A stretch of 64,000 nucleotides of DNA from Lysobacter sp. yr284 (GTDB taxonomy: Bacteria; Pseudomonadota; Gammaproteobacteria; Xanthomonadales; Xanthomonadaceae), in contig NZ_FNPT01000001.1 in assembly GCF_900107375.1 (NCBI RefSeq), positions 930,001 through 994,000 on the forward strand. Direction: 5' to 3'. The position numbers and the translations under genes are program-made. Shown here in pieces: positions 1 through 64,000 of this stretch (the first letter of the stretch is position 1; every line of letters begins with the position of its first letter). The notes under the pieces are model-generated. The model worked only from the letters and a program-made list of their open reading frames with translations. It did no database searches and was not told the DNA's origin.

Positions 1-1
1 C

Positions 2-781
2 CGCCTCCACCGCAGCCAGGCCCACGACGGCGGCGTGCGCTGCGCCCACCTCGCCCGCGCCGACGCCGCTGCCGACGCCGCCGGCGGCGACCCGCGCTGG
101 AGCCTGTGCGTGCCGCTGATGGCGCAGAACACCTCGCTCGGCCTGCTGTGCCTGAGCGGCGAGCGGCCGCCGCGCGAGGCCGACCTGGCCCTGATCCAGT
201 CCATCGCCGAGCAGCTCAGCCTGGCGGTGGTCAACCTGCAACTGCGCGAGACCCTGCGCGTGCAGTCGCTGCGCGACCCGCTGACCGGGCTGTTCAACCG
301 CCGCTACCTGGAAGAGAACCTGCAGCGCGAACTGCTGCGCTGCCAGCGGCGCAAGCTGCCGCTGTCGGTGCTGATGCTCGACGTCGACCACTTCAAGCGC
401 TTCAACGATACCCACGGCCACGCCGCCGGCGACGCGCTGCTGGCGCGGGTCGGGCAGCTGATGCAGGAATTGGTGCGCAACGAGGACATCGCCTGCCGCT
501 ACGGCGGCGAGGAATTCACCATCGTCCTGCCCGAGGCCGACGCGGCGGCGGCGATGCAGCGCGCCGAGCAGATCCGCGCGGCGATCGCGGCGACCACCAT
601 CGTCCACCTGCGCCAGACCTTCGGCCCGGCGACCTGCTCGATCGGCCTGGCCACCAGCGCCGGCGACCGCGACACGCCGCAGCAACTGCTGCAGGCCGCC
701 GATGCGGCGCTGTACCGGGCCAAGGCGGAAGGCCGCGACCGGGTCGTCGACGGCAACCGGCCCGCGGCGGCCCGCGCTTGA
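2..781 (+). CDS. Diguanylate cyclase with N-terminal GAF-like region (5' truncated by window)
   Basis: The frame is open from base 2, so the true start lies upstream. The first ~80 visible residues look like the end of a GAF-type sensor domain (LCVPLMAQNTSLGLLCLSGE, then a helix leading into the cyclase). The GGDEF domain follows: DPLTGLFNRRYL at about residues 92-103, metal-binding DVDHFK, and the active-site signature GGEEF at about 168-172. An RNED sequence lies exactly five residues before GGEEF and fits the RxxD inhibitory (I) site, so product feedback inhibition by c-di-GMP is expected. The predicted reaction is 2 GTP to c-di-GMP. The missing N-terminus decides the signal sensed and whether the protein is membrane-bound. 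Confidence 0.92.
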   Translation, partial: RLHRSQAHDGGVRCAHLARADAAADAAGGDPRWSLCVPLMAQNTSLGLLCLSGERPPREADLALIQSIAEQLSLAVVNLQLRETLRVQSLRDPLTGLFNRRYLEENLQRELLRCQRRKLPLSVLMLDVDHFKRFNDTHGHAAGDALLARVGQLMQELVRNEDIACRYGGEEFTIVLPEADAAAAMQRAEQIRAAIAATTIVHLRQTFGPATCSIGLATSAGDRDTPQQLLQAADAALYRAKAEGRDRVVDGNRPAAARA

Positions 782-956
782 GCGCGGCCGCCGCCTGAGC
801 GCCGCGACGCGCGGATGCGCGGGCGGCTGCAACCGTCGCGCTTTCGCGCCGGATCGCTGCGATACCGGGCGAACGCGCCGACGCTGAAACTTTTTCCGCG
901 ACGGCCCGGGGCGGCGAACCGCCCCGGGCCGGGATCGCGCGCCGCAGCGCGCTGGA

Positions 957-1127
957 TCACACGCAGATGCGGGCGACCGGCTTGCCTTCCTTGTCGTACA
1001 GCAGCTTCTCGGTCTTGCCGATCGGGCACGGCACCGGCAAGGGCTTGAAGATCTGGGCGGCGGCGTGGGTGGCGAAGGCCAGCAGGCCGGCGGCGGCCAG
1101 GGCCGCGAAGAAACGCGATTTGCTCAT
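957..1127 (-). CDS. Small exported protein of unknown function (56 aa)
   Basis: The start is the ATG whose product begins [20 protein letters not shown]. This is a clear Sec signal peptide with likely cleavage after HAAA, leaving a mature peptide of only about 31 residues with two cysteines and the segment [15 protein letters not shown] disulfide between the two cysteines is plausible in the periplasm. The gene converges on the upstream diguanylate cyclase. I do not recognise a family. The charged N-terminus, hydrophobic core and sensible cleavage site make it more convincing than its length suggests. Confidence 0.6.
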
Positions 1128-1368
1128 GGGTGGTTCGACTCGCTGGGCGAACCGGAAATCTAGTGGCGATGACGTCGGAAGCCCCGGTCCGTATGGCCTC
1201 CCGCCGGCGCCCACCTTGCGCAAGCGCTGCCTTGCTGGCAAGTGCAACGGCTCAGGCGGACAGCGTTTTTTGGCAAAACCGGTTAAGGAAACGCAACCGC
1301 GCCGCCCCATCGCAAGCCAGCCCGCGACGGCTTCGCCGACCCTACGCCGGCGTGCGGCGACAACGCGC

Positions 1369-1599
1369 TCAGCCGGCCCGCGCCGGCGGCGGCGACGCGC
1401 TCGCCGCCCTGCAGGCCCACCGCAGCGAGCCGTCGGCCTGCGGCGCGGCGATGAGATGTTCGCCGCGGCGGCAGATCGCTGGTGTGTGCTTGGCCTGCTT
1501 GCCGCGGTCGGCGCCGCTGTTGCCTTCGCCGCTGGCCCAGGCCGCGCCGCAGGCCGCCAACGCCCGCAACGCGAGCGCCGCCACGGTGGTGTCGCGCAT
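1369..1599 (-). CDS. Possible small exported protein (76 aa)
   Basis: The product starts [24 protein letters not shown], a plausible signal peptide. A short polar mature part follows, with two cysteines (AICRRG and WACRA) and the segment [15 protein letters not shown]. The arrangement resembles the other small two-cysteine exported proteins at 957-1127 and 3852-4079. No convincing ribosome-binding site precedes the ATG and the family is not recognised. The open frame could be chance in such GC-rich DNA. Confidence 0.4.
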
Positions 1600-1933
1600 C
1601 GTCGTTCGCTCGCTCGAAGGCCGCGGCGGCCGCGGCGTGCGGCCAACCTGCGCGCCGGCGGCCGCAGCGGCAAGCGCCGGCGCGCGACAGCGGCACGCTG
1701 CCGCGCGGGCCGGCGCGCCGCGCGGGCGCCCTAGCCCGTTCGTCACGTTGACCCGCGGCCCGCGCGGCTTGCATGCTGGCCCGGCCCGGCGGCCGTGCAG
1801 GGGGATTCCGATGCGGCGCCGCGCGCCATGCTCCTGCGTTTCCACATCCGCGACGCGGCACGGACGGCGCCTCGCTGCCGCGGGCCTGCGCCCGCACGAC
1901 GCCTCGCCCGCCCAAGACGGAACCGACCCGACC
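1600..1933. other. Intergenic region upstream of the amidohydrolase gene
   Basis: This 334-base GC-rich gap lies between the small minus-strand reading frame and the amidohydrolase. Open frames cross it on both strands but show none of the features of the neighbouring real proteins. I see no hairpin, repeat or convincing promoter box in it. Confidence 0.4.
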
Positions 1934-3250
1934 ATGATCCGATCGCACGCCGCCGCACCGCTCGCCCTCGCCGTCCTGTCCTGCCTGTTCGCCGCCGCCG
2001 CGCACGCCGCGCCGGCGCCGGCCGAACCCACCGCGCTGCGCTGCGGCAAGCTGTTCGACGCGCGCAGCGGCAAGCTGCTGGGCGCGCACACCATCACCGT
2101 GCGCGACGGCAAGATCGCGCAAGTGCAGGCCGGCCTCAACGACGTCGCCGGCGCGCGCGCGGTCGATCTGTCGCAGCACACCTGCACCCCGGGCTGGACC
2201 GACCTGCACGTGCACCTGGGCGGCCAGTCCAGCGCGCAGAGCTATTCCGAAGGCTTCCGCCTGGACCCGGTCGACTTCGCCTTCCGCGCGGTCGGCTACG
2301 CCAACAAGACCCTGATGGCCGGCTTCACCAGCGTGCGCGACCTCGGCGGCGAAGTCAGCCCGCACCTGCGCGACGCGATCAACCAGGGCCTGGTCAGCGG
2401 CCCGCGCATCTGGGCCGCGGGCAAGTCCATCGCCACCACCGGCGGCCACGCCGATCCCACCAACGGCATGAACGATGCGCTGTCGCACCTGATCGGCCCG
2501 CCCGGCCCGACCGAGGGCGTCATCAACTCCATCGACGACGCCCGCCAGGCGGTGCGCCAGCGCTACAAGGAAGGCAGCGACGTCATCAAGATCACCGCCA
2601 CCGGCGGCGTGCTGTCGTATGCAAAATCCGGCGACGCGCCGCAGTTCACCGTCGACGAGGTCAAGGCCATCGTCGACACCGCCAAGGACTACGGCTATCG
2701 CGTCGCCGCGCACGCGCACGGCGAGGAAGGCATGAAGCGCGCGGTGCTCGGCGGCGTCACCAGCATCGAGCACGGCACCTACATGAGCCCGGAGGTCATG
2801 TCGCTGATGAAGCAACGCGGGACCTGGTACGTGCCGACCATCTACGCCGGCCGCTTCGTCGCCGACAAGGCCAAGATCGACGGCTACTTCCCCGACGTGG
2901 TGCGGCCGAAGGCGGCGCGGATCGGCGCGATGATCCAGCAGACCGCGGCCAGCGCCTACAAGAACGGGGTCAAGATTGCGTTCGGCACCGACATGGGCGT
3001 GGGCCCGCACGGCGACAACGCGCGCGAGTTCGTTTACATGGTCGAAGCCGGCATCCCGGCGGCGGTGGCGCTGCAGGCGGCGACGATCCGCGCGGCCGAA
3101 GTGCTCGGCGTCGAGGACCAGGGCACGATCGAGGCCGGCAAGCGCGCCGACATCGTCGCGGTCAAGGGCGACCCGATCGCCGACATCAACACCGTGCTCG
3201 ACGTGGCGTTCGTGATGAAGGACGGCACGGTGTACAAGCAGGCGCTGTAA
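1934..3250 (+). CDS. Exported metal-dependent amidohydrolase (imidazolonepropionase/prolidase-like)
   Basis: The 438-residue protein begins with a Sec signal peptide ([20 protein letters not shown], cleavage near AHAA at about residue 26). The rest is an amidohydrolase TIM barrel flanked by the small beta domain: HxH metal motif LHVHLGG (H92, H94), a candidate carbamylated lysine in VIKITATGG (K219), metal histidines in AAHAHGEEG (H260/H262) and SIEHGTYMS (H280), and the late aspartate in FGTDMG (D353). The layout matches the COG1228 group, which includes Xaa-Pro dipeptidase-like and imidazolonepropionase-like enzymes. Substrate cannot be fixed from sequence, but periplasmic location favours a peptide or xenobiotic hydrolase over histidine catabolism. 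The chosen ATG is the only start giving a proper signal peptide. An intrinsic terminator follows directly. Confidence 0.92.
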
Positions 3251-3270
3251 GCCGCGCCGCATCCGCATCC

Positions 3271-3303
3271 AAACCCCGGTCGCGCAGGCGGCCGGGGTTT
3301 TTC
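3271..3303 (+). terminator. Intrinsic terminator after the amidohydrolase gene
   Basis: A GC-rich stem, aaaccccgg paired with ccggggttt about 12 bases later, is followed by a T run. It lies 20 bases after the amidohydrolase stop codon. Confidence 0.8.
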
Positions 3304-3340
3304 GTTGCCGGCGCGAGCGGCGCGATCTGCGTCGAGAGCG

Positions 3341-3414
3341 TCGGGCCTGAAGGCCCTCGCGCAACGGCAGGCCAGAGCGTCGGCGTTTGTGGGAGGGCCT
3401 TCAGGCCCGATGCT
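3341..3414. repeat. Inverted pair of family-1 palindromic repeats
   Basis: The left copy (3341-3360) reads tcgggcctgaaggccctcgc. The right copy (3388-3414) is the opposite orientation, ending in cttcaggcccgatgc. Each copy has an internal palindrome and the pair can form a larger hairpin. Near-identical copies recur between genes across the window. Confidence 0.85.
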
Positions 3415-3851
3415 TTGCGCTGCGTCCGCCGCGCCATTGCACACCGGCTTCACGCCCGCGATCCCAGTTCCGGCGATCGCGCCGCCGCCCGGCCCGGGCG
3501 CGTGCGCCCGGTCACGGCGAACGGCGGCGGCGCCGTGCCATAACCCAGTCGGCGCCCAGAGCGCGCCGTGCGCCGCAAGCCGCCTTCGCTCCGCATGCTC
3601 CCGCAGCCGCACCACCCGCAGAAACGGAATTCGCCGATGCCGCAACCGCGCGCCGCCGCGCCGTGCGGTCAGGACGGGTTCCCGCGCTGATCGATCGTTT
3701 CCATGCCGATGCCGCAGCAAGGTCCGCCGCGGGTGCGCCCGCGGCAGGCGCCGATTACGACCGACCTTGCTGCGGCGCCGGCGCCCGCCGCGGACGCCGC
3801 CCGCGTCCGCAGCGCATCGCCCGCCACCGCCCGCAACGAAAGGACTCGACC

Positions 3852-4079
3852 ATGCAGCTGCGCCCTGCCTTCCCGCTGCGACGCGCGTCGGTCGCGCTCG
3901 CCGTCGCCGCGTTCGCCTGCGGCTTCGCCGCGGTGTCGACGGCCGCCGCGGCCTGTCCCTGCTTCGCCGAACAACGCCAGTGCCTGGCCGACGCGGCCTC
4001 GCCGCTGGAACGGCGCATGTGCAAGCTGGAATTCGACCGCTGCATGCAACGCGCCTGCCCGGCGCCGCGCGCGGGTTGA
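3852..4079 (+). CDS. Small cysteine-rich exported protein (75 aa)
   Basis: An AAGGA ribosome-binding site precedes the ATG. The product has a signal peptide (MQLRPAFPLRRASVALAVAA, cleavage near TAAA) and a short mature domain with five cysteines: CPC, QC, MC and RC spaced across EQRQCLADAASPLERRMC and EFDRCMQRACP. The cysteine pattern and charged helices suggest a disulfide-stabilised helical hairpin in the periplasm, possibly metal-binding. I do not recognise a named family. It stands alone, convergent with the DUF998 gene that follows. Confidence 0.65.
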   Translation: MQLRPAFPLRRASVALAVAAFACGFAAVSTAAAACPCFAEQRQCLADAASPLERRMCKLEFDRCMQRACPAPRAG

Positions 4080-4089
4080 GCGCGACGCC

Positions 4090-4761
4090 TCAGCGCGGCG
4101 CGCGCGCCGCGGCGAGGTAGGCCGCCAGCCACGCCAGCAGGGCCACCCGCTGCGCCGGCGCCGCCGGCACCAGGCGCGCGTCGGCCGCGATCACCGCCAA
4201 GGCCACCACCGCGGCCGCGGCCAGCGCGATCGCGCCGAAGCGGCGCCACGCCGGCGCGGCCAGCGCGCTCCACGCCAGCAACGCCGCGCCCGGCGCGAAC
4301 GCCAGCCACCACAGCAGCCAGGCCAGCGCGTGCAGGCGGCTGGCCTGCGCGTCGAGGTCCTGCGGGTCGAGCACGACGACGCCCTGCGCCGCCCACGCCA
4401 GCGCCGACCACAGCCACAGCCAGGCGCCGATCCGCGCCAGCGCGCGCTGGCCGCGCGCGGCCCCGGCCAGGCGCCAGGCCACCCAGGCCATCACCAGCCC
4501 CGGCCCGACAAAGCCCAGCAGGTTGAACGCCAGTGCGCGCGGAATGCCGCGCGCGCCGAGCAGGCCGGGCGGGTGCTGCCAGTGCGAATAGCCCTCCAGC
4601 GCCGCGCCGAAACCCAGCAACGCGGCCACGCAGCACAGCGCGGCGGCCAGCGCCAGCGCGAACGCGCGGGCGTCGCCGCCGGCGTTCGCGCCGATGGCGC
4701 TGGATCGTTCGGATTTCGAGCCGCCTGGGCGCGCGCCGGGAGAATCGGATGAGGCCTTCAT
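4090..4761 (-). CDS. DUF998-type integral membrane protein
   Basis: The protein has 223 residues. After a polar N-terminal tail of about 30 residues there are six or so hydrophobic helices (AFALALAAALCCVAALLGF; AFNLLGFVGPGLVMAWVAWR; ARIGAWLWLWSALAWAAQG; LHALAWLLWWLAFAPGAALL; and two near the C-terminus). The sequence between the first two helices (YSHWQHPPGLLGARGIPRAL) and the overall topology fit DUF998 proteins. It is an inner-membrane protein and its function is unknown. It converges with the small cysteine-rich gene (10-base gap) and is divergent from the thioredoxin gene, with about 100 bases between the starts. Confidence 0.75.
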   Translation of the reverse strand: MKASSDSPGARPGGSKSERSSAIGANAGGDARAFALALAAALCCVAALLGFGAALEGYSHWQHPPGLLGARGIPRALAFNLLGFVGPGLVMAWVAWRLAGAARGQRALARIGAWLWLWSALAWAAQGVVVLDPQDLDAQASRLHALAWLLWWLAFAPGAALLAWSALAAPAWRRFGAIALAAAAVVALAVIAADARLVPAAPAQRVALLAWLAAYLAAARAPR

Positions 4762-4861
4762 CGCGACATGCTAGCGTGCGCGGCTCGCGGCGCGCTTGCC
4801 TCGCGCCGCCCGCGTCCCCACTTGTAGGGACGAATCCGCTATCGAGTCCACGAGCCCGCCG

Positions 4862-5728
4862 ATGACCGCCAACGCCGCCACGCCCCACGTATTCGACGCC
4901 ACCACCGAAGGTTTCCAGCAGGACGTGCTGCAACAGTCGCTGCAGGTCCCGGTCCTGATCGACTTCTGGGCCGAATGGTGCCAGCCGTGCAAGACCCTGG
5001 GCCCGATCCTGGAAAAGCTGGCCGGCGAATACAACGGCGCGTTCGTGCTGGCCAAGGTCGACGTCGAGGCCGAACAGCAGCTCGGCGCCGCGTTCCAGAT
5101 CCGCTCGATCCCGACCGTGTACCTGATGAAGGACGGCCAGCTCGTCGACGGCTTCGCCGAAGCGCTGCCGGAAAGCGTGGTGCGCGAGTTCCTCAAGTCG
5201 CACGGCATCGAGCCGGCCGCGGCCGCCGAGCCGGAGCCGGTCGAAGCCGCGCCGGCGGACCCGCACGCCGAGGTGGTGCGCCTGCGCCGCGAGAGCGCCG
5301 AGCAGCCCGACAAGCCCGAGCTCAAGCTCGATCTCGCCCTGGCCCTGCTGGCCACCGGCGCCCAGGCCGAGTCGGAACAGCTGCTCGACGCGCTGCCGGC
5401 CAACCTCGCCACCGACGACCGCAGCGTGCGCGCCCGCGCCAAGCTCGGCTTCCTCGCCGTGGTCCGCGACGCGCCGCCGGCCGCGACCCTGGAAGCGACC
5501 CTGGCCGCCACGCCGGAGGATTCCCAGGCCCGCTACCTGCTCGGCGCGCGCCTGATCGCCGCCGGCCAGGACCAGGCGGGGCTGGAGCAGCTGATCGAAC
5601 TGCTGCGCCGCGACCGCGGCTTCCAGGAAGGCCTGCCGCGCAAGGCGTTGATCGACGCGTTCCGGGTGGTCGCGGACGAGGACCTGGTCGGGGTGTACCG
5701 GCGCAAGATGTCGGCGCTGTTGTTCTGA
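4862..5728 (+). CDS. cnoX: Thioredoxin-fold co-chaperone with TPR-like C-terminus (CnoX/YbbN family)
   Basis: Residues ~10-115 form a thioredoxin domain with LIDFWAEWCQPCK (C40, C43) and the cis-proline loop SIPTVYLMKDGQ. Residues ~135-288 form a helical TPR-like region, matching the two-domain layout and 288-residue length of CnoX/YbbN. In Enterobacteria this family acts as a holdase that also forms mixed disulfides and hands clients to chaperonin. Here the complete CxPC pair is kept, so true thiol-disulfide reductase activity is possible. An upstream in-frame start at 4796 would add an unstructured 22-residue extension, so the ATG at 4862 is preferred. No signal peptide: cytoplasmic. Confidence 0.88.
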   Translation: MTANAATPHVFDATTEGFQQDVLQQSLQVPVLIDFWAEWCQPCKTLGPILEKLAGEYNGAFVLAKVDVEAEQQLGAAFQIRSIPTVYLMKDGQLVDGFAEALPESVVREFLKSHGIEPAAAAEPEPVEAAPADPHAEVVRLRRESAEQPDKPELKLDLALALLATGAQAESEQLLDALPANLATDDRSVRARAKLGFLAVVRDAPPAATLEATLAATPEDSQARYLLGARLIAAGQDQAGLEQLIELLRRDRGFQEGLPRKALIDAFRVVADEDLVGVYRRKMSALLF

Positions 5729-6203
5729 CGTTGAGGGTCGGCTCGGCCAAGCCCGACCGGGCTTGGCTGGCGGCTGGATCTGGTTCGGATCGTGCCCGCG
5801 TCCTGCGCAGCGGGATCGCCCGCTCGGCTCCGCGAGCGTCGTTGCGGCAAAAACCAGAACCCATTTCGACTTGGCGATGCTGTCTTCTGCCACTCGAAAG
5901 AGGCAATAGCTCAAGCCGTCCAGGCCGCCGCAAAACCCTGATTTTTATAGCCATAACGAAAGACGCGAGCTTATTCGCGCTTGCCCCGGCAACCGGCGCT
6001 CAAGCAAAGACCCACTCAAAATTGGATTTAGCTTTCGCCGCAACGGCGGTAGTCGGCGCGGCGGCAGAGGCCGGCCGGCTTGACCCCGCCTCGCCGCCAC
6101 CGGCGACGCGGCGAACGCGCGCCGCCCAGCGCGCCGTGCCCGGACTTCCAACTATACGCATCCGTATGGCAGACTGACCGCGCCTCTCCCACGCCACGAG
6201 CGC
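5729..6203. other. 475-base intergenic region, locally AT-richer
   Basis: No credible gene is visible. From about 5935 to 6040 the sequence is clearly less GC-rich (runs such as tgatttttatagccataacg), unlike its surroundings. It may carry the promoter of the DUF4442 gene or be the remnant of lost DNA. No terminator hairpin was found after the thioredoxin gene. Confidence 0.4.
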
Positions 6204-6653
6204 ATGAAAGCCAGCACCCTGCGATTCGGCCTCAACCTGTGGCCGCCGTTCCTGTTCACCGGCGTGCACGTCGCCGCGATCTCGCCGGACTACCGCCATG
6301 CCGCGGTCGAACTGCGCATGCGCCCGTGGAACCGCAACTACGTCGGCACCCACTTCGGCGGCAGCCTGTTCGCGATGACCGACCCGTTCTGGATGCTGCT
6401 GGCGATGAACGCCCTGGGCCGCGACTACATCGTCTGGGACCGCGCCGGCAGCATCGAATTCCTCAAGCCCGGCCGCGGCACCGTGACCGCGCGCTTCGAC
6501 CTGTCCGACGAGATCCTGGACGAACTGCGCGCGGCGACCGCCGGCGGCGACAAATACCTGCGCTGGTTCGACAACGACATCGTCGATGCCGCCGGCGAGA
6601 CCGTCGCCAAGGTCCGCAAACAGCTCTACGTGCGGCGCAAGCGCGACCGTTGA
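6204..6653 (+). CDS. DUF4442 hotdog-fold protein (thioesterase-like)
   Basis: The 149-residue protein has the hallmarks of the DUF4442 branch of hotdog proteins: NLWPPFLFTGVHV at the N-terminus, RPWNRNYVGTHFGGSLFAM in the centre (the helix of the hotdog carries GTHFGGSLF), then FLKPGRGTVTARFDLSDE and a C-terminal strand AKVRKQLYVRRK. Relatives include PaaI-like acyl-CoA thioesterases, but DUF4442 members have no defined reaction. It is cytoplasmic and appears monocistronic. Confidence 0.85.
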   Translation: MKASTLRFGLNLWPPFLFTGVHVAAISPDYRHAAVELRMRPWNRNYVGTHFGGSLFAMTDPFWMLLAMNALGRDYIVWDRAGSIEFLKPGRGTVTARFDLSDEILDELRAATAGGDKYLRWFDNDIVDAAGETVAKVRKQLYVRRKRDR

Positions 6654-6767
6654 GCGGCCGGCGCCGCCGGCCAGGCGCATCCGCGACCCGCCTCGCCATT
6701 CCCGGTTGCGCCCTGCGGTATGGAAGCACTGTCAGAAACCACGCCTGGGCCCCACTCAGGCTTGTAA

Positions 6768-6809
6768 ACGCGGGCACTTAAAAGCCACACTAATCGTCAC
6801 GCGGGCACT
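6768..6809. promoter_or_regulatory. Candidate operator: two 11-bp direct repeats upstream of the kinase gene
   Basis: The word acgcgggcact occurs at 6768-6778 and again at 6799-6809, 31 bp start to start (about three helical turns). It lies in the non-coding gap 42-83 bases before the kinase start. That spacing would suit a dimeric regulator binding one face of the DNA. The role is inferred and no regulator is known. Confidence 0.3.
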
Positions 6810-6850
6810 GCCGCAGCGTTATGCTGCGCAGTCGCGACACGGGGCCGCGA

Positions 6851-8872
6851 ATGTCCAACAGCACAATTCCATCCGATGCCCAACGCGCGCCGATGCCGGA
6901 GATCGCCGGCTATCGATTGCGCGAGATCATCAATCACGGCGGCTCGTCCACGGTCTACCTGGGCGAGCAAAGCGCATTGGGGCGCGAGGTCGCGATCAAG
7001 ATCATGCTTCCGCACGCGCTGGCCGACGAGGTCAGCCGGCGCCGCTTCGAGAACGAAGTGCGCACCATCGCGCGGCTGGAACACCCGCACGTGGTCAGCA
7101 TCCACGAAGTCGGCCGCACCCGCGACGGGCTGCCGTACTACGCCATGCCCTACCTGCCGCGCGGCCACCTGGGCAAGCGCATCGAGCAGGGCTTCGCCCG
7201 CGGCGAGGCCGACGTGGTGGCGATCGCCGAACCGCTGCTGGCGGCGCTGGAATACGCCCACGCCCGCGGCGTCGTGCATCGCGACGTCAAGGCCGAGAAC
7301 GTCCTGTTCGACAACAGCGAACGGCCGCTGCTGGCCGACTTCGGCATCGCCCTGCGCCGCGGTTTCGGCGCGCGCATGACCGCCACCGGCCTGGCCGTGG
7401 GCAGCACCGCCTACATGGCGCCGGAGCAGGCCCGCGGCGAGGAAGTCGACGGCCGCGCCGATCTTTACAGCCTGGGCGTGCTGATCTGGGAAATGCTGAC
7501 CGGCCGGCTGCCGTTCGAGGCGCCCGACGCGCTGTCGATGGCGGTGATGCACGCGCAGAACCCGATCCCGAAGCTGCCGCCGCCGCTCAAGCACTGGCAG
7601 CGCTTCATGAACCGCGCCCTGGCCAAGCAGCCCGAGCAGCGGTTCGAGCACGCCGCCGAGATGGCCCAGGCGGTGACCGAGATCAAGCAGCGCGGGCAGC
7701 TCAGCGGCGTCGGCCGCGCCCTGGTCGCGCTGCGCCCGCTCAAGCGCTGGGCCACCCCGGCCTGGGCCGGGCTGGCGGTGGCCGCGGTCGGCGTGGTCGC
7801 GGTCGGCTTCGGCCTCAACCAGGTCGAGAAGGACGGTTTCTTCCGGGTCGAGTCCAAGCCCGCCGCCAGCGCCGCGGCGCCGGCCGCGCCGGACCCGACC
7901 CAGGCGATGATGGCGCCGCTGCCGCAGGCGCCGCTGCAGGATTCGCTGCAGGCCGCGCGCAGCTACATCGCCGACGGCCGCCTGGCCGCGCCGGCCGACG
8001 CCAACGCCTACAACAGCCTGCTCACCGCCTGGCACCTGGACAGCACCAACCCGGAAGTGGCGGTGGTGGTCGAGGAACTCACCCAAGCCTTCGGCGAAGC
8101 GCTCGCGCGCGACCTGCGCGAGGGCCGCGACCAGCAGGCGCGCCAACACCTGGTCAACGCCACCGCGCTGGGCCAGCAGACCGGCACCGCCGACTCGGCC
8201 GCGCAGCGCGCGCTGCGCGAGAAGGCCGCGCAGGCGCTGCAGGCGCGGCTGGACCAGGCCGCGCGCCGCGGCGACGGCGGCGACGCCGGCAAGGTGATCG
8301 CGCTGGCCGACGAATTCGCCCTGCCGCGCACGGTCTCGACCAAGCTCATCGCGCAGGCGCGCGGCATCGCCGGCGACGGCACGGTCGCGCGCGGCGCGGT
8401 CGCGGCCGCCGCGGCGGCGCCGGCGGCGAGCGTGGCGGTCAGCTTCAACCCGCGCCCGGTCAGCCGCGGCGAGTTCGCCCGCTTCGCCAGCGCCAACCAG
8501 CGCTCGCCGGCGCTGTGCCGCGAACGCGCCTCGCTGCTGCGGGTGCTGGCGCCGAAGGACTGGAAGGCGCCGGGCTTCGACCAGACCGAATCCGAGCCGG
8601 TGGTGTGCGTGTCGATCGCCGACGCGGAAGCCTATGCGCAGTGGTACAGCCAGCAGACCGGCCGCCGCTACCGCCTGCCCACCGCCGAGGAAGCGCAACG
8701 CATGCCGCTCAGCGGCGGGCGCTCGCTGTCGATGTGGTCGGGCGACTGCGGGCGCAACTGCCAGCAGCGCCAGGTCGGCGGCAATTCCTGGCGCAGCGCG
8801 CAGGCGCAGCGGCCGCTGAGCGCGGGACGCGGGTACGACGACGTCGGCTTCCGCCTGGTGCGCGAGCGCTGA
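6851..8872 (+). CDS. Membrane Ser/Thr protein kinase with C-terminal FGE/SUMF1-like domain
   Basis: Residues ~18-280 are a Hanks-type kinase: glycine loop INHGGSSTVYLG, VAIKIM lysine, catalytic VHRDVKAENVLFD, DFGIALRR, and GSTAYMAPEQARG. A single membrane helix follows at ~300-322 (AWAGLAVAAVGVVAVGFGL). An alanine-rich helical stretch comes next. The C-terminus (~530-673) resembles a formylglycine-generating-enzyme/SUMF1 fold (RPVSRGEFARFA; SIADAEAYAQWYSQQTGRRYRLPTAEEA; GGNSWR; YDDVGFRLVRE). The kinase is therefore cytoplasmic and the FGE-like module periplasmic, probably a ligand-binding sensor. An upstream ATG at 6821 would add ten residues, but 6851 is preferred. An intrinsic terminator follows. 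Confidence 0.9.
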   Translation: MSNSTIPSDAQRAPMPEIAGYRLREIINHGGSSTVYLGEQSALGREVAIKIMLPHALADEVSRRRFENEVRTIARLEHPHVVSIHEVGRTRDGLPYYAMPYLPRGHLGKRIEQGFARGEADVVAIAEPLLAALEYAHARGVVHRDVKAENVLFDNSERPLLADFGIALRRGFGARMTATGLAVGSTAYMAPEQARGEEVDGRADLYSLGVLIWEMLTGRLPFEAPDALSMAVMHAQNPIPKLPPPLKHWQRFMNRALAKQPEQRFEHAAEMAQAVTEIKQRGQLSGVGRALVALRPLKRWATPAWAGLAVAAVGVVAVGFGLNQVEKDGFFRVESKPAASAAAPAAPDPTQAMMAPLPQAPLQDSLQAARSYIADGRLAAPADANAYNSLLTAWHLDSTNPEVAVVVEELTQAFGEALARDLREGRDQQARQHLVNATALGQQTGTADSAAQRALREKAAQALQARLDQAARRGDGGDAGKVIALADEFALPRTVSTKLIAQARGIAGDGTVARGAVAAAAAAPAASVAVSFNPRPVSRGEFARFASANQRSPALCRERASLLRVLAPKDWKAPGFDQTESEPVVCVSIADAEAYAQWYSQQTGRRYRLPTAEEAQRMPLSGGRSLSMWSGDCGRNCQQRQVGGNSWRSAQAQRPLSAGRGYDDVGFRLVRER

Positions 8873-8900
8873 GGCCTGGCGGCGTCGGCAGGTGCGTGCG

Positions 8901-8926
8901 AAGCCCTCCCTCGCGGAGGGCTTTTG
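8901..8926 (+). terminator. Intrinsic terminator after the kinase gene
   Basis: The stem aagccctcc pairs with ggagggctt around a short loop and is followed by tttgctttt. It sits about 30 bases after the kinase stop codon. Confidence 0.75.
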
Positions 8927-8929
8927 CTT

Positions 8930-9095
8930 TTGTGGCAGGGCCTTCAGGCCCGATGCCTTTCGCCCAGTTCGCGAAGGCCTGAGCGGAAAACATCGGGCCT
9001 GAAGGCCCTCCCACAACAGCGCGGCGCGACGACCTGGGCGAAAGGCTTCGGGCCTGAAGGCCCTCCCACAGAGGCCCGGGGCCTGAAGGCCCGCC
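8930..9095. repeat. Cluster of four family-1 palindromic repeats
   Basis: Four copies of the GGGCCTGAAGGCCC element lie in the gap before the DUF502 gene: 8930-8955 in one orientation, and 8991-9016, 9047-9070 and 9078-9093 in the other. The adjoining tgtgggag/ctcccaca flank is conserved in most copies. The first and second copies form an inverted pair. Confidence 0.85.
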
Positions 9096-9137
9096 GCAGG
9101 CAACTCCCGGCGCGCGCGCTCCCCTACAATCCGCGCC

Positions 9138-9830
9138 ATGCGCCCGCCCAACCTGCAACGCCTGTTCCTCTCCGGCCTGTTGACCCTGCTGCCGATCTGG
9201 CTGACCTGGGTCGTGGTCAAGTTCGTGTTCGTGCTGCTGTCGGACATCAGCAAGCCGCTGGTGGAGCCGCTGCTGCGCGACGTCGCCCTCGCCCATCCGC
9301 AGGCGCTGGGCTGGCTCGGCGCGCAGTGGGTGCAAACCGCGCTGGCGCTGATCGCCACGGTCGCGGTGATCCTGCTCACCGGCGCGCTGGCCCGGCGCGT
9401 GGTCGGCCAGACCCTGCTGCGCTGGTTCGAATCGCTGATCCGCCGCATCCCGCTGGCCAGCACCATCTACGGCAGCGCGCGGCAGTTGCTCGACATCCTG
9501 CAGACCAAGCCCGACGGCACCCAGCGCGTGGTGCTGGTCGACTTCCCGCACACCGAGATGAAGTCGATCGGCTTCGTCACCAAGGTCATGCGCGAGGAAG
9601 GCAGCGGCCGCGAACTGGCCGCGGTGTACGTGCCGACCACGCCGAACCCGACCTCGGGCTACCTGGAGATCGTTCCGGTCGAGAAGATCACTCCGACCGA
9701 CTGGAGCGTGGACCAGGCGATGAGCTTCATCATTTCCGGCGGCGCGGTGTCGCCGGCGACGATTCCCTTCTCCGTGCCCCCCGCGTCGGCCGCCAAGGCG
9801 GCCGCGCCCGACAAGGACGCCCCCCGATGA
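9138..9830 (+). CDS. DUF502 inner-membrane protein
   Basis: The 230-residue protein has two N-terminal membrane helices (FLSGLLTLLPIWLTWVVVKF and ALALIATVAVILLTGALA). A soluble domain follows with the typical DUF502 sequences RIPLASTIYGSARQLLDIL, VVLVDFPHTEMKSIGFVT and VYVPTTPNPTSGYLEIVP. The family is widespread and of unknown function. The stop overlaps the ATG of the next gene (ATGA), so the two are probably translationally coupled. The gene starts a three-gene run with the propeller dehydrogenase and the queuosine transporter. Confidence 0.92.
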   Translation: MRPPNLQRLFLSGLLTLLPIWLTWVVVKFVFVLLSDISKPLVEPLLRDVALAHPQALGWLGAQWVQTALALIATVAVILLTGALARRVVGQTLLRWFESLIRRIPLASTIYGSARQLLDILQTKPDGTQRVVLVDFPHTEMKSIGFVTKVMREEGSGRELAAVYVPTTPNPTSGYLEIVPVEKITPTDWSVDQAMSFIISGGAVSPATIPFSVPPASAAKAAAPDKDAPR

Positions 9831-11005
9831 CCCCACGTTCCGCGTTTTCGTTCTGCCTCGCCGCCGCGCTGGCGCTGCCCTTCGCCGCGGCCGCCGCCGC
9901 GCTGGCGCCGCATCCGGTCGCCCTCGACGACGGCCGCAGCTTCAGCCTCGACCTGCCGGCGGATCTCGAAATCGTGCCGGTGGTGCAAGGCCTCAAGCGC
10001 GTGCGCTTCTTCGCCCGCAGCCCCGACGGCCGCTTGTTCGTCACCGACCTGCACGACCTCAGCGACAACAAGCTCGGCCGGGTCTACGCGCTGGACGGCT
10101 GGGACGAAAAGAGCGAGCGCTACACCAAGGTCTCGGTGTACCTGGACAAGCAGCGCAATCCCAACAGCGTCGCCTTCCACACCGACGCCCGCGGCCAGCA
10201 ATGGCTGTACGTGGCCAACACCGACAAGCTGCTGCGCTATCGCTACCGCAACGGCGACGTGAAGCCCTCGTCCGAACCCGAGACCCTGGCGACCTTCCCC
10301 GACTACGGCCTGAGCTACAAGTACGGCGGCTGGCATCTGACCCGCAGCCTGGCCTTCGGCGGCGGCAAGCTGTACGTGGCGGTCGGCAGCAGCTGCAACG
10401 CCTGCGTGGAAAAGGAAGAAGTGCGCGCGGCGATCGTGCAGATGAACCCCGACGGCAGCGGCCAGCGCACCTACGCGCGCGGCCTGCGCAACGCGGTCGG
10501 GCTGCTGTACCGCGACGGCCAGCTGTACGCGACCAACCAAGGCTCCGACCACCTCGGCGACGACAAGCCCGACGAGACCATGTTCGCGGTCAAGGACGGC
10601 GCCGACTACGGCTGGCCGTATTGCTACTTCAGCCGCGGCAAGGTCCTGGCCGATCCGAAGTTCCCGCGCAAGGAGGGCTGCGCAGCGGTGCCGAAAACCT
10701 TCGCGTATTTCCCCTCGCACGCCTCGGCGCTGGGGCTGACCTGGTTCCCGGCCAGCGACGGCGGCCAGCTGCGCGACGAGTTCGCGGTGGCGCTGCACGG
10801 CTCCAGCAAGCTCAAGCTCGGCCACGGCTACCGCATCGTCCGCGTCGGCGCCGACGGGCGCGCGCGCGGCGACCTGGTCAGCGGCTTCCTGCAGGGCGGC
10901 AAGTCCGTCGGCCGGCCCTGCGACGTGCTCGCGCTGGGCCGCGACAGCTTCCTGTTCACCGACGACAAGTCGGGGGTGATCTACAAGGTGAGGCCGAAGC
11001 GGTGA
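9827..11005 (+). CDS. Exported PQQ-dependent sugar dehydrogenase-like beta-propeller (sorbosone dehydrogenase family)
   Basis: The 392-residue protein has an N-terminal signal peptide (MTPRSAFSFCLAAALALPFA, cleavage near AAAA). The six-bladed propeller typical of soluble glucose/sorbosone dehydrogenases follows: FARSPDGRLFVTDL, YKYGGWHLTRSLAFGGGKLY, GSSCNACVEKEEVRAAI, YARGLRNAVGLLY, NQGSDHLGDDKPDE and YGWPYCYF. Members of this family use PQQ to oxidise aldoses or sorbosone in the periplasm, but many homologues are uncharacterised. Its start codon overlaps the DUF502 stop and its stop overlaps the GTG start of the next gene. Confidence 0.85.
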   Translation: MTPRSAFSFCLAAALALPFAAAAAALAPHPVALDDGRSFSLDLPADLEIVPVVQGLKRVRFFARSPDGRLFVTDLHDLSDNKLGRVYALDGWDEKSERYTKVSVYLDKQRNPNSVAFHTDARGQQWLYVANTDKLLRYRYRNGDVKPSSEPETLATFPDYGLSYKYGGWHLTRSLAFGGGKLYVAVGSSCNACVEKEEVRAAIVQMNPDGSGQRTYARGLRNAVGLLYRDGQLYATNQGSDHLGDDKPDETMFAVKDGADYGWPYCYFSRGKVLADPKFPRKEGCAAVPKTFAYFPSHASALGLTWFPASDGGQLRDEFAVALHGSSKLKLGHGYRIVRVGADGRARGDLVSGFLQGGKSVGRPCDVLALGRDSFLFTDDKSGVIYKVRPKR

Positions 11006-11814
11006 GCGCCGGCGAAAACAGCATCCCGTTCGCCACCGGCGAAGGCACGCGCACGCTGCAGGACCGCTCGCTGCGCTTGTTCATCGTGCTGTCCTCGTTC
11101 TTCTGCGTGAACGCGGCGCTGGCCGAGTTCATCGGGGTCAAGATCTTCGCCCTGGAAGACACGCTCGGGATCGCGCCGCTGCAGTGGAACCTGTTCGGCC
11201 AGACCGGCTCGCTGAACTTCACCGCCGGCACCCTGCTGTGGCCGGTGGTGTTCCTGATGACCGACGTCATCAACGAATTCTTCGGCCGCCGCGGCGTGCG
11301 CCTGATTTCGTGGCTGGCGGCGATGCTGATCGCCTACGGTTTCCTGTTCGCCTTCGCCGCGATCGCGCTGGCGCCGGCGGGCTGGTGGGTCACCGCGGCG
11401 CAGGCGCAGGGCGTGCCGGACTACCAGGCCGCGTTCGCGGCGATCTTCGGCCAGGGCATGTGGAGCATCGGCGGCTCGCTGGTGGCGTTCATGCTCGGCC
11501 AGCTGATCGACGTGGCGGTGTTCCACCGCATCCGCAGCGTCACCGGCGACAAGCACATCTGGCTGCGCGCGACCGGCTCGACCGCGGTGTCGCAACTGGT
11601 CGACAGCTTCGTGGTGCTGTACATCGCCTTCGTGCTCGGGCCGCAGCACTGGCCGATCCCGCAGTTCCTGGCGATCAGCACGGTCAACTACGGCTACAAG
11701 ATGCTGGCGGCGTTCGCGATGATCCCGCTGATCTACCTGCTGCGGGTGTGGATCCACGGCTACCTGGGCCACGCGCGGGCCAAGCAGCTGCGCGACGAAG
11801 CCGCGGCGGACTGA
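11002..11814 (+). CDS. yhhQ: Queuosine precursor transporter (QPTR/YhhQ, DUF165 family)
   Basis: The GTG start at 11002 overlaps the previous stop (GTGA). It gives a 270-residue protein with about six membrane helices and the family landmarks LFIVLSSFFCVNAALAEFIG, FLMTDVINEFFGRRGVR, SLVAFMLGQLIDVAVFHRIR, WLRATGSTAVSQLVDSFVVL and STVNYGYKMLAAFAMIP. YhhQ of E. coli imports preQ0/preQ1 for the tRNA modification queuosine. No queuosine biosynthesis genes are adjacent. No preQ1 riboswitch would be expected here because the gene is internal to the transcript. Confidence 0.92.
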   Translation: MSAGENSIPFATGEGTRTLQDRSLRLFIVLSSFFCVNAALAEFIGVKIFALEDTLGIAPLQWNLFGQTGSLNFTAGTLLWPVVFLMTDVINEFFGRRGVRLISWLAAMLIAYGFLFAFAAIALAPAGWWVTAAQAQGVPDYQAAFAAIFGQGMWSIGGSLVAFMLGQLIDVAVFHRIRSVTGDKHIWLRATGSTAVSQLVDSFVVLYIAFVLGPQHWPIPQFLAISTVNYGYKMLAAFAMIPLIYLLRVWIHGYLGHARAKQLRDEAAAD

Positions 11815-11828
11815 CCCAGAGCCGCGCT

Positions 11829-11894
11829 GGCAGGGGCTTCAGGCCCGGCACGAGGAAGCTTCGCACCGATGTGGGAGGGCCTTCAGGCCCGACG
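11829..11894. repeat. Two family-1 palindromic repeats in direct orientation
   Basis: The copies at 11829-11850 (a shorter variant) and 11870-11894 (gtgggagggccttcaggcccgac) face the same way. They separate the convergent transporter and LRR-like genes. Confidence 0.75.
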
Positions 11895-11932
11895 CCGTCC
11901 GATCCGACGGCCGCGATCCGCCATCGCGGCCG

Positions 11933-13141
11933 TCAGTAATCGCGCACCTCGTCGAACCACCGCTGCGCCTGTTCCTCGCTCACCCCCAGCGCCGCCACAT
12001 GGGCGAGCTGGCTGAACTGCCACACCGCTTCGCCGATGTCCTCGCGCTCGCCGGTTTCGATGCCCTTGGCGCTGTTGAAGTGCGCGGCGAACGCGACGAT
12101 GGCGGCCTTGGCCGCGTCTGCGTCGCGGGCCTGTTGCAGCGCCTGCAGCGCCGCGTCGTACGCGGCGTTCGCCGCCTTGGCGCTGCGGCCGCTCCAGCCC
12201 GCGAACGGCCGCCCGTATTCGCGCTGCCACCATTCGGGCTTGCGCAACTGGCTGACCGAGGTGTAGTCGCTCCACTCGCGCAGCTGCGCGCGCGCCTTGA
12301 GCTGCGCCTTCAACGATTTTCCGGCCGCCTCGTCGACGTTGTAGGCGATGAAACGGTCGAGCTTCGGCCAGCTCGCCAGCGCCGGCAAACCGCCCAGGTC
12401 GGGCGCGAAGCGGATTTCCAGGTTGTCCAGGTTCGGCAGTTCCGCCAGCGCCGCCCAGTCGCTGAAGCCGCCCCACAGCGACAGGCTCCGCAGCGCGGCG
12501 AAGCGCCCGATCCCCGCGAGCGAGATCGGCTGGCCCAGCGGGCCGGCGTGCAGCGACAGCGACCTGGCGCCGTGCAACAGGCCCAGCTCGGGCAAGACAT
12601 ACGGCGCATCGCTGCGGCGGCGCGACAGCGCCGGCAGCAGCGACAGCGTACCCGGCGCCGGACCCGCGGCGGTGAAGCGCGAAAGATCGCCGTACAGGCC
12701 CAGGCTGCCGCGTTCGGGCAGGGTCAGATGCAGATGCCCGGATACGCCGTCGAGCCGGATCTGCAGCGAGCGGATGTCGGCGCCGCCGCCATCGACGGCG
12801 CGCGCATCGGCGAACGCCGGCGCCCAGCTGAATTGCTCGATGCCGCGCTGCCGCGACCAGGCGAAGAAGCCGCTGTCGTCGCCGTGGTAGTCGATGTAGC
12901 GCGGCCACGCCGAGCCGGCCGGCGTGGCGAAAGGCTCGAACGCGCGCCAGTGGATCGGCTGGTCCGCGGCGACGTGCAGGTCGGCCTTCTTGCCCATGCG
13001 CGCCGGGCCGAGGATGAGATTGCCGCGACCGGGTTCGATGGTGAGGACGTGGCTGCGCGGCGCGGTCAGGTCGAGCAGGTAGCGGCCGACGTCGCTCACC
13101 GAGCCTGCGGGACGCGCGGACACATCGACAGGTGCGGGCAT
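11933..13141 (-). CDS. Leucine-rich-repeat-like protein of unknown function
   Basis: The start is the ATG behind a strong AAGGAG site, giving 402 residues (MPAPVDVSARPAG...) with no signal peptide. The N-terminal ~150 residues look like a compact beta-rich domain. Residues ~150-290 show irregular leucine-rich repeats with LxSLxL/LxxLxxLxI spacing (ARSLSLHAGPLGQPISL, FAALRSLSLWGGFSDWAAL, LPNLDNLEIRFAPDLGGL). The C-terminal ~110 residues are alpha-helical and charged, ending DEVRDY. This could be a scaffold or an immunity-type binding protein. I do not recognise a named family. Confidence 0.7.
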   Translation of the reverse strand: MPAPVDVSARPAGSVSDVGRYLLDLTAPRSHVLTIEPGRGNLILGPARMGKKADLHVAADQPIHWRAFEPFATPAGSAWPRYIDYHGDDSGFFAWSRQRGIEQFSWAPAFADARAVDGGGADIRSLQIRLDGVSGHLHLTLPERGSLGLYGDLSRFTAAGPAPGTLSLLPALSRRRSDAPYVLPELGLLHGARSLSLHAGPLGQPISLAGIGRFAALRSLSLWGGFSDWAALAELPNLDNLEIRFAPDLGGLPALASWPKLDRFIAYNVDEAAGKSLKAQLKARAQLREWSDYTSVSQLRKPEWWQREYGRPFAGWSGRSAKAANAAYDAALQALQQARDADAAKAAIVAFAAHFNSAKGIETGEREDIGEAVWQFSQLAHVAALGVSEEQAQRWFDEVRDY

Positions 13142-13428
13142 TGGGTTCTCCTTGGCGATGGCGCGATCGACCCGGCGGGCCGTGGGGACGCCGCGTTGCG
13201 GCATCGCCGCGCATGCGGATTTTTCGTCAATCCTCGGCCGTTGTCACGGCGCGCCCGCCGCTCCATCGCGCGACGCCGACGCGCCGGGCCGACGCCGCGC
13301 TTCGCGCCGACGCGAACGGCCATAGCAAGACGCCGGCCGCGCCTGCGCCGCGGCCGCCATGACCTTCGGCCCATGCCCCGCCCCTGCGCCCGCGCGAGCC
13401 TGCGGGTTCCTGTGTCCGGATCGACCTC

Positions 13429-15279
13429 ATGACCGCCTCCCCGTTCCGCGCGTCCGCGCGTCCGGCCGCGCCGCTGCTCGGCGCGTCCCTGCTCGCCGCC
13501 GCCCTGGCCCTCGCCCTGCCCGTCGCGGCCTTCGCCGCGCCCGCCGCTGCCGCGCCCTCGCCCGGCGTCACTGTCGAAACCAAGGCCGCCAAGCTGACCC
13601 GCCTGTACGAGCAGTACTGGGAAGAGAACCTCAAGCTCAATCCGCTGATGGCCACCCAGCAGGGCGATCCGCGCTACAACGACCAGTTGCCGAACATCGC
13701 CGGCGCGCAGTACCGCCAGCAGCGGCGCGAATTCTTCCAGCGCTGGCTCAAGACGGTCGAGTCGGTCGGCGCGCAGGGCCTGTCCGCGCAGGACCTGCTG
13801 AGCTACGAGATCTTCGTGCGCAACGCCCGGCTGGAACTGGAATCGGACCGCTTCCCGAGCTGGCAGCAGCCGGTCAACCAGTTCCACAACTTCGCCGCCA
13901 GCGTCGCCCAGCTGGGTTCCGGCGCCGGCGCGCAGCCGTTCAAGACCGTCGCCGACTACGACAACTGGCTCAAGCGCGCGGCCAAGGTGCCGGCGATCTT
14001 CGACCAGTTCGTCGCCAACAGCCGCGAAGGCGCCAAGCGCGGCGTGGTCCAGCCCAAGGCGCTGATGGTCAAGGTGGTCTCGCAGCTCGACGCGCTGATC
14101 AAGGACAAGCCCGAGGACACCCTGTTCTGGACGCCGGTGGCGAAGTTCCCGGCCGGCTTCTCCGACGCCGACAAGCAGCGCCTGAGCGAGGCCTACCGCA
14201 GCGCGATCGCGACCGAACTGATGCCGGCGTATGCGCGCCTGCGCGACTACGTGCGCGACGATTACCTGGCCAAGGCGCGCGCCAGCGCCGGCCTGGGCGC
14301 CTTGCCGAACGGCGGCGAGTGGTACGCGTTCAACGCGCGCCGCTCCACCAGCACCGCGCTGACCCCGGCGCAGATCCACCAGATCGGCCTGGACGAGGTC
14401 GCGCGCATCCACGGCGAGATGGACAAGACCATCGCCGCGCTCAAGTTCAAGGGCGACCGCCAGGCGTTCTTCAAGTTCCTGCAGACCGACCCGCGCTTCA
14501 CCTTCAAGGACGAGCCGGCGCTGCTGGCGCATTACCGCGGCCTGGAAGCGAAGATCGGCAAGCGCATCGCCGAGCAGTTCTCGCTGACGCCGAAGGCGCC
14601 GTTCGAGATCCGCCCGGTCGAGGCCTTCCGCGCGCAGTCGGCCGCCGGCGGCTCGTACATGCGCCCGAGCGAGGACGGCACGCGTCCGGGCATCTTCTAC
14701 GTCAACACCTACGACCTGCCCACGCGCAAGACCTGGGACGCGGAGGACCTGTACCTGCACGAAGCGATTCCGGGCCACCACTTCCAGCTGGCGCTGCAGC
14801 AGGAACTCACCGACCTGCCCAAGTTCCGCCGCTTCGGCGGCGAGACCGCCTTCACCGAAGGCTGGGGCCTGTACGCCGAGTCGCTGGGCAAGGACCTGGG
14901 CGTGTACGAGAGCCCGTACGACTACTTCGGCTACCTGCAGAACGAACTGTGGCGCGCGATCCGGCTGGTGGTGGACACCGGCCTGCACAGCAAGGACTGG
15001 ACCCGCGAGCAGGTGATCGAATACATGCTGGCCAACTCGGCCGAGAGCGAGACCCAGTCCACCGCCGAAGCCGAGCGCTACATGGCGATCCCGGGCCAGG
15101 CGCTGGCGTACAAGATCGGCGAGCTCAAGATCATGGAGCTGCGCAAGCGCGCGCAAACGGCGCTGGGGCCGCGCTTCGACGTGCGCGAGTTCCATGCGCA
15201 GATGCTCAAGGACGGCGCGGTGCCGCTGGAGATCCTGGAGCGCAAGATCGATCGCTGGATCCAGAGCAAGCGGGGCTGA
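13429..15279 (+). CDS. Exported DUF885 zinc metallopeptidase
   Basis: The 616-residue protein begins with a signal peptide (SLLAAALALALPVAAFAAPA). It matches the DUF885 gluzincin-like family: YEQYWEENLKLNPLMATQQGDPRYND near the N-terminus, the zinc motif YLHEAIPGHHFQLALQQE (H444 region), the downstream glutamate in AFTEGWGLYAESLG, and the C-terminal PGQALAYKIGELKIMELR segment. It probably cleaves small peptides in the periplasm or outside. The length is normal for the family. It is apparently monocistronic. Confidence 0.93.
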   Translation: MTASPFRASARPAAPLLGASLLAAALALALPVAAFAAPAAAAPSPGVTVETKAAKLTRLYEQYWEENLKLNPLMATQQGDPRYNDQLPNIAGAQYRQQRREFFQRWLKTVESVGAQGLSAQDLLSYEIFVRNARLELESDRFPSWQQPVNQFHNFAASVAQLGSGAGAQPFKTVADYDNWLKRAAKVPAIFDQFVANSREGAKRGVVQPKALMVKVVSQLDALIKDKPEDTLFWTPVAKFPAGFSDADKQRLSEAYRSAIATELMPAYARLRDYVRDDYLAKARASAGLGALPNGGEWYAFNARRSTSTALTPAQIHQIGLDEVARIHGEMDKTIAALKFKGDRQAFFKFLQTDPRFTFKDEPALLAHYRGLEAKIGKRIAEQFSLTPKAPFEIRPVEAFRAQSAAGGSYMRPSEDGTRPGIFYVNTYDLPTRKTWDAEDLYLHEAIPGHHFQLALQQELTDLPKFRRFGGETAFTEGWGLYAESLGKDLGVYESPYDYFGYLQNELWRAIRLVVDTGLHSKDWTREQVIEYMLANSAESETQSTAEAERYMAIPGQALAYKIGELKIMELRKRAQTALGPRFDVREFHAQMLKDGAVPLEILERKIDRWIQSKRG

Positions 15280-15319
15280 TCGCCGGCGGCGGCGGGCCTG
15301 CGCACCCGCCGCTCGCGCT

Positions 15320-15407
15320 GGGTGGGACGGTGTTCGGGCCCGATGCGTCCGGCTCGGTTCGCCGCGCGCGGACACGAAAGCGCCGGGCCTGCAGGCCCTT
15401 CCACCCA
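15320..15407. repeat. Inverted pair of diverged family-1 repeats
   Basis: The copies at about 15320-15346 (gtgggacggtgttcgggccc) and 15382-15407 (gccgggcctgcaggccctt) are opposed. Both carry substitutions relative to the consensus. Confidence 0.65.
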
Positions 15408-15515
15408 GGCCCGCCCGCGGCCCACCGACCGGAATGCGCGCGAGCCGCCGTTGCTGTGGGAAAGACCCGCCGCCACGCGTTCTTGCGTATGCCGGAGTCC
15501 TCGGCCCCGAAGCGT

Positions 15516-15712
15516 CTCCTGCGCGAGCGACTTCAACGCCGGCGCCTTGTTGTCGCAAGAGCTTCAACCCCCATGGCCTGTGTTGCAGGAGGAACGTCAG
15601 CCGCGAGGCTTTCTTGCAGGAGCAACTTCAACCCAAAAGCTTTCTTGCAGGACCAACTTCAGCCCCTAAGCATTGTTGTGGGAGGGGCTTCAGCCCCGAC
15701 GCTTTCGTCTCC
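15516..15712 (+). repeat. Tandem array of degenerate 31-32 base repeats related to family 1
   Basis: Six consecutive units of about 31-32 bases follow the pattern ttsttgyrggagnnacttcancccnnangc. The core attcaa/cttcagcccc keeps phase with t(t/g)gcaggag upstream of it. The last unit (ttgttgtgggaggggcttcagccccg) is an ordinary family-1 element, so the array appears to be decayed head-to-tail copies of it. Coordinates are good to a few bases. Confidence 0.7.
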
Positions 15713-15996
15713 GCTCGCCATCGATCCGCATCGGCGGCGTCCCGCTGCAAGCGCCCGCTCGCACGCGCTACGATCCTGCGAAGGCACTTGAAGCACATCG
15801 AATACACAAGCTTTCGCGGCAGGAAGCCGCAGCGGACCGGAGCCGTCCAGCGACCGCCGCTCCCTCCAGATCCACCGCTCAACCGGCCCGAAAGCAGAAA
15901 AAATGTGACTGAGGGCGCATAATTAGGGGTTGCTGTGTCCCTCGCCCGCCGGCCGCGCGGCCGGTCTCCGCCGTCTCTCTCAGCCACGGATTACGG

Positions 15997-17697
15997 ATGT
16001 CCCCCATCGCAGCCCCCGCCGCGTCCGCACCGTCCGCCGCATCGCCGGCCGCGCGCCCGCGCGCGCGCCGCTTCGTCTCCGCGCTGTTGGCGCTGTTCGC
16101 CCTGGCCGGCGCCTGCGCCGGCGCGCAGGCCCAGGACTGGAGCTACCGCGTGCGCCCCGGCGACACCCTGTGGGACCTCGGCGCCAAGCACCTCAAGACC
16201 GGCATCAACTGGCGCCGGCTGCAGGAGCACAACGGCATCGCCGATCCCTACCACCTGCCGCCGGGCACGCGCATGCGCTTCCCGATCGGCTGGCTGCGGA
16301 TCCAGCCGGCCAAGGCTCGGGTGATCGCGGTACGCGGCGCGGTCAACTGGCTGGCCTCGGACGCCTCGCCGGCGCAACTGGTCGGCGAAGGCCTGCGCCT
16401 GGGCATCGGCAGCCGCCTGGAGACCGGGCCCGGCGCCAGCGCCACGCTCGAATTCGCCGACGGCTCGCGCATGACCGTGCAGGACAACAGCGCGGTGGTG
16501 TTCGACGAGCTCAGCAGCTACGGCAGCACCGGCATGGTCGATACGCGCATGCGCCTGCAGCGCGGGCGCGCCAGCAACCGGGTGATCCCGGCCCAGGGCC
16601 CGGCCTCGCGCTACATCATCCAGACCCCGTCGGCGACCTCGAGCGTGCGCGGCACCCGCTTCCGCATCGCCGCGGGCGAAGCCGGCGCGGCCGATGCGAC
16701 CGAGGTGCTGGAAGGCAAGGTCGCAGTCGGCGCGCAACACGGCCAGGTGTTGGTGACGCCGGGCTACGGCACCCTCGCCGGCCGCGGCGCCGCGCCGTCG
16801 GCGCCGATCGCGCTGCTGGCGGCGCCGCAGCTCGATCCGGCCGCCACCGTGCTCGACCAACTGCCCGCGCGCGCCGGCTGGAACGCGGTGCCCGGCGCCA
16901 GCGGCTACCGGATCGAAGTGGTGCGCGACGATGCGCCGGAAGTCCTGCTGTTCGAGCAGTCCACCGCCGACACCCATGTGCGCATCGACGACCTGCCGCC
17001 CGGCCGCCAGCGCCTGCTGGTGCGCGCGGTCGCCGGCAACGGCCTGGGCGGCCACGACCTCGTCCAGGCCTTCACCGTCGACGCCGGCCCGGCGCCGCCA
17101 CTGACCCTGGCCCCGCTCGACGGCCAGCGCGTGAGCGTGCCGCGGCCGCGCTTCGACTGGGCCAAGGTCGAAGGCGCCGCCGCCAGCCGCGTGCAGATCG
17201 CCCGCGACGCCGACTTCGCCCAGCCGCTGCTCGACGAAACCGTGCGCGGCCAGCGCTGGCGCCCCGAGCGCGCGCTCGACCCGGGCGACTACTTCTGGCG
17301 CGTAGCCTCGCGCGACGGCGACGGCCGCCTCGGCCGCTTCGGCAACGCCTTGCCGTTCCAGGTCAGCGATGCGCCGGCCGATCCGGGATTGCAGCCGCCG
17401 CAGTCGGCGCAGGGCAAGCTGACCCTGCGCTGGCAGCGCGGCGAGCCCGGCCAGCGCTATCGTGTGCAGATGTCCCGCAAGGCCGACTTCTCCCAGTTGC
17501 TGCTGGAGCGCGAGGTGGATGAGCCGCAGATCGAACTCGACCGCCCCGGCGGCGGCGCCTGGCACGTGCGCGTGCAGACCCTCGAAGACGACGGTTACGC
17601 CGCGCCGTACGGCCCGGCGCAGGAGATCCGCCTGCCCTGCCGCCTGTGCTACGCCGCCGGCGGCGCCGGCGCGCTGTTGCTGCTGTTGGCGCTGTAG
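15997..17697 (+). CDS. Exported LysM-FecR domain protein
   Basis: The 566-residue protein has a signal peptide (RRFVSALLALFALAGACAGA). A LysM-type domain follows (~48-100, YRVRPGDTLWDLGAKHL...LPPGTRMRFPIGWL). A FecR-like domain comes next (~108-240: ARVIAVRGAVNWL, GDGSRL-like GIGSRLETGPGASATLEFADGS, and ATSSVRGTRFRIA). Then come two or three fibronectin/Ig-like repeats and a hydrophobic C-terminal helix (YAAGGAGALLLLLAL) that could anchor it. LysM suggests peptidoglycan binding. The FecR part may be structural or a signal receiver. The next gene, 27 bases downstream, is a CHASE2 cyclase, a common partner for such proteins, so they likely form an envelope-sensing pair. Confidence 0.88.
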   Translation: MSPIAAPAASAPSAASPAARPRARRFVSALLALFALAGACAGAQAQDWSYRVRPGDTLWDLGAKHLKTGINWRRLQEHNGIADPYHLPPGTRMRFPIGWLRIQPAKARVIAVRGAVNWLASDASPAQLVGEGLRLGIGSRLETGPGASATLEFADGSRMTVQDNSAVVFDELSSYGSTGMVDTRMRLQRGRASNRVIPAQGPASRYIIQTPSATSSVRGTRFRIAAGEAGAADATEVLEGKVAVGAQHGQVLVTPGYGTLAGRGAAPSAPIALLAAPQLDPAATVLDQLPARAGWNAVPGASGYRIEVVRDDAPEVLLFEQSTADTHVRIDDLPPGRQRLLVRAVAGNGLGGHDLVQAFTVDAGPAPPLTLAPLDGQRVSVPRPRFDWAKVEGAAASRVQIARDADFAQPLLDETVRGQRWRPERALDPGDYFWRVASRDGDGRLGRFGNALPFQVSDAPADPGLQPPQSAQGKLTLRWQRGEPGQRYRVQMSRKADFSQLLLEREVDEPQIELDRPGGGAWHVRVQTLEDDGYAAPYGPAQEIRLPCRLCYAAGGAGALLLLLAL

Positions 17698-17724
17698 CCC
17701 GGCCACGGCGATGGGCGCGAGCGC

Positions 17725-19380
17725 ATGAAAACCGGCGCGCTGTCGATCGCGCTGCGCGTCGGCGCGGCGCTGGCCGCGGCCGCGCTGACCGCGCTGCTGA
17801 CCGTCAGCGGCGCGAGCTGGCGGCTGGACGATTTCCTCTACGACCTGCACCTCTCGCACTGGGGCTACCCGCCCGACGGCGACGTGGTGGTGGTCGCCAT
17901 CGACGACCGCAGCCTCAACGAACTCGGCCAATGGCCGTGGCCGCGCGACCTGCACGCGCAGATGTTCGATCGCCTGGGCTACGCCGGCGTGCGCGGCGTG
18001 GCCCTGGACCTGGTCCTGGCCGAACCCGACCGCAACGGCGACGACCGCGACCGCACCCTGGCCGCGGCGATGCGCCGGCTCGGCCGCGTCGCCCTGCCGG
18101 TGGTGACCGCGCCGCTGCGGCAGAACGCGCCGCCGGTGGAAGTGCTGCCGACGCCGGCGATCGCCGCCGCCGCCCGCACGCTCGGCCACACCGACATCGA
18201 GCTCGACGCCGAAGGCACCGCGCGCGGCCTCTACCTCAAGGCCGGCCTCGGCGACGCGCGCTGGCCGGCGCTGGGGCTGGCGCTGATCGGCCTGGACAAG
18301 AACGCCGCGCCCGATCCGCTGCCGGGCCTGCGCCGGCCGCCGTCGCAGCGCGGCTCGCCGTACCTGTGGACGCGCGACCACTACGTGCGCATCCGCTACG
18401 CCGGCCCGCCCGACACCTTCAGCCAGGTCTCCTACGCCGACGTGCTCGGCGGCCAGGTGCCGGTGGAATTGCTGCGCGACCGCTGGGTGGTGATCGGCGT
18501 GACCGCGACCGGCCTGGCGCCGCGCTACCTCACGCCGATGTCCGACGAAGTGCGCATGCACGGCGCCGAGTACCAGGCCAACGTGGTCGAGATGCTGCTG
18601 CACGACCGCGCGATCGTGCCGCTGGCGCCGCTGTGGCAGGCGCTGCTGGCCGCGACGATGCTGCTGGCCGTGGTGCTGGCGATGCTGCACCCGCGCCTGC
18701 AGCGCCCCGGCCTGGTCGCCGGCAGCGCCGTGTTGCTGGCCCTGGCCGGCAGCGTCGCCCTGCTGCGCCTGGCCGACCTGTGGTTCCCGCCGGCCGCGAC
18801 CTTGATCATGATCGGCGCGGCGTACCTGGCCTGGCTGATCGTGCACCTGCGCCACTGGCGGCGCGAAGCCAACCTCGACACCCTGACCCAGCTCGGCAAC
18901 CGCCGCCGCTTCGACCACGTCCTCCAGCGCGAACTCGCCAGCGCCCGCCGCACCCGCGCCCCGCTGTCGCTGGCGCTGATCGACGTCGACCACTTCAAGG
19001 CCTACAACGACGCCCACGGCCACCGCGCCGGCGACAAACTGCTGCAGAAGATCGCCGCCGTGATCGCCTCCCACGCCCGCCGCCCGCGCGACCTGCCCGC
19101 CCGCTTCGGCGGCGACGAATTCGCGGTGATCCTGCCCGACACCCACGTCGAAGGCGCCGCCCGCGTCGCCGACGCCATCCTCGCCGACCTGCGCAAACTC
19201 GACGCCCGCTACGGCGCGCGCGAAGACCAGCGGGTCAGTTTGAGCGTGGGTTTGTATACCTGCGTACCGGGACCGCATACGCATGCGCGCACGGTGTTCG
19301 ACGGGGCCGACGCGGCGCTGTACCGGGCCAAGGAGAATGGGCGGGATCGGCGGGAGGTTACGCGGTTGGGGGAGGTTTGA
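17725..19380 (+). CDS. CHASE2 sensor diguanylate cyclase
   Basis: The 551-residue protein has an N-terminal membrane helix. A periplasmic CHASE2 domain follows (~30-305: DDVVVVAIDDRSL-like VVVVAIDDRSLNELGQWPWPR, GVALDLVLAEPD, PPDTFSQVSYADVLGG, VVIGVTATGLAPRYLTPM). Three membrane helices (~305-385) lead to a GGDEF domain (LTQLGNRRRFD, DVDHFKAYND, GGDEF at about 462-466). An RPRD exactly five residues before GGDEF is a consensus inhibitory site. It should make c-di-GMP in response to an envelope signal, probably through the LysM-FecR protein encoded just upstream. ATG start chosen. Confidence 0.93.
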   Translation: MKTGALSIALRVGAALAAAALTALLTVSGASWRLDDFLYDLHLSHWGYPPDGDVVVVAIDDRSLNELGQWPWPRDLHAQMFDRLGYAGVRGVALDLVLAEPDRNGDDRDRTLAAAMRRLGRVALPVVTAPLRQNAPPVEVLPTPAIAAAARTLGHTDIELDAEGTARGLYLKAGLGDARWPALGLALIGLDKNAAPDPLPGLRRPPSQRGSPYLWTRDHYVRIRYAGPPDTFSQVSYADVLGGQVPVELLRDRWVVIGVTATGLAPRYLTPMSDEVRMHGAEYQANVVEMLLHDRAIVPLAPLWQALLAATMLLAVVLAMLHPRLQRPGLVAGSAVLLALAGSVALLRLADLWFPPAATLIMIGAAYLAWLIVHLRHWRREANLDTLTQLGNRRRFDHVLQRELASARRTRAPLSLALIDVDHFKAYNDAHGHRAGDKLLQKIAAVIASHARRPRDLPARFGGDEFAVILPDTHVEGAARVADAILADLRKLDARYGAREDQRVSLSVGLYTCVPGPHTHARTVFDGADAALYRAKENGRDRREVTRLGEV

Positions 19381-19528
19381 GCGATGCCGCAGCCGCGTCG
19401 CCTACGCAATTCGTCGGTTGTCGGGCGGTTCGATCGCGGATCGCCTGAGTCCCGGAATTGAAAGCCGGGATGGCGCGCTGATGTCGTTGTCGACGTGTTG
19501 ATGTAGCGGGACGACTCGAGTCGATCCT

Positions 19529-19845
19529 TCAGCGAACGATATTGGCTGGAAGAAGGAAGGATTCCGCCTCGACGACCAAAGCGTCTCCGGACTGCATCAT
19601 GAGCGACATTCTGGAGAAACCGGCGTCGACTTCCACGGGACCGATTGCCTCATATACACGGGACCGATTGCCTCATATAGAGAACTGCTTTCGCCCCAAG
19701 CATGACTTCTCTCAAGCCGGAACGCACGCATTCCACTGGCTTTGATCTCGACCGGCGTGGATCTGGCATCCACGAGACTGATGACCAGCTCGCCCTTCGA
19801 CCATTCGACTCCGATCTTGAGCAAAACCCAGTCGTGCATATTCAT
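19529..19845 (-). pseudogene. Small gene frameshifted by a 23-bp tandem duplication
   Basis: The present frame runs from the ATG at 19845 to a stop at 19597 (82 aa, starting MNMHDWVLLKIGVEWSKGEL). It passes through two perfect copies of a 23-bp sequence (19634-19656 and 19657-19679), and 23 is not a multiple of three. Deleting one copy restores an open frame to a stop at 19529, giving 97 aa and replacing the low-quality tail YMRQSVPWK... with VEVDAGFSRMSLMMQSGDAL... This suggests a recent inactivation, or slip-strand phase switching. The family is unknown. It is the last of the small minus-strand genes behind the Rhs locus. Confidence 0.55.
19634..19679. repeat. Perfect 23-bp tandem duplication
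   Basis: The unit cacgggaccgattgcctcat followed by ata occurs twice with no gap and no mismatch. It lies inside the small minus-strand gene and shifts its frame. Confidence 0.95.
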
Positions 19846-19940
19846 GGCCTCTCAACACCCCTGCCCTGCAGCCGATGTTCGATCATTGCACGTAGCGAAA
19901 GAAGATGACATCGGGGGACCACATCTGGCCGGACTAAAAA

Positions 19941-20270
19941 TCAAAAGCCGGAACGCTCGCCGGTGAAACCCTTACCTCCACGTGGCGCCTTCCCTACGGA
20001 CTGAAGCGCCAATGCATTCAGATTCCGGATGTAGTCGTCCGTCCCCCATCGCTGCGCTCGCTCCAACAACTCGTCCAACAGAACGTCGAAATCCTCGCGA
20101 GTGGAGCGACGGAGCAATCCCATCGGCAAGTTATGAAAAATATCGGAAATCTTCTTCGCCGCATTCAAGGATTCCGCCGCCCGAATTTCAACCAACGACA
20201 CGTGCAGCATGTAAAGCAACACGTCGCGCTGGATCCGTGCCCCTGTCGCTTCGTCCATATCGAAGTCCAT
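19941..20270 (-). CDS. Small acidic helical protein (109 aa), orphan immunity-like
   Basis: The product begins MDFDMDEATGARIQRDVLLY and is predicted to be mostly helical (VSLVEIRAAESLNAAKKISD; DFDVLLDELLERAQRWGTDD). It has no signal peptide and no recognised domain. Codon use is less GC3-extreme than in the housekeeping neighbours. It lies in the string of small minus-strand genes downstream of the Rhs toxin gene. Size, acidity and position resemble immunity proteins of polymorphic toxin loci, but that is an inference from context only. Confidence 0.65.
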   Translation of the reverse strand: MDFDMDEATGARIQRDVLLYMLHVSLVEIRAAESLNAAKKISDIFHNLPMGLLRRSTREDFDVLLDELLERAQRWGTDDYIRNLNALALQSVGKAPRGGKGFTGERSGF

Positions 20271-20444
20271 TGAAAATTAGACAAATCTTCGGTTCGCTTG
20301 CTCGTCGCCCTCCGACTTGGAGGGAAAATTGCACCGCATCAATTCCATCGTTGTCGCCAAACGAAGCAGCGCCCACTTCACAACCCGCGGCCATTAATCC
20401 GAGAGATGGGCAAAGCCCCTGCGCGACCGCCTCGCAAGAACGCC

Positions 20445-20762
20445 TCATGCAGTGCCGATGCGGATCCTTTTCCTGTGGGATTCGTCGAACGCAACCTCGG
20501 TCAACGCCACTCTTTCGTACCCGGACCGGTCCACGCCGAGCGGAATAGCGACACGGCCTTCGAACTGTCGCAAGGCTTCGTCCCATTCCAACCCGACGCA
20601 TTTCATTATGAGGTGATCCCGATACTCGTCCGCCTCGTCGTCGAACGACCCGTCGAAGATCCAATACAGCCCCTGGCCGTCTCTGGCGAGGATGTATCTG
20701 GGGAAATCGTAGAAATCCCTATAAACCGTTATATCCAGCCAACCCGCGGGTTGTCGCTTCAT
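20445..20762 (-). CDS. Small protein of unknown function (105 aa), orphan immunity-like
   Basis: A GGAGGTGAC ribosome-binding site directly precedes the ATG for MKRQPAGWLDITVYRDFYDF. This beats an upstream in-frame start that would add 35 arginine-rich residues. The protein has alternating beta-like segments (PRYILARDGQGLYWIFDGSF; RVAIPLGVDRSGYERVALTE), an acidic loop (DDEADEYRDH) and a central helix with MKCVGLEWDEALRQFEG. It lacks a signal peptide and I recognise no family. It is part of the tail of small genes behind the Rhs locus. Confidence 0.7.
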   Translation of the reverse strand: MKRQPAGWLDITVYRDFYDFPRYILARDGQGLYWIFDGSFDDEADEYRDHLIMKCVGLEWDEALRQFEGRVAIPLGVDRSGYERVALTEVAFDESHRKRIRIGTA

Positions 20763-21165
20763 CGTCACCTCCGTCGCTACCGACCGGACTCGCGGCCGAA
20801 CGCCAAAACGAATGAATATTTCAACCCTAGGAGCGCAACGCCGACCTGCTCCGGGACCGCACCGCAAGAGTAGGCCTCAACACCGTAACTTCTCACTGAA
20901 AACCAGTCGAAGAACGCGGACACCAAAATTTCCAGGCGAGCGCTGTTGACCGCGATTTCGGAATAGGGAAGCAAGGCATGAAAAGCCTCTCATACGACCC
21001 CTCCATCTCTGTGGACACAAGAAAAATCCAATCAACTGATCGACGATTCGACCGTGTTCAAGCCCGCAGACGATGTCATGAGAGGTTAGATGCCTCATCA
21101 CGACAGTTGAGGCGGCGAGTTGCCCATTTACCGGCCCGCGAAGTTGCCGATACAGATTAGCGCCC
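20763..21165. other. 403-base gap inside the Rhs tail with possible degraded coding sequence
   Basis: No convincing intact gene is present. On the minus strand two overlapping, protein-like but start-poor frames appear: 20777-20974 (AVNSARLEILVSAFFDWFSV...) and 20877-21188 (ANEGANLYRQLRGPVNGQL...). The pattern suits remnants of an older toxin or immunity cassette. I cannot reconstruct a family. Confidence 0.4.
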
Positions 21166-21600
21166 TCATTCGCCATTCCTTTTGACACACATAATAAACA
21201 CTCTGGAGTTCACTGACTGTAGTTTTTTTTCAGGAATCACTGTAAGCGCCTCGCCCTTGAACTTTATGACAACCCCCTGCATATTTTTCTCACCGATGAA
21301 CACGCCAACCGGTTTACCGCGAGAATCAAGAATAACTCTAGCTTCTGCTGGCTTGTCGAAACCCAGCGATCTGGAGTCCAAATCGAAAGGGATGGCATAG
21401 TCGCCAGGCATATCAATCTTGCCGTTACCCACCCGCTTCCATCGTGGCCCGGCGCTCATGGGTACGGCATCGGCCCAATTCATAACTCGTTCGGCGACAC
21501 CTGGCCGCTTTATTATTTCCTGAAAATCGCCGCACCCTTGCTTCGCGCATGATGAGCAGACAAACCCAACAGCCAATAAAAACACCAGTTTAGTTTTCAC
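21166..21600 (-). CDS. Exported candidate immunity protein coupled to the Rhs toxin gene
   Basis: The 144-residue protein starts MKTKLVFLLAVGFVCSSCAK, a signal peptide with cysteines near the cleavage site (a non-canonical lipobox is possible). The mature part has no known motif. A central beta-rich segment (PAEARVILDSRGKPVGVFIG, MQGVVIKFKGEALTVIPEKK) suggests a compact beta domain. Its ATG overlaps the stop codon of the Rhs toxin gene (ATGA), so the two are translated together. The DNA is noticeably AT-richer than the Rhs gene. Close coupling, small size and base composition make it the best candidate immunity protein. Export implies the toxin acts in the envelope. Confidence 0.75.
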   Translation of the reverse strand: MKTKLVFLLAVGFVCSSCAKQGCGDFQEIIKRPGVAERVMNWADAVPMSAGPRWKRVGNGKIDMPGDYAIPFDLDSRSLGFDKPAEARVILDSRGKPVGVFIGEKNMQGVVIKFKGEALTVIPEKKLQSVNSRVFIMCVKRNGE

Positions 21601-24600
21601 GGCTGGGAATCGTCCTTTCGTAACTTATAGTATTCGTACCCGAATTCAGCCCATTGTCCTGCATGCGGGATTTGGCTGAAGTTGCGAACACCCTGCCCCA
21701 TGATCCCTTGCGCTGCATTCCAGCCGGAAACCGCCCCATACATCGCTGGCTTCGAGTACCCGCCAGCAGCCCAAGACATGCCTTGCATCATGTAGTTAAT
21801 GTCGGTACCAAGGTGCCTGCCACCAAACGCTCCAGGCACTCCTTCGACCACGAACATTTGCTCGGCCCAAAGCAGGAAAACACTGTCTCCATGCCCGCCC
21901 TGCACCTGACTTGCAAACGAGCGGAAAGACATATCCTTGTACGCGCCTGCATCCAATTCTCGCTGAGCAAGAAGCATCATCGAATGTTCTGCCAGAATGC
22001 CGAGCTCGCCAGCGGACAATTGGATATCACCCTGCGGCTTTGCATTAATATCCCGCGCGATCCTCTCGATGACCCCCTTAGACGCAACATTTCTATCGGC
22101 AACTGAAAACCCATTGACTGTTTGATCGCCCCCAGCCTTGGCAAAAGGCGAAGGCACGCAGTCTCTGGAACCGCTATCGCATGCATCTCGCCCGTCAGGA
22201 TCGCGGAACCGATAGGGATTACCCTCGGCGTACCAGTACCGATTAAAATTGCCGACACCAATCGCACTCGCAGCAACCGGGTCACTGCTTAGAAAACGAC
22301 CGACACTGGCATCATAATACCGCTGCTGCATGTAAGTGAGCCCACTGCGCCCATCCATCACATGCCCGGTATACCCCACCCCGTTATACGCCGGCTTCCC
22401 GATCGCCGCCCCATACGGCTCCCAATCGGTCCGCTCCACCACCTGCCCCGCCTCGTTCGTCACCGCCACCGGGCTACCTAGCGCATCGGTGTGGTAGTAC
22501 TTGGTCTGAGCCGTCTGCGTCGCCCGATTCCAGTCGACCGTCGCCAGCAGACTGCCGCCCAAGTAGACATGCGGCCGGTTGATCTCGGGATAGTTGTCGT
22601 TCGTGGCCTCGTTGGCGTGGCCCTTGTAGCGGAACAGCAGTTGCCCGTCCAGGTTGTAGAACGAATTTACGAATGTCGTATCCGGTCGGTCGAACTGGCC
22701 CAAGCGGCGTCCGTGGGCGTCGTAGGCATAAGCTTCCTTGCCCACCACTCGGCGCAGGCGGTTGCCGTAGTCGAAGCGGAATTCCTGGCCGTTCTTGTTG
22801 CCCAGGTTGCCCTGATCGTCGTAACCCAGGCCGATCACGCTCGGGCCGGAGCTGCCGTCGCGGATGTTGGTCAGGTGGTTCTTGGCGTCGTAGACGTAGT
22901 GGTGGTTCTTGACGCCGGCCAGCGACCAGCTGCGCAGGTTGTCGATCGCGTCGTAAGTGAAACGATGCCAGCAGTCGCCGCCGAAGATGCATGAGCCGGC
23001 CGCGGTGAGACGGTCGAGGCCGTCGTAGCTCATCCAGCGGTTGTACTGGTACTGGCCCTGGCTTTCGCGCTGGCGATCGAGCACCTGGGCGGTATTGCCG
23101 TTGTGGTCGTAGCCCGTTTCCAGGTCGATCGTGCCTGCGTCGGTGCTGCGCGACGGCAGTTGCCGGGCGTTCTGCTGCAAGGTGTGGACGATGCCGTTGC
23201 CGTAGGTGAACTGCCGGATCGCGCCGTTCGGGTAATAGCGGACGTTGCTGGCGTAGGTCCTGCCGGTCGAACTCACGCCGGTCTGCTGGCCCAAAGCGTT
23301 GACCGCGTAGTTGACCTGCAAGCCGTCGGGAACGACATAGCTGATGCGATTGGCATTGGCGTCGTAACCGTTGGCGCTGTTCCACACCGTGCCGTCGCGC
23401 AGCGTGACCGACTCCGAACTCAGCAGGCGGCGCTTGTTGTACTGGTAACGATTGACGACGACGCCCTGCCCGTTGCCGTCGTTGTCGGTCGCGACCTCGC
23501 GGGCGAGGCCGTCGGGATGGTAGTTCCAGGCCTGGTTGCCGCGCCCATCCGGGAAGGCCATCGTCTTCAGACGGCCGAGCGCGTCGTAACTGCGTACGAC
23601 CGCGCGCCCGGACGCCGCCGCCTCGGTGCGATTGCACGAAGCCGGATCGGGGAGACTCAAGCCCGCCGCCGTCCACGCGACATTGCCCGCGGCATCGTAG
23701 TCGACCACCGTCGCGCCGGTTTCCGGCTCGATCGTCTTGCACAGCCGCTGTTGGGCGTCGTAGACATAACTGCGAGCGACGCTCCCGGCGCCCACGGCGC
23801 CGACTACGACGGAAACGGACGCAGAGGTCGCGCTCGCTCCGAGATTGTCGGTGACCTTCGCGCTCAGCGCGTAGCTGCCCGCGGACAATTGATCCAACAT
23901 CGCCGAGTAAGGCGCGCTGGTCGCCGTGGCGAACTTGGCGCCGTCGACGAAGAACTCGACCTCGCTCACCGAGCCGTCGCCGTCGGCCGCGTCGGCGGCC
24001 ACCGCGAAACTGCCCGGCGCCGTGCGGAACGCACCGGACAACGGCGAGGTCAGCGCCACGGTCGGCGGCCGGTTGACGACGATCTGCACCGGCGCGGAAT
24101 CGGTGTACGCGCCGCGGGTGTCGAAAGCGCGCGCGACAACGCTGTGCGTACCCGCCGAGGCCGTCCAGTGGACCTGGTAAGGCGGCGCATCCATGTTCCA
24201 GACCTTGACCCCGCTGATCAGGAACTCGACCCGCTGCACCGCGTCGTCGCTGTCGCTGGCGCTCGCCTGCAGCAACGGGAAGTCGCCGACGAGGAATATC
24301 TGCCCTTGCGCTGGCGAGGTCACCTGCACGGATGGGGGAATATTGACCGCAGGATTGGCGCGCGCATCCACATTGGCCAGCACCTGTCCGCCGTTCTTGA
24401 GTTGGAAACGCGAACCGGCCGCGGTGATCGAAGCGGCTTGCGACCCGCTGGCGCCCTGCGCGAACACGGTCGGGTTCTCACCCGCCAGACCACTGACCCA
24501 CAGCTGCGCATTGGGCGCGTTGCTGCTCCACTGCACCGTGGCGGTACAAGCCGAACCGCCCCAGGGAATCGTGCACGGGTTCGGAGATGCGCTCAGCGCG

Positions 24601-25061
24601 CCGGTCGGCGCGGACACGGTGATGCGTACCGTCGGCGATTGGATCTGCCGCAAACGTTCGCTGCCGTTGACGTAACTGACCGCGACGCCTTTCACCACAT
24701 AGTCGTAAGTGCCCACGGCCAGACCCGATTCGTAGCGGTCCTGGGACACATCCGGCTGCAACTCGATGAATTCGCCGTTACGAAGCAAGTAGATCGAGCT
24801 GGCATCCACGTCCTCCTGGACACCGTTATTGAAATCCCCCAGCAACTGGATACGCAGTCGAAACGACGCCGGAGCGACTTGATCGACGGCATCCAGCGCC
24901 GTGAGCCGGATGCTCGCCTGCGCCCAGGAGTTGGCGCTCGCCAACATCAGGGCCGCGAACAGGGCCAACGCGCGAAGAGCGTTCTTCCACCCGCAGTCCA
25001 CCCAATCCCGCAAGCGGCGGTCTACAACGGCGCGGCCGGGCTTACTTTGCGGCGCGCTCAT
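21597..25061 (-). CDS. Rhs core protein with Ig-like N-terminus and variable C-terminal toxin-like tip
   Basis: The 1154-residue protein has an N-terminal signal sequence (ALRALALFAALMLASANSWA). A beta-sandwich region with two Ig-like repeats follows (~245-425; VTSPAQGQIFLVGDFPLL, TSPLSGAFRTAPGSFAVA). YD repeats run from ~430 (YVYDAQQRLCKTIEPETGA, SYDALGRLKTMAFPDGRG, GYDHNGNTAQVLDRQ). The conserved Rhs core (HTDALGSPVAVTN, YTGHVMDGRSGLTYMQQRYY, GRFLSSDPV) closes with PYRFRDPDGRD at ~959. The last ~195 residues are unrelated tip sequence, as in polymorphic toxins (SAGELGILAEHSMMLLAQRE; INYMMQGMSWAAGGYS). The tip function is not recognised. The gene overlaps both neighbours by 4 bp. Confidence 0.92.
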   Translation of the reverse strand: MSAPQSKPGRAVVDRRLRDWVDCGWKNALRALALFAALMLASANSWAQASIRLTALDAVDQVAPASFRLRIQLLGDFNNGVQEDVDASSIYLLRNGEFIELQPDVSQDRYESGLAVGTYDYVVKGVAVSYVNGSERLRQIQSPTVRITVSAPTGALSASPNPCTIPWGGSACTATVQWSSNAPNAQLWVSGLAGENPTVFAQGASGSQAASITAAGSRFQLKNGGQVLANVDARANPAVNIPPSVQVTSPAQGQIFLVGDFPLLQASASDSDDAVQRVEFLISGVKVWNMDAPPYQVHWTASAGTHSVVARAFDTRGAYTDSAPVQIVVNRPPTVALTSPLSGAFRTAPGSFAVAADAADGDGSVSEVEFFVDGAKFATATSAPYSAMLDQLSAGSYALSAKVTDNLGASATSASVSVVVGAVGAGSVARSYVYDAQQRLCKTIEPETGATVVDYDAAGNVAWTAAGLSLPDPASCNRTEAAASGRAVVRSYDALGRLKTMAFPDGRGNQAWNYHPDGLAREVATDNDGNGQGVVVNRYQYNKRRLLSSESVTLRDGTVWNSANGYDANANRISYVVPDGLQVNYAVNALGQQTGVSSTGRTYASNVRYYPNGAIRQFTYGNGIVHTLQQNARQLPSRSTDAGTIDLETGYDHNGNTAQVLDRQRESQGQYQYNRWMSYDGLDRLTAAGSCIFGGDCWHRFTYDAIDNLRSWSLAGVKNHHYVYDAKNHLTNIRDGSSGPSVIGLGYDDQGNLGNKNGQEFRFDYGNRLRRVVGKEAYAYDAHGRRLGQFDRPDTTFVNSFYNLDGQLLFRYKGHANEATNDNYPEINRPHVYLGGSLLATVDWNRATQTAQTKYYHTDALGSPVAVTNEAGQVVERTDWEPYGAAIGKPAYNGVGYTGHVMDGRSGLTYMQQRYYDASVGRFLSSDPVAASAIGVGNFNRYWYAEGNPYRFRDPDGRDACDSGSRDCVPSPFAKAGGDQTVNGFSVADRNVASKGVIERIARDINAKPQGDIQLSAGELGILAEHSMMLLAQRELDAGAYKDMSFRSFASQVQGGHGDSVFLLWAEQMFVVEGVPGAFGGRHLGTDINYMMQGMSWAAGGYSKPAMYGAVSGWNAAQGIMGQGVRNFSQIPHAGQWAEFGYEYYKLRKDDSQP

Positions 25062-27994
25062 TGGCTGACTCCCGAACGGACGATCTTCAAGGGTTTTCCG
25101 TACGCGTCCCGATCGATTTCGGTATGCACGCCTTCAGGCTGGTCGACGCTCACCGGCCAATCGAAGACCGGTTCGTCGAACGCCATGTAGCGGGTCAGGG
25201 TGGCGTTGCCCTTCGGATCGGTCAGCTTGGTCTGGAAGCCAGGCAGATACTCGCGGACGGTATCGAGCGGCCCCAGTTCGGAGTCCTGGCGGGTGCGGGT
25301 GATGCGTCCGAGCACGTCGTAGCTGGTCCAGGTACCGCTCGCCGCCGGGATCGCGTCGGCGCTCGGATAGGATTGGAACATCACGCGTCCTTGGGTGTCG
25401 TAGGCCATGCTCGTCGCGCGCAGCGTCGCCGTCTTGTCGCTGCTGTCGTATTCGTGGGTCAGCACCGGCCGCCACATCGCGTCGAAGTATGTTTGCCTGG
25501 CGTAGTTGCCTTGCACGATCGATTCGCGCCACTGGCCGTCGACCACGCCCGGCGGCTTGGCATCGGCACCGGTCAGCGCCCGGAATTCGGCGCCCTTGGA
25601 CGTCCACGCCACCGTGTCTCCGCTCGGGTAGGCGATGCTGGATACGCGTCCCATCGCGTCGTAACCATAGCCGGTGCTGTAACCGTTCTGGTCCGTGGTC
25701 GATGCCAACCAGCCGCGACTGTCGACGCTCGCGGTCTTGGCAGTACTGTCTGGGTACTGGATGGTCTGTGGATAGCCGCGCTTCCAACCCGACAGCAGCG
25801 CGGTGGTGTCCAAAGCGGCCGAATCGCGGCCATCGGACACGCTGGCGATGGTTCCGTCGGCGTTGTAGGTCAAGGTCTGCAGCAACGCGCCGAACGAATA
25901 GAAACGCACGGGCAGTGCCTTGGCGCTGTCGAACTCCTTGTTCAACATGACCTGGCCCGCGCAGCTGGCCGGCGCGGCGCAAGTGATCGTGCGCACCTGT
26001 CCCAACGTCCACTTGGCCAGATCGTCGTAGTAGGCGATCGTCTCGTTCCGGCTGTAGCCCAGCGAACTGAACTTGGCGATGCTGAGCGGCCGCGCGAAGT
26101 AGTCGAACGAATCGACTCGCTCGGAAAACCTGGCGCCTTGGAGGCCGATCTCGGTCGCGACCAGAGGGCGGTGGTACTCGCTCTGGAATCCGTCCTCGCT
26201 GAAACGGGTGCTGCGCCCATACCGCGCCGGATAGGCCTGGGGCGCGAGGCTCAGGTCGTATCGCTTCACTATCGTTTGCAGGATATGCGCTGCGTCGCTG
26301 CCGGCCTCTTCCTTGACCAGCTTGCCCTCGTTATAGCGGAAGGTGTTGCCGTAGCTGTAGCGCCGCCATTCGCCGTTCGGCCCGGTCACCGTGGTTACGC
26401 TGGCCCGTGCGCAGCTCTCCGAGGTGCACGGCGGCAATGCGCATTGGGCGACACTGCTGTACGGACAGACCGGATAGGCATCGGTCGTCCCGGGATAGCG
26501 CACGAAGCTGATGTTCGGTTCATAGGAGTAGTTCCATGTCGCCGCCTCCAACCCTGGGCCGGAAATGGTTTTCTTCTTCAAGGTGAAGTCGAATGCGGCT
26601 ATCGGATAACGCGGTGTGTCGTCGGTTGGATCGTTGCCATAGCCCCAATACGGCGGATTGGCGCCTACCGAGGTAATGCCATCGCAATCCAGCGGCACGC
26701 TGCTGCGGCCGTGACGCTGAAGGTCGACGGTGAACGTGGCCACCGCACCTGAGGGATGCTGCACCGTGCCGGTCAGTTCCTGGATCGGCGTAGCCATGCT
26801 GTTGATGTAAGGCCCGGCGTATTGCTCTGTGCAGTCGCGAAAGATCTCCATCGGCAGGATCACTTCACCGACCGGAAACCCTTCCGAGTTCATCGGCGGG
26901 CTTTCGTACTGAGGCTCGGGGTAATGGATTTCAGCGCTGGCCAGACGTCCAAGGCCCAGTTGCCAGCCGCTACCGTCCGGTAAGGCAACGGTGGCCAGGG
27001 ACCTCTTGAACCCGACGCCGCCGACCGTGTAAGTCCAACTGCGGGTACCGTCGCTGACGCTGGAAACGAAATCGCCGGTATAGCTCAAAGTGAGTCGGCG
27101 CCCGTCGCTGGCCTGGATCGCGGTCAACTTGGCCGGCTGATTCCAGGCGTTGGCATAGGTGTATTCGACGTAGTTGCCGAAGCGATCCTCGACGCGGGTG
27201 GCGTACAACGCATTCCTGCGGCGATCCAGCTTGCTCGAAATCGGCCCTTCGACGGTGTAACCGATGGTCTTCTTGGTCACGCCTTCGCTGTTCTGCGCCA
27301 TCCAGTCCAGCCAATACCGCGTTCCATCCGCGGCGATGGCCAGAAACCCCTCGCCGCTGCCGTTCTTGATGCTGTCCAGGCACGACAGGTAGACCTGGTT
27401 GCCTGCCATCCAGACATAGTTGCTGCCATCAGCGGGCAGGGTGTTTCCCGGGGCGATGCTGAGCAATTCGCCGCCGCCGGGCACTTCAACCTGGATGCCC
27501 TGCCAGAAATCCCGCACGCGATACTTGCTCGGCACAGAAGGGTCTTCGCCTACCGAGCAACGTTTGAGTGCATTGGCGGGCGTGGCTGCGACCCAATCCG
27601 GGGCGAACACACCGTTGATATTGGGCGCCTCGATCTGCCAATCGGCCAGCATGCCGTCGTTGCGCATGTCCTTGCGGTCGCGCACGACGAAGCTGCGGGT
27701 CAGCGCCACCGGCAGTTTGTCGTTGCCCGGCAGGCTCACGTCCGTCACCGAGAACGAGAGCGCGCCGTTGGACAAGCGGACTTCGTCGCCGGCGAGATTC
27801 GGGCCGAGCGGCTCGACTTTCTGGCTGGCCTGGAGCCGCTTACCCAGTTCGTCCCAGACGAACTGGCCGGTTTCCAGCGCCGATGCGGCGTGGCTGAACA
27901 GCGCCATCGCCATGACCAAAGCCGCCCCTGCGGCGCGGCCGATGCAGACGCCGCCGTCGGCGGGCCGGATTCCGGCTTCACTGGTGTATTTCAC
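25058..27994 (-). CDS. Exported Rhs/YD-repeat protein, N-terminal half-shell partner
   Basis: The chosen GTG start has an AGGGGA site and gives 978 residues with an export signal (GAALVMAMALFSHAASALET). In-frame ATGs upstream (28063, 28174) would extend a basic N-terminus. The mature protein starts with ETGQFVWDELGKRLQA and a conserved beta region (LSFSVTDVSLPGNDKLPVAL). YD/Rhs repeats follow (YGYDAMGRVSSIAYPSGDTV, YDTQGRVMFQSYPSADA, YDVLGRITRTRQDSEL). It ends without a core or toxin tip at DAYGKPLKIVRSGVSQ, and its TGA overlaps the next ATG. It probably forms part of a Rhs cocoon with the downstream protein. Confidence 0.88.
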   Translation of the reverse strand: MKYTSEAGIRPADGGVCIGRAAGAALVMAMALFSHAASALETGQFVWDELGKRLQASQKVEPLGPNLAGDEVRLSNGALSFSVTDVSLPGNDKLPVALTRSFVVRDRKDMRNDGMLADWQIEAPNINGVFAPDWVAATPANALKRCSVGEDPSVPSKYRVRDFWQGIQVEVPGGGELLSIAPGNTLPADGSNYVWMAGNQVYLSCLDSIKNGSGEGFLAIAADGTRYWLDWMAQNSEGVTKKTIGYTVEGPISSKLDRRRNALYATRVEDRFGNYVEYTYANAWNQPAKLTAIQASDGRRLTLSYTGDFVSSVSDGTRSWTYTVGGVGFKRSLATVALPDGSGWQLGLGRLASAEIHYPEPQYESPPMNSEGFPVGEVILPMEIFRDCTEQYAGPYINSMATPIQELTGTVQHPSGAVATFTVDLQRHGRSSVPLDCDGITSVGANPPYWGYGNDPTDDTPRYPIAAFDFTLKKKTISGPGLEAATWNYSYEPNISFVRYPGTTDAYPVCPYSSVAQCALPPCTSESCARASVTTVTGPNGEWRRYSYGNTFRYNEGKLVKEEAGSDAAHILQTIVKRYDLSLAPQAYPARYGRSTRFSEDGFQSEYHRPLVATEIGLQGARFSERVDSFDYFARPLSIAKFSSLGYSRNETIAYYDDLAKWTLGQVRTITCAAPASCAGQVMLNKEFDSAKALPVRFYSFGALLQTLTYNADGTIASVSDGRDSAALDTTALLSGWKRGYPQTIQYPDSTAKTASVDSRGWLASTTDQNGYSTGYGYDAMGRVSSIAYPSGDTVAWTSKGAEFRALTGADAKPPGVVDGQWRESIVQGNYARQTYFDAMWRPVLTHEYDSSDKTATLRATSMAYDTQGRVMFQSYPSADAIPAASGTWTSYDVLGRITRTRQDSELGPLDTVREYLPGFQTKLTDPKGNATLTRYMAFDEPVFDWPVSVDQPEGVHTEIDRDAYGKPLKIVRSGVSQ

Positions 27995-28364
27995 GGCGTT
28001 TCCCCTGCTCGATCCTTGTGCGCGCTGCACGGCGCGCGAGCGCCAGTCTTGCGGCCGCTCCATCGGCGAGTAACAGTTCAGCGAGCCGCTTTCAGAGCGT
28101 CCGGCCGCAAGCGGCCGGCGAGAAGCAGCGTCGCAGTCCCCTGTCGCGACTACCGGTATGAATCGGATCCACAAACCTGTGCGTCTTTATAGCAGGGCAA
28201 GCATCGCGACGGATGACGCCGGTCGAATCCCGACACATACATAAACAGTGAGTGCCGCACTTACTCATAGCTTGCGCACACACTGCTTGATGCGGCGCGC
28301 ATCCCCGCGCAAAGAAAAAGGCCGGCAATGCCGGCCTTTTTCATCTACAACCAAGCGCAGCCGG
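27995..28364. other. Region between the Rhs operon and the helicase gene
   Basis: The region holds the upstream leader of the Rhs gene (in-frame but low-quality coding up to 28174) and an AT-richer stretch around 28175-28300 likely to carry the Rhs promoter. It also holds the strong hairpin terminator of the helicase gene at 28315-28341. No other gene is visible. Confidence 0.55.
28315..28341. terminator. Perfect bidirectional intrinsic terminator
   Basis: A perfect 12-bp stem (aaaaaggccggc / gccggccttttt) has a 3-base loop. On the minus strand it lies 23 bases past the helicase stop codon and ends in a T run. On the plus strand it is equally symmetrical. It isolates the helicase from the Rhs operon. 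Confidence 0.92.
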
Positions 28365-29708
<1,344 letters not shown>

Positions 29709-30181
29709 AGCTTGGAACTCCAGAAGTTCGCGCCGACGTGCCGGCCGCGCCATCGGCGCGCCGGACCGGAATCGGTCGCGTGATCACTCCAGCGTTCCCT
29801 TGAACCGCGCTGCGAGTATCTATTTTTGACGGCGCCGGAAGCTCCGGGCCGTGTCTGCGCGACGAAAGACGTGCGGGATAAGAAGTCGCGCCGCGGCCGT
29901 GTCAGGCGTATGCGGGGCGACGGGCAACCTGGGAAACGTACCCTTGCGGGGAGGCAGCCGTGCGCTGAACGGGGCGGACTCTACGCTAAAACAGTCGCTT
30001 ACGCCAGTTGTGCCGGGGCCGGCGTCAGCCGGCGCTCATTCCGGCCAAGCCGAGACAAGCCCGGCGCGGCCGGTTTGGCGGGTCCGGGCGGGGCGGCAGG
30101 CGCCGCCGCCATCGCCCGCCCGGCGTCCCGGCCGCGCCCGGCAGCCCGCTCATCCGGGCCGCGCCAGGGCGGCCGGCCGGC
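29709..30181. other. 473-base gap upstream of the helicase gene
   Basis: No gene is visible. The AT-rich patch agtatctatttttgac (29814-29829) could hold the helicase promoter on the minus strand and would leave a leader of about 100 bases. Long leaders are common for RNA helicase genes. No terminator follows the permease-peptidase gene at 30182. Confidence 0.4.
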
Positions 30182-33100
30182 TCACAGCTTCTTGCGATTG
30201 TCGGTCGGCACCCGGTCGATCAGCTTGTTGTAGGGGTCGAAGCCGACCTCGTACGGCGCCTGGTCGACCACCGCGGTCACGCTGAACTCGCCTTCGACGA
30301 CGCGGCGGCGCTGCAGGTACAGCACCTTCTCGTCCTCCTCCTTGCCCGAGGCGCCGCGCGCGAACACCCCGATCTCGATCCAGTCGTCCATCCGCCCGGG
30401 CGTCTCGCGGCCCTTGCCGTCGGCGTAGCGCTTGGCCGCCTGCAGCTTCATCGTCACCTCGTACTTGCCGTCGGCGCGTTTCTTCGACGAGGCCGACAGC
30501 ACCCGGTTGTCGTAGAAGCCGATCTTCTCGAACAGGTCGGCGATCAACGCCTGCTGGTCCGGCCGCGCTTCGCGGCGCAGGTATTCCAGCAGCTCGGCCG
30601 AATTGGTGTACGGCGGCTGCTGGTAGCCCTTGTCGAGCAGGAAACGCTTGAGCGCGCGGTTGACCGCGTCCTCGCCGAGTTCCTCGCGCAGCCGGTAGAA
30701 CACCAGCGAGCCCTTGCGGTAGTGGATGTAGGGCTGGTTCTCGACCCGGTACAGCGGCAGCTCCTCGACCCGCTCGCCGGCGCGATCGGACAGGTAGCGG
30801 TCCAGTTCGTACTTGAGGAAGCGACGCATCTTGGCGCGGCCGTATTCCTTCTCCATCACCATCAGCGCCGAGTACTGCGACAGCGATTCCGACAGCACGG
30901 TCGAGCCCTGCTGGTCGGCGCCGATCACCTGGTGCGCCCACCACTGGTGCGCGACTTCGTGCGCGGTCACGTAGAACACGTAGTCGATCGCCGCCGGATC
31001 GCGCAGGTCGGCGACGAAGCCGATCGATTCGGAGAACGGAATGGTGTTGGCGAAGCTCTGGGCGAAGGTCTCGTAGCCGGGGAACTCGATGATCCGCACC
31101 TGGCGGTGCTGGTACGGGGTGAAGTGGGCCTGGAAATATTCCAGCGAACGCTTGGTGCCGGCGATCATCCGGTCGACGTTGAACTCGTGCTTGGGATCGT
31201 AGTAGATCTCGATCGCGATCCCGCCCGGATAGGTGTCGCGCTTGACCTTCCAGCGCGCCGATAGGTACGAGTAGAACGGCAGCATCGGCCGGTCCATCGC
31301 GTAGTCGAAGCACTTGCGGCCGCCTCGTTCGTATTCGCGCACCAGATAGCCCGGCGACAGCGCGATCTGGTCCGGCGCGGTGCAGATCGAGGTCTTGAAG
31401 TCGATCCAGTCGGCGTCGCTGGCGATGTAGTGGTGGGCGCGCGCGGCCTGGTCTTCGAGCTTGGCCATGCGCGGCACATCGCCCAGGCCGCGCTTGCGCC
31501 GCTCGTTGCGGTCCTGCAGCTGACGGCCGGGGTCGTAGCCGAAATGCGGGAACGCGCCGGAGTTGAAGAAGCTGCCGTTGCCGACGATGGCGTGCTGGCC
31601 CGGTTCGTTGCTGAAGCCGCGCACGGCGCTGGACTGGACGAAGTCCAGCTCTCGCCGCTCGCCCGGCTGCATCGGCCGGTCGAGGCGATAGATGCGGTAG
31701 CCCAGGCGCTGGTCGTCGCGCAGCAGCCTGGCGCCGCCGAACGCCAGCTTTTCGATCTTCGAGTCCGGATCGACCTGAATATGGAACTCGGCGATCGGCG
31801 CGGCGTGCGGGTTGACGATGGTGTAGCGGCCGGTGGCGCTGACGCTGAGGGTTTCCGGGCGCAGGTCGACGCGGTTGTCGACCGCGACGATCTGCGGCTG
31901 CGGCAGGTCCTTGTACTTGCGGTAGTCCTTCTCGTAGCGCGCGCGCTCGTCCATCGCCACGTCCGAGGGCACGTAGCGGTTGAGCACGTTGGTGTTCCAG
32001 AAGATCCACGCGCCGGTCGCCGCCCACGCCAGCAGCGCCGCGGCCAGGGCCAGACGCGGCCCGCCGCGCAGGCGCTCGCGTGCCAGCCGCACCCGCTCGC
32101 GCCAGCCGCCGGGGATGCCGCGCACCCAGAACGCCGCGGCCACCAGCAGCAGCGCGCCCAGGAACAGGCCCCAATAGCCCTGGAACCACAGCCGCCCGGC
32201 GAGGAAGTGGCCGTAGCCGTTCATGTCCGAATACGGCGCGTCGGGCGCGTTGGCGTAGTTGTAGAGGTTGTGCTCGAAGTGCAGCATCCCCAGCGTCGCC
32301 TGCGCGACCACCACCGCGATGGTCAGGCCGTAGCCGATGAAGCGGTTGTTGCACAGCACCTGCAACACCAGCGCCAGCCCGCCCATCAGCACGAACGGGA
32401 TCGAAGCCAGCAACAGGCCCTTGAGGTACAGCAGCGGTTCCAGCGCGGTATAGCCCTTGAACAGCTGCACGCCCATCGCCGCGACGCCGCCGATGGCCTG
32501 GAACGCCAGCACCACCGCGACCAGGGCGACGAACTTGCTCAGCATCGGCACCCAGTTCGGCACCGGCATCGCGTCGGTCACCTCGCCGAGCTTGGCGCTG
32601 CGTTCCTTGAACACCAGGTCGCCGGCGTAGAACATCGCGATCAGCACCAGCATGTAGCTGTAGCTGCCCTGCAAGGCCTGCAGCATCAGCGCGGTGGTCG
32701 GATAGACCTGGGTCCCGAACAGGCGCTGCATGCTGCTGGCGCCCATGATGAAGTTGAACGCGGCGAAGGCCAGCATGATCAGGAACGGCACGCTCTTGAA
32801 CACGCCGATCGCGTCCAGCCGCACGCTGCCCCAGAACTGCGCGCGCACGGTCGCCGCGTCGAACGCCGGGCGCACCGGCGCGACCCGCGCGGACGCCGCG
32901 CGCGGCGCCGGCGCCGCGGCGGGCTTGGCCTTGCGCCGCAGCCAGCCGCGGCCGGTGCCGGTGCGCTGCGGCTTGAACAGGGCGAAGGCGGCGGCGATCA
33001 TCGCCGCGCCCACGCTCAGCCACAGCGCGCGGTTGAGCAGCAGGTAGCCGGCCAGCTCCGGCAGCCGGCTGTTGAGTTCGGGCGCGGTCCAGTAGCGGGT

Positions 33101-33757
33101 GGTGCGCGCGAACGCGGTCAGGCCGAACGGGTCGATCATCGCCGAGAGCAGTTCGTTGTCGAGATCGCGCACCAGCGCGCTGGCCAGCGAGCGCAGCACG
33201 AAGAAGCCGATCACGCCCAGGTACACCACCAGCAGGCTGCGCCCGGTCACCGCCAGCAGCGCCAGCAGCGCGCCGATGAACACCAGGTTCGGCAGCACCA
33301 GCACGCCCATGCTCCAGGCGTAGGGGTACAGCGAGAACGCGCCGAGCCGCTCGGGGTCGATCCACGGCATCGCCGGCGCGATCATCAGCCCCAGCGTGAC
33401 CATCGCGTAGACCAGCAGGCACGCCGCCATCGCCCCGGCGAAGCGGCCGATGAGGAAGTCGCGCTTGCGCATCGGGCTGGAGAAGAACAGGTCGGCCGTG
33501 CCCATCTCGAAATCGCGCAGCAGCGCGTTGGAGACGAAGGCGGCGATCACGAACAGGCTCAGCAGGCTCATGAAGCCGTAGAACATCGCGATCGTGGTCG
33601 GCGCGTTGCGGTTGACGTTGCCGACGCCGCCGCCGATCTGCACCGCGTCGCTGCTGGCGGCGGCGAAGGTCATCAACCCGAACATGATCGCCAGCACCCA
33701 CAGCAGCGGCGAGCGCAGCTGCTGGCGCAACTCGAAGCGGAAGAATTCGTAGGTCAT
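30182..33757 (-). CDS. ABC-2 type permease fused to an M1-family metallopeptidase
   Basis: The 1191-residue fusion starts with ABC-2 permease sequence (FFRFELRQQLRSPLLWVLAI; FEMGTADLFFSSPMRKRDFL) and carries about twelve membrane helices over the first ~600 residues. The rest is a periplasmic M1 gluzincin domain with HEVAHQWWAHQVIG and a downstream LSESLSQYSALMVMEKEYG supplying the third zinc ligand. The family lacks the usual GAMEN sequence, as is typical of these fusions. The ABC ATPase gene lies 10 bases upstream, so the pair is one transporter operon. The transporter may export or sense peptides trimmed by its own peptidase domain. Substrate is unknown. Confidence 0.93.
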   Translation of the reverse strand: MTYEFFRFELRQQLRSPLLWVLAIMFGLMTFAAASSDAVQIGGGVGNVNRNAPTTIAMFYGFMSLLSLFVIAAFVSNALLRDFEMGTADLFFSSPMRKRDFLIGRFAGAMAACLLVYAMVTLGLMIAPAMPWIDPERLGAFSLYPYAWSMGVLVLPNLVFIGALLALLAVTGRSLLVVYLGVIGFFVLRSLASALVRDLDNELLSAMIDPFGLTAFARTTRYWTAPELNSRLPELAGYLLLNRALWLSVGAAMIAAAFALFKPQRTGTGRGWLRRKAKPAAAPAPRAASARVAPVRPAFDAATVRAQFWGSVRLDAIGVFKSVPFLIMLAFAAFNFIMGASSMQRLFGTQVYPTTALMLQALQGSYSYMLVLIAMFYAGDLVFKERSAKLGEVTDAMPVPNWVPMLSKFVALVAVVLAFQAIGGVAAMGVQLFKGYTALEPLLYLKGLLLASIPFVLMGGLALVLQVLCNNRFIGYGLTIAVVVAQATLGMLHFEHNLYNYANAPDAPYSDMNGYGHFLAGRLWFQGYWGLFLGALLLVAAAFWVRGIPGGWRERVRLARERLRGGPRLALAAALLAWAATGAWIFWNTNVLNRYVPSDVAMDERARYEKDYRKYKDLPQPQIVAVDNRVDLRPETLSVSATGRYTIVNPHAAPIAEFHIQVDPDSKIEKLAFGGARLLRDDQRLGYRIYRLDRPMQPGERRELDFVQSSAVRGFSNEPGQHAIVGNGSFFNSGAFPHFGYDPGRQLQDRNERRKRGLGDVPRMAKLEDQAARAHHYIASDADWIDFKTSICTAPDQIALSPGYLVREYERGGRKCFDYAMDRPMLPFYSYLSARWKVKRDTYPGGIAIEIYYDPKHEFNVDRMIAGTKRSLEYFQAHFTPYQHRQVRIIEFPGYETFAQSFANTIPFSESIGFVADLRDPAAIDYVFYVTAHEVAHQWWAHQVIGADQQGSTVLSESLSQYSALMVMEKEYGRAKMRRFLKYELDRYLSDRAGERVEELPLYRVENQPYIHYRKGSLVFYRLREELGEDAVNRALKRFLLDKGYQQPPYTNSAELLEYLRREARPDQQALIADLFEKIGFYDNRVLSASSKKRADGKYEVTMKLQAAKRYADGKGRETPGRMDDWIEIGVFARGASGKEEDEKVLYLQRRRVVEGEFSVTAVVDQAPYEVGFDPYNKLIDRVPTDNRKKL

Positions 33758-33767
33758 CGTGCGCGCC

Positions 33768-34661
33768 TCAGGCCGCGACGCGGGAATGCTTGCGCAGGCG
33801 CTGGAAGTACACGTCCTCCAGGTCCGGCGCGACCGGCTCGAAGCCCTCCTCCGGGGCGTCGGCGCTGAACACGTGGATCACCGGCTGGCCGCCGACCAGG
33901 CGGGTGGACAGCACGGTGAAGCGGGTCTCGTAGCTGTCGAGCTCGGACTTGGGCACCTGCCGCCGCCACACCTGCCCGGTCAGCGCGGCGATCGCCGCGT
34001 TCGGCTCGCCGCTGAGCAGCACCTTGCCCTTGTTGACGATGGCCATGGTCGGGCACAGGTCGGTGACGTCCTCGACGATGTGGGTGGACAGGATCACCGC
34101 CACGTTCTCGCCGATCTCGGCCAGCAGGTTGAGGAAGCGGTTGCGCTCCTCCGGGTCGAGGCCGGCGGTGGGCTCGTCGACGATCACCAGGCGCGGATCG
34201 CCGAGCAGCGCCTGGGCGATGCCGAAGCGCTGGCGCATGCCGCCGGAGAAGCCGCCGAGTTTCTGCTTGCGCACGTTCCACAGGTTGACCTGGTGCAGCA
34301 GGCCCTCGACCACTTCGCGCCGCTGCTTGCGTTCGCCCAGGCCCTTGAGCACGGCGAAGTGATCGAGCAGATCCAGCGCGCTGACCTTGGGATAGACGCC
34401 GAAGTCCTGCGGCAGGTAGCCCAGCAGGCGCCGCACCGCGTCCTTCTCGCGCAGCACGTCGATGCGCTGGCCGTCGGTCTCCAGCACCGCGCTGCCGCCG
34501 TCGGCCTCCTGCAGCGTCGCCAGGGTGCGCATCAGCGAGGACTTGCCGGCGCCGTTGGGGCCGAGCAGGCCGAACATCCCGCGCGGGATGTCCAGGCAGA
34601 TGCCGTCCAGGGCGCGCACGCCGTTGGCGTAGGTCTTGGTGAGGTCGCGGATGGTCAGCAT
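33768..34661 (-). CDS. ABC transporter ATP-binding protein
   Basis: The 297-residue ABC ATPase has Walker A GPNGAGKSS, Q-loop GYLPQDFGVYPKV, signature FSGGMRQRFGIAQ, Walker B LVIVDEPTAGLD and H-loop STHIVEDV. A ~90-residue C-terminal extension of the kind found in ABC-2 exporters follows. It heads the operon with the permease/M1 fusion (10-base gap), so it is the motor for that protein. The start is the ATG with MLTIRDLTKTYANG. Confidence 0.95.
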   Translation of the reverse strand: MLTIRDLTKTYANGVRALDGICLDIPRGMFGLLGPNGAGKSSLMRTLATLQEADGGSAVLETDGQRIDVLREKDAVRRLLGYLPQDFGVYPKVSALDLLDHFAVLKGLGERKQRREVVEGLLHQVNLWNVRKQKLGGFSGGMRQRFGIAQALLGDPRLVIVDEPTAGLDPEERNRFLNLLAEIGENVAVILSTHIVEDVTDLCPTMAIVNKGKVLLSGEPNAAIAALTGQVWRRQVPKSELDSYETRFTVLSTRLVGGQPVIHVFSADAPEEGFEPVAPDLEDVYFQRLRKHSRVAA

Positions 34662-35133
34662 CGGATGGGGTCTCGGTCGGGCGGCGGACGGGCGGGGCGG
34701 AGGCGGCGCGGCGGCAGGCTCGGCACGATGCTAGCGGCGGGCCGGGACCGGCCCATGGCCGATTGGGGGGGATGACCGATGGCAGGGCCGGCGGCGGGCG
34801 TGCCCGGAACGGTGCGGTGGCGGCGATGCCGGGCGTTCGCGGCGGTGGGGTCGGCGCGTTGGGAGGGATCGGCGCGAGCGGATCGGAAGGCGTCGGGACT
34901 GAAGCCCCTCCCACAAAAGCCGCGGCTCCAGAACCTACGCACCGTCATCCCCGCGAAGGCCGGGATCCAGGGCCTCATCGCGGCAGGACGCTGAAGTCTC
35001 TGGATCCCCGCCTTCGCGGGGATGACGGCACACGGGACCCGCAGTGCCCGGCTCTTGTGGGAGGGACTTCAGTCCCGACGCCCCGCGATCGGCTCGCGAC
35101 GATCCGCCCCGGACGCCCGTCCCGGACACTGCC
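34662..35133. other. 472-base intergenic region dense in two repeat families
   Basis: It holds two family-1 elements (34890-34917 and 35054-35080) enclosing an inverted pair of family-2 elements (34943-34970 and 34998-35029), forming a nested palindrome. The ABC operon promoter should lie in 34662-34890. No gene was recognised. Confidence 0.6.
34890..35080. repeat. Nested inverted repeats: family 1 flanking a family-2 pair
   Basis: The outer arms are gtcgggactgaagcccctcc (34890-34917) and its inverse gggagggacttcagtcccga (35054-35080). The inner arms are gtcatccccgcgaaggccgg (34943-34970) and its inverse ccgccttcgcggggatgacg (34998-35029). The whole ~190 bases could fold into one long cruciform. 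Confidence 0.85.
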
Positions 35134-36120
35134 TCAGCCCTGCCGCCGGAACTCGTTCGGGGTCAGCCCATAGCGTTTCTTGAACACCGCCGACAGGTGG
35201 CTGTGGCTGGAAAACCCGCTCTCCACCGCGATGGTGGCGATGTCGTCGCCGCTCTCGCGCAGGCGCAGGCAGACCCGGCGCAGGCGCTGCGCCAGCACGT
35301 ACTGGATCGGGGTCAGGCCGAAGGCCTGGCGGAACGCGATCAGCAGCTGGTGGGTGCTCAGCCCGCCGAGCCCGGCCAGTTCGTCCAGGGTGATGCGCCG
35401 GTCCAGGTGGGCCTGGATGTGGTCCTCGATCCGCCGCCGCGCCGGTTCGGCCAGCCGCACCGGCGCCGGGGCCGCGCGCGCGGCCGCGCCGGCGCCGTGT
35501 TCGCGCAGCAGGTGCAGGCACAGCGCCTGGCCGAGCGACTCGCGCAGCATCGCGGCGAGGTCGTCGCGGGCCTCGCTGAGGTGGGCCAGGCGCGCGGCGA
35601 TGCCGTGCACGAACGGGTCGCGGTGCTTCATCCGCGCCGCCAGCCCGGCGTTCTCGCCCAGGCCGGGCGCGAGCGCGGCGAAGCCGGCCGGGTCGATGTT
35701 GAGTTCGGCATAGGCGATCTCGCCGCCGAGCGCGCGGCCGAGGTAGCGGCGGCCGGCCGGGATCAGCCACCAGTCGCCCGCGGCCGGCGCGGCGCGCAGG
35801 CGGCCGGCGCCGTCGATGCGGGTCTCCAGCCGGCGCATCGGGCCGTCGAGGTGGACGATCAGGGTGTGGCGCGCGTGCTCCAGGCTCCACTGGGTGGGCT
35901 GGGCGATGTTCTCGGTAGCGAAGGCGAACTGCAGGCCGTGGCCGAGTTCGACCTCGTGGCGACGCTCGACCCGGCGCTGGCGCGCCCAGCCCTGCCCCGC
36001 CGCCTCGCCCAGCGCCGCGGCGCCGTCCAGACCGGCGCGCTCGGCCTCGCCGGCGCGCGGAGAAATTGACAGTGCCTCGGACATGTTGAAAGCGCAGCGG
36101 ACCTGGGCCGATGTAAACAT
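35134..36120 (-). CDS. AraC-family transcriptional regulator
   Basis: The N-terminal ~200 residues are a cupin-like ligand-binding region (HTLIVHLDGPMRRLETRIDG; WWLIPAGRRYLGRALGGEIA). The C-terminal ~100 residues carry the two AraC helix-turn-helix motifs (RITLDELAGLGGLSTHQLLI and DDIATIAVESGFSSHSHLSA), ending KKRYGLTPNEFRRQ. The start is uncertain: ATG 36120 has a weak GAGCGAA site, GTG 36132 and ATG 36084 are also in frame. The gene is divergent from the NTF2-like/SDR pair, so it most likely regulates them and itself from the shared intergenic region. Confidence 0.92.
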   Translation of the reverse strand: MFTSAQVRCAFNMSEALSISPRAGEAERAGLDGAAALGEAAGQGWARQRRVERRHEVELGHGLQFAFATENIAQPTQWSLEHARHTLIVHLDGPMRRLETRIDGAGRLRAAPAAGDWWLIPAGRRYLGRALGGEIAYAELNIDPAGFAALAPGLGENAGLAARMKHRDPFVHGIAARLAHLSEARDDLAAMLRESLGQALCLHLLREHGAGAAARAAPAPVRLAEPARRRIEDHIQAHLDRRITLDELAGLGGLSTHQLLIAFRQAFGLTPIQYVLAQRLRRVCLRLRESGDDIATIAVESGFSSHSHLSAVFKKRYGLTPNEFRRQG

Positions 36121-36134
36121 GACTTCGCTCACAA

Positions 36135-36623
36135 ATGCGTCAAGGCGGTGTGTTTTCGATGCACGACTCGATCGGCCCCGCCCGCCTTCGCCTCCCGGTC
36201 CGGCCCGGCGCCCGCGCCTTCGCGCCGGCGTTGGCGCTCGCCGCCGCCCTGGCCGCCGTCGCGGCCCGCGCCCCCGCCCAGGAACCCGCAGCCATGCCCG
36301 CCCCCACCCTGCCCTCGCCCGTCGCCGAGTTCGTCGCCGCGGTCAACCGCGGCGACGCCGAGGCCGCGCTGGCCTTCTTCGGCCGCGACGGCGTGGTCGA
36401 CGACTGGGGCACGCGCCATGCCGGCGCCGCGGCGATCGCGCGGTGGAGCGCGCGCGAGTTCGTCGGCGCCAAAGGCCGGCTGACGCCCACGCGGGTCGGC
36501 CGCGACGGCGCACGCATCGTCGTCGACGCCGGCTGGACCAGCGAGTTCTACAGCGGCGACAGCCGCTTCGTGTTCACCGTGGACGGCGCGCGCATCCGCG
36601 AGATGCGCATCGTCGGCCACTGA
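36135..36623 (+). CDS. Exported SnoaL/NTF2-like small protein
   Basis: The product has a signal peptide (FAPALALAAALAAVAARAPA) and then a SnoaL-like cone domain: FVAAVNRGDAEAALAFFGRD, VVDDWGTRHAGAAAIARW, a middle strand pair, and FTVDGARIREMRIVGH. Proteins of this fold bind small hydrophobic ligands or catalyse isomerisations, and most periplasmic ones are uncharacterised. An internal ATG at 36159 removes eight residues and would leave more room for a divergent promoter. The SDR gene follows after 35 bases on the same strand. Confidence 0.8.
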   Translation: MRQGGVFSMHDSIGPARLRLPVRPGARAFAPALALAAALAAVAARAPAQEPAAMPAPTLPSPVAEFVAAVNRGDAEAALAFFGRDGVVDDWGTRHAGAAAIARWSAREFVGAKGRLTPTRVGRDGARIVVDAGWTSEFYSGDSRFVFTVDGARIREMRIVGH

Positions 36624-36658
36624 CTGCGCGCCCCACCCTCACCCCAAGGAGATTTTCC

Positions 36659-37432
36659 ATGCCCGACCGTTCCCTCACCGGCAAGCACGTCGTCATCGGC
36701 GGCGGCGCCAAGAACCTCGGCGGCCTGATCTCGCGCGAGCTCGCCGCCGGCGGCGCCGCCGGCATCGCCGTGCACTACAACTCCGACGCCACCCGCGCCG
36801 CGGCCGAGGAAACCGTGGCCGCGGTCAAGGCCGCCGGCGCCGACGCCTTCGCCCACCAGGGCGATCTGACCAAGCCGGCCGAAGTGGCCAAGCTGTTCGA
36901 CGCGGCCAAGGCGAAGTTCGGCAAGCTCGACATCGCCATCAACACCACCGGCATGGTCATCAAGAAGCCGCTGGTCGAAGTGACCGAAGCCGAGTACGAC
37001 ACCATGTTCGCGGTCAATTCCAAGGCCGCGTTCTTCTTCATCCAGCAAGCCGGCAAGCAGCTCGCCGACGACGGCAACATCTGCACCATCGTCAGCTCGC
37101 TGCTGGCCGCGTACACGCCGTTCTATGCGGTGTATCCGGGCAGCAAGGCGCCGATCGAGCACTTCACCCGCGCCGCGTCGAAGGAATTCGGCGAGCGCGG
37201 CATCTCGGTCAATGCGGTCGGCCCGGGGCCGATGGACACGCCGTTCTTCTACCCGGCCGAGTCCACGGAATCGGCGGCCTACCACGCCACCGCCGCGGCG
37301 CTGAGCAACCGCACCAAGAGCGGCCTGACCGAAATCCGCGACATCGCCCCGCTGGTGAAATTCCTGGTCACCGACGGCTGGTGGATCACCGGGCAGACGA
37401 TCTTCGCCAACGGCGGCTATACCACGCGCTGA
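36659..37432 (+). CDS. Short-chain dehydrogenase/reductase
   Basis: A strong AAGGAG lies eight bases before the ATG. The 257-residue protein is a classical SDR: nucleotide-binding IGGGAKNLGG (a variant of TGxxxGxG), the NNAG position read as NTTG, catalytic serine in VSSLLAAY, and Y159/K163 in VYPGSKAPIEHF. The C-terminus DGWWITGQTIFANGGYTTR is typical of FabG-like oxidoreductases. HYNSD after the second strand suggests NADP(H) preference. The substrate is unknown. It is co-transcribed with the NTF2-like gene and probably controlled by the divergent AraC regulator. Confidence 0.92.
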   Translation: MPDRSLTGKHVVIGGGAKNLGGLISRELAAGGAAGIAVHYNSDATRAAAEETVAAVKAAGADAFAHQGDLTKPAEVAKLFDAAKAKFGKLDIAINTTGMVIKKPLVEVTEAEYDTMFAVNSKAAFFFIQQAGKQLADDGNICTIVSSLLAAYTPFYAVYPGSKAPIEHFTRAASKEFGERGISVNAVGPGPMDTPFFYPAESTESAAYHATAAALSNRTKSGLTEIRDIAPLVKFLVTDGWWITGQTIFANGGYTTR

Positions 37433-37811
37433 GCCCGGGCGAGGCGTTCGTTGCGGACTGGCGGCGGCGGGGCGCGAGCGCTCCGCCGCCGCCGTCCGGC
37501 TGCGCGGATATGCCCGGCGAGGCAGGCGCCGATCTGCACGCGGCTTGCACGCGCGGCATCGAAAGATGCGCCATCGTTGCGGCGAAAGCCGGAATCCTTT
37601 CAGGCTTCGCCCCGGCTTGCTCCTCGCGGCGGGGGCGACAGCAAAATGGATTCCGGCGTTCGCCGCAACGACGGGGGCGTAATCAATCGCAGGGGCGTAA
37701 TCGTCGGGGAGGCCTCCCCGCCGGCACCGCTTCAGCCGCATCGCCGCGAGACGCAGCGCCATCCAACGCACGGCTTTCCAACGCACCGCCATCGAACCCA
37801 GGGGAACCCGC
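37433..37811. other. 379-base intergenic region with a family-2 inverted pair
   Basis: The gap contains two opposed, diverged family-2 elements at 37571-37597 (tgcggcgaaagccggaatcc) and 37647-37673 (ggattccggcgttcgccgca). I see no gene and no poly-T terminator. The last ~130 bases should carry the promoter for the small membrane protein. Confidence 0.55.
37571..37673. repeat. Inverted pair of family-2 repeats
   Basis: The arms at 37571-37597 and 37647-37673 match each other in inverse orientation and resemble the gtcatccccgcgaa-type elements at 34.9 and 52.9 kb, with several substitutions. Confidence 0.75.
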
Positions 37812-38087
37812 ATGCACACCGTCCTCGTCATCCTCGGCGGCTTCGTCCTGCTCGCCGTGTGCCTGCTCGCCGGCCGCGGATTCGGCGGAGCGGGCACGGC
37901 GCCGCTGATTCTGGCGATCAAGGCGTTCCTGCCGCTGTGGCTGCTCGGCGCGGGGCTCAACATGTACATCGGCGTCGCCCGCGCCGGCTACACCGTGGCC
38001 GAAGAGTTCCCGATCTTCCTGGGCGTGTACGCGGTGCCGGCCGCGGTCGCCGGCCTGCTGTGGTGGCGGCTGTCCAAGGCCGGATGA
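37812..38087 (+). CDS. Small inner-membrane protein (91 aa)
   Basis: A GGGGAA site precedes the ATG. The protein has three predicted membrane helices (VLVILGGFVLLAVCLLAG; LILAIKAFLPLWLLGAGLNMYI; FPIFLGVYAVPAAVAGLLWW) with short loops (VARAGYTVAEE). It is a conserved-looking hypothetical protein of the kind often found in Xanthomonadaceae. I do not recognise a functional family. It stands alone, about 100 bases ahead of the LtrA gene. Confidence 0.75.
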   Translation: MHTVLVILGGFVLLAVCLLAGRGFGGAGTAPLILAIKAFLPLWLLGAGLNMYIGVARAGYTVAEEFPIFLGVYAVPAAVAGLLWWRLSKAG

Positions 38088-38190
38088 CGGCCCTGCCACA
38101 ACCGCCCGCACCGCCCGGCCTTCCCCTGCACACCGCCTGCGCGGACAACCGCGCTAGTGTGTCCCCGCCTTGTCCCCGACCTGCCCGCCC

Positions 38191-39384
38191 ATGACCCTCT
38201 CCCGCCCCAGCCTGCTGCGCGTCCGCGAAGGCCAAGCCAAGGTCGGCTTCGCCGAACTGTTCTTCGACCTGGTGTTCGTGTTCGCCGTCACCCAGCTCTC
38301 GCACACCCTGCTCGAACACCTCGACCTCGCCGGCGCGCTGCGCACCGGGCTGCTGTTCCTGGGCGTGTGGTGGCTGTGGATCTACACCTCCTGGGTCACC
38401 AACTGGCTCGACCCGGAAAAGGTGCCGGTGCGGCTCATGATCTTCGCGCTGATGCTCGGCGGCCTGCTGCTGTCCTCGTCGCTGCCGGGCGCCTTCGCCG
38501 AACGCGGCCTGGCCTACGGCGCGACCTTCGCCGCGATGCAGGTCGGGCGCACCGCGTTCATGCTGTGGGCGCTGCGCGGCGGCCGCAGCCCCGGCAACTT
38601 CCGCAACTTCGTGCGCATCCTGATCTGGCTGTGCGTGTCGGCGGTGTTCTGGCTGCTCGGCGGGCTGGCCGAACCCGAGGCGCGGCTGTGGTGGTGGCTG
38701 GCCGCGGTCGCCATCGAATACCTCGGCCCGATCTCGTTCTTCCGCGTGCCCGGCCTGGGCCGTTCGTCGCTGACCGACTGGGACATCGAGGGCGGCCACC
38801 TGTCCGAGCGCTGCGGCCTGTTCGTGATCATCGCCCTCGGCGAATCGATCCTGATCACCGGCGCCACCTATGCCAAGCTCGACTGGAACCCGACCACGCT
38901 CGCGGCCTTCGTGACCGCGTTCCTGGGCAGCGTGGCGATGTGGTGGATCTACTTCGACAGCGGCGCGGCGCGCGGCGAACACCGCATGGTCCACGGCGGC
39001 GACGCGGCGCGGCAGGCGCGGCTGGCCTACACCTACCTGCACCTGCTGATCGTCGGCGGCATCATCGTGTGCGCGGTCGCCGACGAACTGGTGCTGGTGC
39101 ACCCCGGCCACGCCGACGCCGGCGGGGTCGCCGCCATCGTCGGCGGCCCGGCGCTGTACCTGCTGGGCTGCGCGCTGTTCAAGTGGGTCACCAACACCCG
39201 CAGGTTCCCGCCGCTGTCGCACCTGGCCGGGCTGGCGATGCTGCTGGCGCTGTGGTTCGCCGCCGGCCCGCTGCACCTGTCGGCGCTGGCGCTGGGCGCG
39301 GCGACCACGACCGTGTTCGTCGTCGTCGCCGGCTGGGAAACCGCGGCGCTGCGCCGCGGCAACGCGGCCGCGCCGGCGCACTGA
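38191..39384 (+). CDS. ltrA: Low-temperature-requirement A (LtrA) family membrane protein
   Basis: The 397-residue protein has about ten membrane helices and the LtrA landmarks at its N-terminus: KVGFAELFFDLVFVFAVTQL, LGVWWLWIYTSWVTNWLDPE and LSERCGLFVIIALGESILIT (the ERxGLFxIIxLGE motif). The name comes from Listeria cold growth, but the molecular function is unknown. The chosen ATG at 38191 gives MTLSRPSLLRVREGQ. A start 7 codons upstream is also open. The methyltransferase follows six bases after the stop. Confidence 0.92.
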   Translation: MTLSRPSLLRVREGQAKVGFAELFFDLVFVFAVTQLSHTLLEHLDLAGALRTGLLFLGVWWLWIYTSWVTNWLDPEKVPVRLMIFALMLGGLLLSSSLPGAFAERGLAYGATFAAMQVGRTAFMLWALRGGRSPGNFRNFVRILIWLCVSAVFWLLGGLAEPEARLWWWLAAVAIEYLGPISFFRVPGLGRSSLTDWDIEGGHLSERCGLFVIIALGESILITGATYAKLDWNPTTLAAFVTAFLGSVAMWWIYFDSGAARGEHRMVHGGDAARQARLAYTYLHLLIVGGIIVCAVADELVLVHPGHADAGGVAAIVGGPALYLLGCALFKWVTNTRRFPPLSHLAGLAMLLALWFAAGPLHLSALALGAATTTVFVVVAGWETAALRRGNAAAPAH

Positions 39385-39390
39385 GCGCGC

Positions 39391-40131
39391 ATGACCCAGA
39401 ACATCTACGACGACGACGCCTTCTTCGCCGGCTACGCGCAATTGCCGCGCTCGCAACGCGGCCTCGCCGGCGCGCCGGAATGGCCGGCGCTGCAGGCGCT
39501 GCTGCCGCCGCTGGCCGGCGCGCGCATCGCCGACCTGGGCTGCGGCTACGGCTGGTTCTGCCGCTGGGCCGCCGAACAGGGCGCCGCGCGCGTGCTCGGC
39601 TTCGACGTGTCGCAGAAAATGCTCGAACGCGCCGAGGCGCCGCCGCGCGACAACCCGCCGTACGACCGCGTGTTCTACCAACGCGCGGACCTGGAGACCC
39701 TGCGCCTGCCGTCGCTGTCGTTCGAACTGGTCTACAGCTCGCTGACCCTGCACTACCTCGACGACCTCGCCGGCCTGGTCCGCAACGTGCGCGCGGCGCT
39801 GGTGCCCGGCGGCCGCTTCGTGTTCTCGATCGAGCATCCGCTGTTCACGGCGCCGTCCGCGCCGCAGTGGGCGCGCGGCCTCGACGGACGCCGCTGCTGG
39901 CCGCTCAACGACTACCAGCGCGAAGGCGAACGCATCACCGACTGGCTGGCGCCGGGCGTGCGCAAGCGCCACCGCACCCTGGCGACCGTGTTGAACCTGT
40001 TGATCGATGCGGAGCTGGCCATCGCGCGCGCGGTCGAATGGGCGCCGACGCCGCAACAGCTGGCGCAGCAACCCGAACTGGACGAAGAACTCGACCGGCC
40101 GATGCTGTTGCTGGTGTCGGCGCAGCGCTGA
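39391..40131 (+). CDS. Class I SAM-dependent methyltransferase
   Basis: The 246-residue protein has motif I IADLGCGYGWFCRWA (~48-62), motif II VLGFDVSQKMLERA, and VYSSLTLHYLDDLAGLVRNV followed by GGRFVFSIEHPLFTA. These sequences are typical of the Methyltransf_11/25 group found next to or near membrane genes. The start (MTQNIYDDDAFFAGYAQLPR) is characteristic of small-molecule methyltransferases. The substrate is unknown. It likely shares a transcript with ltrA (6-base gap). Confidence 0.92.
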   Translation: MTQNIYDDDAFFAGYAQLPRSQRGLAGAPEWPALQALLPPLAGARIADLGCGYGWFCRWAAEQGAARVLGFDVSQKMLERAEAPPRDNPPYDRVFYQRADLETLRLPSLSFELVYSSLTLHYLDDLAGLVRNVRAALVPGGRFVFSIEHPLFTAPSAPQWARGLDGRRCWPLNDYQREGERITDWLAPGVRKRHRTLATVLNLLIDAELAIARAVEWAPTPQQLAQQPELDEELDRPMLLLVSAQR

Positions 40132-40532
40132 AGCGCCCGGCTGCAGCGGTTGTGGGAGGGACTTCAGGCCCGATGCTCTTGTGTCCGATCGCGGTGAGCT
40201 GAAACAAAAGCATCGGGCCTGAAGGCCTTCCCACACCAGCCGCGCAGCCTCGCAGCCGCACGCGGTCTTCGCGATGTGAAGGCCGAAAACGCGGCGTTTG
40301 CTACCATTGCCCGGTTCCGCATCCCGCACCGGACCCTCGCGTCCGCTTGCGCCGCCACCGCCGCGGCCATGGCTCGCGTCGCGGAACGCCTCCGTCGGTC
40401 CCTCATCGCCGCTGCCTCAGTCGGCTGCGCCCGCGTTCGCGGGCGTCCGGGCCGTGTCCGTCCGCTTCCGCGCGTTCCGCGCAGCGGCGCCCTGCGCGCG
40501 ACCCGTTCGCGCGCCCGCATGGAGAGAGCCCT
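40132..40532. other. Intergenic region before the BCCT transporter gene
   Basis: After the inverted repeat pair (40149-40235) there are about 300 GC-rich bases without a recognisable gene. In-frame sequence runs upstream of the transporter start but reads as arginine/proline-rich non-protein. Confidence 0.5.
40149..40235. repeat. Inverted pair of family-1 repeats
   Basis: The arms are 40149-40177 (gttgtgggagggacttcagg...cgatgctcttg) and 40208-40235 (aaaagcatcgggcctgaagg...ccacac). They match each other almost perfectly over ~27 bases in inverse orientation and could terminate the methyltransferase transcript. Confidence 0.88.
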
Positions 40533-42119
40533 TTGGTTTTCCGATTGTCCATCGTCCTGCTCGCCGCCCTGGTCGCCGTCGGCGCGCTGATCCCGCAGGA
40601 ATTCAACGCCGCCGCGCAATTCGCGCTGGCGCTCACCGTGGCCAAGGCCGGCTGGCTGTACCTGATCGTGGTGTTCGCCGCGCTGCTGTTCCTGCTGTAT
40701 CTCTCGCTCGGCCGCTTCGCCGACCTGCGCATCGGCGGCGACGACGCCGAACCCGAGTTCTCGCGCACCAGCTGGCTGTCGATGTTGTTCGCCGCCGGCA
40801 TGGGCATCGGCCTGGTGTTCTGGGGCGCGGCCGAACCCATCTCGCACTACCGCCACCCGCCCGAGGGCCTGACCCCGGAAAGCATGCAGGCCGCGCGCGC
40901 GTCGATGCGCTATGTGTTCTTCCACTGGGGCCTGCACCCGTGGGCGATCTACGCCCTGGTCGGGCTGGCGATGGCCTGGTTCCAGTTCAACCGCAACGGC
41001 CGCGGCCAGATCAGCGACCTGCTGCAGCCCGTGATCGGGCGCTGGCACCGGCGCTGGCCCGGCAAGTTGGTCGACGTCGCCGCGGTGGTCGCCACCGCGA
41101 TCGGCGTGGCCACCACGCTGGGCTTCGGCACCATCCAGATCAGCGCCGGCCTGTCGCGCGTGTTCGGCCTGCAGGTCACCGCGGCGCTGCAGCTGTGCGT
41201 GGTCGCGGTGGCGTTCGTGCTGTACATGGCCTCCACCCTCACCGGCCTGCACCGCGGCATCAAATGGCTGAGCAACCTCAACCTCGCCCTGGCCGCGCTG
41301 TTGCTGGCCTTCGTGCTGGTGGCCGGGCCGACCGCGTTCGTGTTCGAGACCTTCACCACCACGCTGGGCAGCTACATCAACCAACTGCCGAACATGAGCC
41401 TGCGCATGGCCCCGTTCTCGCGCGATCCGTGGGTCGGCGAATGGACGATCTTCTACTGGGCCTGGTGGATCGCCTGGGCGCCGTTCGTGGGCAGCTTCAT
41501 CGCCCGCATCTCGCGCGGCCGGCGCATCCGCGAGTTCGTGTTCGGGGTGGTGCTGGTGCCGTCGCTGATGAGTTTCCTGTGGTTCGCCACCTTCGGCGGC
41601 ACCGCGCTGTGGGCGCAGATGTTCGCCGGCGCCGACCTCGGCGGCGCGCTGGCGCAGGGCTACGAACAGGTGCTGTTCTCGCTGCTCGACCAGTTGCCCG
41701 GGGCGCACCTGCTGGCGGTGGCGGCGATCGCGCTGCTGATGATCTTCTTCGTCACCTCGGCCGACTCGGCGACCCTGGTGCTGGCGAGCATGTCCAGCGA
41801 CGAACGCGAAGACCCGCCTTTGTGGCGGCGCGCGGTGTGGGGCGCGATCCAGGCGCTGATCGCGGTGACCTTGCTGCTGGCCGGCGGGCTGGACGCGCTG
41901 CAGGGCGCGATCACCGTCGCCGCGCTGCCGTTCGCGCTGTTGCTGGCGCTGATCATGTGGTCGCTGTACCGCGCGCTGGATCAGGAATACGTACGCCAGC
42001 AGCGCGAAGCCGCGCGCTTCCGCCATGCGATGCAGCGCTGGCTGCAGCGCGAGGACGCCGGCGCCGAGGCCTCGGCGCAGCCGCCGCGCGGGTCCGCGCC
42101 GGCCGGCGCGTCCGCATGA
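40533..42119 (+). CDS. BCCT-family betaine/carnitine/choline transporter
   Basis: A GGAGAG site with a six-base spacer points to a TTG start at 40533. It gives 528 residues beginning MVFRLSIVLLAALVAVGALI. The longer ATG frame adds 62 arginine-rich residues and is unlikely. Twelve membrane helices follow the BCCT pattern with the glycine-rich AAGMGIGLVFWGAAEPISH, the family signature WAWWIAWAPFVGSFIARISR, and MIFFVTSADSATLVL. Substrates of the family are glycine betaine, carnitine, choline or ectoine, driven by sodium or protons. The short C-terminal tail (~50 residues) could sense osmolarity. An osmoprotectant role is probable. Confidence 0.93.
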   Translation: MVFRLSIVLLAALVAVGALIPQEFNAAAQFALALTVAKAGWLYLIVVFAALLFLLYLSLGRFADLRIGGDDAEPEFSRTSWLSMLFAAGMGIGLVFWGAAEPISHYRHPPEGLTPESMQAARASMRYVFFHWGLHPWAIYALVGLAMAWFQFNRNGRGQISDLLQPVIGRWHRRWPGKLVDVAAVVATAIGVATTLGFGTIQISAGLSRVFGLQVTAALQLCVVAVAFVLYMASTLTGLHRGIKWLSNLNLALAALLLAFVLVAGPTAFVFETFTTTLGSYINQLPNMSLRMAPFSRDPWVGEWTIFYWAWWIAWAPFVGSFIARISRGRRIREFVFGVVLVPSLMSFLWFATFGGTALWAQMFAGADLGGALAQGYEQVLFSLLDQLPGAHLLAVAAIALLMIFFVTSADSATLVLASMSSDEREDPPLWRRAVWGAIQALIAVTLLLAGGLDALQGAITVAALPFALLLALIMWSLYRALDQEYVRQQREAARFRHAMQRWLQREDAGAEASAQPPRGSAPAGASA

Positions 42120-42151
42120 AAAACGGCGGGAGCCGCGCCAGGCTCCCGCCG
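42119..42151 (-). terminator. Intrinsic terminator of the S8 peptidase gene
   Basis: On the minus strand the stem cggcgggagcc/ggctcccgccg, with a 6-base loop, is followed by TTTTT. It lies about 55 bases after the S8 peptidase stop and abuts the BCCT stop codon. Confidence 0.85.
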
Positions 42152-42204
42152 CGTCCGACGCTTCGATCTGCGCCCGGCCGCGACGGCCGGGCGCAGGCAT
42201 CGGT

Positions 42205-44448
42205 TTACTGACGCGCCTCGCAAGTCGCCTGGTTCTGGTCGACGCGGACCTTGCGCTCCTGCGCGGTCAGTTGTTCCTGCAGGAAGTCGATCACGTTGTC
42301 GCGGTAAGCCGCGGCGGTGAAGCAGGCGTCGGCGTTGGCGTGGAAACGCACGCGCCCGTAGCCGTAGCTGCCGTCGAGGCCGGCCGCGCCGAGGTCGTTG
42401 CCGCCGCTGCGGCCGATCTGCTGCAGGCTGTCGCGGGTGGCGTTGGCCAGCGCCAGGCGCTTGGCCGCGGTGTCCTGCACGTCCGGCGGCGTTTGCGCGT
42501 CGCCCTGCGCCAGTTCGATCTGCCGCTGCAGCACCAGCGCGGCCAGGCCGGCCACGTGCGGCGTCGCCGAGGACGTGCCGTTGAACTCGCCCGGCCCGTA
42601 GGACACCGTGTCGACGTTGGCGAAGCTGGCGGCGTTGGGCTTGGGATTGGCGTCCGCGCCGTTGCCCGGCAACGCGCCGCCGGCGGCCAGCGCCGGCCCG
42701 CGCGAGCTGTAGTCCTCCAGCGCCGAATCGCCGACGTTGAGCGCGGCGATGGTCAGCACGTCGGCGGTATCGGCCGGGAAGCTCAGGCTGCGTTCGGGCA
42801 CCGAGCGGCTGATGCCCCAGTTGGCGAACAGCTGCAGGTTGTTGTTGGCGCCGGCGGTGTTGCGGCCGACCCGCACCGCATACACCGCGCCGCGGTTGTT
42901 GCACTCGCGCGTGGCCTGGTTGGCCGGCGGCGCATAGTTGAAGCGCTCCACCGGCTCCTGGCCGGCGCCGCCGTTCTGGCGCGCGTCGACCGAGCCGACC
43001 AGCACCCACGACGCCACCCCGCGCGCGTTCGGATTGCCGCGGCGGTACAGGTGCAGGGCGTAGTCCTGGTCGGTGAGGTTGGCGGCGTTGGCGCCGCCGG
43101 CCCAGTCGTTCCAGAACAGCGACGCCGACAAGGTGTATTCGCCCCCCACCGGGAAGCACTGGCCGCTGTTGAGCAGGTTGTAGGTGTCGCCCGCCGCGTT
43201 CCAGCGCTGGAAGCCGTTGGCGTCGACGTTGGTCGCGCCGCCCCAGTGCTTGAGCGCTTCGTTGCCGGCGGCGTTGAGCACCACCACGCCGTTGGCGCGG
43301 GCCGCGCGGATCGCGTCGTAGAGCCCCTTGAGGAAGCCCAGGCGGCCGCTGCCGTCGCCGATGCTGCCGTTCTCGAAGCCGAGCGAGGCGGTGATCACCT
43401 GCGCGCGCGGGCGGCCCTGGGCGACGTTGTTCGCGTCGAGGTTGGCGGCGTGGCGCACGGCCGCGGCCCAGTCGTTGTTGTCGCTGGTGTCGTAGGCGAT
43501 GAAGCTGGCCTGCGGGGCGAGGTCGTAGGCGATTTCGAGCACGGCGTTGCCGTGGCTGGAATCGTCGGAGCCGAAATCGCCGGCGGCGTCGCGGCGCTGG
43601 GTCAGGTGCTCGGCGTCGGGCCACTCGCCCGCGGCCTGCAGCGCAGCCACTTCGCCGTCGGTGTCGTCGAAGCCGTCGATCACCGCGATGGTGATGCCCT
43701 CGCCGTTGAGGCCAAGATCGTGCAGGCGCTGCACTTCGCTGGCGGCGGCGCCCTGGGTGGTCACGCGCTGCGGCGCCGCCTGGGCGAAGTTCGGCAGGGT
43801 CTTGAGATCCACGCGCGCGACCAGCGGCTGCGCGGCGACCCACTCCATGCGGTCCAGCGGCACGCTCGCGTCGAGCACCGCCGAGCCGGCGATCTGCTGC
43901 GCGCGGATGCCGGCGCGCTGCAGGCTGTCGGCCAGTTCGCCGCCGAGCCGCGCGAGCGCTGCGGGGCGTTCGATCTGCTCGGGCGTGGCGGCCAGGTCGA
44001 TGTGCACCGACACGCGGTTGTCCTCGCGCAGTTTGGCCGGCACGCCGGCTTGGACCAACGCGGCGATCTGCACGGCCACGCTGGGCGCGGCGGCGCCGGC
44101 AGCGCCGCGCGCGCGGCCCGCGCCCGGCGCGGACGCGGCCGCTGCGCCCGGCGCGGCGGCGGCGCTGGCTTCGGCGGCCTGCAACGCCTGCAGCAACTGG
44201 CCGCCGAGCTTGGCCTGGGCGTCGTTGCGCGGCTGGGCGAAGGCGTTCAACGCCACCGCCAGCAGGCGCCCGGCCGGCGCCGGCGCGGCGCCGGTCGCGC
44301 TCGCGCCGCCGGCCGCCGCGCCCGCGGCGGCGACCGACGAAAGCGACGACGACGAGGACGAGGACAGGCCCGACCACAGCGCGCCGAGGCCGACCGCGAC
44401 GCCGAGGGCGAGTGCGGCGTGACGGCGTTTTCCAGAGGGAATCTTCAT
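42205..44448 (-). CDS. Exported S8 (subtilisin-like) serine peptidase
   Basis: The ATG at 44448 gives a 747-residue precursor with a signal peptide (HAALALGVAVGLGALWSG). A serine tract and an alanine-rich linker follow, then a propeptide-like region. The catalytic domain has aspartate in ITIAVIDGFDDTDGEV, histidine in SDDSSHGNAVLEIAYDLAPQ and serine in FNGTSSATPHVAGLAALVL. The histidine context (HGNAV, not HGTHV) matches the S8 subgroup with HGTAV-like motifs. The C-terminal ~100 residues are a helical extension. In-frame codons upstream to 44559 look non-coding. A tataag box at 44624-44629 on the minus strand is a possible -10. Likely secreted or periplasmic protease. Confidence 0.9.
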   Translation of the reverse strand: MKIPSGKRRHAALALGVAVGLGALWSGLSSSSSSSLSSVAAAGAAAGGASATGAAPAPAGRLLAVALNAFAQPRNDAQAKLGGQLLQALQAAEASAAAAPGAAAASAPGAGRARGAAGAAAPSVAVQIAALVQAGVPAKLREDNRVSVHIDLAATPEQIERPAALARLGGELADSLQRAGIRAQQIAGSAVLDASVPLDRMEWVAAQPLVARVDLKTLPNFAQAAPQRVTTQGAAASEVQRLHDLGLNGEGITIAVIDGFDDTDGEVAALQAAGEWPDAEHLTQRRDAAGDFGSDDSSHGNAVLEIAYDLAPQASFIAYDTSDNNDWAAAVRHAANLDANNVAQGRPRAQVITASLGFENGSIGDGSGRLGFLKGLYDAIRAARANGVVVLNAAGNEALKHWGGATNVDANGFQRWNAAGDTYNLLNSGQCFPVGGEYTLSASLFWNDWAGGANAANLTDQDYALHLYRRGNPNARGVASWVLVGSVDARQNGGAGQEPVERFNYAPPANQATRECNNRGAVYAVRVGRNTAGANNNLQLFANWGISRSVPERSLSFPADTADVLTIAALNVGDSALEDYSSRGPALAAGGALPGNGADANPKPNAASFANVDTVSYGPGEFNGTSSATPHVAGLAALVLQRQIELAQGDAQTPPDVQDTAAKRLALANATRDSLQQIGRSGGNDLGAAGLDGSYGYGRVRFHANADACFTAAAYRDNVIDFLQEQLTAQERKVRVDQNQATCEARQ

Positions 44449-44747
44449 GCAGGTGCGGCTCCGAAAGGGGAAGGTCGAAAAACGCCGGGCGCGCCCCGCT
44501 GGGGGTTGGCGCGGGTCACGCCCGACGTGATGAAAGGACATAAAAAGCGCGCCTTTCACTCGATCTAACGTCGCCCGCGAAGCCCCTCCCTACACCGATC
44601 TGAAAAAAAATCCAGAACTTTTTCTTATATCGAAAACACCCTACGTCGCCGCTGGCGACAGCGGCCGCCACAATGCGATGGACTGCGCAATTCGCGTCGT
44701 TGCCGCGGCCGCGCCAGCGATGCCGGATCATCGGCGGCGCCGCCGCC
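44449..44747. other. Region between the S8 peptidase and AroQ-like genes
   Basis: About 300 bases without a gene. An AT-rich stretch (44600-44640, including runs of A and ctttttcttatatcg) is the most likely place for the S8 peptidase promoter. No hairpin terminator for the AroQ-like gene was seen. Confidence 0.45.
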
Positions 44748-45167
44748 TCAGGCCCGTCCCAACCGCCGCAGCGCGATGCCCAGACCGAGGCGGTAGCTCG
44801 CGGCCAGGTCGCCGTTGATGACGATGGTCGCGATCGGCGCGGCGCGCGCGCGCAAGCGCTCGTCGAGCGTGGTGGCGCTGTCGGCATGCACTTCGATGTA
44901 GTCGCTGGGCAGTTCGTCCAGCGCCTGCCGCAATGGCTCGGGGCGGGCCAGCGCCTGCGGCGCCAGTTCGCCCGGGTCGAGCAGGACGAACTCGCAGCCG
45001 CGCCGGCGCGCCGCGCGCAGGCTGCCGATCAGTTCGCGCAGGTCGGCGCAGGGCCGCAGTTCGAGGTGGCGGCCGACCGCTTGCGCGAGCCGGCGCAGTT
45101 CGGTCAGCAGTTGCGATTGCAGCGGCGGCGCAGCGCGATGGCGGCCTTGCAGGATCAGGATGCTCAT
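44748..45167 (-). CDS. Degenerate type II 3-dehydroquinate dehydratase-like protein
   Basis: The 139-residue protein follows the AroQ layout: MSILILQGRH (normally ILVLNGPNLN), a central FVLLDPGELAPQA (normally xINPGAYTHTS), PSDYIEVHADSATT (normally PxIEVHLSN) and a C-terminal APIATIVINGDLAASYRLGL. Length is right for the dodecameric enzyme. Several catalytic positions are missing: the early tyrosine loop and the histidine in the NPGAYTH segment are absent, although E and H of IEVH remain. Dehydroquinase activity is therefore doubtful. It may be a redundant or repurposed paralogue. The start at 45167 follows the conserved MxILxLxG opening. Confidence 0.65.
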   Translation of the reverse strand: MSILILQGRHRAAPPLQSQLLTELRRLAQAVGRHLELRPCADLRELIGSLRAARRRGCEFVLLDPGELAPQALARPEPLRQALDELPSDYIEVHADSATTLDERLRARAAPIATIVINGDLAASYRLGLGIALRRLGRA

Positions 45168-45290
45168 GCGTTCGTGGACACGACGGGACTGCGCGCAGCT
45201 TGCGCGCCGCGCGCATAAAGCCGCCATGCCGGCGACGGCGGCGCGCGTAAATTCTTCGCAATCGCCGCATCGCAACGCACCGATCGCGCG

Positions 45291-45857
45291 CTATCGATCG
45301 CGCCGGCATCCGCTCGCGTCGTCGCCGCGCCGCGGCGCCGGCTTGGCCGCTTCGGCGGCTGCGGCCTGGCGCAGCATCAGCGACTGTTGCGGCGTCGTCC
45401 GGTACGCGCTGCAATCGATGGCCTGCACCGGCGAGCCGCGGTTGCGCCAGATCTCGCGGTCCAGCGGCGCCAGGCTGCCCTCGAACACGATGTCCGCGTC
45501 CTCGTCGCGGCCGCCGGGCAATCCGTCGCGCCCCAGCGAGAACAGGGCGAAGCGGCCCTGGCGGTCGTCGGAGGCGTAGTAGAGCGCGCGGCCCCAACTG
45601 TCGGTCAGGTCGTACTCGTTCGCGTAACGGCCGTAAGGCAGGTCGCCGGCGGTCAGCGTCGACAGCGCCGCGGGCAGGACGCCGACGTCGCAGCGGAAGG
45701 CGCGGACCTTTTCGCCGAGTATCGCCACCTGCGCCCGCACCCGCGCATGCGGGGTGCAATGCGGTCCCAACAACAGGTGCAGCAGCCACAGGATCAAGAC
45801 CACCGACCCGACCGCGACGGCCGCGCCCACGACGCACTTGCGCAACCGCACGTTCAT
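45291..45857 (-). CDS. GspG-like pseudopilin domain protein, membrane-anchored
   Basis: A GGAGG site precedes the ATG. The 188-residue protein has one N-terminal membrane helix (VVGAAVAVGSVVLILWLLHL) and a soluble domain like the C-terminus of type II secretion pseudopilin GspG: VGVLPAALSTLTAG, GRYANEYDLTDSWGRALYYA, FALFSLGRDGLPGGRDEDADI. The prepilin peptidase site (G before FTxxE) is missing, so it is probably an uncleaved membrane protein. No other T2SS genes are near. The C-terminal ~60 residues are specific to this protein. It lies just downstream of the M24 gene (53 bases), on the same strand. Confidence 0.75.
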   Translation of the reverse strand: MNVRLRKCVVGAAVAVGSVVLILWLLHLLLGPHCTPHARVRAQVAILGEKVRAFRCDVGVLPAALSTLTAGDLPYGRYANEYDLTDSWGRALYYASDDRQGRFALFSLGRDGLPGGRDEDADIVFEGSLAPLDREIWRNRGSPVQAIDCSAYRTTPQQSLMLRQAAAAEAAKPAPRRGDDASGCRRDR

Positions 45858-45910
45858 GCCTGCCTCCTGCGATCCGTCCGCTTCCCTGCCCCCGCGCGCG
45901 CCGCGCGCCG

Positions 45911-46603
45911 CTAAACCAGCAGATCCTCGTAGAACGCCCCGAACGGCCGCTCGGGGTGGGCGATCTGGATTTCCAGGATCCACAGCCCCGGCGCTGGCGT
46001 GCCGGCGAATTCGCCGAGGTCGCCGGCGCGGTACACCGCATGCGGGAAGTCGCTGACCCGGTGGCCCTGGATGTCGAGGTTGAGCCGCCAACCCAGCGCC
46101 TGCGCGCGCTGCTGGGCGTAGCGGTACAACTCGGCGCCGCGCCAGCCCTCATGGCGCCAGCCCTCGCGCACTTCGTCGAACAGCATGCGCGCGCCCGCGG
46201 CGCAGGCGTGCATGTCGGCATCGTCGCCGACCACGAAGGTGTCGCCCGAATCGCCTTCGTGGCCGTCCCAGACCACGCCCATGTCGATGAAGTAGATGTC
46301 GTTCGCGCCCAGTTCCGGATCGTCCTGGGAACGCTCGCGGAAGGTCTTGAGGGTGTTGGCGCCGAATCGGATCAGCAGCGGATGCCAGATCCGGCCCATG
46401 CCCATCTCGACCAGGGTGCGCTGGCCCAGCTCGCGCGCCTGCGACTCGCGCATGCCCGGCGCGATCTGCGCGCGGATGCGCTCCAGCGCCTGCCAGGTCA
46501 GCTCGCGCGCGCGCAGCATCGCATTGGCGTCGAACGCCGCGCCGACGCGCTCCTTCGGGTCGATGCCGTCGGCACCGCTCGTGTTCGCAGGGGTATCGTT
46601 CAT
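45911..46603 (-). CDS. M24-family metallopeptidase-like protein
   Basis: The 230-residue protein has the pita-bread fold of M24 enzymes: helical LTWQALERIRAQIAPGMRES, metal aspartates in DIYFIDMGVVWDGHEGDSGDTFVVG, the histidine in NLDIQGHRVSDFPH and the glutamate in GLWILEIQIAHP. It is shorter than aminopeptidase P and lacks its N-terminal domain. Activity on Xaa-Pro or related peptides is possible. It follows the metallo-beta-lactamase gene by eight bases and is probably co-expressed with it. Confidence 0.88.
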   Translation of the reverse strand: MNDTPANTSGADGIDPKERVGAAFDANAMLRARELTWQALERIRAQIAPGMRESQARELGQRTLVEMGMGRIWHPLLIRFGANTLKTFRERSQDDPELGANDIYFIDMGVVWDGHEGDSGDTFVVGDDADMHACAAGARMLFDEVREGWRHEGWRGAELYRYAQQRAQALGWRLNLDIQGHRVSDFPHAVYRAGDLGEFAGTPAPGLWILEIQIAHPERPFGAFYEDLLV

Positions 46604-46611
46604 GGCTGGGT

Positions 46612-47985
46612 TCAAACCTCCAACGCCAGGCCCGGCCGCGCCAGCACCGCGCGGGTGCCGTAGCGCTGGCCGATCTCGCCGGCCAGCGCCTCGCGCGCCT
46701 TGTCCTCGCCGTGCACCAGCGCCAGCGGCGGATGCCCGGCGATCGCGCCGTACCATTCGATCAGGCCGTGCTGGTCGGTGTGCGCCGACAGCCCGCCGAT
46801 GGTGTGGCGCTGCGCGCGCGCGCGGATGTCGCGGCCGTGGATGCGCACCCACTGCGCGCCCTCGACCAGGCGCCGGCCGATCGTGCCTTCGGCCTGGTAG
46901 CCGACGAACACCACATGGGTCTGCGGCTTGTCGAGGTTCTGGCGGAAGTGGTGCAGGATGCGGCCGGCGTTGGCCATGCCGGAACCGGCGATGACGATCG
47001 CGCCGCGTTCGATCGCGTTGATCGCCATCGAGTCCTGCGCCGATTCGGTGAAGCGCAGGTTCGGCAGCTCGAAGGGATTGGGTTTTTCCTTCCACACCTT
47101 GGCCGCGTCCTCGTCGAACAGTTCGGCGTGGCGGTCGTAGACGGCGACCACTTTCGCCGCCATCGGGCTGTCGAGGAAGATCTTCCAGCGCGAGAGCTGC
47201 CACTCGTCCCAGTACTTGGCGAACCAGTACAGCAGCTCCTGGCTGCGGCCGACCGCGAACGCGGGGATCAGCACGTTGCCGCCGTCGTTCCAGGCCGCGT
47301 CGAGGATGCGGCCGAGTTCGAGGATGGTTTCGCTGCGGTCCTTGTGCAGGCGGTCGCCGTAGGTCGATTCCATCAGCACCAGGTCGGCGGCGGCGATGGG
47401 TTCGGGGTCGCGCAGGATCGGCGTGCCCTTGGGGCCGAGATCGCCGGAGAACACCAGGGTGCGGCCGTCGGCGCGCAGTTCGACCACCGACGAGCCCAGG
47501 ATGTGCCCGGCTTCGCGAAAGGTCAGCTGCACGCCGGGCAGGATTTCGCTGGCCGCGCCGTAGCGCAGCGGGCGCACCCGGCGCATGGTCGCTTCCACGT
47601 CCTCGCGGGTGTACAGCGGCTGCAGTTCCGCTTCGCCGGCGCGGCGCCTGCGGTTGCCGCGCTCGGCTTCGCTTTCGGCGATGGACGCCGAATCCAGCAG
47701 CATGATCCGCATCAGGTCGGCGGTGGCTTCCTGGGCGTGGATGTCGCCGCGGAAACCGCGCTTGAGCAGCAGCGGCACCCGGCCGATGTGGTCGATGTGG
47801 GCGTGGCTGATCACCAGCGCGTCGAGCGCGGCGGCGTCGAAGCCGAACGGGTCGAAGTTGCGGCGCTCGGCCTCGGGGCTGCCCTGGATCATGCCGCAGT
47901 CGAGCAACAGGCGATGGCCGGCGGCTTCGACTTCATGCAGCGAACCGGTGACCTCGCCGGCCGCGCCGTGGAAATGCACTCGCAT
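46612..47985 (-). CDS. MBL-fold ribonuclease-like protein (beta-CASP/CPSF73 family)
   Basis: An AGGAG site precedes the ATG. The 457-residue protein has the beta-lactamase core motifs: FHGAAGEVTGSLHEVE, metal motif ISHAHIDHIGRVP (HxHxDH), AGHILGSSVVEL, FSGDLGPKGTPIL and MESTYGDRLHK. The beta-CASP cap (PAFAVGRSQELLYWFAKYW) and the C-terminal motifs TIGGLSAHTDQHGL and LVHGE follow. This is the archaeal/bacterial CPSF73-like group, predicted RNA endo- or exonucleases in the cytoplasm. It forms an operon with the M24 gene. Confidence 0.93.
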   Translation of the reverse strand: MRVHFHGAAGEVTGSLHEVEAAGHRLLLDCGMIQGSPEAERRNFDPFGFDAAALDALVISHAHIDHIGRVPLLLKRGFRGDIHAQEATADLMRIMLLDSASIAESEAERGNRRRRAGEAELQPLYTREDVEATMRRVRPLRYGAASEILPGVQLTFREAGHILGSSVVELRADGRTLVFSGDLGPKGTPILRDPEPIAAADLVLMESTYGDRLHKDRSETILELGRILDAAWNDGGNVLIPAFAVGRSQELLYWFAKYWDEWQLSRWKIFLDSPMAAKVVAVYDRHAELFDEDAAKVWKEKPNPFELPNLRFTESAQDSMAINAIERGAIVIAGSGMANAGRILHHFRQNLDKPQTHVVFVGYQAEGTIGRRLVEGAQWVRIHGRDIRARAQRHTIGGLSAHTDQHGLIEWYGAIAGHPPLALVHGEDKAREALAGEIGQRYGTRAVLARPGLALEV

Positions 47986-48348
47986 CGGATTCGGCTCCTG
48001 CGCGCGGCGATGGGCCGCGGCGTGGGCTGAAATTACCACGCCGGTTTCGCCCGCTCGCGCGCGGCGCGTGCGCTGGCGGGCGCAGGCTTCAGCTTTTGCG
48101 GGACGGGCTTGAGCCCCGACGCTGTCGTTCCAGATCGCGGCGGCCGCGCGAAAGGCGTCGCGGCCGAAGCCCTGCCGCAAACGCCGTCCCCGCAGGCGCG
48201 GGGCCGGCCGCGCAAAACCACCGCCAGGGCAAAGCCGCCCGCCACCCCACGTGACTGAAGACACCCTCCCGCGGCCGCCGGCGGGTCCATCATCGCCGGG
48301 TCGCGCGCGTTCGCCGCGCCCGTTCCATGCCTCCAGGGAGTTCCAGCG
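47986..48348. other. 363-base divergent promoter region with a degenerate repeat pair
   Basis: The region lies between the MBL gene and the first M13 peptidase gene, which diverge. Two decayed family-1 copies lie opposed at 48095-48123 and 48153-48180. No gene was recognised. Promoters for both directions should be here. Confidence 0.5.
48095..48180. repeat. Degenerate inverted pair of family-1 repeats
   Basis: The copies tgcgggacgggcttgagccc at 48095-48123 and the opposed ggccgaagccctgccgc at 48153-48180 are recognisable but mutated versions of the element. Confidence 0.55.
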
Positions 48349-50457
48349 ATGACCGTCCGCCCCCGCCACCTGTTGCTGCCGCTGGCCCTCGCCGCCGCCG
48401 TGGCCGCCTGCGCCAAGCCCGAACCGACCGCGCCGGCCGCCGCGCCGCAGGCCGCCGCCGCGCCCGATGCCGGCGCCGCGCTCAAGCTCGACGAATCCAA
48501 GCTGCCGCAGCCGGTGCGGTTCGCCGCGACCGACCTGGACCCGGCCCGCAACGCCTGCGACAGCCTCACCGGTTACGTCAACGACAAGTGGTTCGCGGCC
48601 AACCCGATCCCCGGCGACCGCTCGTCGTGGGGCGTGTCGGACGTGCTCGCCGAGCGCTCGCTGGCGATCCAGCGCCAACTCGCCGAGCAGGCCGCCGGCG
48701 ACGCCAAGGCCGCCGGCGTGGAGAAGCTGATCGGCGACCTGTGGGCCACCGGCATGGACGAGGCCAAGATCAACGCCCAGGGCCTGGCGCCGCTGAAGGA
48801 CGAACTGGCGGCGATCGACGCGGTGGATTCGCCCGAGCGCGTGTCGGCCTACCTGCGCGACAGCGCCGCGCTCGGCCGCAACGTGCTGTTCGACTTCTCG
48901 CCGGAAGCCGACTTCAAGAATTCCGCGGTCAACCTGGCCTACGCCGTGCAGGGCGGGCTCGGCCTGCCCGACCGCGGCTATTACTTCGACGCCGACAAGC
49001 GCGACAAGCTCGCCGCCTACGGCAAGCACATCGCCAAGGTGCTGGAACTCGCCGGCGCCAACGCCGCGGATGCGCAAACCCAGGCCAAGGCCGTGCTCGA
49101 GTTCGAGACCCGGCTGGCGCGGGTGTCGCTGTCGAGCGAGCAGCTCTCGCGCGACGTCGCCCTGTACTACAACCCGATCAGCCCGGCCAAGGCCGACGAG
49201 CTGACGCCGAACTTCTCCTGGACCCGATTCTTCCAGGCCCAGGGCGTGGCCACGCCGAAGACGTTCTCGCTGGCCATGCCCGGCTTCCACCAGGAAGTCA
49301 GCAAGATGATCGCCGACGTGCCGGCCGCGACCTGGCGCGCGTTCCTGCGCTACCACGCCGTCGACAACGCCTCGCCCTACCTCGGCGACGCCTTCGTCGC
49401 CGAGAGCTTCGAGTTCCACGCCAAGACCATGCTCGGCCAGAAGGAGCCCAAGGCGCGCTGGAAGCGCGTGCTCGGCGGCATCGACGACCAGGCCGGCGAG
49501 GCGATGGGCCAGCTCTACGTCAAGGTCGCGTTCCCGCCGGACGCCAAGGCCCAGACCCAGGCGCTGGTGCAGCAGCTGCGCACCGCGCTGAAAGCGCGCA
49601 TCGAGAACCTGTCGTGGATGAGCGCCGACACCAAGAAGAAGGCGCTGGAGAAGTGGGCCAGCTTCACGCCCAAGATCGGCTACCCGGACAAGTGGCGCGA
49701 CTGGAGCGGCCTGGCCAGCGGCCGCGACAGTTACTACGCCAACGTCATGGCCGCCAACGAATTCAACTACAAGTGGCGCCTGGGCAAGATCGGCCAGCCG
49801 GTCGACAAGACCGAGTGGAACATGAGCCCGCAGACGGTCAACGCCTACTACAACCCGCTGCAGAACGAGATCGTGTTCCCGGCCGCGATCCTGCAGCCGC
49901 CGTTCTTCGATCCCAAGGCCGACGCGGCGATCAACTACGGCGGCATCGGCGCGGTGATCGGCCACGAGATGACCCACGGCTACGACGACCAGGGCGCGCG
50001 CTTCGACGCCCGCGGCAACCTCGCCGACTGGTGGACGCCGGCCGACGCCAAGGGCTTCGCCGCGCGCAGCCAGAAGCTGATCGAGCAGTTCGACGGCTAC
50101 GAGGCGGCGCCGGGGCTGAAGGTCAACGGCAAGCTGACCCTGGGCGAGAACATCGCCGACCTCGGCGGCCTGGCCACCGCCTACGACGCCATGCACCTGG
50201 CCGTGGGCGACACGCCCGACCCGAAGACCGACGGCTTCAGCCGCGACCAGCGCTTCTTCATGAGCTATGCGATGAGCTGGCGCGACCGCTACACCCCGGA
50301 CCTGCTCAAGGTGCTGGTCGCCTCCAACCCGCACGCCCCCAGCGACCAGCGCGCGATCGGCGCGCCGTCGAACCTGCCTGCGTATGCCGCCGCGTTCTCG
50401 TGCAAGCCCGGACAGGCGATGGTGCGCGACGGCGACCGCCAGGTGGTGATCTGGTGA
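48349..50457 (+). CDS. M13 family zinc metallopeptidase, lipoprotein (paralogue 1)
   Basis: The 702-residue protein has a lipoprotein signal (LALAAAVAACAKPE; lipobox VAAC) and a neprilysin-like M13 domain: DLDPARNACDSLTGYVNDKW, WMSADTKKKALEKWASFTPK, TVNAYYNPLQNEIVFPAAIL, zinc motif IGHEMTHGYDDQG (H539, H543) and third ligand in GENIADLGG (E600). It is expected to degrade peptides at the outer or inner membrane face. It is very similar to paralogue 2, which starts 270 bases downstream on the same strand, and less so to paralogue 3. Many near-identical blocks suggest recent duplication or gene conversion. Confidence 0.95.
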   Translation: MTVRPRHLLLPLALAAAVAACAKPEPTAPAAAPQAAAAPDAGAALKLDESKLPQPVRFAATDLDPARNACDSLTGYVNDKWFAANPIPGDRSSWGVSDVLAERSLAIQRQLAEQAAGDAKAAGVEKLIGDLWATGMDEAKINAQGLAPLKDELAAIDAVDSPERVSAYLRDSAALGRNVLFDFSPEADFKNSAVNLAYAVQGGLGLPDRGYYFDADKRDKLAAYGKHIAKVLELAGANAADAQTQAKAVLEFETRLARVSLSSEQLSRDVALYYNPISPAKADELTPNFSWTRFFQAQGVATPKTFSLAMPGFHQEVSKMIADVPAATWRAFLRYHAVDNASPYLGDAFVAESFEFHAKTMLGQKEPKARWKRVLGGIDDQAGEAMGQLYVKVAFPPDAKAQTQALVQQLRTALKARIENLSWMSADTKKKALEKWASFTPKIGYPDKWRDWSGLASGRDSYYANVMAANEFNYKWRLGKIGQPVDKTEWNMSPQTVNAYYNPLQNEIVFPAAILQPPFFDPKADAAINYGGIGAVIGHEMTHGYDDQGARFDARGNLADWWTPADAKGFAARSQKLIEQFDGYEAAPGLKVNGKLTLGENIADLGGLATAYDAMHLAVGDTPDPKTDGFSRDQRFFMSYAMSWRDRYTPDLLKVLVASNPHAPSDQRAIGAPSNLPAYAAAFSCKPGQAMVRDGDRQVVIW

Positions 50458-50727
50458 GCGGCCGGGAATGAGGGCAACCAGGGAACCGCCGGATTCGCGC
50501 AATCATGAACAGGCTAAACATCCCGCGTTCGCCCTCGTTTCCACCCGGTCTTCGCGGCCCTGCCGCAACATTACGAAGCCGTCACACATGACCTTCGACA
50601 CCCTGCGCGCGACCCGCGCGGGGCTATCGTCCGGCCGGTGTCCGGGCTGCGCGGCTGCCGCGCCGGCCCAGAATCGGCCACAATTCCCGCCTCGTTTCAC
50701 GCCTACGCCTTACGGCCGGAGCCCGCT

Positions 50728-52848
50728 GTGACCCTCAAGAAACCGCAAGTCCTGTTGCTGTCCGTCGCTATCGCCACCGCCGTGGCGGCCTGCGGCGGCA
50801 AAACCGAAGCCCCGGCCGCGAACGCGCCGGCCGCCGACCAGGCCGCCGCCAAGCCGGCCGAGCCCGCCGCGCTGACCCTCGACGAGGGCAAGCTGCAGAA
50901 GGTCAACCGCTTCGAGATCGCCGATCTGGACAGCAGCAAGGACGCCTGCGTCGACTTCGCCGGCTACGCCAACGGCAAGTGGCTCGCCGCCAACCCGATC
51001 CCGGGCGACCGCACCTCCTGGGGCGCGTTCGAAATGCTCGACGAGCGTTCCAACGACGTCCAGCACCAGCTCGCCGAGCAGGCCGCGGCCGACACCAAGG
51101 CCACCGGGGTGGAGAAGATCGTCGGCGACCTGTGGGCCACCGGCATGGACGAGGCCAAGATCAACGCCCAGGGCCTGGAGCCGCTGAAGGCCGACCTGGC
51201 CAAGATCGACGCCATCGACAGCCCCGAGAAGATCGCCGCCTACCTGCGCGACACCGCCGCGACCGGCGACAATCCGCTGTTCGGCTTCGGCGCCGAGGCC
51301 GACTTCAAGGATTCGGCCAACAACATCGCCTACGCCTCGCAGGGCGGCCTGAGCCTGCCGGACGCGCCGTACTACACCGACGCCAAGTTCAAGGACAAGC
51401 TGGCCGCGTACGAACAGCACGTGGCGAAGGTGCTGGAACTGGGCGGCGCGAAACCCGAGGACGCCGCCAAGCAGGCCAAGGACGTGATCGCGTTCGAGAC
51501 GCGCCTGGCCAAGGCCTCCAAGACCCGCGAGCAGCTCTCGCGCGACGTGTCGCTTTACTACAACCCGCTCAGCCCGGCCAAGGCCGACGAGCTGACCCCG
51601 AACTTCTCCTGGACCAAGTTCTTCGAGTCGCAGGGCGTGGCCACGCCGAAGATGTTCTCGCTGGCGGTGCCGGGCTTCCACCAGGAAGTCAGCAAGATGA
51701 TCGGCGACACCCCGGCCGCCGCGTGGCAGGCCTACCTGCGCTTCCACGCGATCGACGGCGCCTCGCCGTTCCTGTCCGACGCGTTCGTGCAGGAGAACTT
51801 CAACTTCTATTCCAAGACCCTGCGCGGCCAGAAGGAAATGAAGGACCGCTGGAAGCGCGTGCTCGACACCGTCGAGGGCCAGGCCGGCGAAGCGATGGGC
51901 CAGCTGTACGTCAAGGTCGCGTTCCCGGCCGAGTCCAAGCAGCGCATGCAGGCGCTGGTGGAGAACCTGCGCCAGGCGCTGAAGGTGCGCATCGAGAACC
52001 TGTCGTGGATGAGCGCCGACACCAAGAAGAAGGCGCTGGAGAAGTGGGCCAGCTTCACCCCGAAGATCGGCTACCCGGACAAGTGGCGCGACTGGAGCGG
52101 CCTGGCGACCAGCCGCGACAGCTACTACGCCAACGTCAAGGCGGCCAACCAGTTCAACTACAAGTGGAACCTGAGCAAGGTCGGCAAGCCGGTCGACAAG
52201 ACCGAGTGGGGCATGAGCCCGCAGACGGTCAACGCCTACTACAACCCGCTGCAGAACGAGATCGTGTTCCCGGCCGCGATCCTGCAGCCGCCGTTCTTCG
52301 ATCCCAAGGCCGACGATGCGGCCAACTACGGCGGCATCGGCGCGGTGATCGGCCATGAGATGACCCACGGCTACGACGACCAGGGTTCGCGCTTCGGCCC
52401 GACCGGCAACATGGAAGTGTGGTGGGCGCCGTCCGACGCCAAGGCGTTCTCGGGCCTGACCGGCAAGCTGATCAAGCAGTTCGACGGCTACACCGCGATC
52501 GGCGGGCAGAAGGTCAACGGCACCCACACCCTGGGCGAGAACATCGCCGACCTCGGCGGCCTGGCCACCGCGTACGACGCGATGAAGAAGGCCGCGGGCG
52601 AGACCCCGGACCCGAAGACCGACGGCCTGACCCGCGACCAGCGCTTCTTCCTCAACTGGGCCACGGTGTGGCGCCGCAACTTCACCCCGGACGAGGAGAA
52701 GATGCGCCTGCAGACCGACGAGCACGCGCTGGCCAACTTCCGCGCGATCGGCGCGCCGTCGAACCTGCCGTCGTTCGCCGCCGCGTTCTCGTGCAAGCCC
52801 GGCCAGCCGATGGTGCGCGAAGGCGACAAGCAGGTGATCATCTGGTGA
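50728..52848 (+). CDS. M13 family zinc metallopeptidase, lipoprotein (paralogue 2)
   Basis: The GTG start at 50728 with a GGAG site gives 706 residues with lipoprotein signal LLLSVAIATAVAACGGK. The M13 domain has the same motifs as paralogue 1, including NAYYNPLQNEIVFPAAI, IGHEMTHGYDDQG (H543, H547) and GENIADLGG (E604). Two large blocks are nearly identical to paralogue 1 (RIENLSWMSADTKKKALEKW and SPQTVNAYYNPLQNEIVFPA). The N-terminal mature region differs more, so substrates or partners may differ. An intrinsic terminator at 52888 ends the transcript. Confidence 0.95.
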   Translation: MTLKKPQVLLLSVAIATAVAACGGKTEAPAANAPAADQAAAKPAEPAALTLDEGKLQKVNRFEIADLDSSKDACVDFAGYANGKWLAANPIPGDRTSWGAFEMLDERSNDVQHQLAEQAAADTKATGVEKIVGDLWATGMDEAKINAQGLEPLKADLAKIDAIDSPEKIAAYLRDTAATGDNPLFGFGAEADFKDSANNIAYASQGGLSLPDAPYYTDAKFKDKLAAYEQHVAKVLELGGAKPEDAAKQAKDVIAFETRLAKASKTREQLSRDVSLYYNPLSPAKADELTPNFSWTKFFESQGVATPKMFSLAVPGFHQEVSKMIGDTPAAAWQAYLRFHAIDGASPFLSDAFVQENFNFYSKTLRGQKEMKDRWKRVLDTVEGQAGEAMGQLYVKVAFPAESKQRMQALVENLRQALKVRIENLSWMSADTKKKALEKWASFTPKIGYPDKWRDWSGLATSRDSYYANVKAANQFNYKWNLSKVGKPVDKTEWGMSPQTVNAYYNPLQNEIVFPAAILQPPFFDPKADDAANYGGIGAVIGHEMTHGYDDQGSRFGPTGNMEVWWAPSDAKAFSGLTGKLIKQFDGYTAIGGQKVNGTHTLGENIADLGGLATAYDAMKKAAGETPDPKTDGLTRDQRFFLNWATVWRRNFTPDEEKMRLQTDEHALANFRAIGAPSNLPSFAAAFSCKPGQPMVREGDKQVIIW

Positions 52849-52887
52849 TCGCGGCGGCGCGATGACTGCGCCGAAGCCGATGCATCG

Positions 52888-52920
52888 ACGAAGGCCCGGG
52901 ATTCCCGGGCCTTCGTTGTT
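52888..52920 (+). terminator. Intrinsic terminator after M13 paralogue 2
   Basis: The stem cgaaggcccggg / cccgggccttcg with a 3-base loop is followed by ttgttt. It lies 40 bases past the stop codon and separates paralogue 2 from paralogue 3. Confidence 0.82.
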
Positions 52921-52960
52921 TCGGGATTCGACAGCGGCTAGCCGCAACGTCGCGTCAAGA

Positions 52961-53047
52961 ACGTCATCCCCGCGAACGCGGGGATCCAGAGACTTCAGAG
53001 TCATGTCGCGACGACGCCCTGGTTCCCCGCCTTCGCGGGGACGACGG
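52961..53047. repeat. Inverted pair of family-2 repeats
   Basis: The arms acgtcatccccgcgaacgcg (52961-52991) and ccccgccttcgcggggacga (53018-53047) are near-perfect inverse copies. They share the gtcatccccgcgaa core with the elements at 34.9 kb. Confidence 0.88.
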
Positions 53048-53186
53048 CCGGTGGGCGCGCTGGCGTCCTGCCTGGACCCCGGACGCTCCGCCCGATCCCG
53101 AATCCCGGCCCCCGATCCCCGCCCCCGAACCGCAACCCCGTTCACCGCCATCCCACGCCGGATTGTTAAACTCCCGCATCCTCCGG

Positions 53187-55214
53187 ATGGACTACGCGAT
53201 GCTGACCCTACGCCCGCTTGCCTGCGCCCTCGCCCTGAGCCTGATCGCCGGCCTGGCCTCGCCCGCCGCCGACGCCGCCAAGAAGAAGGCGCCCGCCAAG
53301 CCCAAGGCCCCGGCCGTCGCCAACGCCTGCACCGACTTCTACGGCAACGCCAACGCCGACTGGCTGCGCGCCAACCCGCTGGCCGGCAACGCCTCGGTCT
53401 CGGCGCTGGAGACCCTGGCCAACAACGCCCGCCGCCAGCAGCTGGAACTGCTCAACACCGCGATGACCGCGCCGCAGGGCAACGTGCAGAAGCTGCTCGG
53501 CGACTTCTGGGCCAGCGGCCTGGACGAGGCCGCGGTCGAACGCGACGGCTCGCAGCCGATCGCCCCGCTGCTGGGCCGCATCAACGCGATCAAGAAGTCC
53601 AAGGACATCCCGGCCTCGATCGCCGCCCTGCACCAGGTCGGCATCCCGGTGCTGTTCAACTTCGGCGCCGACATCGACCTGCAGGACCTGGAACGCCACA
53701 TCGGCTACTTCAGCCAGGGCGGCCTGGGCCTGCCCGACCCGGCCTACTACACCCGCACCGACAACGACACCCGCCAGCTGCTGGCGCAGTACAACGTCTA
53801 CGTGCAGAAGATCCTGACCCTGACCGGCACGCCGAAGGACAAGCTCGCCGCCGAGTCGCAGTTGGTGATCGACCTGGAAACCCGCCTGGCCCGCGCCTCC
53901 AAGCCGCTGGCCGACCTGCGCGATCCGCGCGCCAACTACGCGCCGGTCGCCACCAACACCCTGGGCAAGACCTACAAGCGCCTGCAGCTGGGCGATTTCC
54001 TCAAGGCCCAGGGCGTCAGCGACGACAGCGTGTCGATGGCCAACCCGGCGCTGTTCGCCGAGATGGACAAGCTGATCGACCAGCTCAAGCCCGAACAGTG
54101 GAAGACCTACCTGCGCTGGCGCATCGGCGACTCGATGGCGCCGTACCTGGCCAAGCCGTTCCGCGACGCCGAGTTCGACTTCCGCGGCAAGATCCTGCGC
54201 GGCCAGCGCGAGCAGCCGGCGCGCCCGCAGGCGGTGCTCGACGCGATCACCCTGGCCGCCGGCCCGATGGTCGGCCACGAGTACGCCGCGCGCTACCTGC
54301 CCGCCGCCACCGACCAGCGCGCCGAGCAGATCGCCCAACAGGTGCGCGACGCGCTGGGCAAGGCCATCGACGCCGACACCCGCTTCGGCGAGGCGGTCAA
54401 GAACGAGGCGCGGGCCAAGCTGGGCAAGCTCAAGATCGAGATCGGCACGCCCAAGCGCGACCTCGACTACACCGTGCAGCCGATGGGCCGCGGCAGCTTC
54501 GGCAGCAACATGCTGGTCGCCTCGACCTGGCGCCACCGCGAGGAAATGAAGCGGATCGGCCGCGGCAACGCCGACCGCCGCTGGGACGTGCTGCCGCAGG
54601 AGCCGTCGCTGGCCTACGACATCGCCCAGAACCGGCTGATCGTGACCGCGGCGATGCTGCAGGCGCCGGTGCTCGACATGAGCCGCCCGGAGTCCGCGCA
54701 GTACGGCTCCTTCGGCGCCCTGGTCGGCGCCGAGCTGACCCACGGCTTCGACAGCCGCGGCCGCTACGTCAACGCCAAGCAGGAAGTGCGCGACTGGTGG
54801 ACCCCGGCCGAAGTCTCGGCCTGGGACGCGCTCGCCGCGCGCGTGGCCGCGCAGTACAGCGCCGAATCCTGGCCGGGCCTGGGCTCGGTCAAGGTCAACG
54901 GCAACCAGGTGCGCGACGTCGCCGTCGCCGACCAGGCCGGCGTCGAACTGGCCTGGAGCGCGTACCGCGCCGCCCAGCCGGCCGCGAACAAGGACGCCAA
55001 CCAGTCCTTCTTCAAGGCCTGGGCCGGCGTGTGGGCGCAGCAGCTGAGTCCGGAAGCGGCGGCGCAGCGCGCAGCCTCGGGCATCCACGCCCCCGGCCAG
55101 TGGCGCACCAACCTGCCGCTGTCGAACCTGCCCGCGTTCGCCGAGGCTTACGCCTGCAAGGCCGGCACCGCGATGACGCGCAAGGCCGACCAGCAGATCA
55201 AGGTTTTTCCCTGA
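53187..55214 (+). CDS. Catalytically degenerate M13 peptidase homologue (paralogue 3)
   Basis: The 675-residue protein (ATG 53199 is an alternative start) has a signal peptide (LACALALSLIAGLASPAADA) but no lipobox. Alignment by eye with paralogues 1 and 2 holds along the length (CTDFYGNANADWLRANPLAG; LSNLPAFAEAYACKAGTAMT). The active site is lost: HExxH reads AELTH (A515, H519), the third zinc ligand region GENIADLGG reads RDVAVADQAG (E replaced by V578), and NAYY is LAYD. With two of three zinc ligands gone it cannot be a normal M13 enzyme. It may be an inhibitor, chaperone or binding partner of its active paralogues. A terminator follows. Confidence 0.9.
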   Translation: MDYAMLTLRPLACALALSLIAGLASPAADAAKKKAPAKPKAPAVANACTDFYGNANADWLRANPLAGNASVSALETLANNARRQQLELLNTAMTAPQGNVQKLLGDFWASGLDEAAVERDGSQPIAPLLGRINAIKKSKDIPASIAALHQVGIPVLFNFGADIDLQDLERHIGYFSQGGLGLPDPAYYTRTDNDTRQLLAQYNVYVQKILTLTGTPKDKLAAESQLVIDLETRLARASKPLADLRDPRANYAPVATNTLGKTYKRLQLGDFLKAQGVSDDSVSMANPALFAEMDKLIDQLKPEQWKTYLRWRIGDSMAPYLAKPFRDAEFDFRGKILRGQREQPARPQAVLDAITLAAGPMVGHEYAARYLPAATDQRAEQIAQQVRDALGKAIDADTRFGEAVKNEARAKLGKLKIEIGTPKRDLDYTVQPMGRGSFGSNMLVASTWRHREEMKRIGRGNADRRWDVLPQEPSLAYDIAQNRLIVTAAMLQAPVLDMSRPESAQYGSFGALVGAELTHGFDSRGRYVNAKQEVRDWWTPAEVSAWDALAARVAAQYSAESWPGLGSVKVNGNQVRDVAVADQAGVELAWSAYRAAQPAANKDANQSFFKAWAGVWAQQLSPEAAAQRAASGIHAPGQWRTNLPLSNLPAFAEAYACKAGTAMTRKADQQIKVFP

Positions 55215-55239
55215 TCGCGGCATCCAGGCATGAGCGATG

Positions 55240-55267
55240 AAAAAGCCCGGCGCCTGCCGGGCTTTTT
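55240..55267 (+). terminator. Intrinsic terminator after M13 paralogue 3
   Basis: A 12-bp stem (aaaaagcccggc / gccgggcttttt) has a 4-base loop. The T run lies about 25 bases after the stop codon. Because of its symmetry it could also act on the minus strand. Confidence 0.92.
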
Positions 55268-55411
55268 CTTTGCGGCGGCCTCCGACGGCGCCGATGTCGC
55301 GCCGCCTCCCGCAGCCGCGGCGCGAGCCGCGAGCAACCGCAAAGATTCGCGCAAGCGCCATTGCCGAAGCCCGGCCAACCGGCGCAGCGCGCAGCCCGCG
55401 CCACGCGAAGG

Positions 55412-55511
55412 TTTTTGTAGGAGCGCAGCGAGCCGCGACCGCGACGATGTAGCCACGACGCAGCGTTCGGCGCAGTGCTTTGGCGCGTTCGCGGCTCGCG
55501 CCGCGCCTACA
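55412..55511. repeat. Inverted pair of family-3 repeats (tttttgtaggagcg-type)
   Basis: Left arm 55412-55441 reads tttttgtaggagcgcagcga followed by gccgcgacc. The opposed right arm ends gcggctcgcgccgcgcctac at about 55489-55511. This third repeat family appears once in the window. Confidence 0.7.
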
Positions 55512-55526
55512 CGGGACTGCGCAACC

Positions 55527-58334
55527 TCACCCCAGCCGCGCGCTGCGCACCTGCGAGGTCTCCGTCGCGATCGCCATCGCCCGGCCCTCGTCGTCGAACA
55601 GCACCAGCCGGTCGGACTGCTCGCGCGCGCGCAGCCGCGCCTGCGGCCAGTCGATCCGCGCCACGCAGCGCGCGAGTTCGTCGTTGCCGCGGCGGATCAG
55701 GTAGGCGCGCATCCGGTAGGCGCCGTGCAGCAGCACCAGGAAGCCGCGCGCCAGCGGGATCAGCGAGCTTTCGCACTCGCCGCTGCCCGGCTCCGGCGGT
55801 TCCAGGTCGATCGCGCAGGGGCGGCCGTTGAAGCGGAACGAGACGCGCACGCCGCCGTCGTCGTTGGCGCCGGTGGCGAGATCGGCGACGGTGTTGTGCG
55901 GGTCCAGCAGCATCCAGCCGTGCGCCGGCACTTCGACCGGTTCGCGCGAGACCAGCGCGCGGTTGGGATGGGTGCGGTAGTGCCAGACCGTGGTGGCGCC
56001 GCGGCCGGCGACCAGGAACAGTTCGTCGTGGCGCAGGAACCGCGCCTGGACGATGTCGCCGCCGAGGTCGCCGACGCTCCACAGCACCTGCAGCGGCCGT
56101 CCGCCCTCGCCGACCGGGCCGGCGTCGAAGGCGACGATGCGCTGGCCCGACACCGCCGCCCAGGCGACGCCGTCGAAGCGGTCGGCGAAGAACTGCAGCG
56201 GCAACGCGCCGAGGTCTTCGATGCGGTGTCCGGTCAGGTCGAGCCGGGCGATGCGCCAGACCGATTCGCGCCGCGCCAGCGCCAGCGCGACCTCGCCGCT
56301 GTCGCCGATCACCAGCCGGTGCGCGGGCACCGCGTAGCGCCTGAGGCAGCGCCCGGCGGCATCGAACATCGCCGCGCCGGCCTCGCCGAACGCGGCCAGC
56401 CAGCGGCCTTCGCCGAGCGCGGCCAGGTCCAGCGGCGCCTGCAGGCCGGGGTCGGCGTGCATGCTCGCCTGCAGCGTCGCGCGCCGTTCCCACAGCGGCA
56501 GCGCCGGCGGCGCCGGCGGCACGCCCCACGCGGGCAGGTCGGCGTCGAGCCAGGGATCGGCGGCGAGCATGCGGATGCGGTCGAGCTGGGCGCGTTCGAG
56601 CGCGTTGGCGCCGCTGGCGCGATCGGCCGCCAGCGCCGGCAACGCGCGCGCGGCCATCCGCGCCAGCGCGTCGTTGCGCTGGGCGTGCGCGATCGTCGCC
56701 AGGGCCAGGCCGAGCGCTTCGCGCGGCGCGGCCGGCGCGTCCGGGTCGGCCAGTTCGGCGACGCGCCCGGCGTAGTGCTGCAAGGTGTCGGGCAGCAGCG
56801 CGGCGCGGCGCACCAGCGCGCGCGCCGACAGTTCGGCGCCGCCGGCCTCGGCGGTCTGCAGCCAGCGCCCGGCCTGTTCGCGCGAATCCGGGTCCGGCCA
56901 TACCGCTTCCACCGCTTCCAGCCAGCGCCCTTGCGCGGCCAGCGCGCGGCCCCATTCGCGGCGCAGGCCGCGCGCCTGCGCGCGGTGCCCGGACCCGCCT
57001 TCCAGCAGCGCCAGCGCCGTGGCGAAGGCGTTGTCGCGGCGCGCCACCAGCACCGCGCGTTCGGGATCGCCGGCCAGCATCAGCAGGCGGATGATGGCGT
57101 CGGCCGGCATGTCCCAGCCCAGCGCCAGCTCCGCCGCCTGCGCCGCGCGTCCGTGCTTGACCAGGTAATCCAGCGCTTCCTGGCGCGCGTTGAGCAGTTC
57201 GGCCAGCACGAACACCGCTTCGTCGATCTTGCCCGCGCCGTCGAGCCGCTCGAACGCGCGGCGGTAGCGCTGGCGCAGCAGCTCGCGGATGTCGTCGCCG
57301 GCGCCGATGCTCGAGCCGGCGCTGCGCTGCGTGCTCAGGCTGAAGTCGTCGCGGCGGCCGGGCGTGCCGAAGGACTGGCCGAGCGAATCGGCGCTGTCGC
57401 CGTCGATCGGCAGGGCATGGCGCAAGGCTTCCAGCGTGTCGCCATGGTCGAACTGTTCCAGCAGCCGGCGCAGGTACGCGCCCTGGCGCAGGCCGATCAG
57501 GCGCGCCGCACCGCTGGCCGCGGCCATGCGCGCGAGCGCGGCGCGCCAGCGCTGCGGCAGCGCGCGGCGGCGGCGCGCGGCGATGCCGCCGGCGGAAGCG
57601 GACGGCGCCGCATCGGCGCCGCCGCCGAATTCGAATCCGAATCCACCGCCAACACCGCCGCCGCCGAAGCCGACGCCCAGCCCGGGAAACCGGCGCAACA
57701 GCCACGCCGCGGCGCCGTCGCGCACGCCGGTCGCGCGTTCCATCAGCCCCGGCGTGCCGTCGCCGGCGTCGTCGCGGTTGCGGCCCAGCGCGCGCAGGAA
57801 GCGCTGGCGCTCCTCGCTCGGCGGCGCGATGCGTTCGCCGAGCAGTTCGCGCACCGCCTTGCCGGCGATCTTGTCCGGCTGCAACTTGGGCAGCGCGCGG
57901 TCGCAGGCGAAGGTGTCGTGCAGGGCGTAGTCGTCGAGTTCGATCGCCAGCGACGGATCCAGCGCCTCGCCGTCGGCCAGATCCAGCGCCAGCAAGTGTC
58001 CGCCCAACACCAGGCGCACGTCGGCCGGCGCCAGGCCTTCGCGTTCGCGCGCGGTCAGCGGGCCGGCGTAGAGCCCGTGCGCGCCGATCCGGCACAGCGG
58101 CGTGCCGCCGGCGGCGTCGCAATGCAGCGAGCGTTCGGCCTCGAAGCGCAGCAGGTCGCCGCGGGCCGGGCCGCGGTCGAAGCGCCAGGCGCGGCAGCCC
58201 GGCGCCCACCAGCGCAACAGGCGCTCGCCGCGCTGCTGCGCGCCGAGCAGGTCCGCCGGCAGCCACAGGCCGGCCACGGCCTGCTGGCCGCGCCACACCG
58301 GATACCGCACCTGCGCGCCCTGCGTGTCACTCAT
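55527..58334 (-). CDS. Large bpX6-like protein of a MoxR-vWA-beta-propeller system
   Basis: The 935-residue protein begins with a ~170-residue region like the bpX6 domain (YPVWRGQQAVAGLWLPADLL, CDAAGGTPLCRIGAHGLYAG, LVLGGHLLALDLADGEALDP). A linker with a striking glycine-rich tract follows (GLGVGFGGGGVGGGFGFEFG, ~225-245). A helical repeat region (~300-560) looks like tandem alpha repeats (YLVKHGRAAQAAELALGWDM, LLEGGSGHRAQARGLRREWG). The C-terminal ~330 residues are beta-propeller-like (WLAAFGEAGAAMFDAAGRCL, VAWAAVSGQRIVAFDAGPVG, VWHYRTHPNRALVSREPVEV). Its start overlaps the end of the vWA-propeller gene by 8 bp. Cytoplasmic. Probably the large scaffold or effector of the system. Confidence 0.8.
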   Translation of the reverse strand: MSDTQGAQVRYPVWRGQQAVAGLWLPADLLGAQQRGERLLRWWAPGCRAWRFDRGPARGDLLRFEAERSLHCDAAGGTPLCRIGAHGLYAGPLTAREREGLAPADVRLVLGGHLLALDLADGEALDPSLAIELDDYALHDTFACDRALPKLQPDKIAGKAVRELLGERIAPPSEERQRFLRALGRNRDDAGDGTPGLMERATGVRDGAAAWLLRRFPGLGVGFGGGGVGGGFGFEFGGGADAAPSASAGGIAARRRRALPQRWRAALARMAAASGAARLIGLRQGAYLRRLLEQFDHGDTLEALRHALPIDGDSADSLGQSFGTPGRRDDFSLSTQRSAGSSIGAGDDIRELLRQRYRRAFERLDGAGKIDEAVFVLAELLNARQEALDYLVKHGRAAQAAELALGWDMPADAIIRLLMLAGDPERAVLVARRDNAFATALALLEGGSGHRAQARGLRREWGRALAAQGRWLEAVEAVWPDPDSREQAGRWLQTAEAGGAELSARALVRRAALLPDTLQHYAGRVAELADPDAPAAPREALGLALATIAHAQRNDALARMAARALPALAADRASGANALERAQLDRIRMLAADPWLDADLPAWGVPPAPPALPLWERRATLQASMHADPGLQAPLDLAALGEGRWLAAFGEAGAAMFDAAGRCLRRYAVPAHRLVIGDSGEVALALARRESVWRIARLDLTGHRIEDLGALPLQFFADRFDGVAWAAVSGQRIVAFDAGPVGEGGRPLQVLWSVGDLGGDIVQARFLRHDELFLVAGRGATTVWHYRTHPNRALVSREPVEVPAHGWMLLDPHNTVADLATGANDDGGVRVSFRFNGRPCAIDLEPPEPGSGECESSLIPLARGFLVLLHGAYRMRAYLIRRGNDELARCVARIDWPQARLRAREQSDRLVLFDDEGRAMAIATETSQVRSARLG

Positions 58335-60201
58335 CTGCGCTCCCCCCGGCGTAGATCGTGGTGCCGGCGCCGCGTTCGTGCAACACCACCAGACGGCCGT
58401 CGAGGTCGACCAGGGCGATGGTCTCGCCGCCGCCGGCGACGCTGCCGACGCTGAGCCGGGTCGCCGATTGGTACAGGGTGCGGCGTTCTTTCTCGCCGAT
58501 CGCCAGCAGCGCGGTGCGGTCGGGGTTGATCGCGATCAACGCGGCCGCGCCTTCGGGCGCGGCGTCGACCCCGATCACCTTCCACTCGCTCGGCAGGATG
58601 ATCTCGAAATCGGCGGTCTTGTCCTGGTCCAGCCACTGCAGCACGCGCCACAGGCCGGCGCGATCGCCGCCGTGGCCGCCGATGCGCAACTCCACCGCGG
58701 CGGTGCGCAGGTAGCGACGGTCGACGCGCTCGGCGTGCAGCCAGCCCGACACCGGCGTGCCCGCGCATTCGGCCTTGGCCAGCACCTGCCCGCCGAATCC
58801 GGCGCGGGTGCAGCAGACCTGCAGTTCGTTCTCGCGCACGCGCAGGTAGTCGGCCCAGGCGCCGTTCATCGGCACGAACGCCAGCACGTTCTCCGAGTAC
58901 GGCCCGTTGCCGAAACTGGCCGCGCGCGCGGCGTTCGGCTCCTGGCGCCAGCGCCACAGCTTGCCGCCGGCCAGCATCAGCAGTTCCGCCGGCGGCGAGG
59001 CGTCGTGGGCCTGGCGCTCGGGCTGCACCCGCGCCAGCGGCAGCCAGCGGCCCTGGCCGGGCGCGCTGTTGAGTTCGTCGGGACGGTCGCCGTGGCTGAA
59101 GCCGCTCAGCGACCAAAACACCAACCCCGCCGCGCTCGGCACCGCGCCGCCGAACTGGTGCTTGTGGATCGTCGCCGCCAGCAACGAGCGCGCCGAGCCC
59201 CAGCGCACCAGGCTCGGCGCGCCGAGCCGGCGCTTGCCGCTCAGGCGCTGCACATAGGCCGCGGCGTCGTCGAGCAGCGGCACCGCCACGTCGTGGCCGT
59301 CGGCCGAGAACAGCGGCGGCTGCTTGAGCGAGATCCGCTGCGGCAAGCGCACGATCCGCACCGGGCCGTCATGCTCGATCGCCGGCGCCAGCGCGGACGC
59401 GCGCGCCAGCACGAACTGCCCGCGCAGCAAGCGCGTCGCGCGCGCGGGATCGGGCAAGGCCAGCCTCGCCTCGCGCCGCGCCCGCGCCGCGCTCACCGTC
59501 ACCGCCAGTTCGCCCGCCTCCGCCGCGCCGATGCCGACCCGATGGCCGAGCCCGTGGCCCGGCCCCGGCGCGCCGATCGACCAGCGCTCGCCCGGGCTCG
59601 GCTCCAGCGCGTCCAGGTGCTGCGCCCATTGTCGTTCCAGCGCCGCGCGCGCCTGCGCCGAGCCGGCATGGCCGGCGTCGGCGCGGAACCGCCATGCGCG
59701 CGCATCCAGCAGTTCGCGCAGGCGCTGCGCCGAATCGGCTTCGTGCAGTTCGCCGGGAACGCCGAGCACGCCCCACGCGAACCGCGCCCGCGCCGCCTGC
59801 GCGCGCTGCGCCAGCAGGATCCACAAGGCCAGGTGCAGCAGCCGCGGCGCGCCGAGCTGGGCCGGGCCGCTGTCGAACACCGCCACGGTCAGCGCGTCGG
59901 CCTGGCGCGCGACCAGCTTCGGGCTCAGGAACAGGTGCTCGCCGCCGGCGGCGCGGCGGTCGAATTCTTCCGGCGCGGCGTCGGCCAGCGCCCACTCGCT
60001 CAGCAGCAGGCGCTCGTAACTGCCGCGCCGGCGCAGGTCGTCGATGCCTTCGGGTTCCAGTTCGCCGCGCTGCGCGCGCAGGCGGAACGCGCCCAGCAGC
60101 GGATGCAGGCGCAGCAACAGTTCGCCGAGCGCGCCGGCCAGGTCCGGATCGAACCAATCCAGCCAGGGCCGCCAGGGCGCCAGGGTCGCGGGCAGGCGCA
60201 T
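58327..60201 (-). CDS. vWA-like/beta-propeller fusion protein of the MoxR system
   Basis: The 624-residue protein begins with MRLPATLAPWRPWLDWFDPD. A Rossmann-like vWA-type domain follows, with the strand LTVAVFDSGPAQLGAPRLLH. The aspartate (D110) is followed by SGP, not the canonical DxSxS of a MIDAS site, so metal-dependent ligand binding may be altered. From ~260 to the end it is a beta-propeller (LLMLAGGKLWRWRQ, ENVLAFVPMNGAWADYLRVR, TIALVDLDGRLVVLHERGAG). The gene lies four bases downstream of the bpX5-like gene and overlaps bpX6. In MoxR systems a vWA protein delivers or activates client complexes for the ATPase. Confidence 0.82.
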   Translation of the reverse strand: MRLPATLAPWRPWLDWFDPDLAGALGELLLRLHPLLGAFRLRAQRGELEPEGIDDLRRRGSYERLLLSEWALADAAPEEFDRRAAGGEHLFLSPKLVARQADALTVAVFDSGPAQLGAPRLLHLALWILLAQRAQAARARFAWGVLGVPGELHEADSAQRLRELLDARAWRFRADAGHAGSAQARAALERQWAQHLDALEPSPGERWSIGAPGPGHGLGHRVGIGAAEAGELAVTVSAARARREARLALPDPARATRLLRGQFVLARASALAPAIEHDGPVRIVRLPQRISLKQPPLFSADGHDVAVPLLDDAAAYVQRLSGKRRLGAPSLVRWGSARSLLAATIHKHQFGGAVPSAAGLVFWSLSGFSHGDRPDELNSAPGQGRWLPLARVQPERQAHDASPPAELLMLAGGKLWRWRQEPNAARAASFGNGPYSENVLAFVPMNGAWADYLRVRENELQVCCTRAGFGGQVLAKAECAGTPVSGWLHAERVDRRYLRTAAVELRIGGHGGDRAGLWRVLQWLDQDKTADFEIILPSEWKVIGVDAAPEGAAALIAINPDRTALLAIGEKERRTLYQSATRLSVGSVAGGGETIALVDLDGRLVVLHERGAGTTIYAGGSADE

Positions 60202-60205
60202 GCGC

Positions 60206-60625
60206 TCAGTCCTGCCAGCGCGCGCGGATCTGCGCGATCAGTTCGTCGCTGGCCGGCAGCGCGCGGTGCAGCGGCACCAGTTGCGCCGGCTCGCGCAGCA
60301 TCAGCAGCGGCGATTGCCGATGCCGCCGCGCCAGCGCGCGCTGCAGCAGGTCCAGCGGCAACTGCGGGCGTTGCGTGGTCGGCAGCCACAGCGCCGGCGC
60401 GGGTTCGCGCGGGGCGATGTAGAGCACGCCCTCGCACCACGGCAGCGCCTCGGCCGGGCCGGTCGCGACCAGCACGTCGGCATTGGCGCTCAGCGCGAGC
60501 GCGCCGCGCCGCGCCGGCTCCAGCGCCTGCACCGCGGCCAGCAGCGCGCGCGAGACGGCGCGGCCGACGCCGGCCGCGCCCTGCGGCGGCGGCGGTTCCG
60601 GCTCCGGGCCCCACGACCACTTCAT
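60206..60625 (-). CDS. Small bpX5-like protein of the MoxR system
   Basis: The 139-residue protein starts MKWSWGPEPEPPPPQGAAGV. Its sequence GVLYIAPREPAPALWLPTTQ and PLDLLQRALARRHRQSPLLM resemble the bpX5 family associated with MoxR-vWA-propeller operons. It has a proline-rich N-terminus and no signal peptide or membrane helix. Its ATG overlaps the MoxR stop codon (ATGA), so it is made in step with the ATPase. The bpX5 assignment is by pattern recognition and could be wrong. Confidence 0.7.
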   Translation of the reverse strand: MKWSWGPEPEPPPPQGAAGVGRAVSRALLAAVQALEPARRGALALSANADVLVATGPAEALPWCEGVLYIAPREPAPALWLPTTQRPQLPLDLLQRALARRHRQSPLLMLREPAQLVPLHRALPASDELIAQIRARWQD

Positions 60626-61764
60626 GCCGCCGCCGACACCCGCTCGGCCAGGCGCGCGCGTTCGCCGGCCAGTTCGGCCGGCAGCGCGTCGGCGTCGAAG
60701 TTGGCGTCGATCTCGCGCAGCAAGGCCTCGGCGATCGTGACCGCGCCGGGCGCATCGGCGGGGCCGGCCAGGCAAGCGCGCGCGGCTTCGAGCAGGCGCG
60801 CGACCCGCGACACCGGCTGCAGCGCGGCATGCTCGACCGCCGCGCGCAGGGTCGGGTTGGCCGCGGCGGCGAGCGAATCGCGCAGCACGTCCTGCGCCGC
60901 CACCTGCGCCTCGCGCGTGGGCAGCACGTAGAACAGCGGCCACAGGTCGGCTTCGGTGGCGTGGTCGCGCCCGGCCAGCACCGCGGCCGCGGCGATCAGG
61001 CGCTGGGCCTTGACGATGCGCCGGTCCGACAGGCTCAGACCGGCGCCGCGCAGCTTGCGGATCGCATCGGCCAGCGCGCCGCGCGCGCGCTCCATCGCCA
61101 CCGCCGGCACCCGCCGGCTGAGTTCGTCGATGTCGCTCAGTTCGGCCTGGTGCGACAGGGCCAGGCGCTCGGCCTGCCAGCCGCCGGCCAGCAGGGCTTC
61201 GAGCTGGTGGTCCGGCACCGGCTCGACGAACAGGTGCAGCAGGAAGCGGTCGGCGAAGGCGGCCAGCGACTCGTCGTCGGGCAGTGCGTTGGACGCGCCG
61301 ACGCAGACCCGCAGCGGGCACGCGATCTGGGTGTGGCCGCGGCGGAAGCGGCGCTCGTTGAGCACGCCCAGCAAGGTGTTGAGGATCGCGGTCGAGCCGA
61401 GGAACACTTCGTCGAGGAAGGCGACTTCGGCCTCCGGCAGCATGCCGCTGACGTCGGTCTCGACCACGCCCTCGCGCAGCCGGCGCAGGTCGACCGGGCC
61501 GAACAGTTCCGACGGCTCGGTGAAGCGGCCCAGCAGGTACTCGAAGTAGCGCCCGCCCAGCGCCGCGGCGACCCGCCGCACCACCGCGCTCTTGGCGGTG
61601 CCGGGCGGGCCGAGGATCAGCAGATGCTCCTGCGCGACCGCCGCCAGCACGATCAATTCGGCCAGTTGCTCGCGCTCGATCAGGCCGGTGGTGGCCGCAT
61701 GCACGGCATCGCGGACGCGGGCCGCGGCGTGGTGCGCGGCGGAGGCTTCGGAACTGGAAGTCAT
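60622..61764 (-). CDS. MoxR-type AAA+ ATPase
   Basis: The ATG at 61764 gives 380 residues. The AAA+ core has Walker A LGPPGTAKS (52-59), MoxR-specific ELFGPVDLRRLREG, Walker B VAFLDEVFLG (D118, E119), and LNTLLGVLNERRFRRG with the sensor region GASNALPDDESLAAFADRFL. The C-terminal lid (SDRRIVKAQRLIAAAAVLAG) is normal, and an extra ~90-residue helical tail is present. MoxR ATPases act as chaperone-like machines with vWA partners. It is the first gene of a four-gene operon with the bpX5-like, vWA-propeller and bpX6-like genes. An in-frame upstream extension is arginine/alanine-rich and rejected. Confidence 0.94.
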   Translation of the reverse strand: MTSSSEASAAHHAAARVRDAVHAATTGLIEREQLAELIVLAAVAQEHLLILGPPGTAKSAVVRRVAAALGGRYFEYLLGRFTEPSELFGPVDLRRLREGVVETDVSGMLPEAEVAFLDEVFLGSTAILNTLLGVLNERRFRRGHTQIACPLRVCVGASNALPDDESLAAFADRFLLHLFVEPVPDHQLEALLAGGWQAERLALSHQAELSDIDELSRRVPAVAMERARGALADAIRKLRGAGLSLSDRRIVKAQRLIAAAAVLAGRDHATEADLWPLFYVLPTREAQVAAQDVLRDSLAAAANPTLRAAVEHAALQPVSRVARLLEAARACLAGPADAPGAVTIAEALLREIDANFDADALPAELAGERARLAERVSAAA

Positions 61765-62033
61765 GGCGGGAGCGGCCTGGGTCCTTGGCGGCGCGCGCGC
61801 GGCGGCGTTGCCGGCGCGGCGGGCGGGCGTGGAATCGGTAAGGGGTCGGCCGCGCGCGGGTGCCGCGGCCACAGCGCGCACTGTAGGCGCGGGCCGCGCG
61901 AAACCGCAACTGCGGTCGCGTTAGGATCGTGAGCGGCGCAGCGCTCGCGCGCCGTCGCCGCTGCGCGCGGCGGTTGGTTACCCTATCGCTCCCCTGCTCC
62001 ATCAACCCGCCTCGCCGCGGCCCGGATGTCGCC
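61765..62033. promoter_or_regulatory. Divergent promoter region between the two halves of the MoxR/AAA system
   Basis: The 269 bases separate the MoxR operon (leftward) from the Cdc48-like AAA operon (rightward). The two divergent operons thus share one control region. The sequence is GC-rich and I could not identify -10/-35 boxes or operator repeats. Open frames across it are low-quality. Confidence 0.5.
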
Positions 62034-63404
62034 ATGCCCGATACGCCACCGAATGATCCCACCGCCGGCCTGCTCGCCGCGCTCGCCGCCGGCCCCGACA
62101 ATCCGGCGCTGGCCCGGCTGGTGGTCGACGCCTGCCTGGCCGCCGCCGACGCGGCGGCGCTGGGCCGCGCGCTGGACCTGTCCGGCCCGGCCCTTCTCGC
62201 CGATCCGGCCCAGCGCGACGCCGCGCTGGCCCTGCTGCTGCGCGCCGGCGACGACGAACGCGCGCTCGCGGTCGCCGCGCCAGACTCGGCCGCCGCGCTG
62301 TACGCGCAGGCGCGGCTGAAGCTCGGCGAAGGCGCGCGCGACGAGGCCCGCGCGCTGTACCAGCGCGCGCTCGCGCTGAACCCGGCGCTGGAAGACGCGG
62401 CGCTGGCCTCGGAACTCAGCGGCAAGGTGGTCTCGTTCGCCGCCGCGCGCCGGCCCAGCCCCGGACCCGGCGCGCAGACCAGCATCGCCAACGCCGACAC
62501 CGACGCCGACGACGTAGTGCGGCTGCTGCAGCCGGCGCAGGCGCGCATCGACTTCGCGCAGGTCGGCGGGCTGGACGAGGTCAAGCAGCAGATCCGCCGC
62601 CGCATCGTCACCCCGTTCCTGAAACCCTCGCTGTTCGAGCGCTTCAAGCGCCGCTCCGGCGGCGGCATCCTGATGTACGGCCCGCCCGGCTGCGGCAAGA
62701 CCCTGCTCGCCCGCGCCACCGCCGGCGAATGCGGCGCGCGCTTCTTCAACGTCGCCATCACCGACGTGCTGGACATGTACATCGGCGAATCCGAGCGCAA
62801 GCTGCACGCGATCTTCGAGACCGCGCGGCGGCAGGCGCCGGCGGTGGTGTTCTTCGACGAGGTCGAGGCCATCGGCGGCAAGCGCCAGCACTCGCGCGAG
62901 GCCGGCGCGGCCAAGCTGGTCAGCCAGTTCCTGACCGAACTCGACGGCTTCGCCCAGAACAACAGCGGCGTGCTGATCCTCGGCGCGACCAACGTGCCGT
63001 GGGCGGTCGACGCCGCGTTCCGCCGCCCCGGCCGCTTCGACCGGGTGCTGTTCGTGCCGCCGCCGGACGAACCGGCGCGGCGCACGATCCTGCAACTGCT
63101 GCTGCGCGAGCGGCCGCAGGCCGACGGCCTCGACGCCGGCGAACTGGCGCGGCTGACCTCGGGCTACTCCGGCGCCGACCTGGGCCACCTGGTGGAGACC
63201 GCGGTCGACGAAGCCATCGAGGAATCGATCGAGCAGGGCCGCGAGGCGCCGCTGACCATGCAGCACCTGCGCACCGCGCTCAAGGACACCCGCGCGACCA
63301 CGCTGGAATGGCTGACCACCGCGCGCAACCACGCGCGCTACGCCAACCAGGGCGGCCAGTACGACGAGGTGCTGGACTTCCTCAAACGCCACGGAGCCGG
63401 CTGA
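62034..63404 (+). CDS. Cdc48-like AAA+ ATPase with TPR-like N-terminus
   Basis: The 456-residue protein begins with a helical TPR-like region (~10-130; AAALYAQARLKLGEGARDEA, RALYQRALALNPALEDAALA). It then has one classical AAA domain: VGGLDEVKQQIRRRIVTPFL, Walker A GPPGCGKT (216-223), Walker B VVFFDEVEAI (D275, E276), GATNVPWAVDAAFRRPGRFD with the arginine finger region, and the lid LTSGYSGADLGHLVETAVDE. It is related to Cdc48/FtsH-type unfoldases but has a single AAA ring. It starts the operon divergent from MoxR. Its stop overlaps the ATG of the membrane gene (TGATG). Confidence 0.93.
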   Translation: MPDTPPNDPTAGLLAALAAGPDNPALARLVVDACLAAADAAALGRALDLSGPALLADPAQRDAALALLLRAGDDERALAVAAPDSAAALYAQARLKLGEGARDEARALYQRALALNPALEDAALASELSGKVVSFAAARRPSPGPGAQTSIANADTDADDVVRLLQPAQARIDFAQVGGLDEVKQQIRRRIVTPFLKPSLFERFKRRSGGGILMYGPPGCGKTLLARATAGECGARFFNVAITDVLDMYIGESERKLHAIFETARRQAPAVVFFDEVEAIGGKRQHSREAGAAKLVSQFLTELDGFAQNNSGVLILGATNVPWAVDAAFRRPGRFDRVLFVPPPDEPARRTILQLLLRERPQADGLDAGELARLTSGYSGADLGHLVETAVDEAIEESIEQGREAPLTMQHLRTALKDTRATTLEWLTTARNHARYANQGGQYDEVLDFLKRHGAG

Positions 63405-63883
63405 TGGCCGAACGCGCCCTGTACCGCCTGCCCGACGAACCCTTGCCGTCGGGCCTGAGCCGCTACGCCACCGATCCGCTGTGGCCGCTGCTGACCCTGA
63501 TGCTGGCCGGCGGCGGCTTCGGCCTGGCCTGGTTCGCGTTCAATTCCGCCGCGCTCGGCAGCCCGACGCGCACGCGCGAATGGAGCTGCGTCGCGCTCAG
63601 CCTGCTCGGCGCGCCGGCGCTGGTGATCGCGGTGACCGTCGCGGTCGGCGCGGGCTGGCTGAGCCCGGCGGCGGCGCCGTACGCGCTGCTGTCGGTGCTG
63701 CTGCTCAAGGTTACGGTGGCCTACGCGCTGTACCTGATGCAGCAACGCACCTTCGACATCTGGGAGCACTACGGCGGCGAGCCGCGCAACGGCATGCCGC
63801 TGACGATCCTGCTGGCCGTGGTCGGACGCGGCGCGCTCGACCTGTCGGCGCTGCCGCCGCTGCTGCGGGCGGCGCTGCAATGA
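63404..63883 (+). CDS. Small membrane protein of the AAA operon
   Basis: The 159-residue protein has an N-terminal cytoplasmic stretch (YRLPDEPLPSGLSRYATDPL) and about four membrane helices (LLTLMLAGGGFGLAWFAFNS; SCVALSLLGAPALVIAVTVA; YALLSVLLLKVTVAYALYLM; MPLTILLAVVGRGALDLSAL). It overlaps the AAA stop at its start and the next ATG at its end (ATGA). It may anchor or be extracted by the AAA+ ATPase. I recognise no named family. Confidence 0.8.
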   Translation: MAERALYRLPDEPLPSGLSRYATDPLWPLLTLMLAGGGFGLAWFAFNSAALGSPTRTREWSCVALSLLGAPALVIAVTVAVGAGWLSPAAAPYALLSVLLLKVTVAYALYLMQQRTFDIWEHYGGEPRNGMPLTILLAVVGRGALDLSALPPLLRAALQ

Positions 63884-64000
63884 GCGCCTACAGCCCCGAC
63901 GCGCTGTACCGCATGGCCGAGCGCTACTACGCGCACGGCCAGATCGACTCGGCCATCGACGCGCTGCTGCGCCTGCTCGGCGAGGACCCCGACCACAGCG
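63880..64000 (+). CDS. TPR-repeat protein, start only (cut by window edge)
   Basis: The ATG at 63880 overlaps the previous stop. The 40 visible residues (SAYSPDALYRMAERYYAHGQ, then IDSAIDALLRLLGEDPDHS) match a TPR-type helical hairpin. The gene continues beyond the window, so the length and any catalytic domain are unknown. It belongs to the AAA operon. Confidence 0.75.
   Translation, partial: MSAYSPDALYRMAERYYAHGQIDSAIDALLRLLGEDPDHS

Follow-up and report, generated by a model that had tools for sequence, protein, structure and literature searches.

A zinc-site-degenerate M13 subfamily of the Lysobacteraceae, putatively of periplasmic pseudopeptidases, encoded downstream of a canonical M13 lipoprotein

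The window analysed here, a stretch of 64,000 nucleotides from Lysobacter sp. yr284 (contig NZ_FNPT01000001.1, positions 930,001 to 994,000), carries three M13 genes in tandem on the forward strand, in the order A1, A2 and D3. The third of these (D3, 53187-55214) encodes a putative pseudopeptidase of 675 residues in which A515/E516/H519 replace HExxH, V578 replaces the ligand Glu and S474 replaces the Asn of NAYY. Judged from the aligned sequences, decay of the zinc site with the rest of the protein conserved is the pattern across the whole family, and describes these proteins better than A515 and V578 being fixed everywhere. The reading preferred here is that D3 is a soluble periplasmic pseudopeptidase of a Lysobacteraceae-specific subfamily, encoded 3' of a canonical M13 lipoprotein, and that it would bind peptides without cleaving them; as a whole this is put forward tentatively, at somewhat less than an even chance.

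The open frame of D3 extends over the whole of 53187-55214 and both M13 domains were matched above their cut-offs, PF05649 (Peptidase_M13_N) with E 6.3e-83 and 279.7 bits (cut-off 32) and PF01431 (Peptidase_M13) with E 4.4e-38 and 131.4 bits (cut-off 24.5), in agreement with the full-length, intact frame reported in the first-pass annotation of this DNA. The source genome contains six M13 matches, and of these D3 has the weakest score for the catalytic domain (134.9 bits, compared with 210.8-240 bits for the other five). The NCBIfam PepO equivalog NF052391 (cut-off 1000 bits) was missed by D3 (164.9 bits) and also by A1 and A2 (316.8 and 340.6 bits, respectively). D3 is 93% identical to its counterpart in Lysobacter enzymogenes ATCC 29487.

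Family positions are given in neprilysin numbering (N542, A543, Y545, H583, E584, H587, E646, D650, H711 and R717), positioned via the motifs of A2. Alignment with A1 and A2 placed AELTH at codons 515-519 (54729-54743, forward strand) in the position of HExxH, and Val (GTC) at codon 578 (54918-54920, forward strand) in the position of the zinc-ligand Glu, both as previously annotated. NAYY had also been described as changed, to LAYD; the Asn and the Ala are indeed lost, but the replacement is S474-L-A-Y477, one residue earlier, and the last Tyr is retained. An alignment artefact was considered for this motif and ruled out, the register being fixed by PQ before and QN after it, free of gaps. 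The catalytic Glu516, D582, H634 and R640 are retained in the same alignment, D582 and R640 representing the D650/R717 pair. Because two of the three zinc ligands and the NAYY Asn are lost, we infer that D3 of the window has no catalytic zinc and no M13 peptidase activity. In Shewanella PepS, according to the available part of the published account (PMC4701951), the substitution E592D, at the position of V578, abolishes activity completely, as do E532A, D538N, D596A and R660K, and H654A leaves little.

The predicted structure of D3 (mean pLDDT 89.4, pTM 0.86, residues 1-42 below 50) found its best matches among M13 enzymes, with TfPepO aligning at Z 42.1 and 3.0 Å over 630 residues and open-state Zmp1 at Z 39.0 and 2.7 Å over 629 residues. 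The rmsd to inhibitor-bound neprilysin (1dmt) was 5.3 Å, which may reflect only the open lobe arrangement in the model. D3 is therefore modelled, at the level of a prediction, with the normal two-lobed neprilysin fold and its chamber.

Some M13 match at E 1e-30 was present in 393 of the 395 genomes of the family, and a D3-type best match in about 323 of the 395 (hand count; E <=1e-190, plus the split gene of genome G259). Motifs were read in 89 distinct core D3 sequences, with sequence duplicates, frames shorter than 450 aa and matches shorter than 550 residues excluded, and these 89 form one supported clade (SH-aLRT 100). D3 of the window lies in this clade, has lost N542 and contains the conserved block 417-487 described below, and is assigned to the subfamily on these grounds. 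Six divergent third-slot rows (L056, L057, L058, L077, L079 and L080) fall outside the supported core clade and are hence not among the 89; in each of the six N542 is missing, E584 is replaced by Gln and one or more zinc ligands are lost, with D650 and R717 retained.

Across the 89 core sequences D650, R717 and Y545 are retained throughout, and zinc ligands are lost to very different extents: none in 30 proteins, one in 27, two in 28 and three in 4, with zinc-site variants in other D3 lineages including HExxR, RELxH, TQLSR and more. With the active-site columns excluded from tree building, the smallest possible count of kept/lost changes, which carries no direction, was 8 for H583, 5 for H587, 11 for E646, 11 for H711 and 3 for E584, and was 0 for N542, D650 and R717. 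As the outgroups are canonical, loss is the natural reading of the repeated zinc-ligand changes. N542, H583, E584, D650, H711 and R717 do not vary among 75 A1/A2-type rows; H587 is present in 73 and E646 in 74, and the rows that deviate at these two positions, L082 and L083, are relatives basal to the D3 clade.

The full set of H583, E584, H587 and E646 is present in 30 of the 89 core sequences and H711 accompanies it in 29 of these 30, so that some zinc-intact members may still bind zinc or cleave. An explanation built on them would have the zinc-intact D3 proteins as working peptidases of altered specificity, with activity lost later in the window's lineage and others, where a second function or none would be left. 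The retention of E584 (Glu516 in the window) in 85 of 89 adds to its case and is a point against a dead-site reading, this residue not being required of a fully dead site. The link between H711 and an intact zinc site (29/30 against 33/59 in other D3) was not significant on five independent branch pairs. Against working peptidases, N542 is absent from all 89 sequences (replaced by Ala in 62, Ser in 23, Thr in 3 and Val in 1), yet every one of the 75 A1/A2-type rows has Asn there; the zinc-broken members are as well conserved elsewhere as the intact ones, as set out below; and the stem branches of the window's zinc-broken clade and its zinc-intact sister are alike (0.10 and 0.096, respectively). 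We regard this explanation as improbable.

The combination of Ala and Val found in the window occurs in 14 distinct sequences forming one clade (SH-aLRT 100), in all of which A515 is encoded by GCC and V578 by GTC. In the sister Lysobacter clade all five distinct sequences read HELSH and DENIADIAG, with the ligand Glu present, and the changes to A515 and V578 both map to the single branch leading to the window's clade. The first-pass annotation had spoken of a conserved dead peptidase and had taken orthologues keeping HExxH as evidence to the contrary. Conservation of the two changes was found throughout the window's own clade and was absent from the sister clade, and HExxH-keeping orthologues do occur, in the sister clade (5/5) and, with the full set, in 30 of the 89. 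As the sister clade and these 30 keep HExxH and the Glu, A515 and V578 are lineage-specific, and the conserved feature, as far as the alignments go, is a subfamily with an unconstrained zinc site rather than A515 and V578 themselves.

Slow decay, with D3 as a pseudogene in the making, would account for the lost zinc site, and part of the substitution data point in that direction. The median dN/dS is 0.281 in the zinc-broken clade (91 pairs) against 0.134 in the zinc-intact sister (10 pairs), or 0.144 (16 pairs) against 0.109 (6 pairs) when dS is limited to 0.05-0.2. In ten pairs with the window, NG86 dN/dS was higher in D3 than in A2 in six and lower in four (for example, 0.165 and 0.190 for D3 and A2, respectively, with G252, 0.325 and 0.243 with L. 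enzymogenes, and 0.285 and 0.384 with ISL-50), absolute NG86 values being unreliable because of the bias introduced by a GC3 of 0.969. The closest pair, with G293, gave 0.215 for D3 against 0.077 for A2, contrary to equality, and far pairs gave 0.585-0.726 against 0.566-0.597 with dS saturating. The D3 gene of G259 is split between two frames and that of G011 is perhaps so, lying in two adjoining D3-like pieces, through assembly error or a real frameshift. However, no internal stop was present among the matches listed, a single codon is used for each of A515 and V578 in 14/14 sequences, and the same hand count puts the gene in about 323 of the 395 genomes. With the two residues fixed in the 14 sequences and dN/dS near that of A2, decay is very unlikely, and it was rejected for frames that are intact, codons that are fixed and dN/dS near that of A2; the earlier statement that the gene is not decaying stands, with the predicted fold also intact.

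Constraint on D3 was compared with that on A2 over 47 of 52 matched loci kept after a 95% identity filter, the mean identity over these 47 genomes being 65% for D3 and 73% for A2. H583, H587, E646, H711 and N542, none of which varies in A2 across these genomes, lie in D3 at the 63rd, 51st, 83rd, 61st and 58th percentiles of column variability, respectively, and neither protein varies at E584, D650, Y545 or R717. Conserved residues outside the active site are kept at 0.982 in zinc-intact members (n=30) and 0.978 in zinc-broken members (n=59; p 0.77). This equal conservation elsewhere is the main argument for a shared D3 function that is independent of zinc.

A residue unlike that of A2 is conserved in D3 at 98 columns, 33 of which lie in a block spanning residues 417-487 (54435-54647, forward strand) that includes the former NAYY strand, against 10.5 expected (hypergeometric p 6e-12). 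The interval was picked post hoc, a choice corrected for by permutation over all windows, in which 2000 random sets gave at most 23 columns in any 70-residue window. The consensus of the block reads lkIE.G.P.rDlDy.vQPMGRGSFG.NmLIAStWrHreEMkRIG.gnadRRWdVLPQ.P.laYD.aqNRLivTAA.LQ, and the position of the NAYY strand inside it suggests that it lines the substrate chamber.

In a wider tree, D3, the divergent third-slot genes and the basal L081-L083 form one clade of 23 rows (SH-aLRT 100), whose members all come from this family except those of the metagenome-assembled genome (MAG) G717 and of a Rhizobium MAG (L057). Only a very short branch separates the gene of L057 from its Arenimonas malthae counterpart (L058), and the L057 contig is for this reason probably misbinned. 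The basal relatives L081-L083 retain NAYY or NVFY although zinc ligands are already missing from two of the three; the order in which the Asn and the zinc ligands were lost therefore varied between branches. A second, very divergent and apparently dead M13 type (QQMSL/QQLAL) was observed in L056 (10534-13299), L195 (6640-8628), L057 and L058; in L056 (Arenimonas) and L195 (genus g42) it occupies the third tandem slot and reads QQMSL and AQN(A/Q)AD.

Spread of D3 beyond the family was rejected for the genomes sampled in class- and order-level searches. At class level (E 1e-60) matches came from 22 of 274 genomes, of which 19 do not belong to the family, and the 21 rows read from these 19 genomes all carry HExxH and Asn at the NAYY position (one as NAIN). 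At order level (E 1e-105) 16 extra-family genomes matched, and of nine read, eight were canonical (33-37% identity to D3) and one was D3-type. Outside the family a single D3-type gene was seen, L190, 58% identical, in MAG G717 of family f181, a genome that is 77% complete; its presence there is perhaps due to transfer or misbinning.

The neighbours A1 (48349-50457) and A2 (50722-52848), both on the forward strand, read HEMTH, GENIADLGG and NAYY and have lipobox-type N-termini. Both had been described as active paralogues; their motifs are canonical, and that they are active peptidases is probable on these motifs. In the tree A1 clusters with the A1 genes of closely related genomes, next to A2, and so seems to have arisen by duplication of A2 at the level of Lysobacter; the orthologues of A2 are the usual gene upstream of D3. 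A different second M13 gene stands in the tandem in some other genera. The N-terminus of D3 has a probable Sec signal region of about 30 codons (53187-53276, forward strand) without a lipobox Cys when judged by eye, which agrees with the signal peptide annotated earlier. A lipobox pattern was found in 61 of 66 A2 rows and in 8 of 95 D3 rows, and the latter were not accepted as true lipoboxes, four of them falling on the conserved Cys48 and the other four (L035, L043, L044 and L053) within the hydrophobic core. Since the lipobox is missing from D3 rows, inspection by eye predicts D3 to be a soluble periplasmic or a secreted protein.

A terminator-like hairpin with a 13-bp stem and a T-rich flank, GAAAAAGCCCGGC-GCCT-GCCGGGCTTTTTC, lies 3' of D3 (55239-55268, forward strand) and corresponds to the downstream terminator reported previously; another, ACGAAGGCCCGGG-ATT-CCCGGGCCTTCGT and its T-rich tail, is found in the A2-D3 spacer (52888-52925, forward strand). 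A standard terminator scan returned none on the forward strand, missing both of these GC-rich hairpins of the window, and a sigma-70 scan found no promoter. A purpose-made hairpin scan identified stems of at least 7 bp in 50 of 56 A2-D3 spacers against 10 of 56 mononucleotide-shuffled spacers, the hairpins being GC-rich and often of the type AAGGCCCGG..CCGGGCCTT. A 29-base palindromic, REP-like repeat of the type GTCATCCCCGCGAA..GCGGGGATCCAGAG was also observed at 52963-52991, 34944-34972 and 34998-35026, three copies at <=3 mismatches in the window where none is expected.

Gene order bears on the main alternative to peptide capture, in which D3 would be a partner or chaperone of A2, and of A1 where present, stabilising, activating or restraining it in the manner of the dead subunit of M16B peptidases or the mitochondrial processing peptidase (MPP). 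Upstream sequence of 2.6 kb or more was available for 56 distinct D3 genes (3 of 59 loci being left out as second copies); in 54 of them a same-strand M13 gene lies upstream, at <=550 bp in 48 and at 0.9-5.3 kb in six. The 25 of 34 genomes whose best match falls in the D3 clade (basal rows included) all have a further M13 match, but such one-way co-occurrence is weak evidence, A2 being more widespread than D3. Precedents for association exist in dead/active metallopeptidase heterodimers, MPP and prokaryotic M16B (accessible text of PMC11266112), and in the nematode H-gal-GP complex, which according to the accessible portion of PMC7173941 contains several M13 proteins (structure match 6row). 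Against a partnership, 42 of the 56 distinct A2-D3 spacers examined in the family contain a hairpin with at least four T in its tail, and the two genes are for this reason probably not on one transcript; a lipobox typifies A2 and none was accepted as real in D3; and for L101 and L112 the upstream M13 gene is absent from the 6 kb examined. A partner role is rated as unlikely, while still carrying appreciable weight.

The first-pass annotation had suggested an inhibitor, decoy, receptor or chaperone role, and all four are kept here as candidates. The preferred reading, peptide capture by D3, may be set out as a sequence of steps. As read from the sequences, the NAYY Asn was lost before the core of the D3 subfamily radiated, part of the cleft-edge region was replaced by the subfamily's own conserved block, and the zinc ligands then changed repeatedly, with A515 and V578 becoming fixed in the window's lineage. 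The product would fold as a two-lobed chamber without catalytic zinc or peptide hydrolysis and, less certainly, would bind peptides in the old chamber via the Arg640-Asp582 pair and block 417-487. D3 could then hold, shield or deliver peptides that, left free, would be cleaved by the M13 lipoprotein enzymes encoded beside it. That it binds peptides in the old chamber and protects or presents them, as has been suggested for the Drosophila protein Nepl15, is a possibility that we favour by analogy while doubting it slightly more than we credit it. Retention of D650 and R717 is no proof of peptide binding, because these two residues have a part in positioning the zinc site as well (PMC4701951, available part). 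A fuller version, in which loss of the Asn came first and freed the zinc site, many genera then eroding it independently as a new surface for peptides or a partner was fixed, giving a periplasmic peptide-capture protein derived from a neprilysin and encoded next to the active enzymes it would serve or oppose, is offered with greater reserve, as a conjecture with distinctly less than an even chance.

D3 presents one gene in one place in many genera, with zinc sites ranging from intact to wholly lost, and thereby a natural series for following the conversion of an enzyme into a non-enzyme, with the questions of which residue is lost first and what role a metal-free fold may take. It also cautions against assuming that all matches to M13 models in this group are enzymes.

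Among known systems, TfPepO, PgPepO, Zmp1 and Shewanella PepS have the fold and both Pfam domains in common with D3, but are active enzymes with the zinc site present, whereas D3 of the window lacks two ligands and the NAYY Asn. The M16B heterodimers and the MPP alpha subunit resemble D3 in placing a dead paralogue beside an active one (PMC11266112, available part); they belong to a family unrelated to M13 and form heterodimers, which for D3 would be hypothetical. Wasp venom metalloproteases were considered as a precedent and set aside, as the degenerate motifs described in the accessible text of PMC8310156 are of ADAM type and not M13. Pseudopeptidases of the neprilysin family have already been described in insects, and M13 expansions have been reported in Drosophila (PMC2259306, available part); in the accessible portions of the open-licence literature searched, the M13 pseudopeptidases found described were insect ones only, with none from bacteria. 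Gone early (Goe), a Drosophila M13 pseudopeptidase, has Val at the third zinc ligand as D3 does but, unlike D3, is a type II membrane protein with EAxxD and a suggested EGF-ligand trap (PMC11266112, same part). Nepl15, another Drosophila M13 protein, is from an insect and not closely related to D3, its catalytic Glu is also changed, and the zinc site of the D3 subfamily, unlike that of Nepl15, differs between members, one third of which retain the full site. According to the available part of PMC7822871, Nepl15 is nevertheless like D3 in that two zinc ligands are changed, the counterparts of Arg717 and Asp650 are kept and the changes are conserved within its own clade; it is thought to be secreted, and has been proposed to bind and sequester peptides of its active paralogues.
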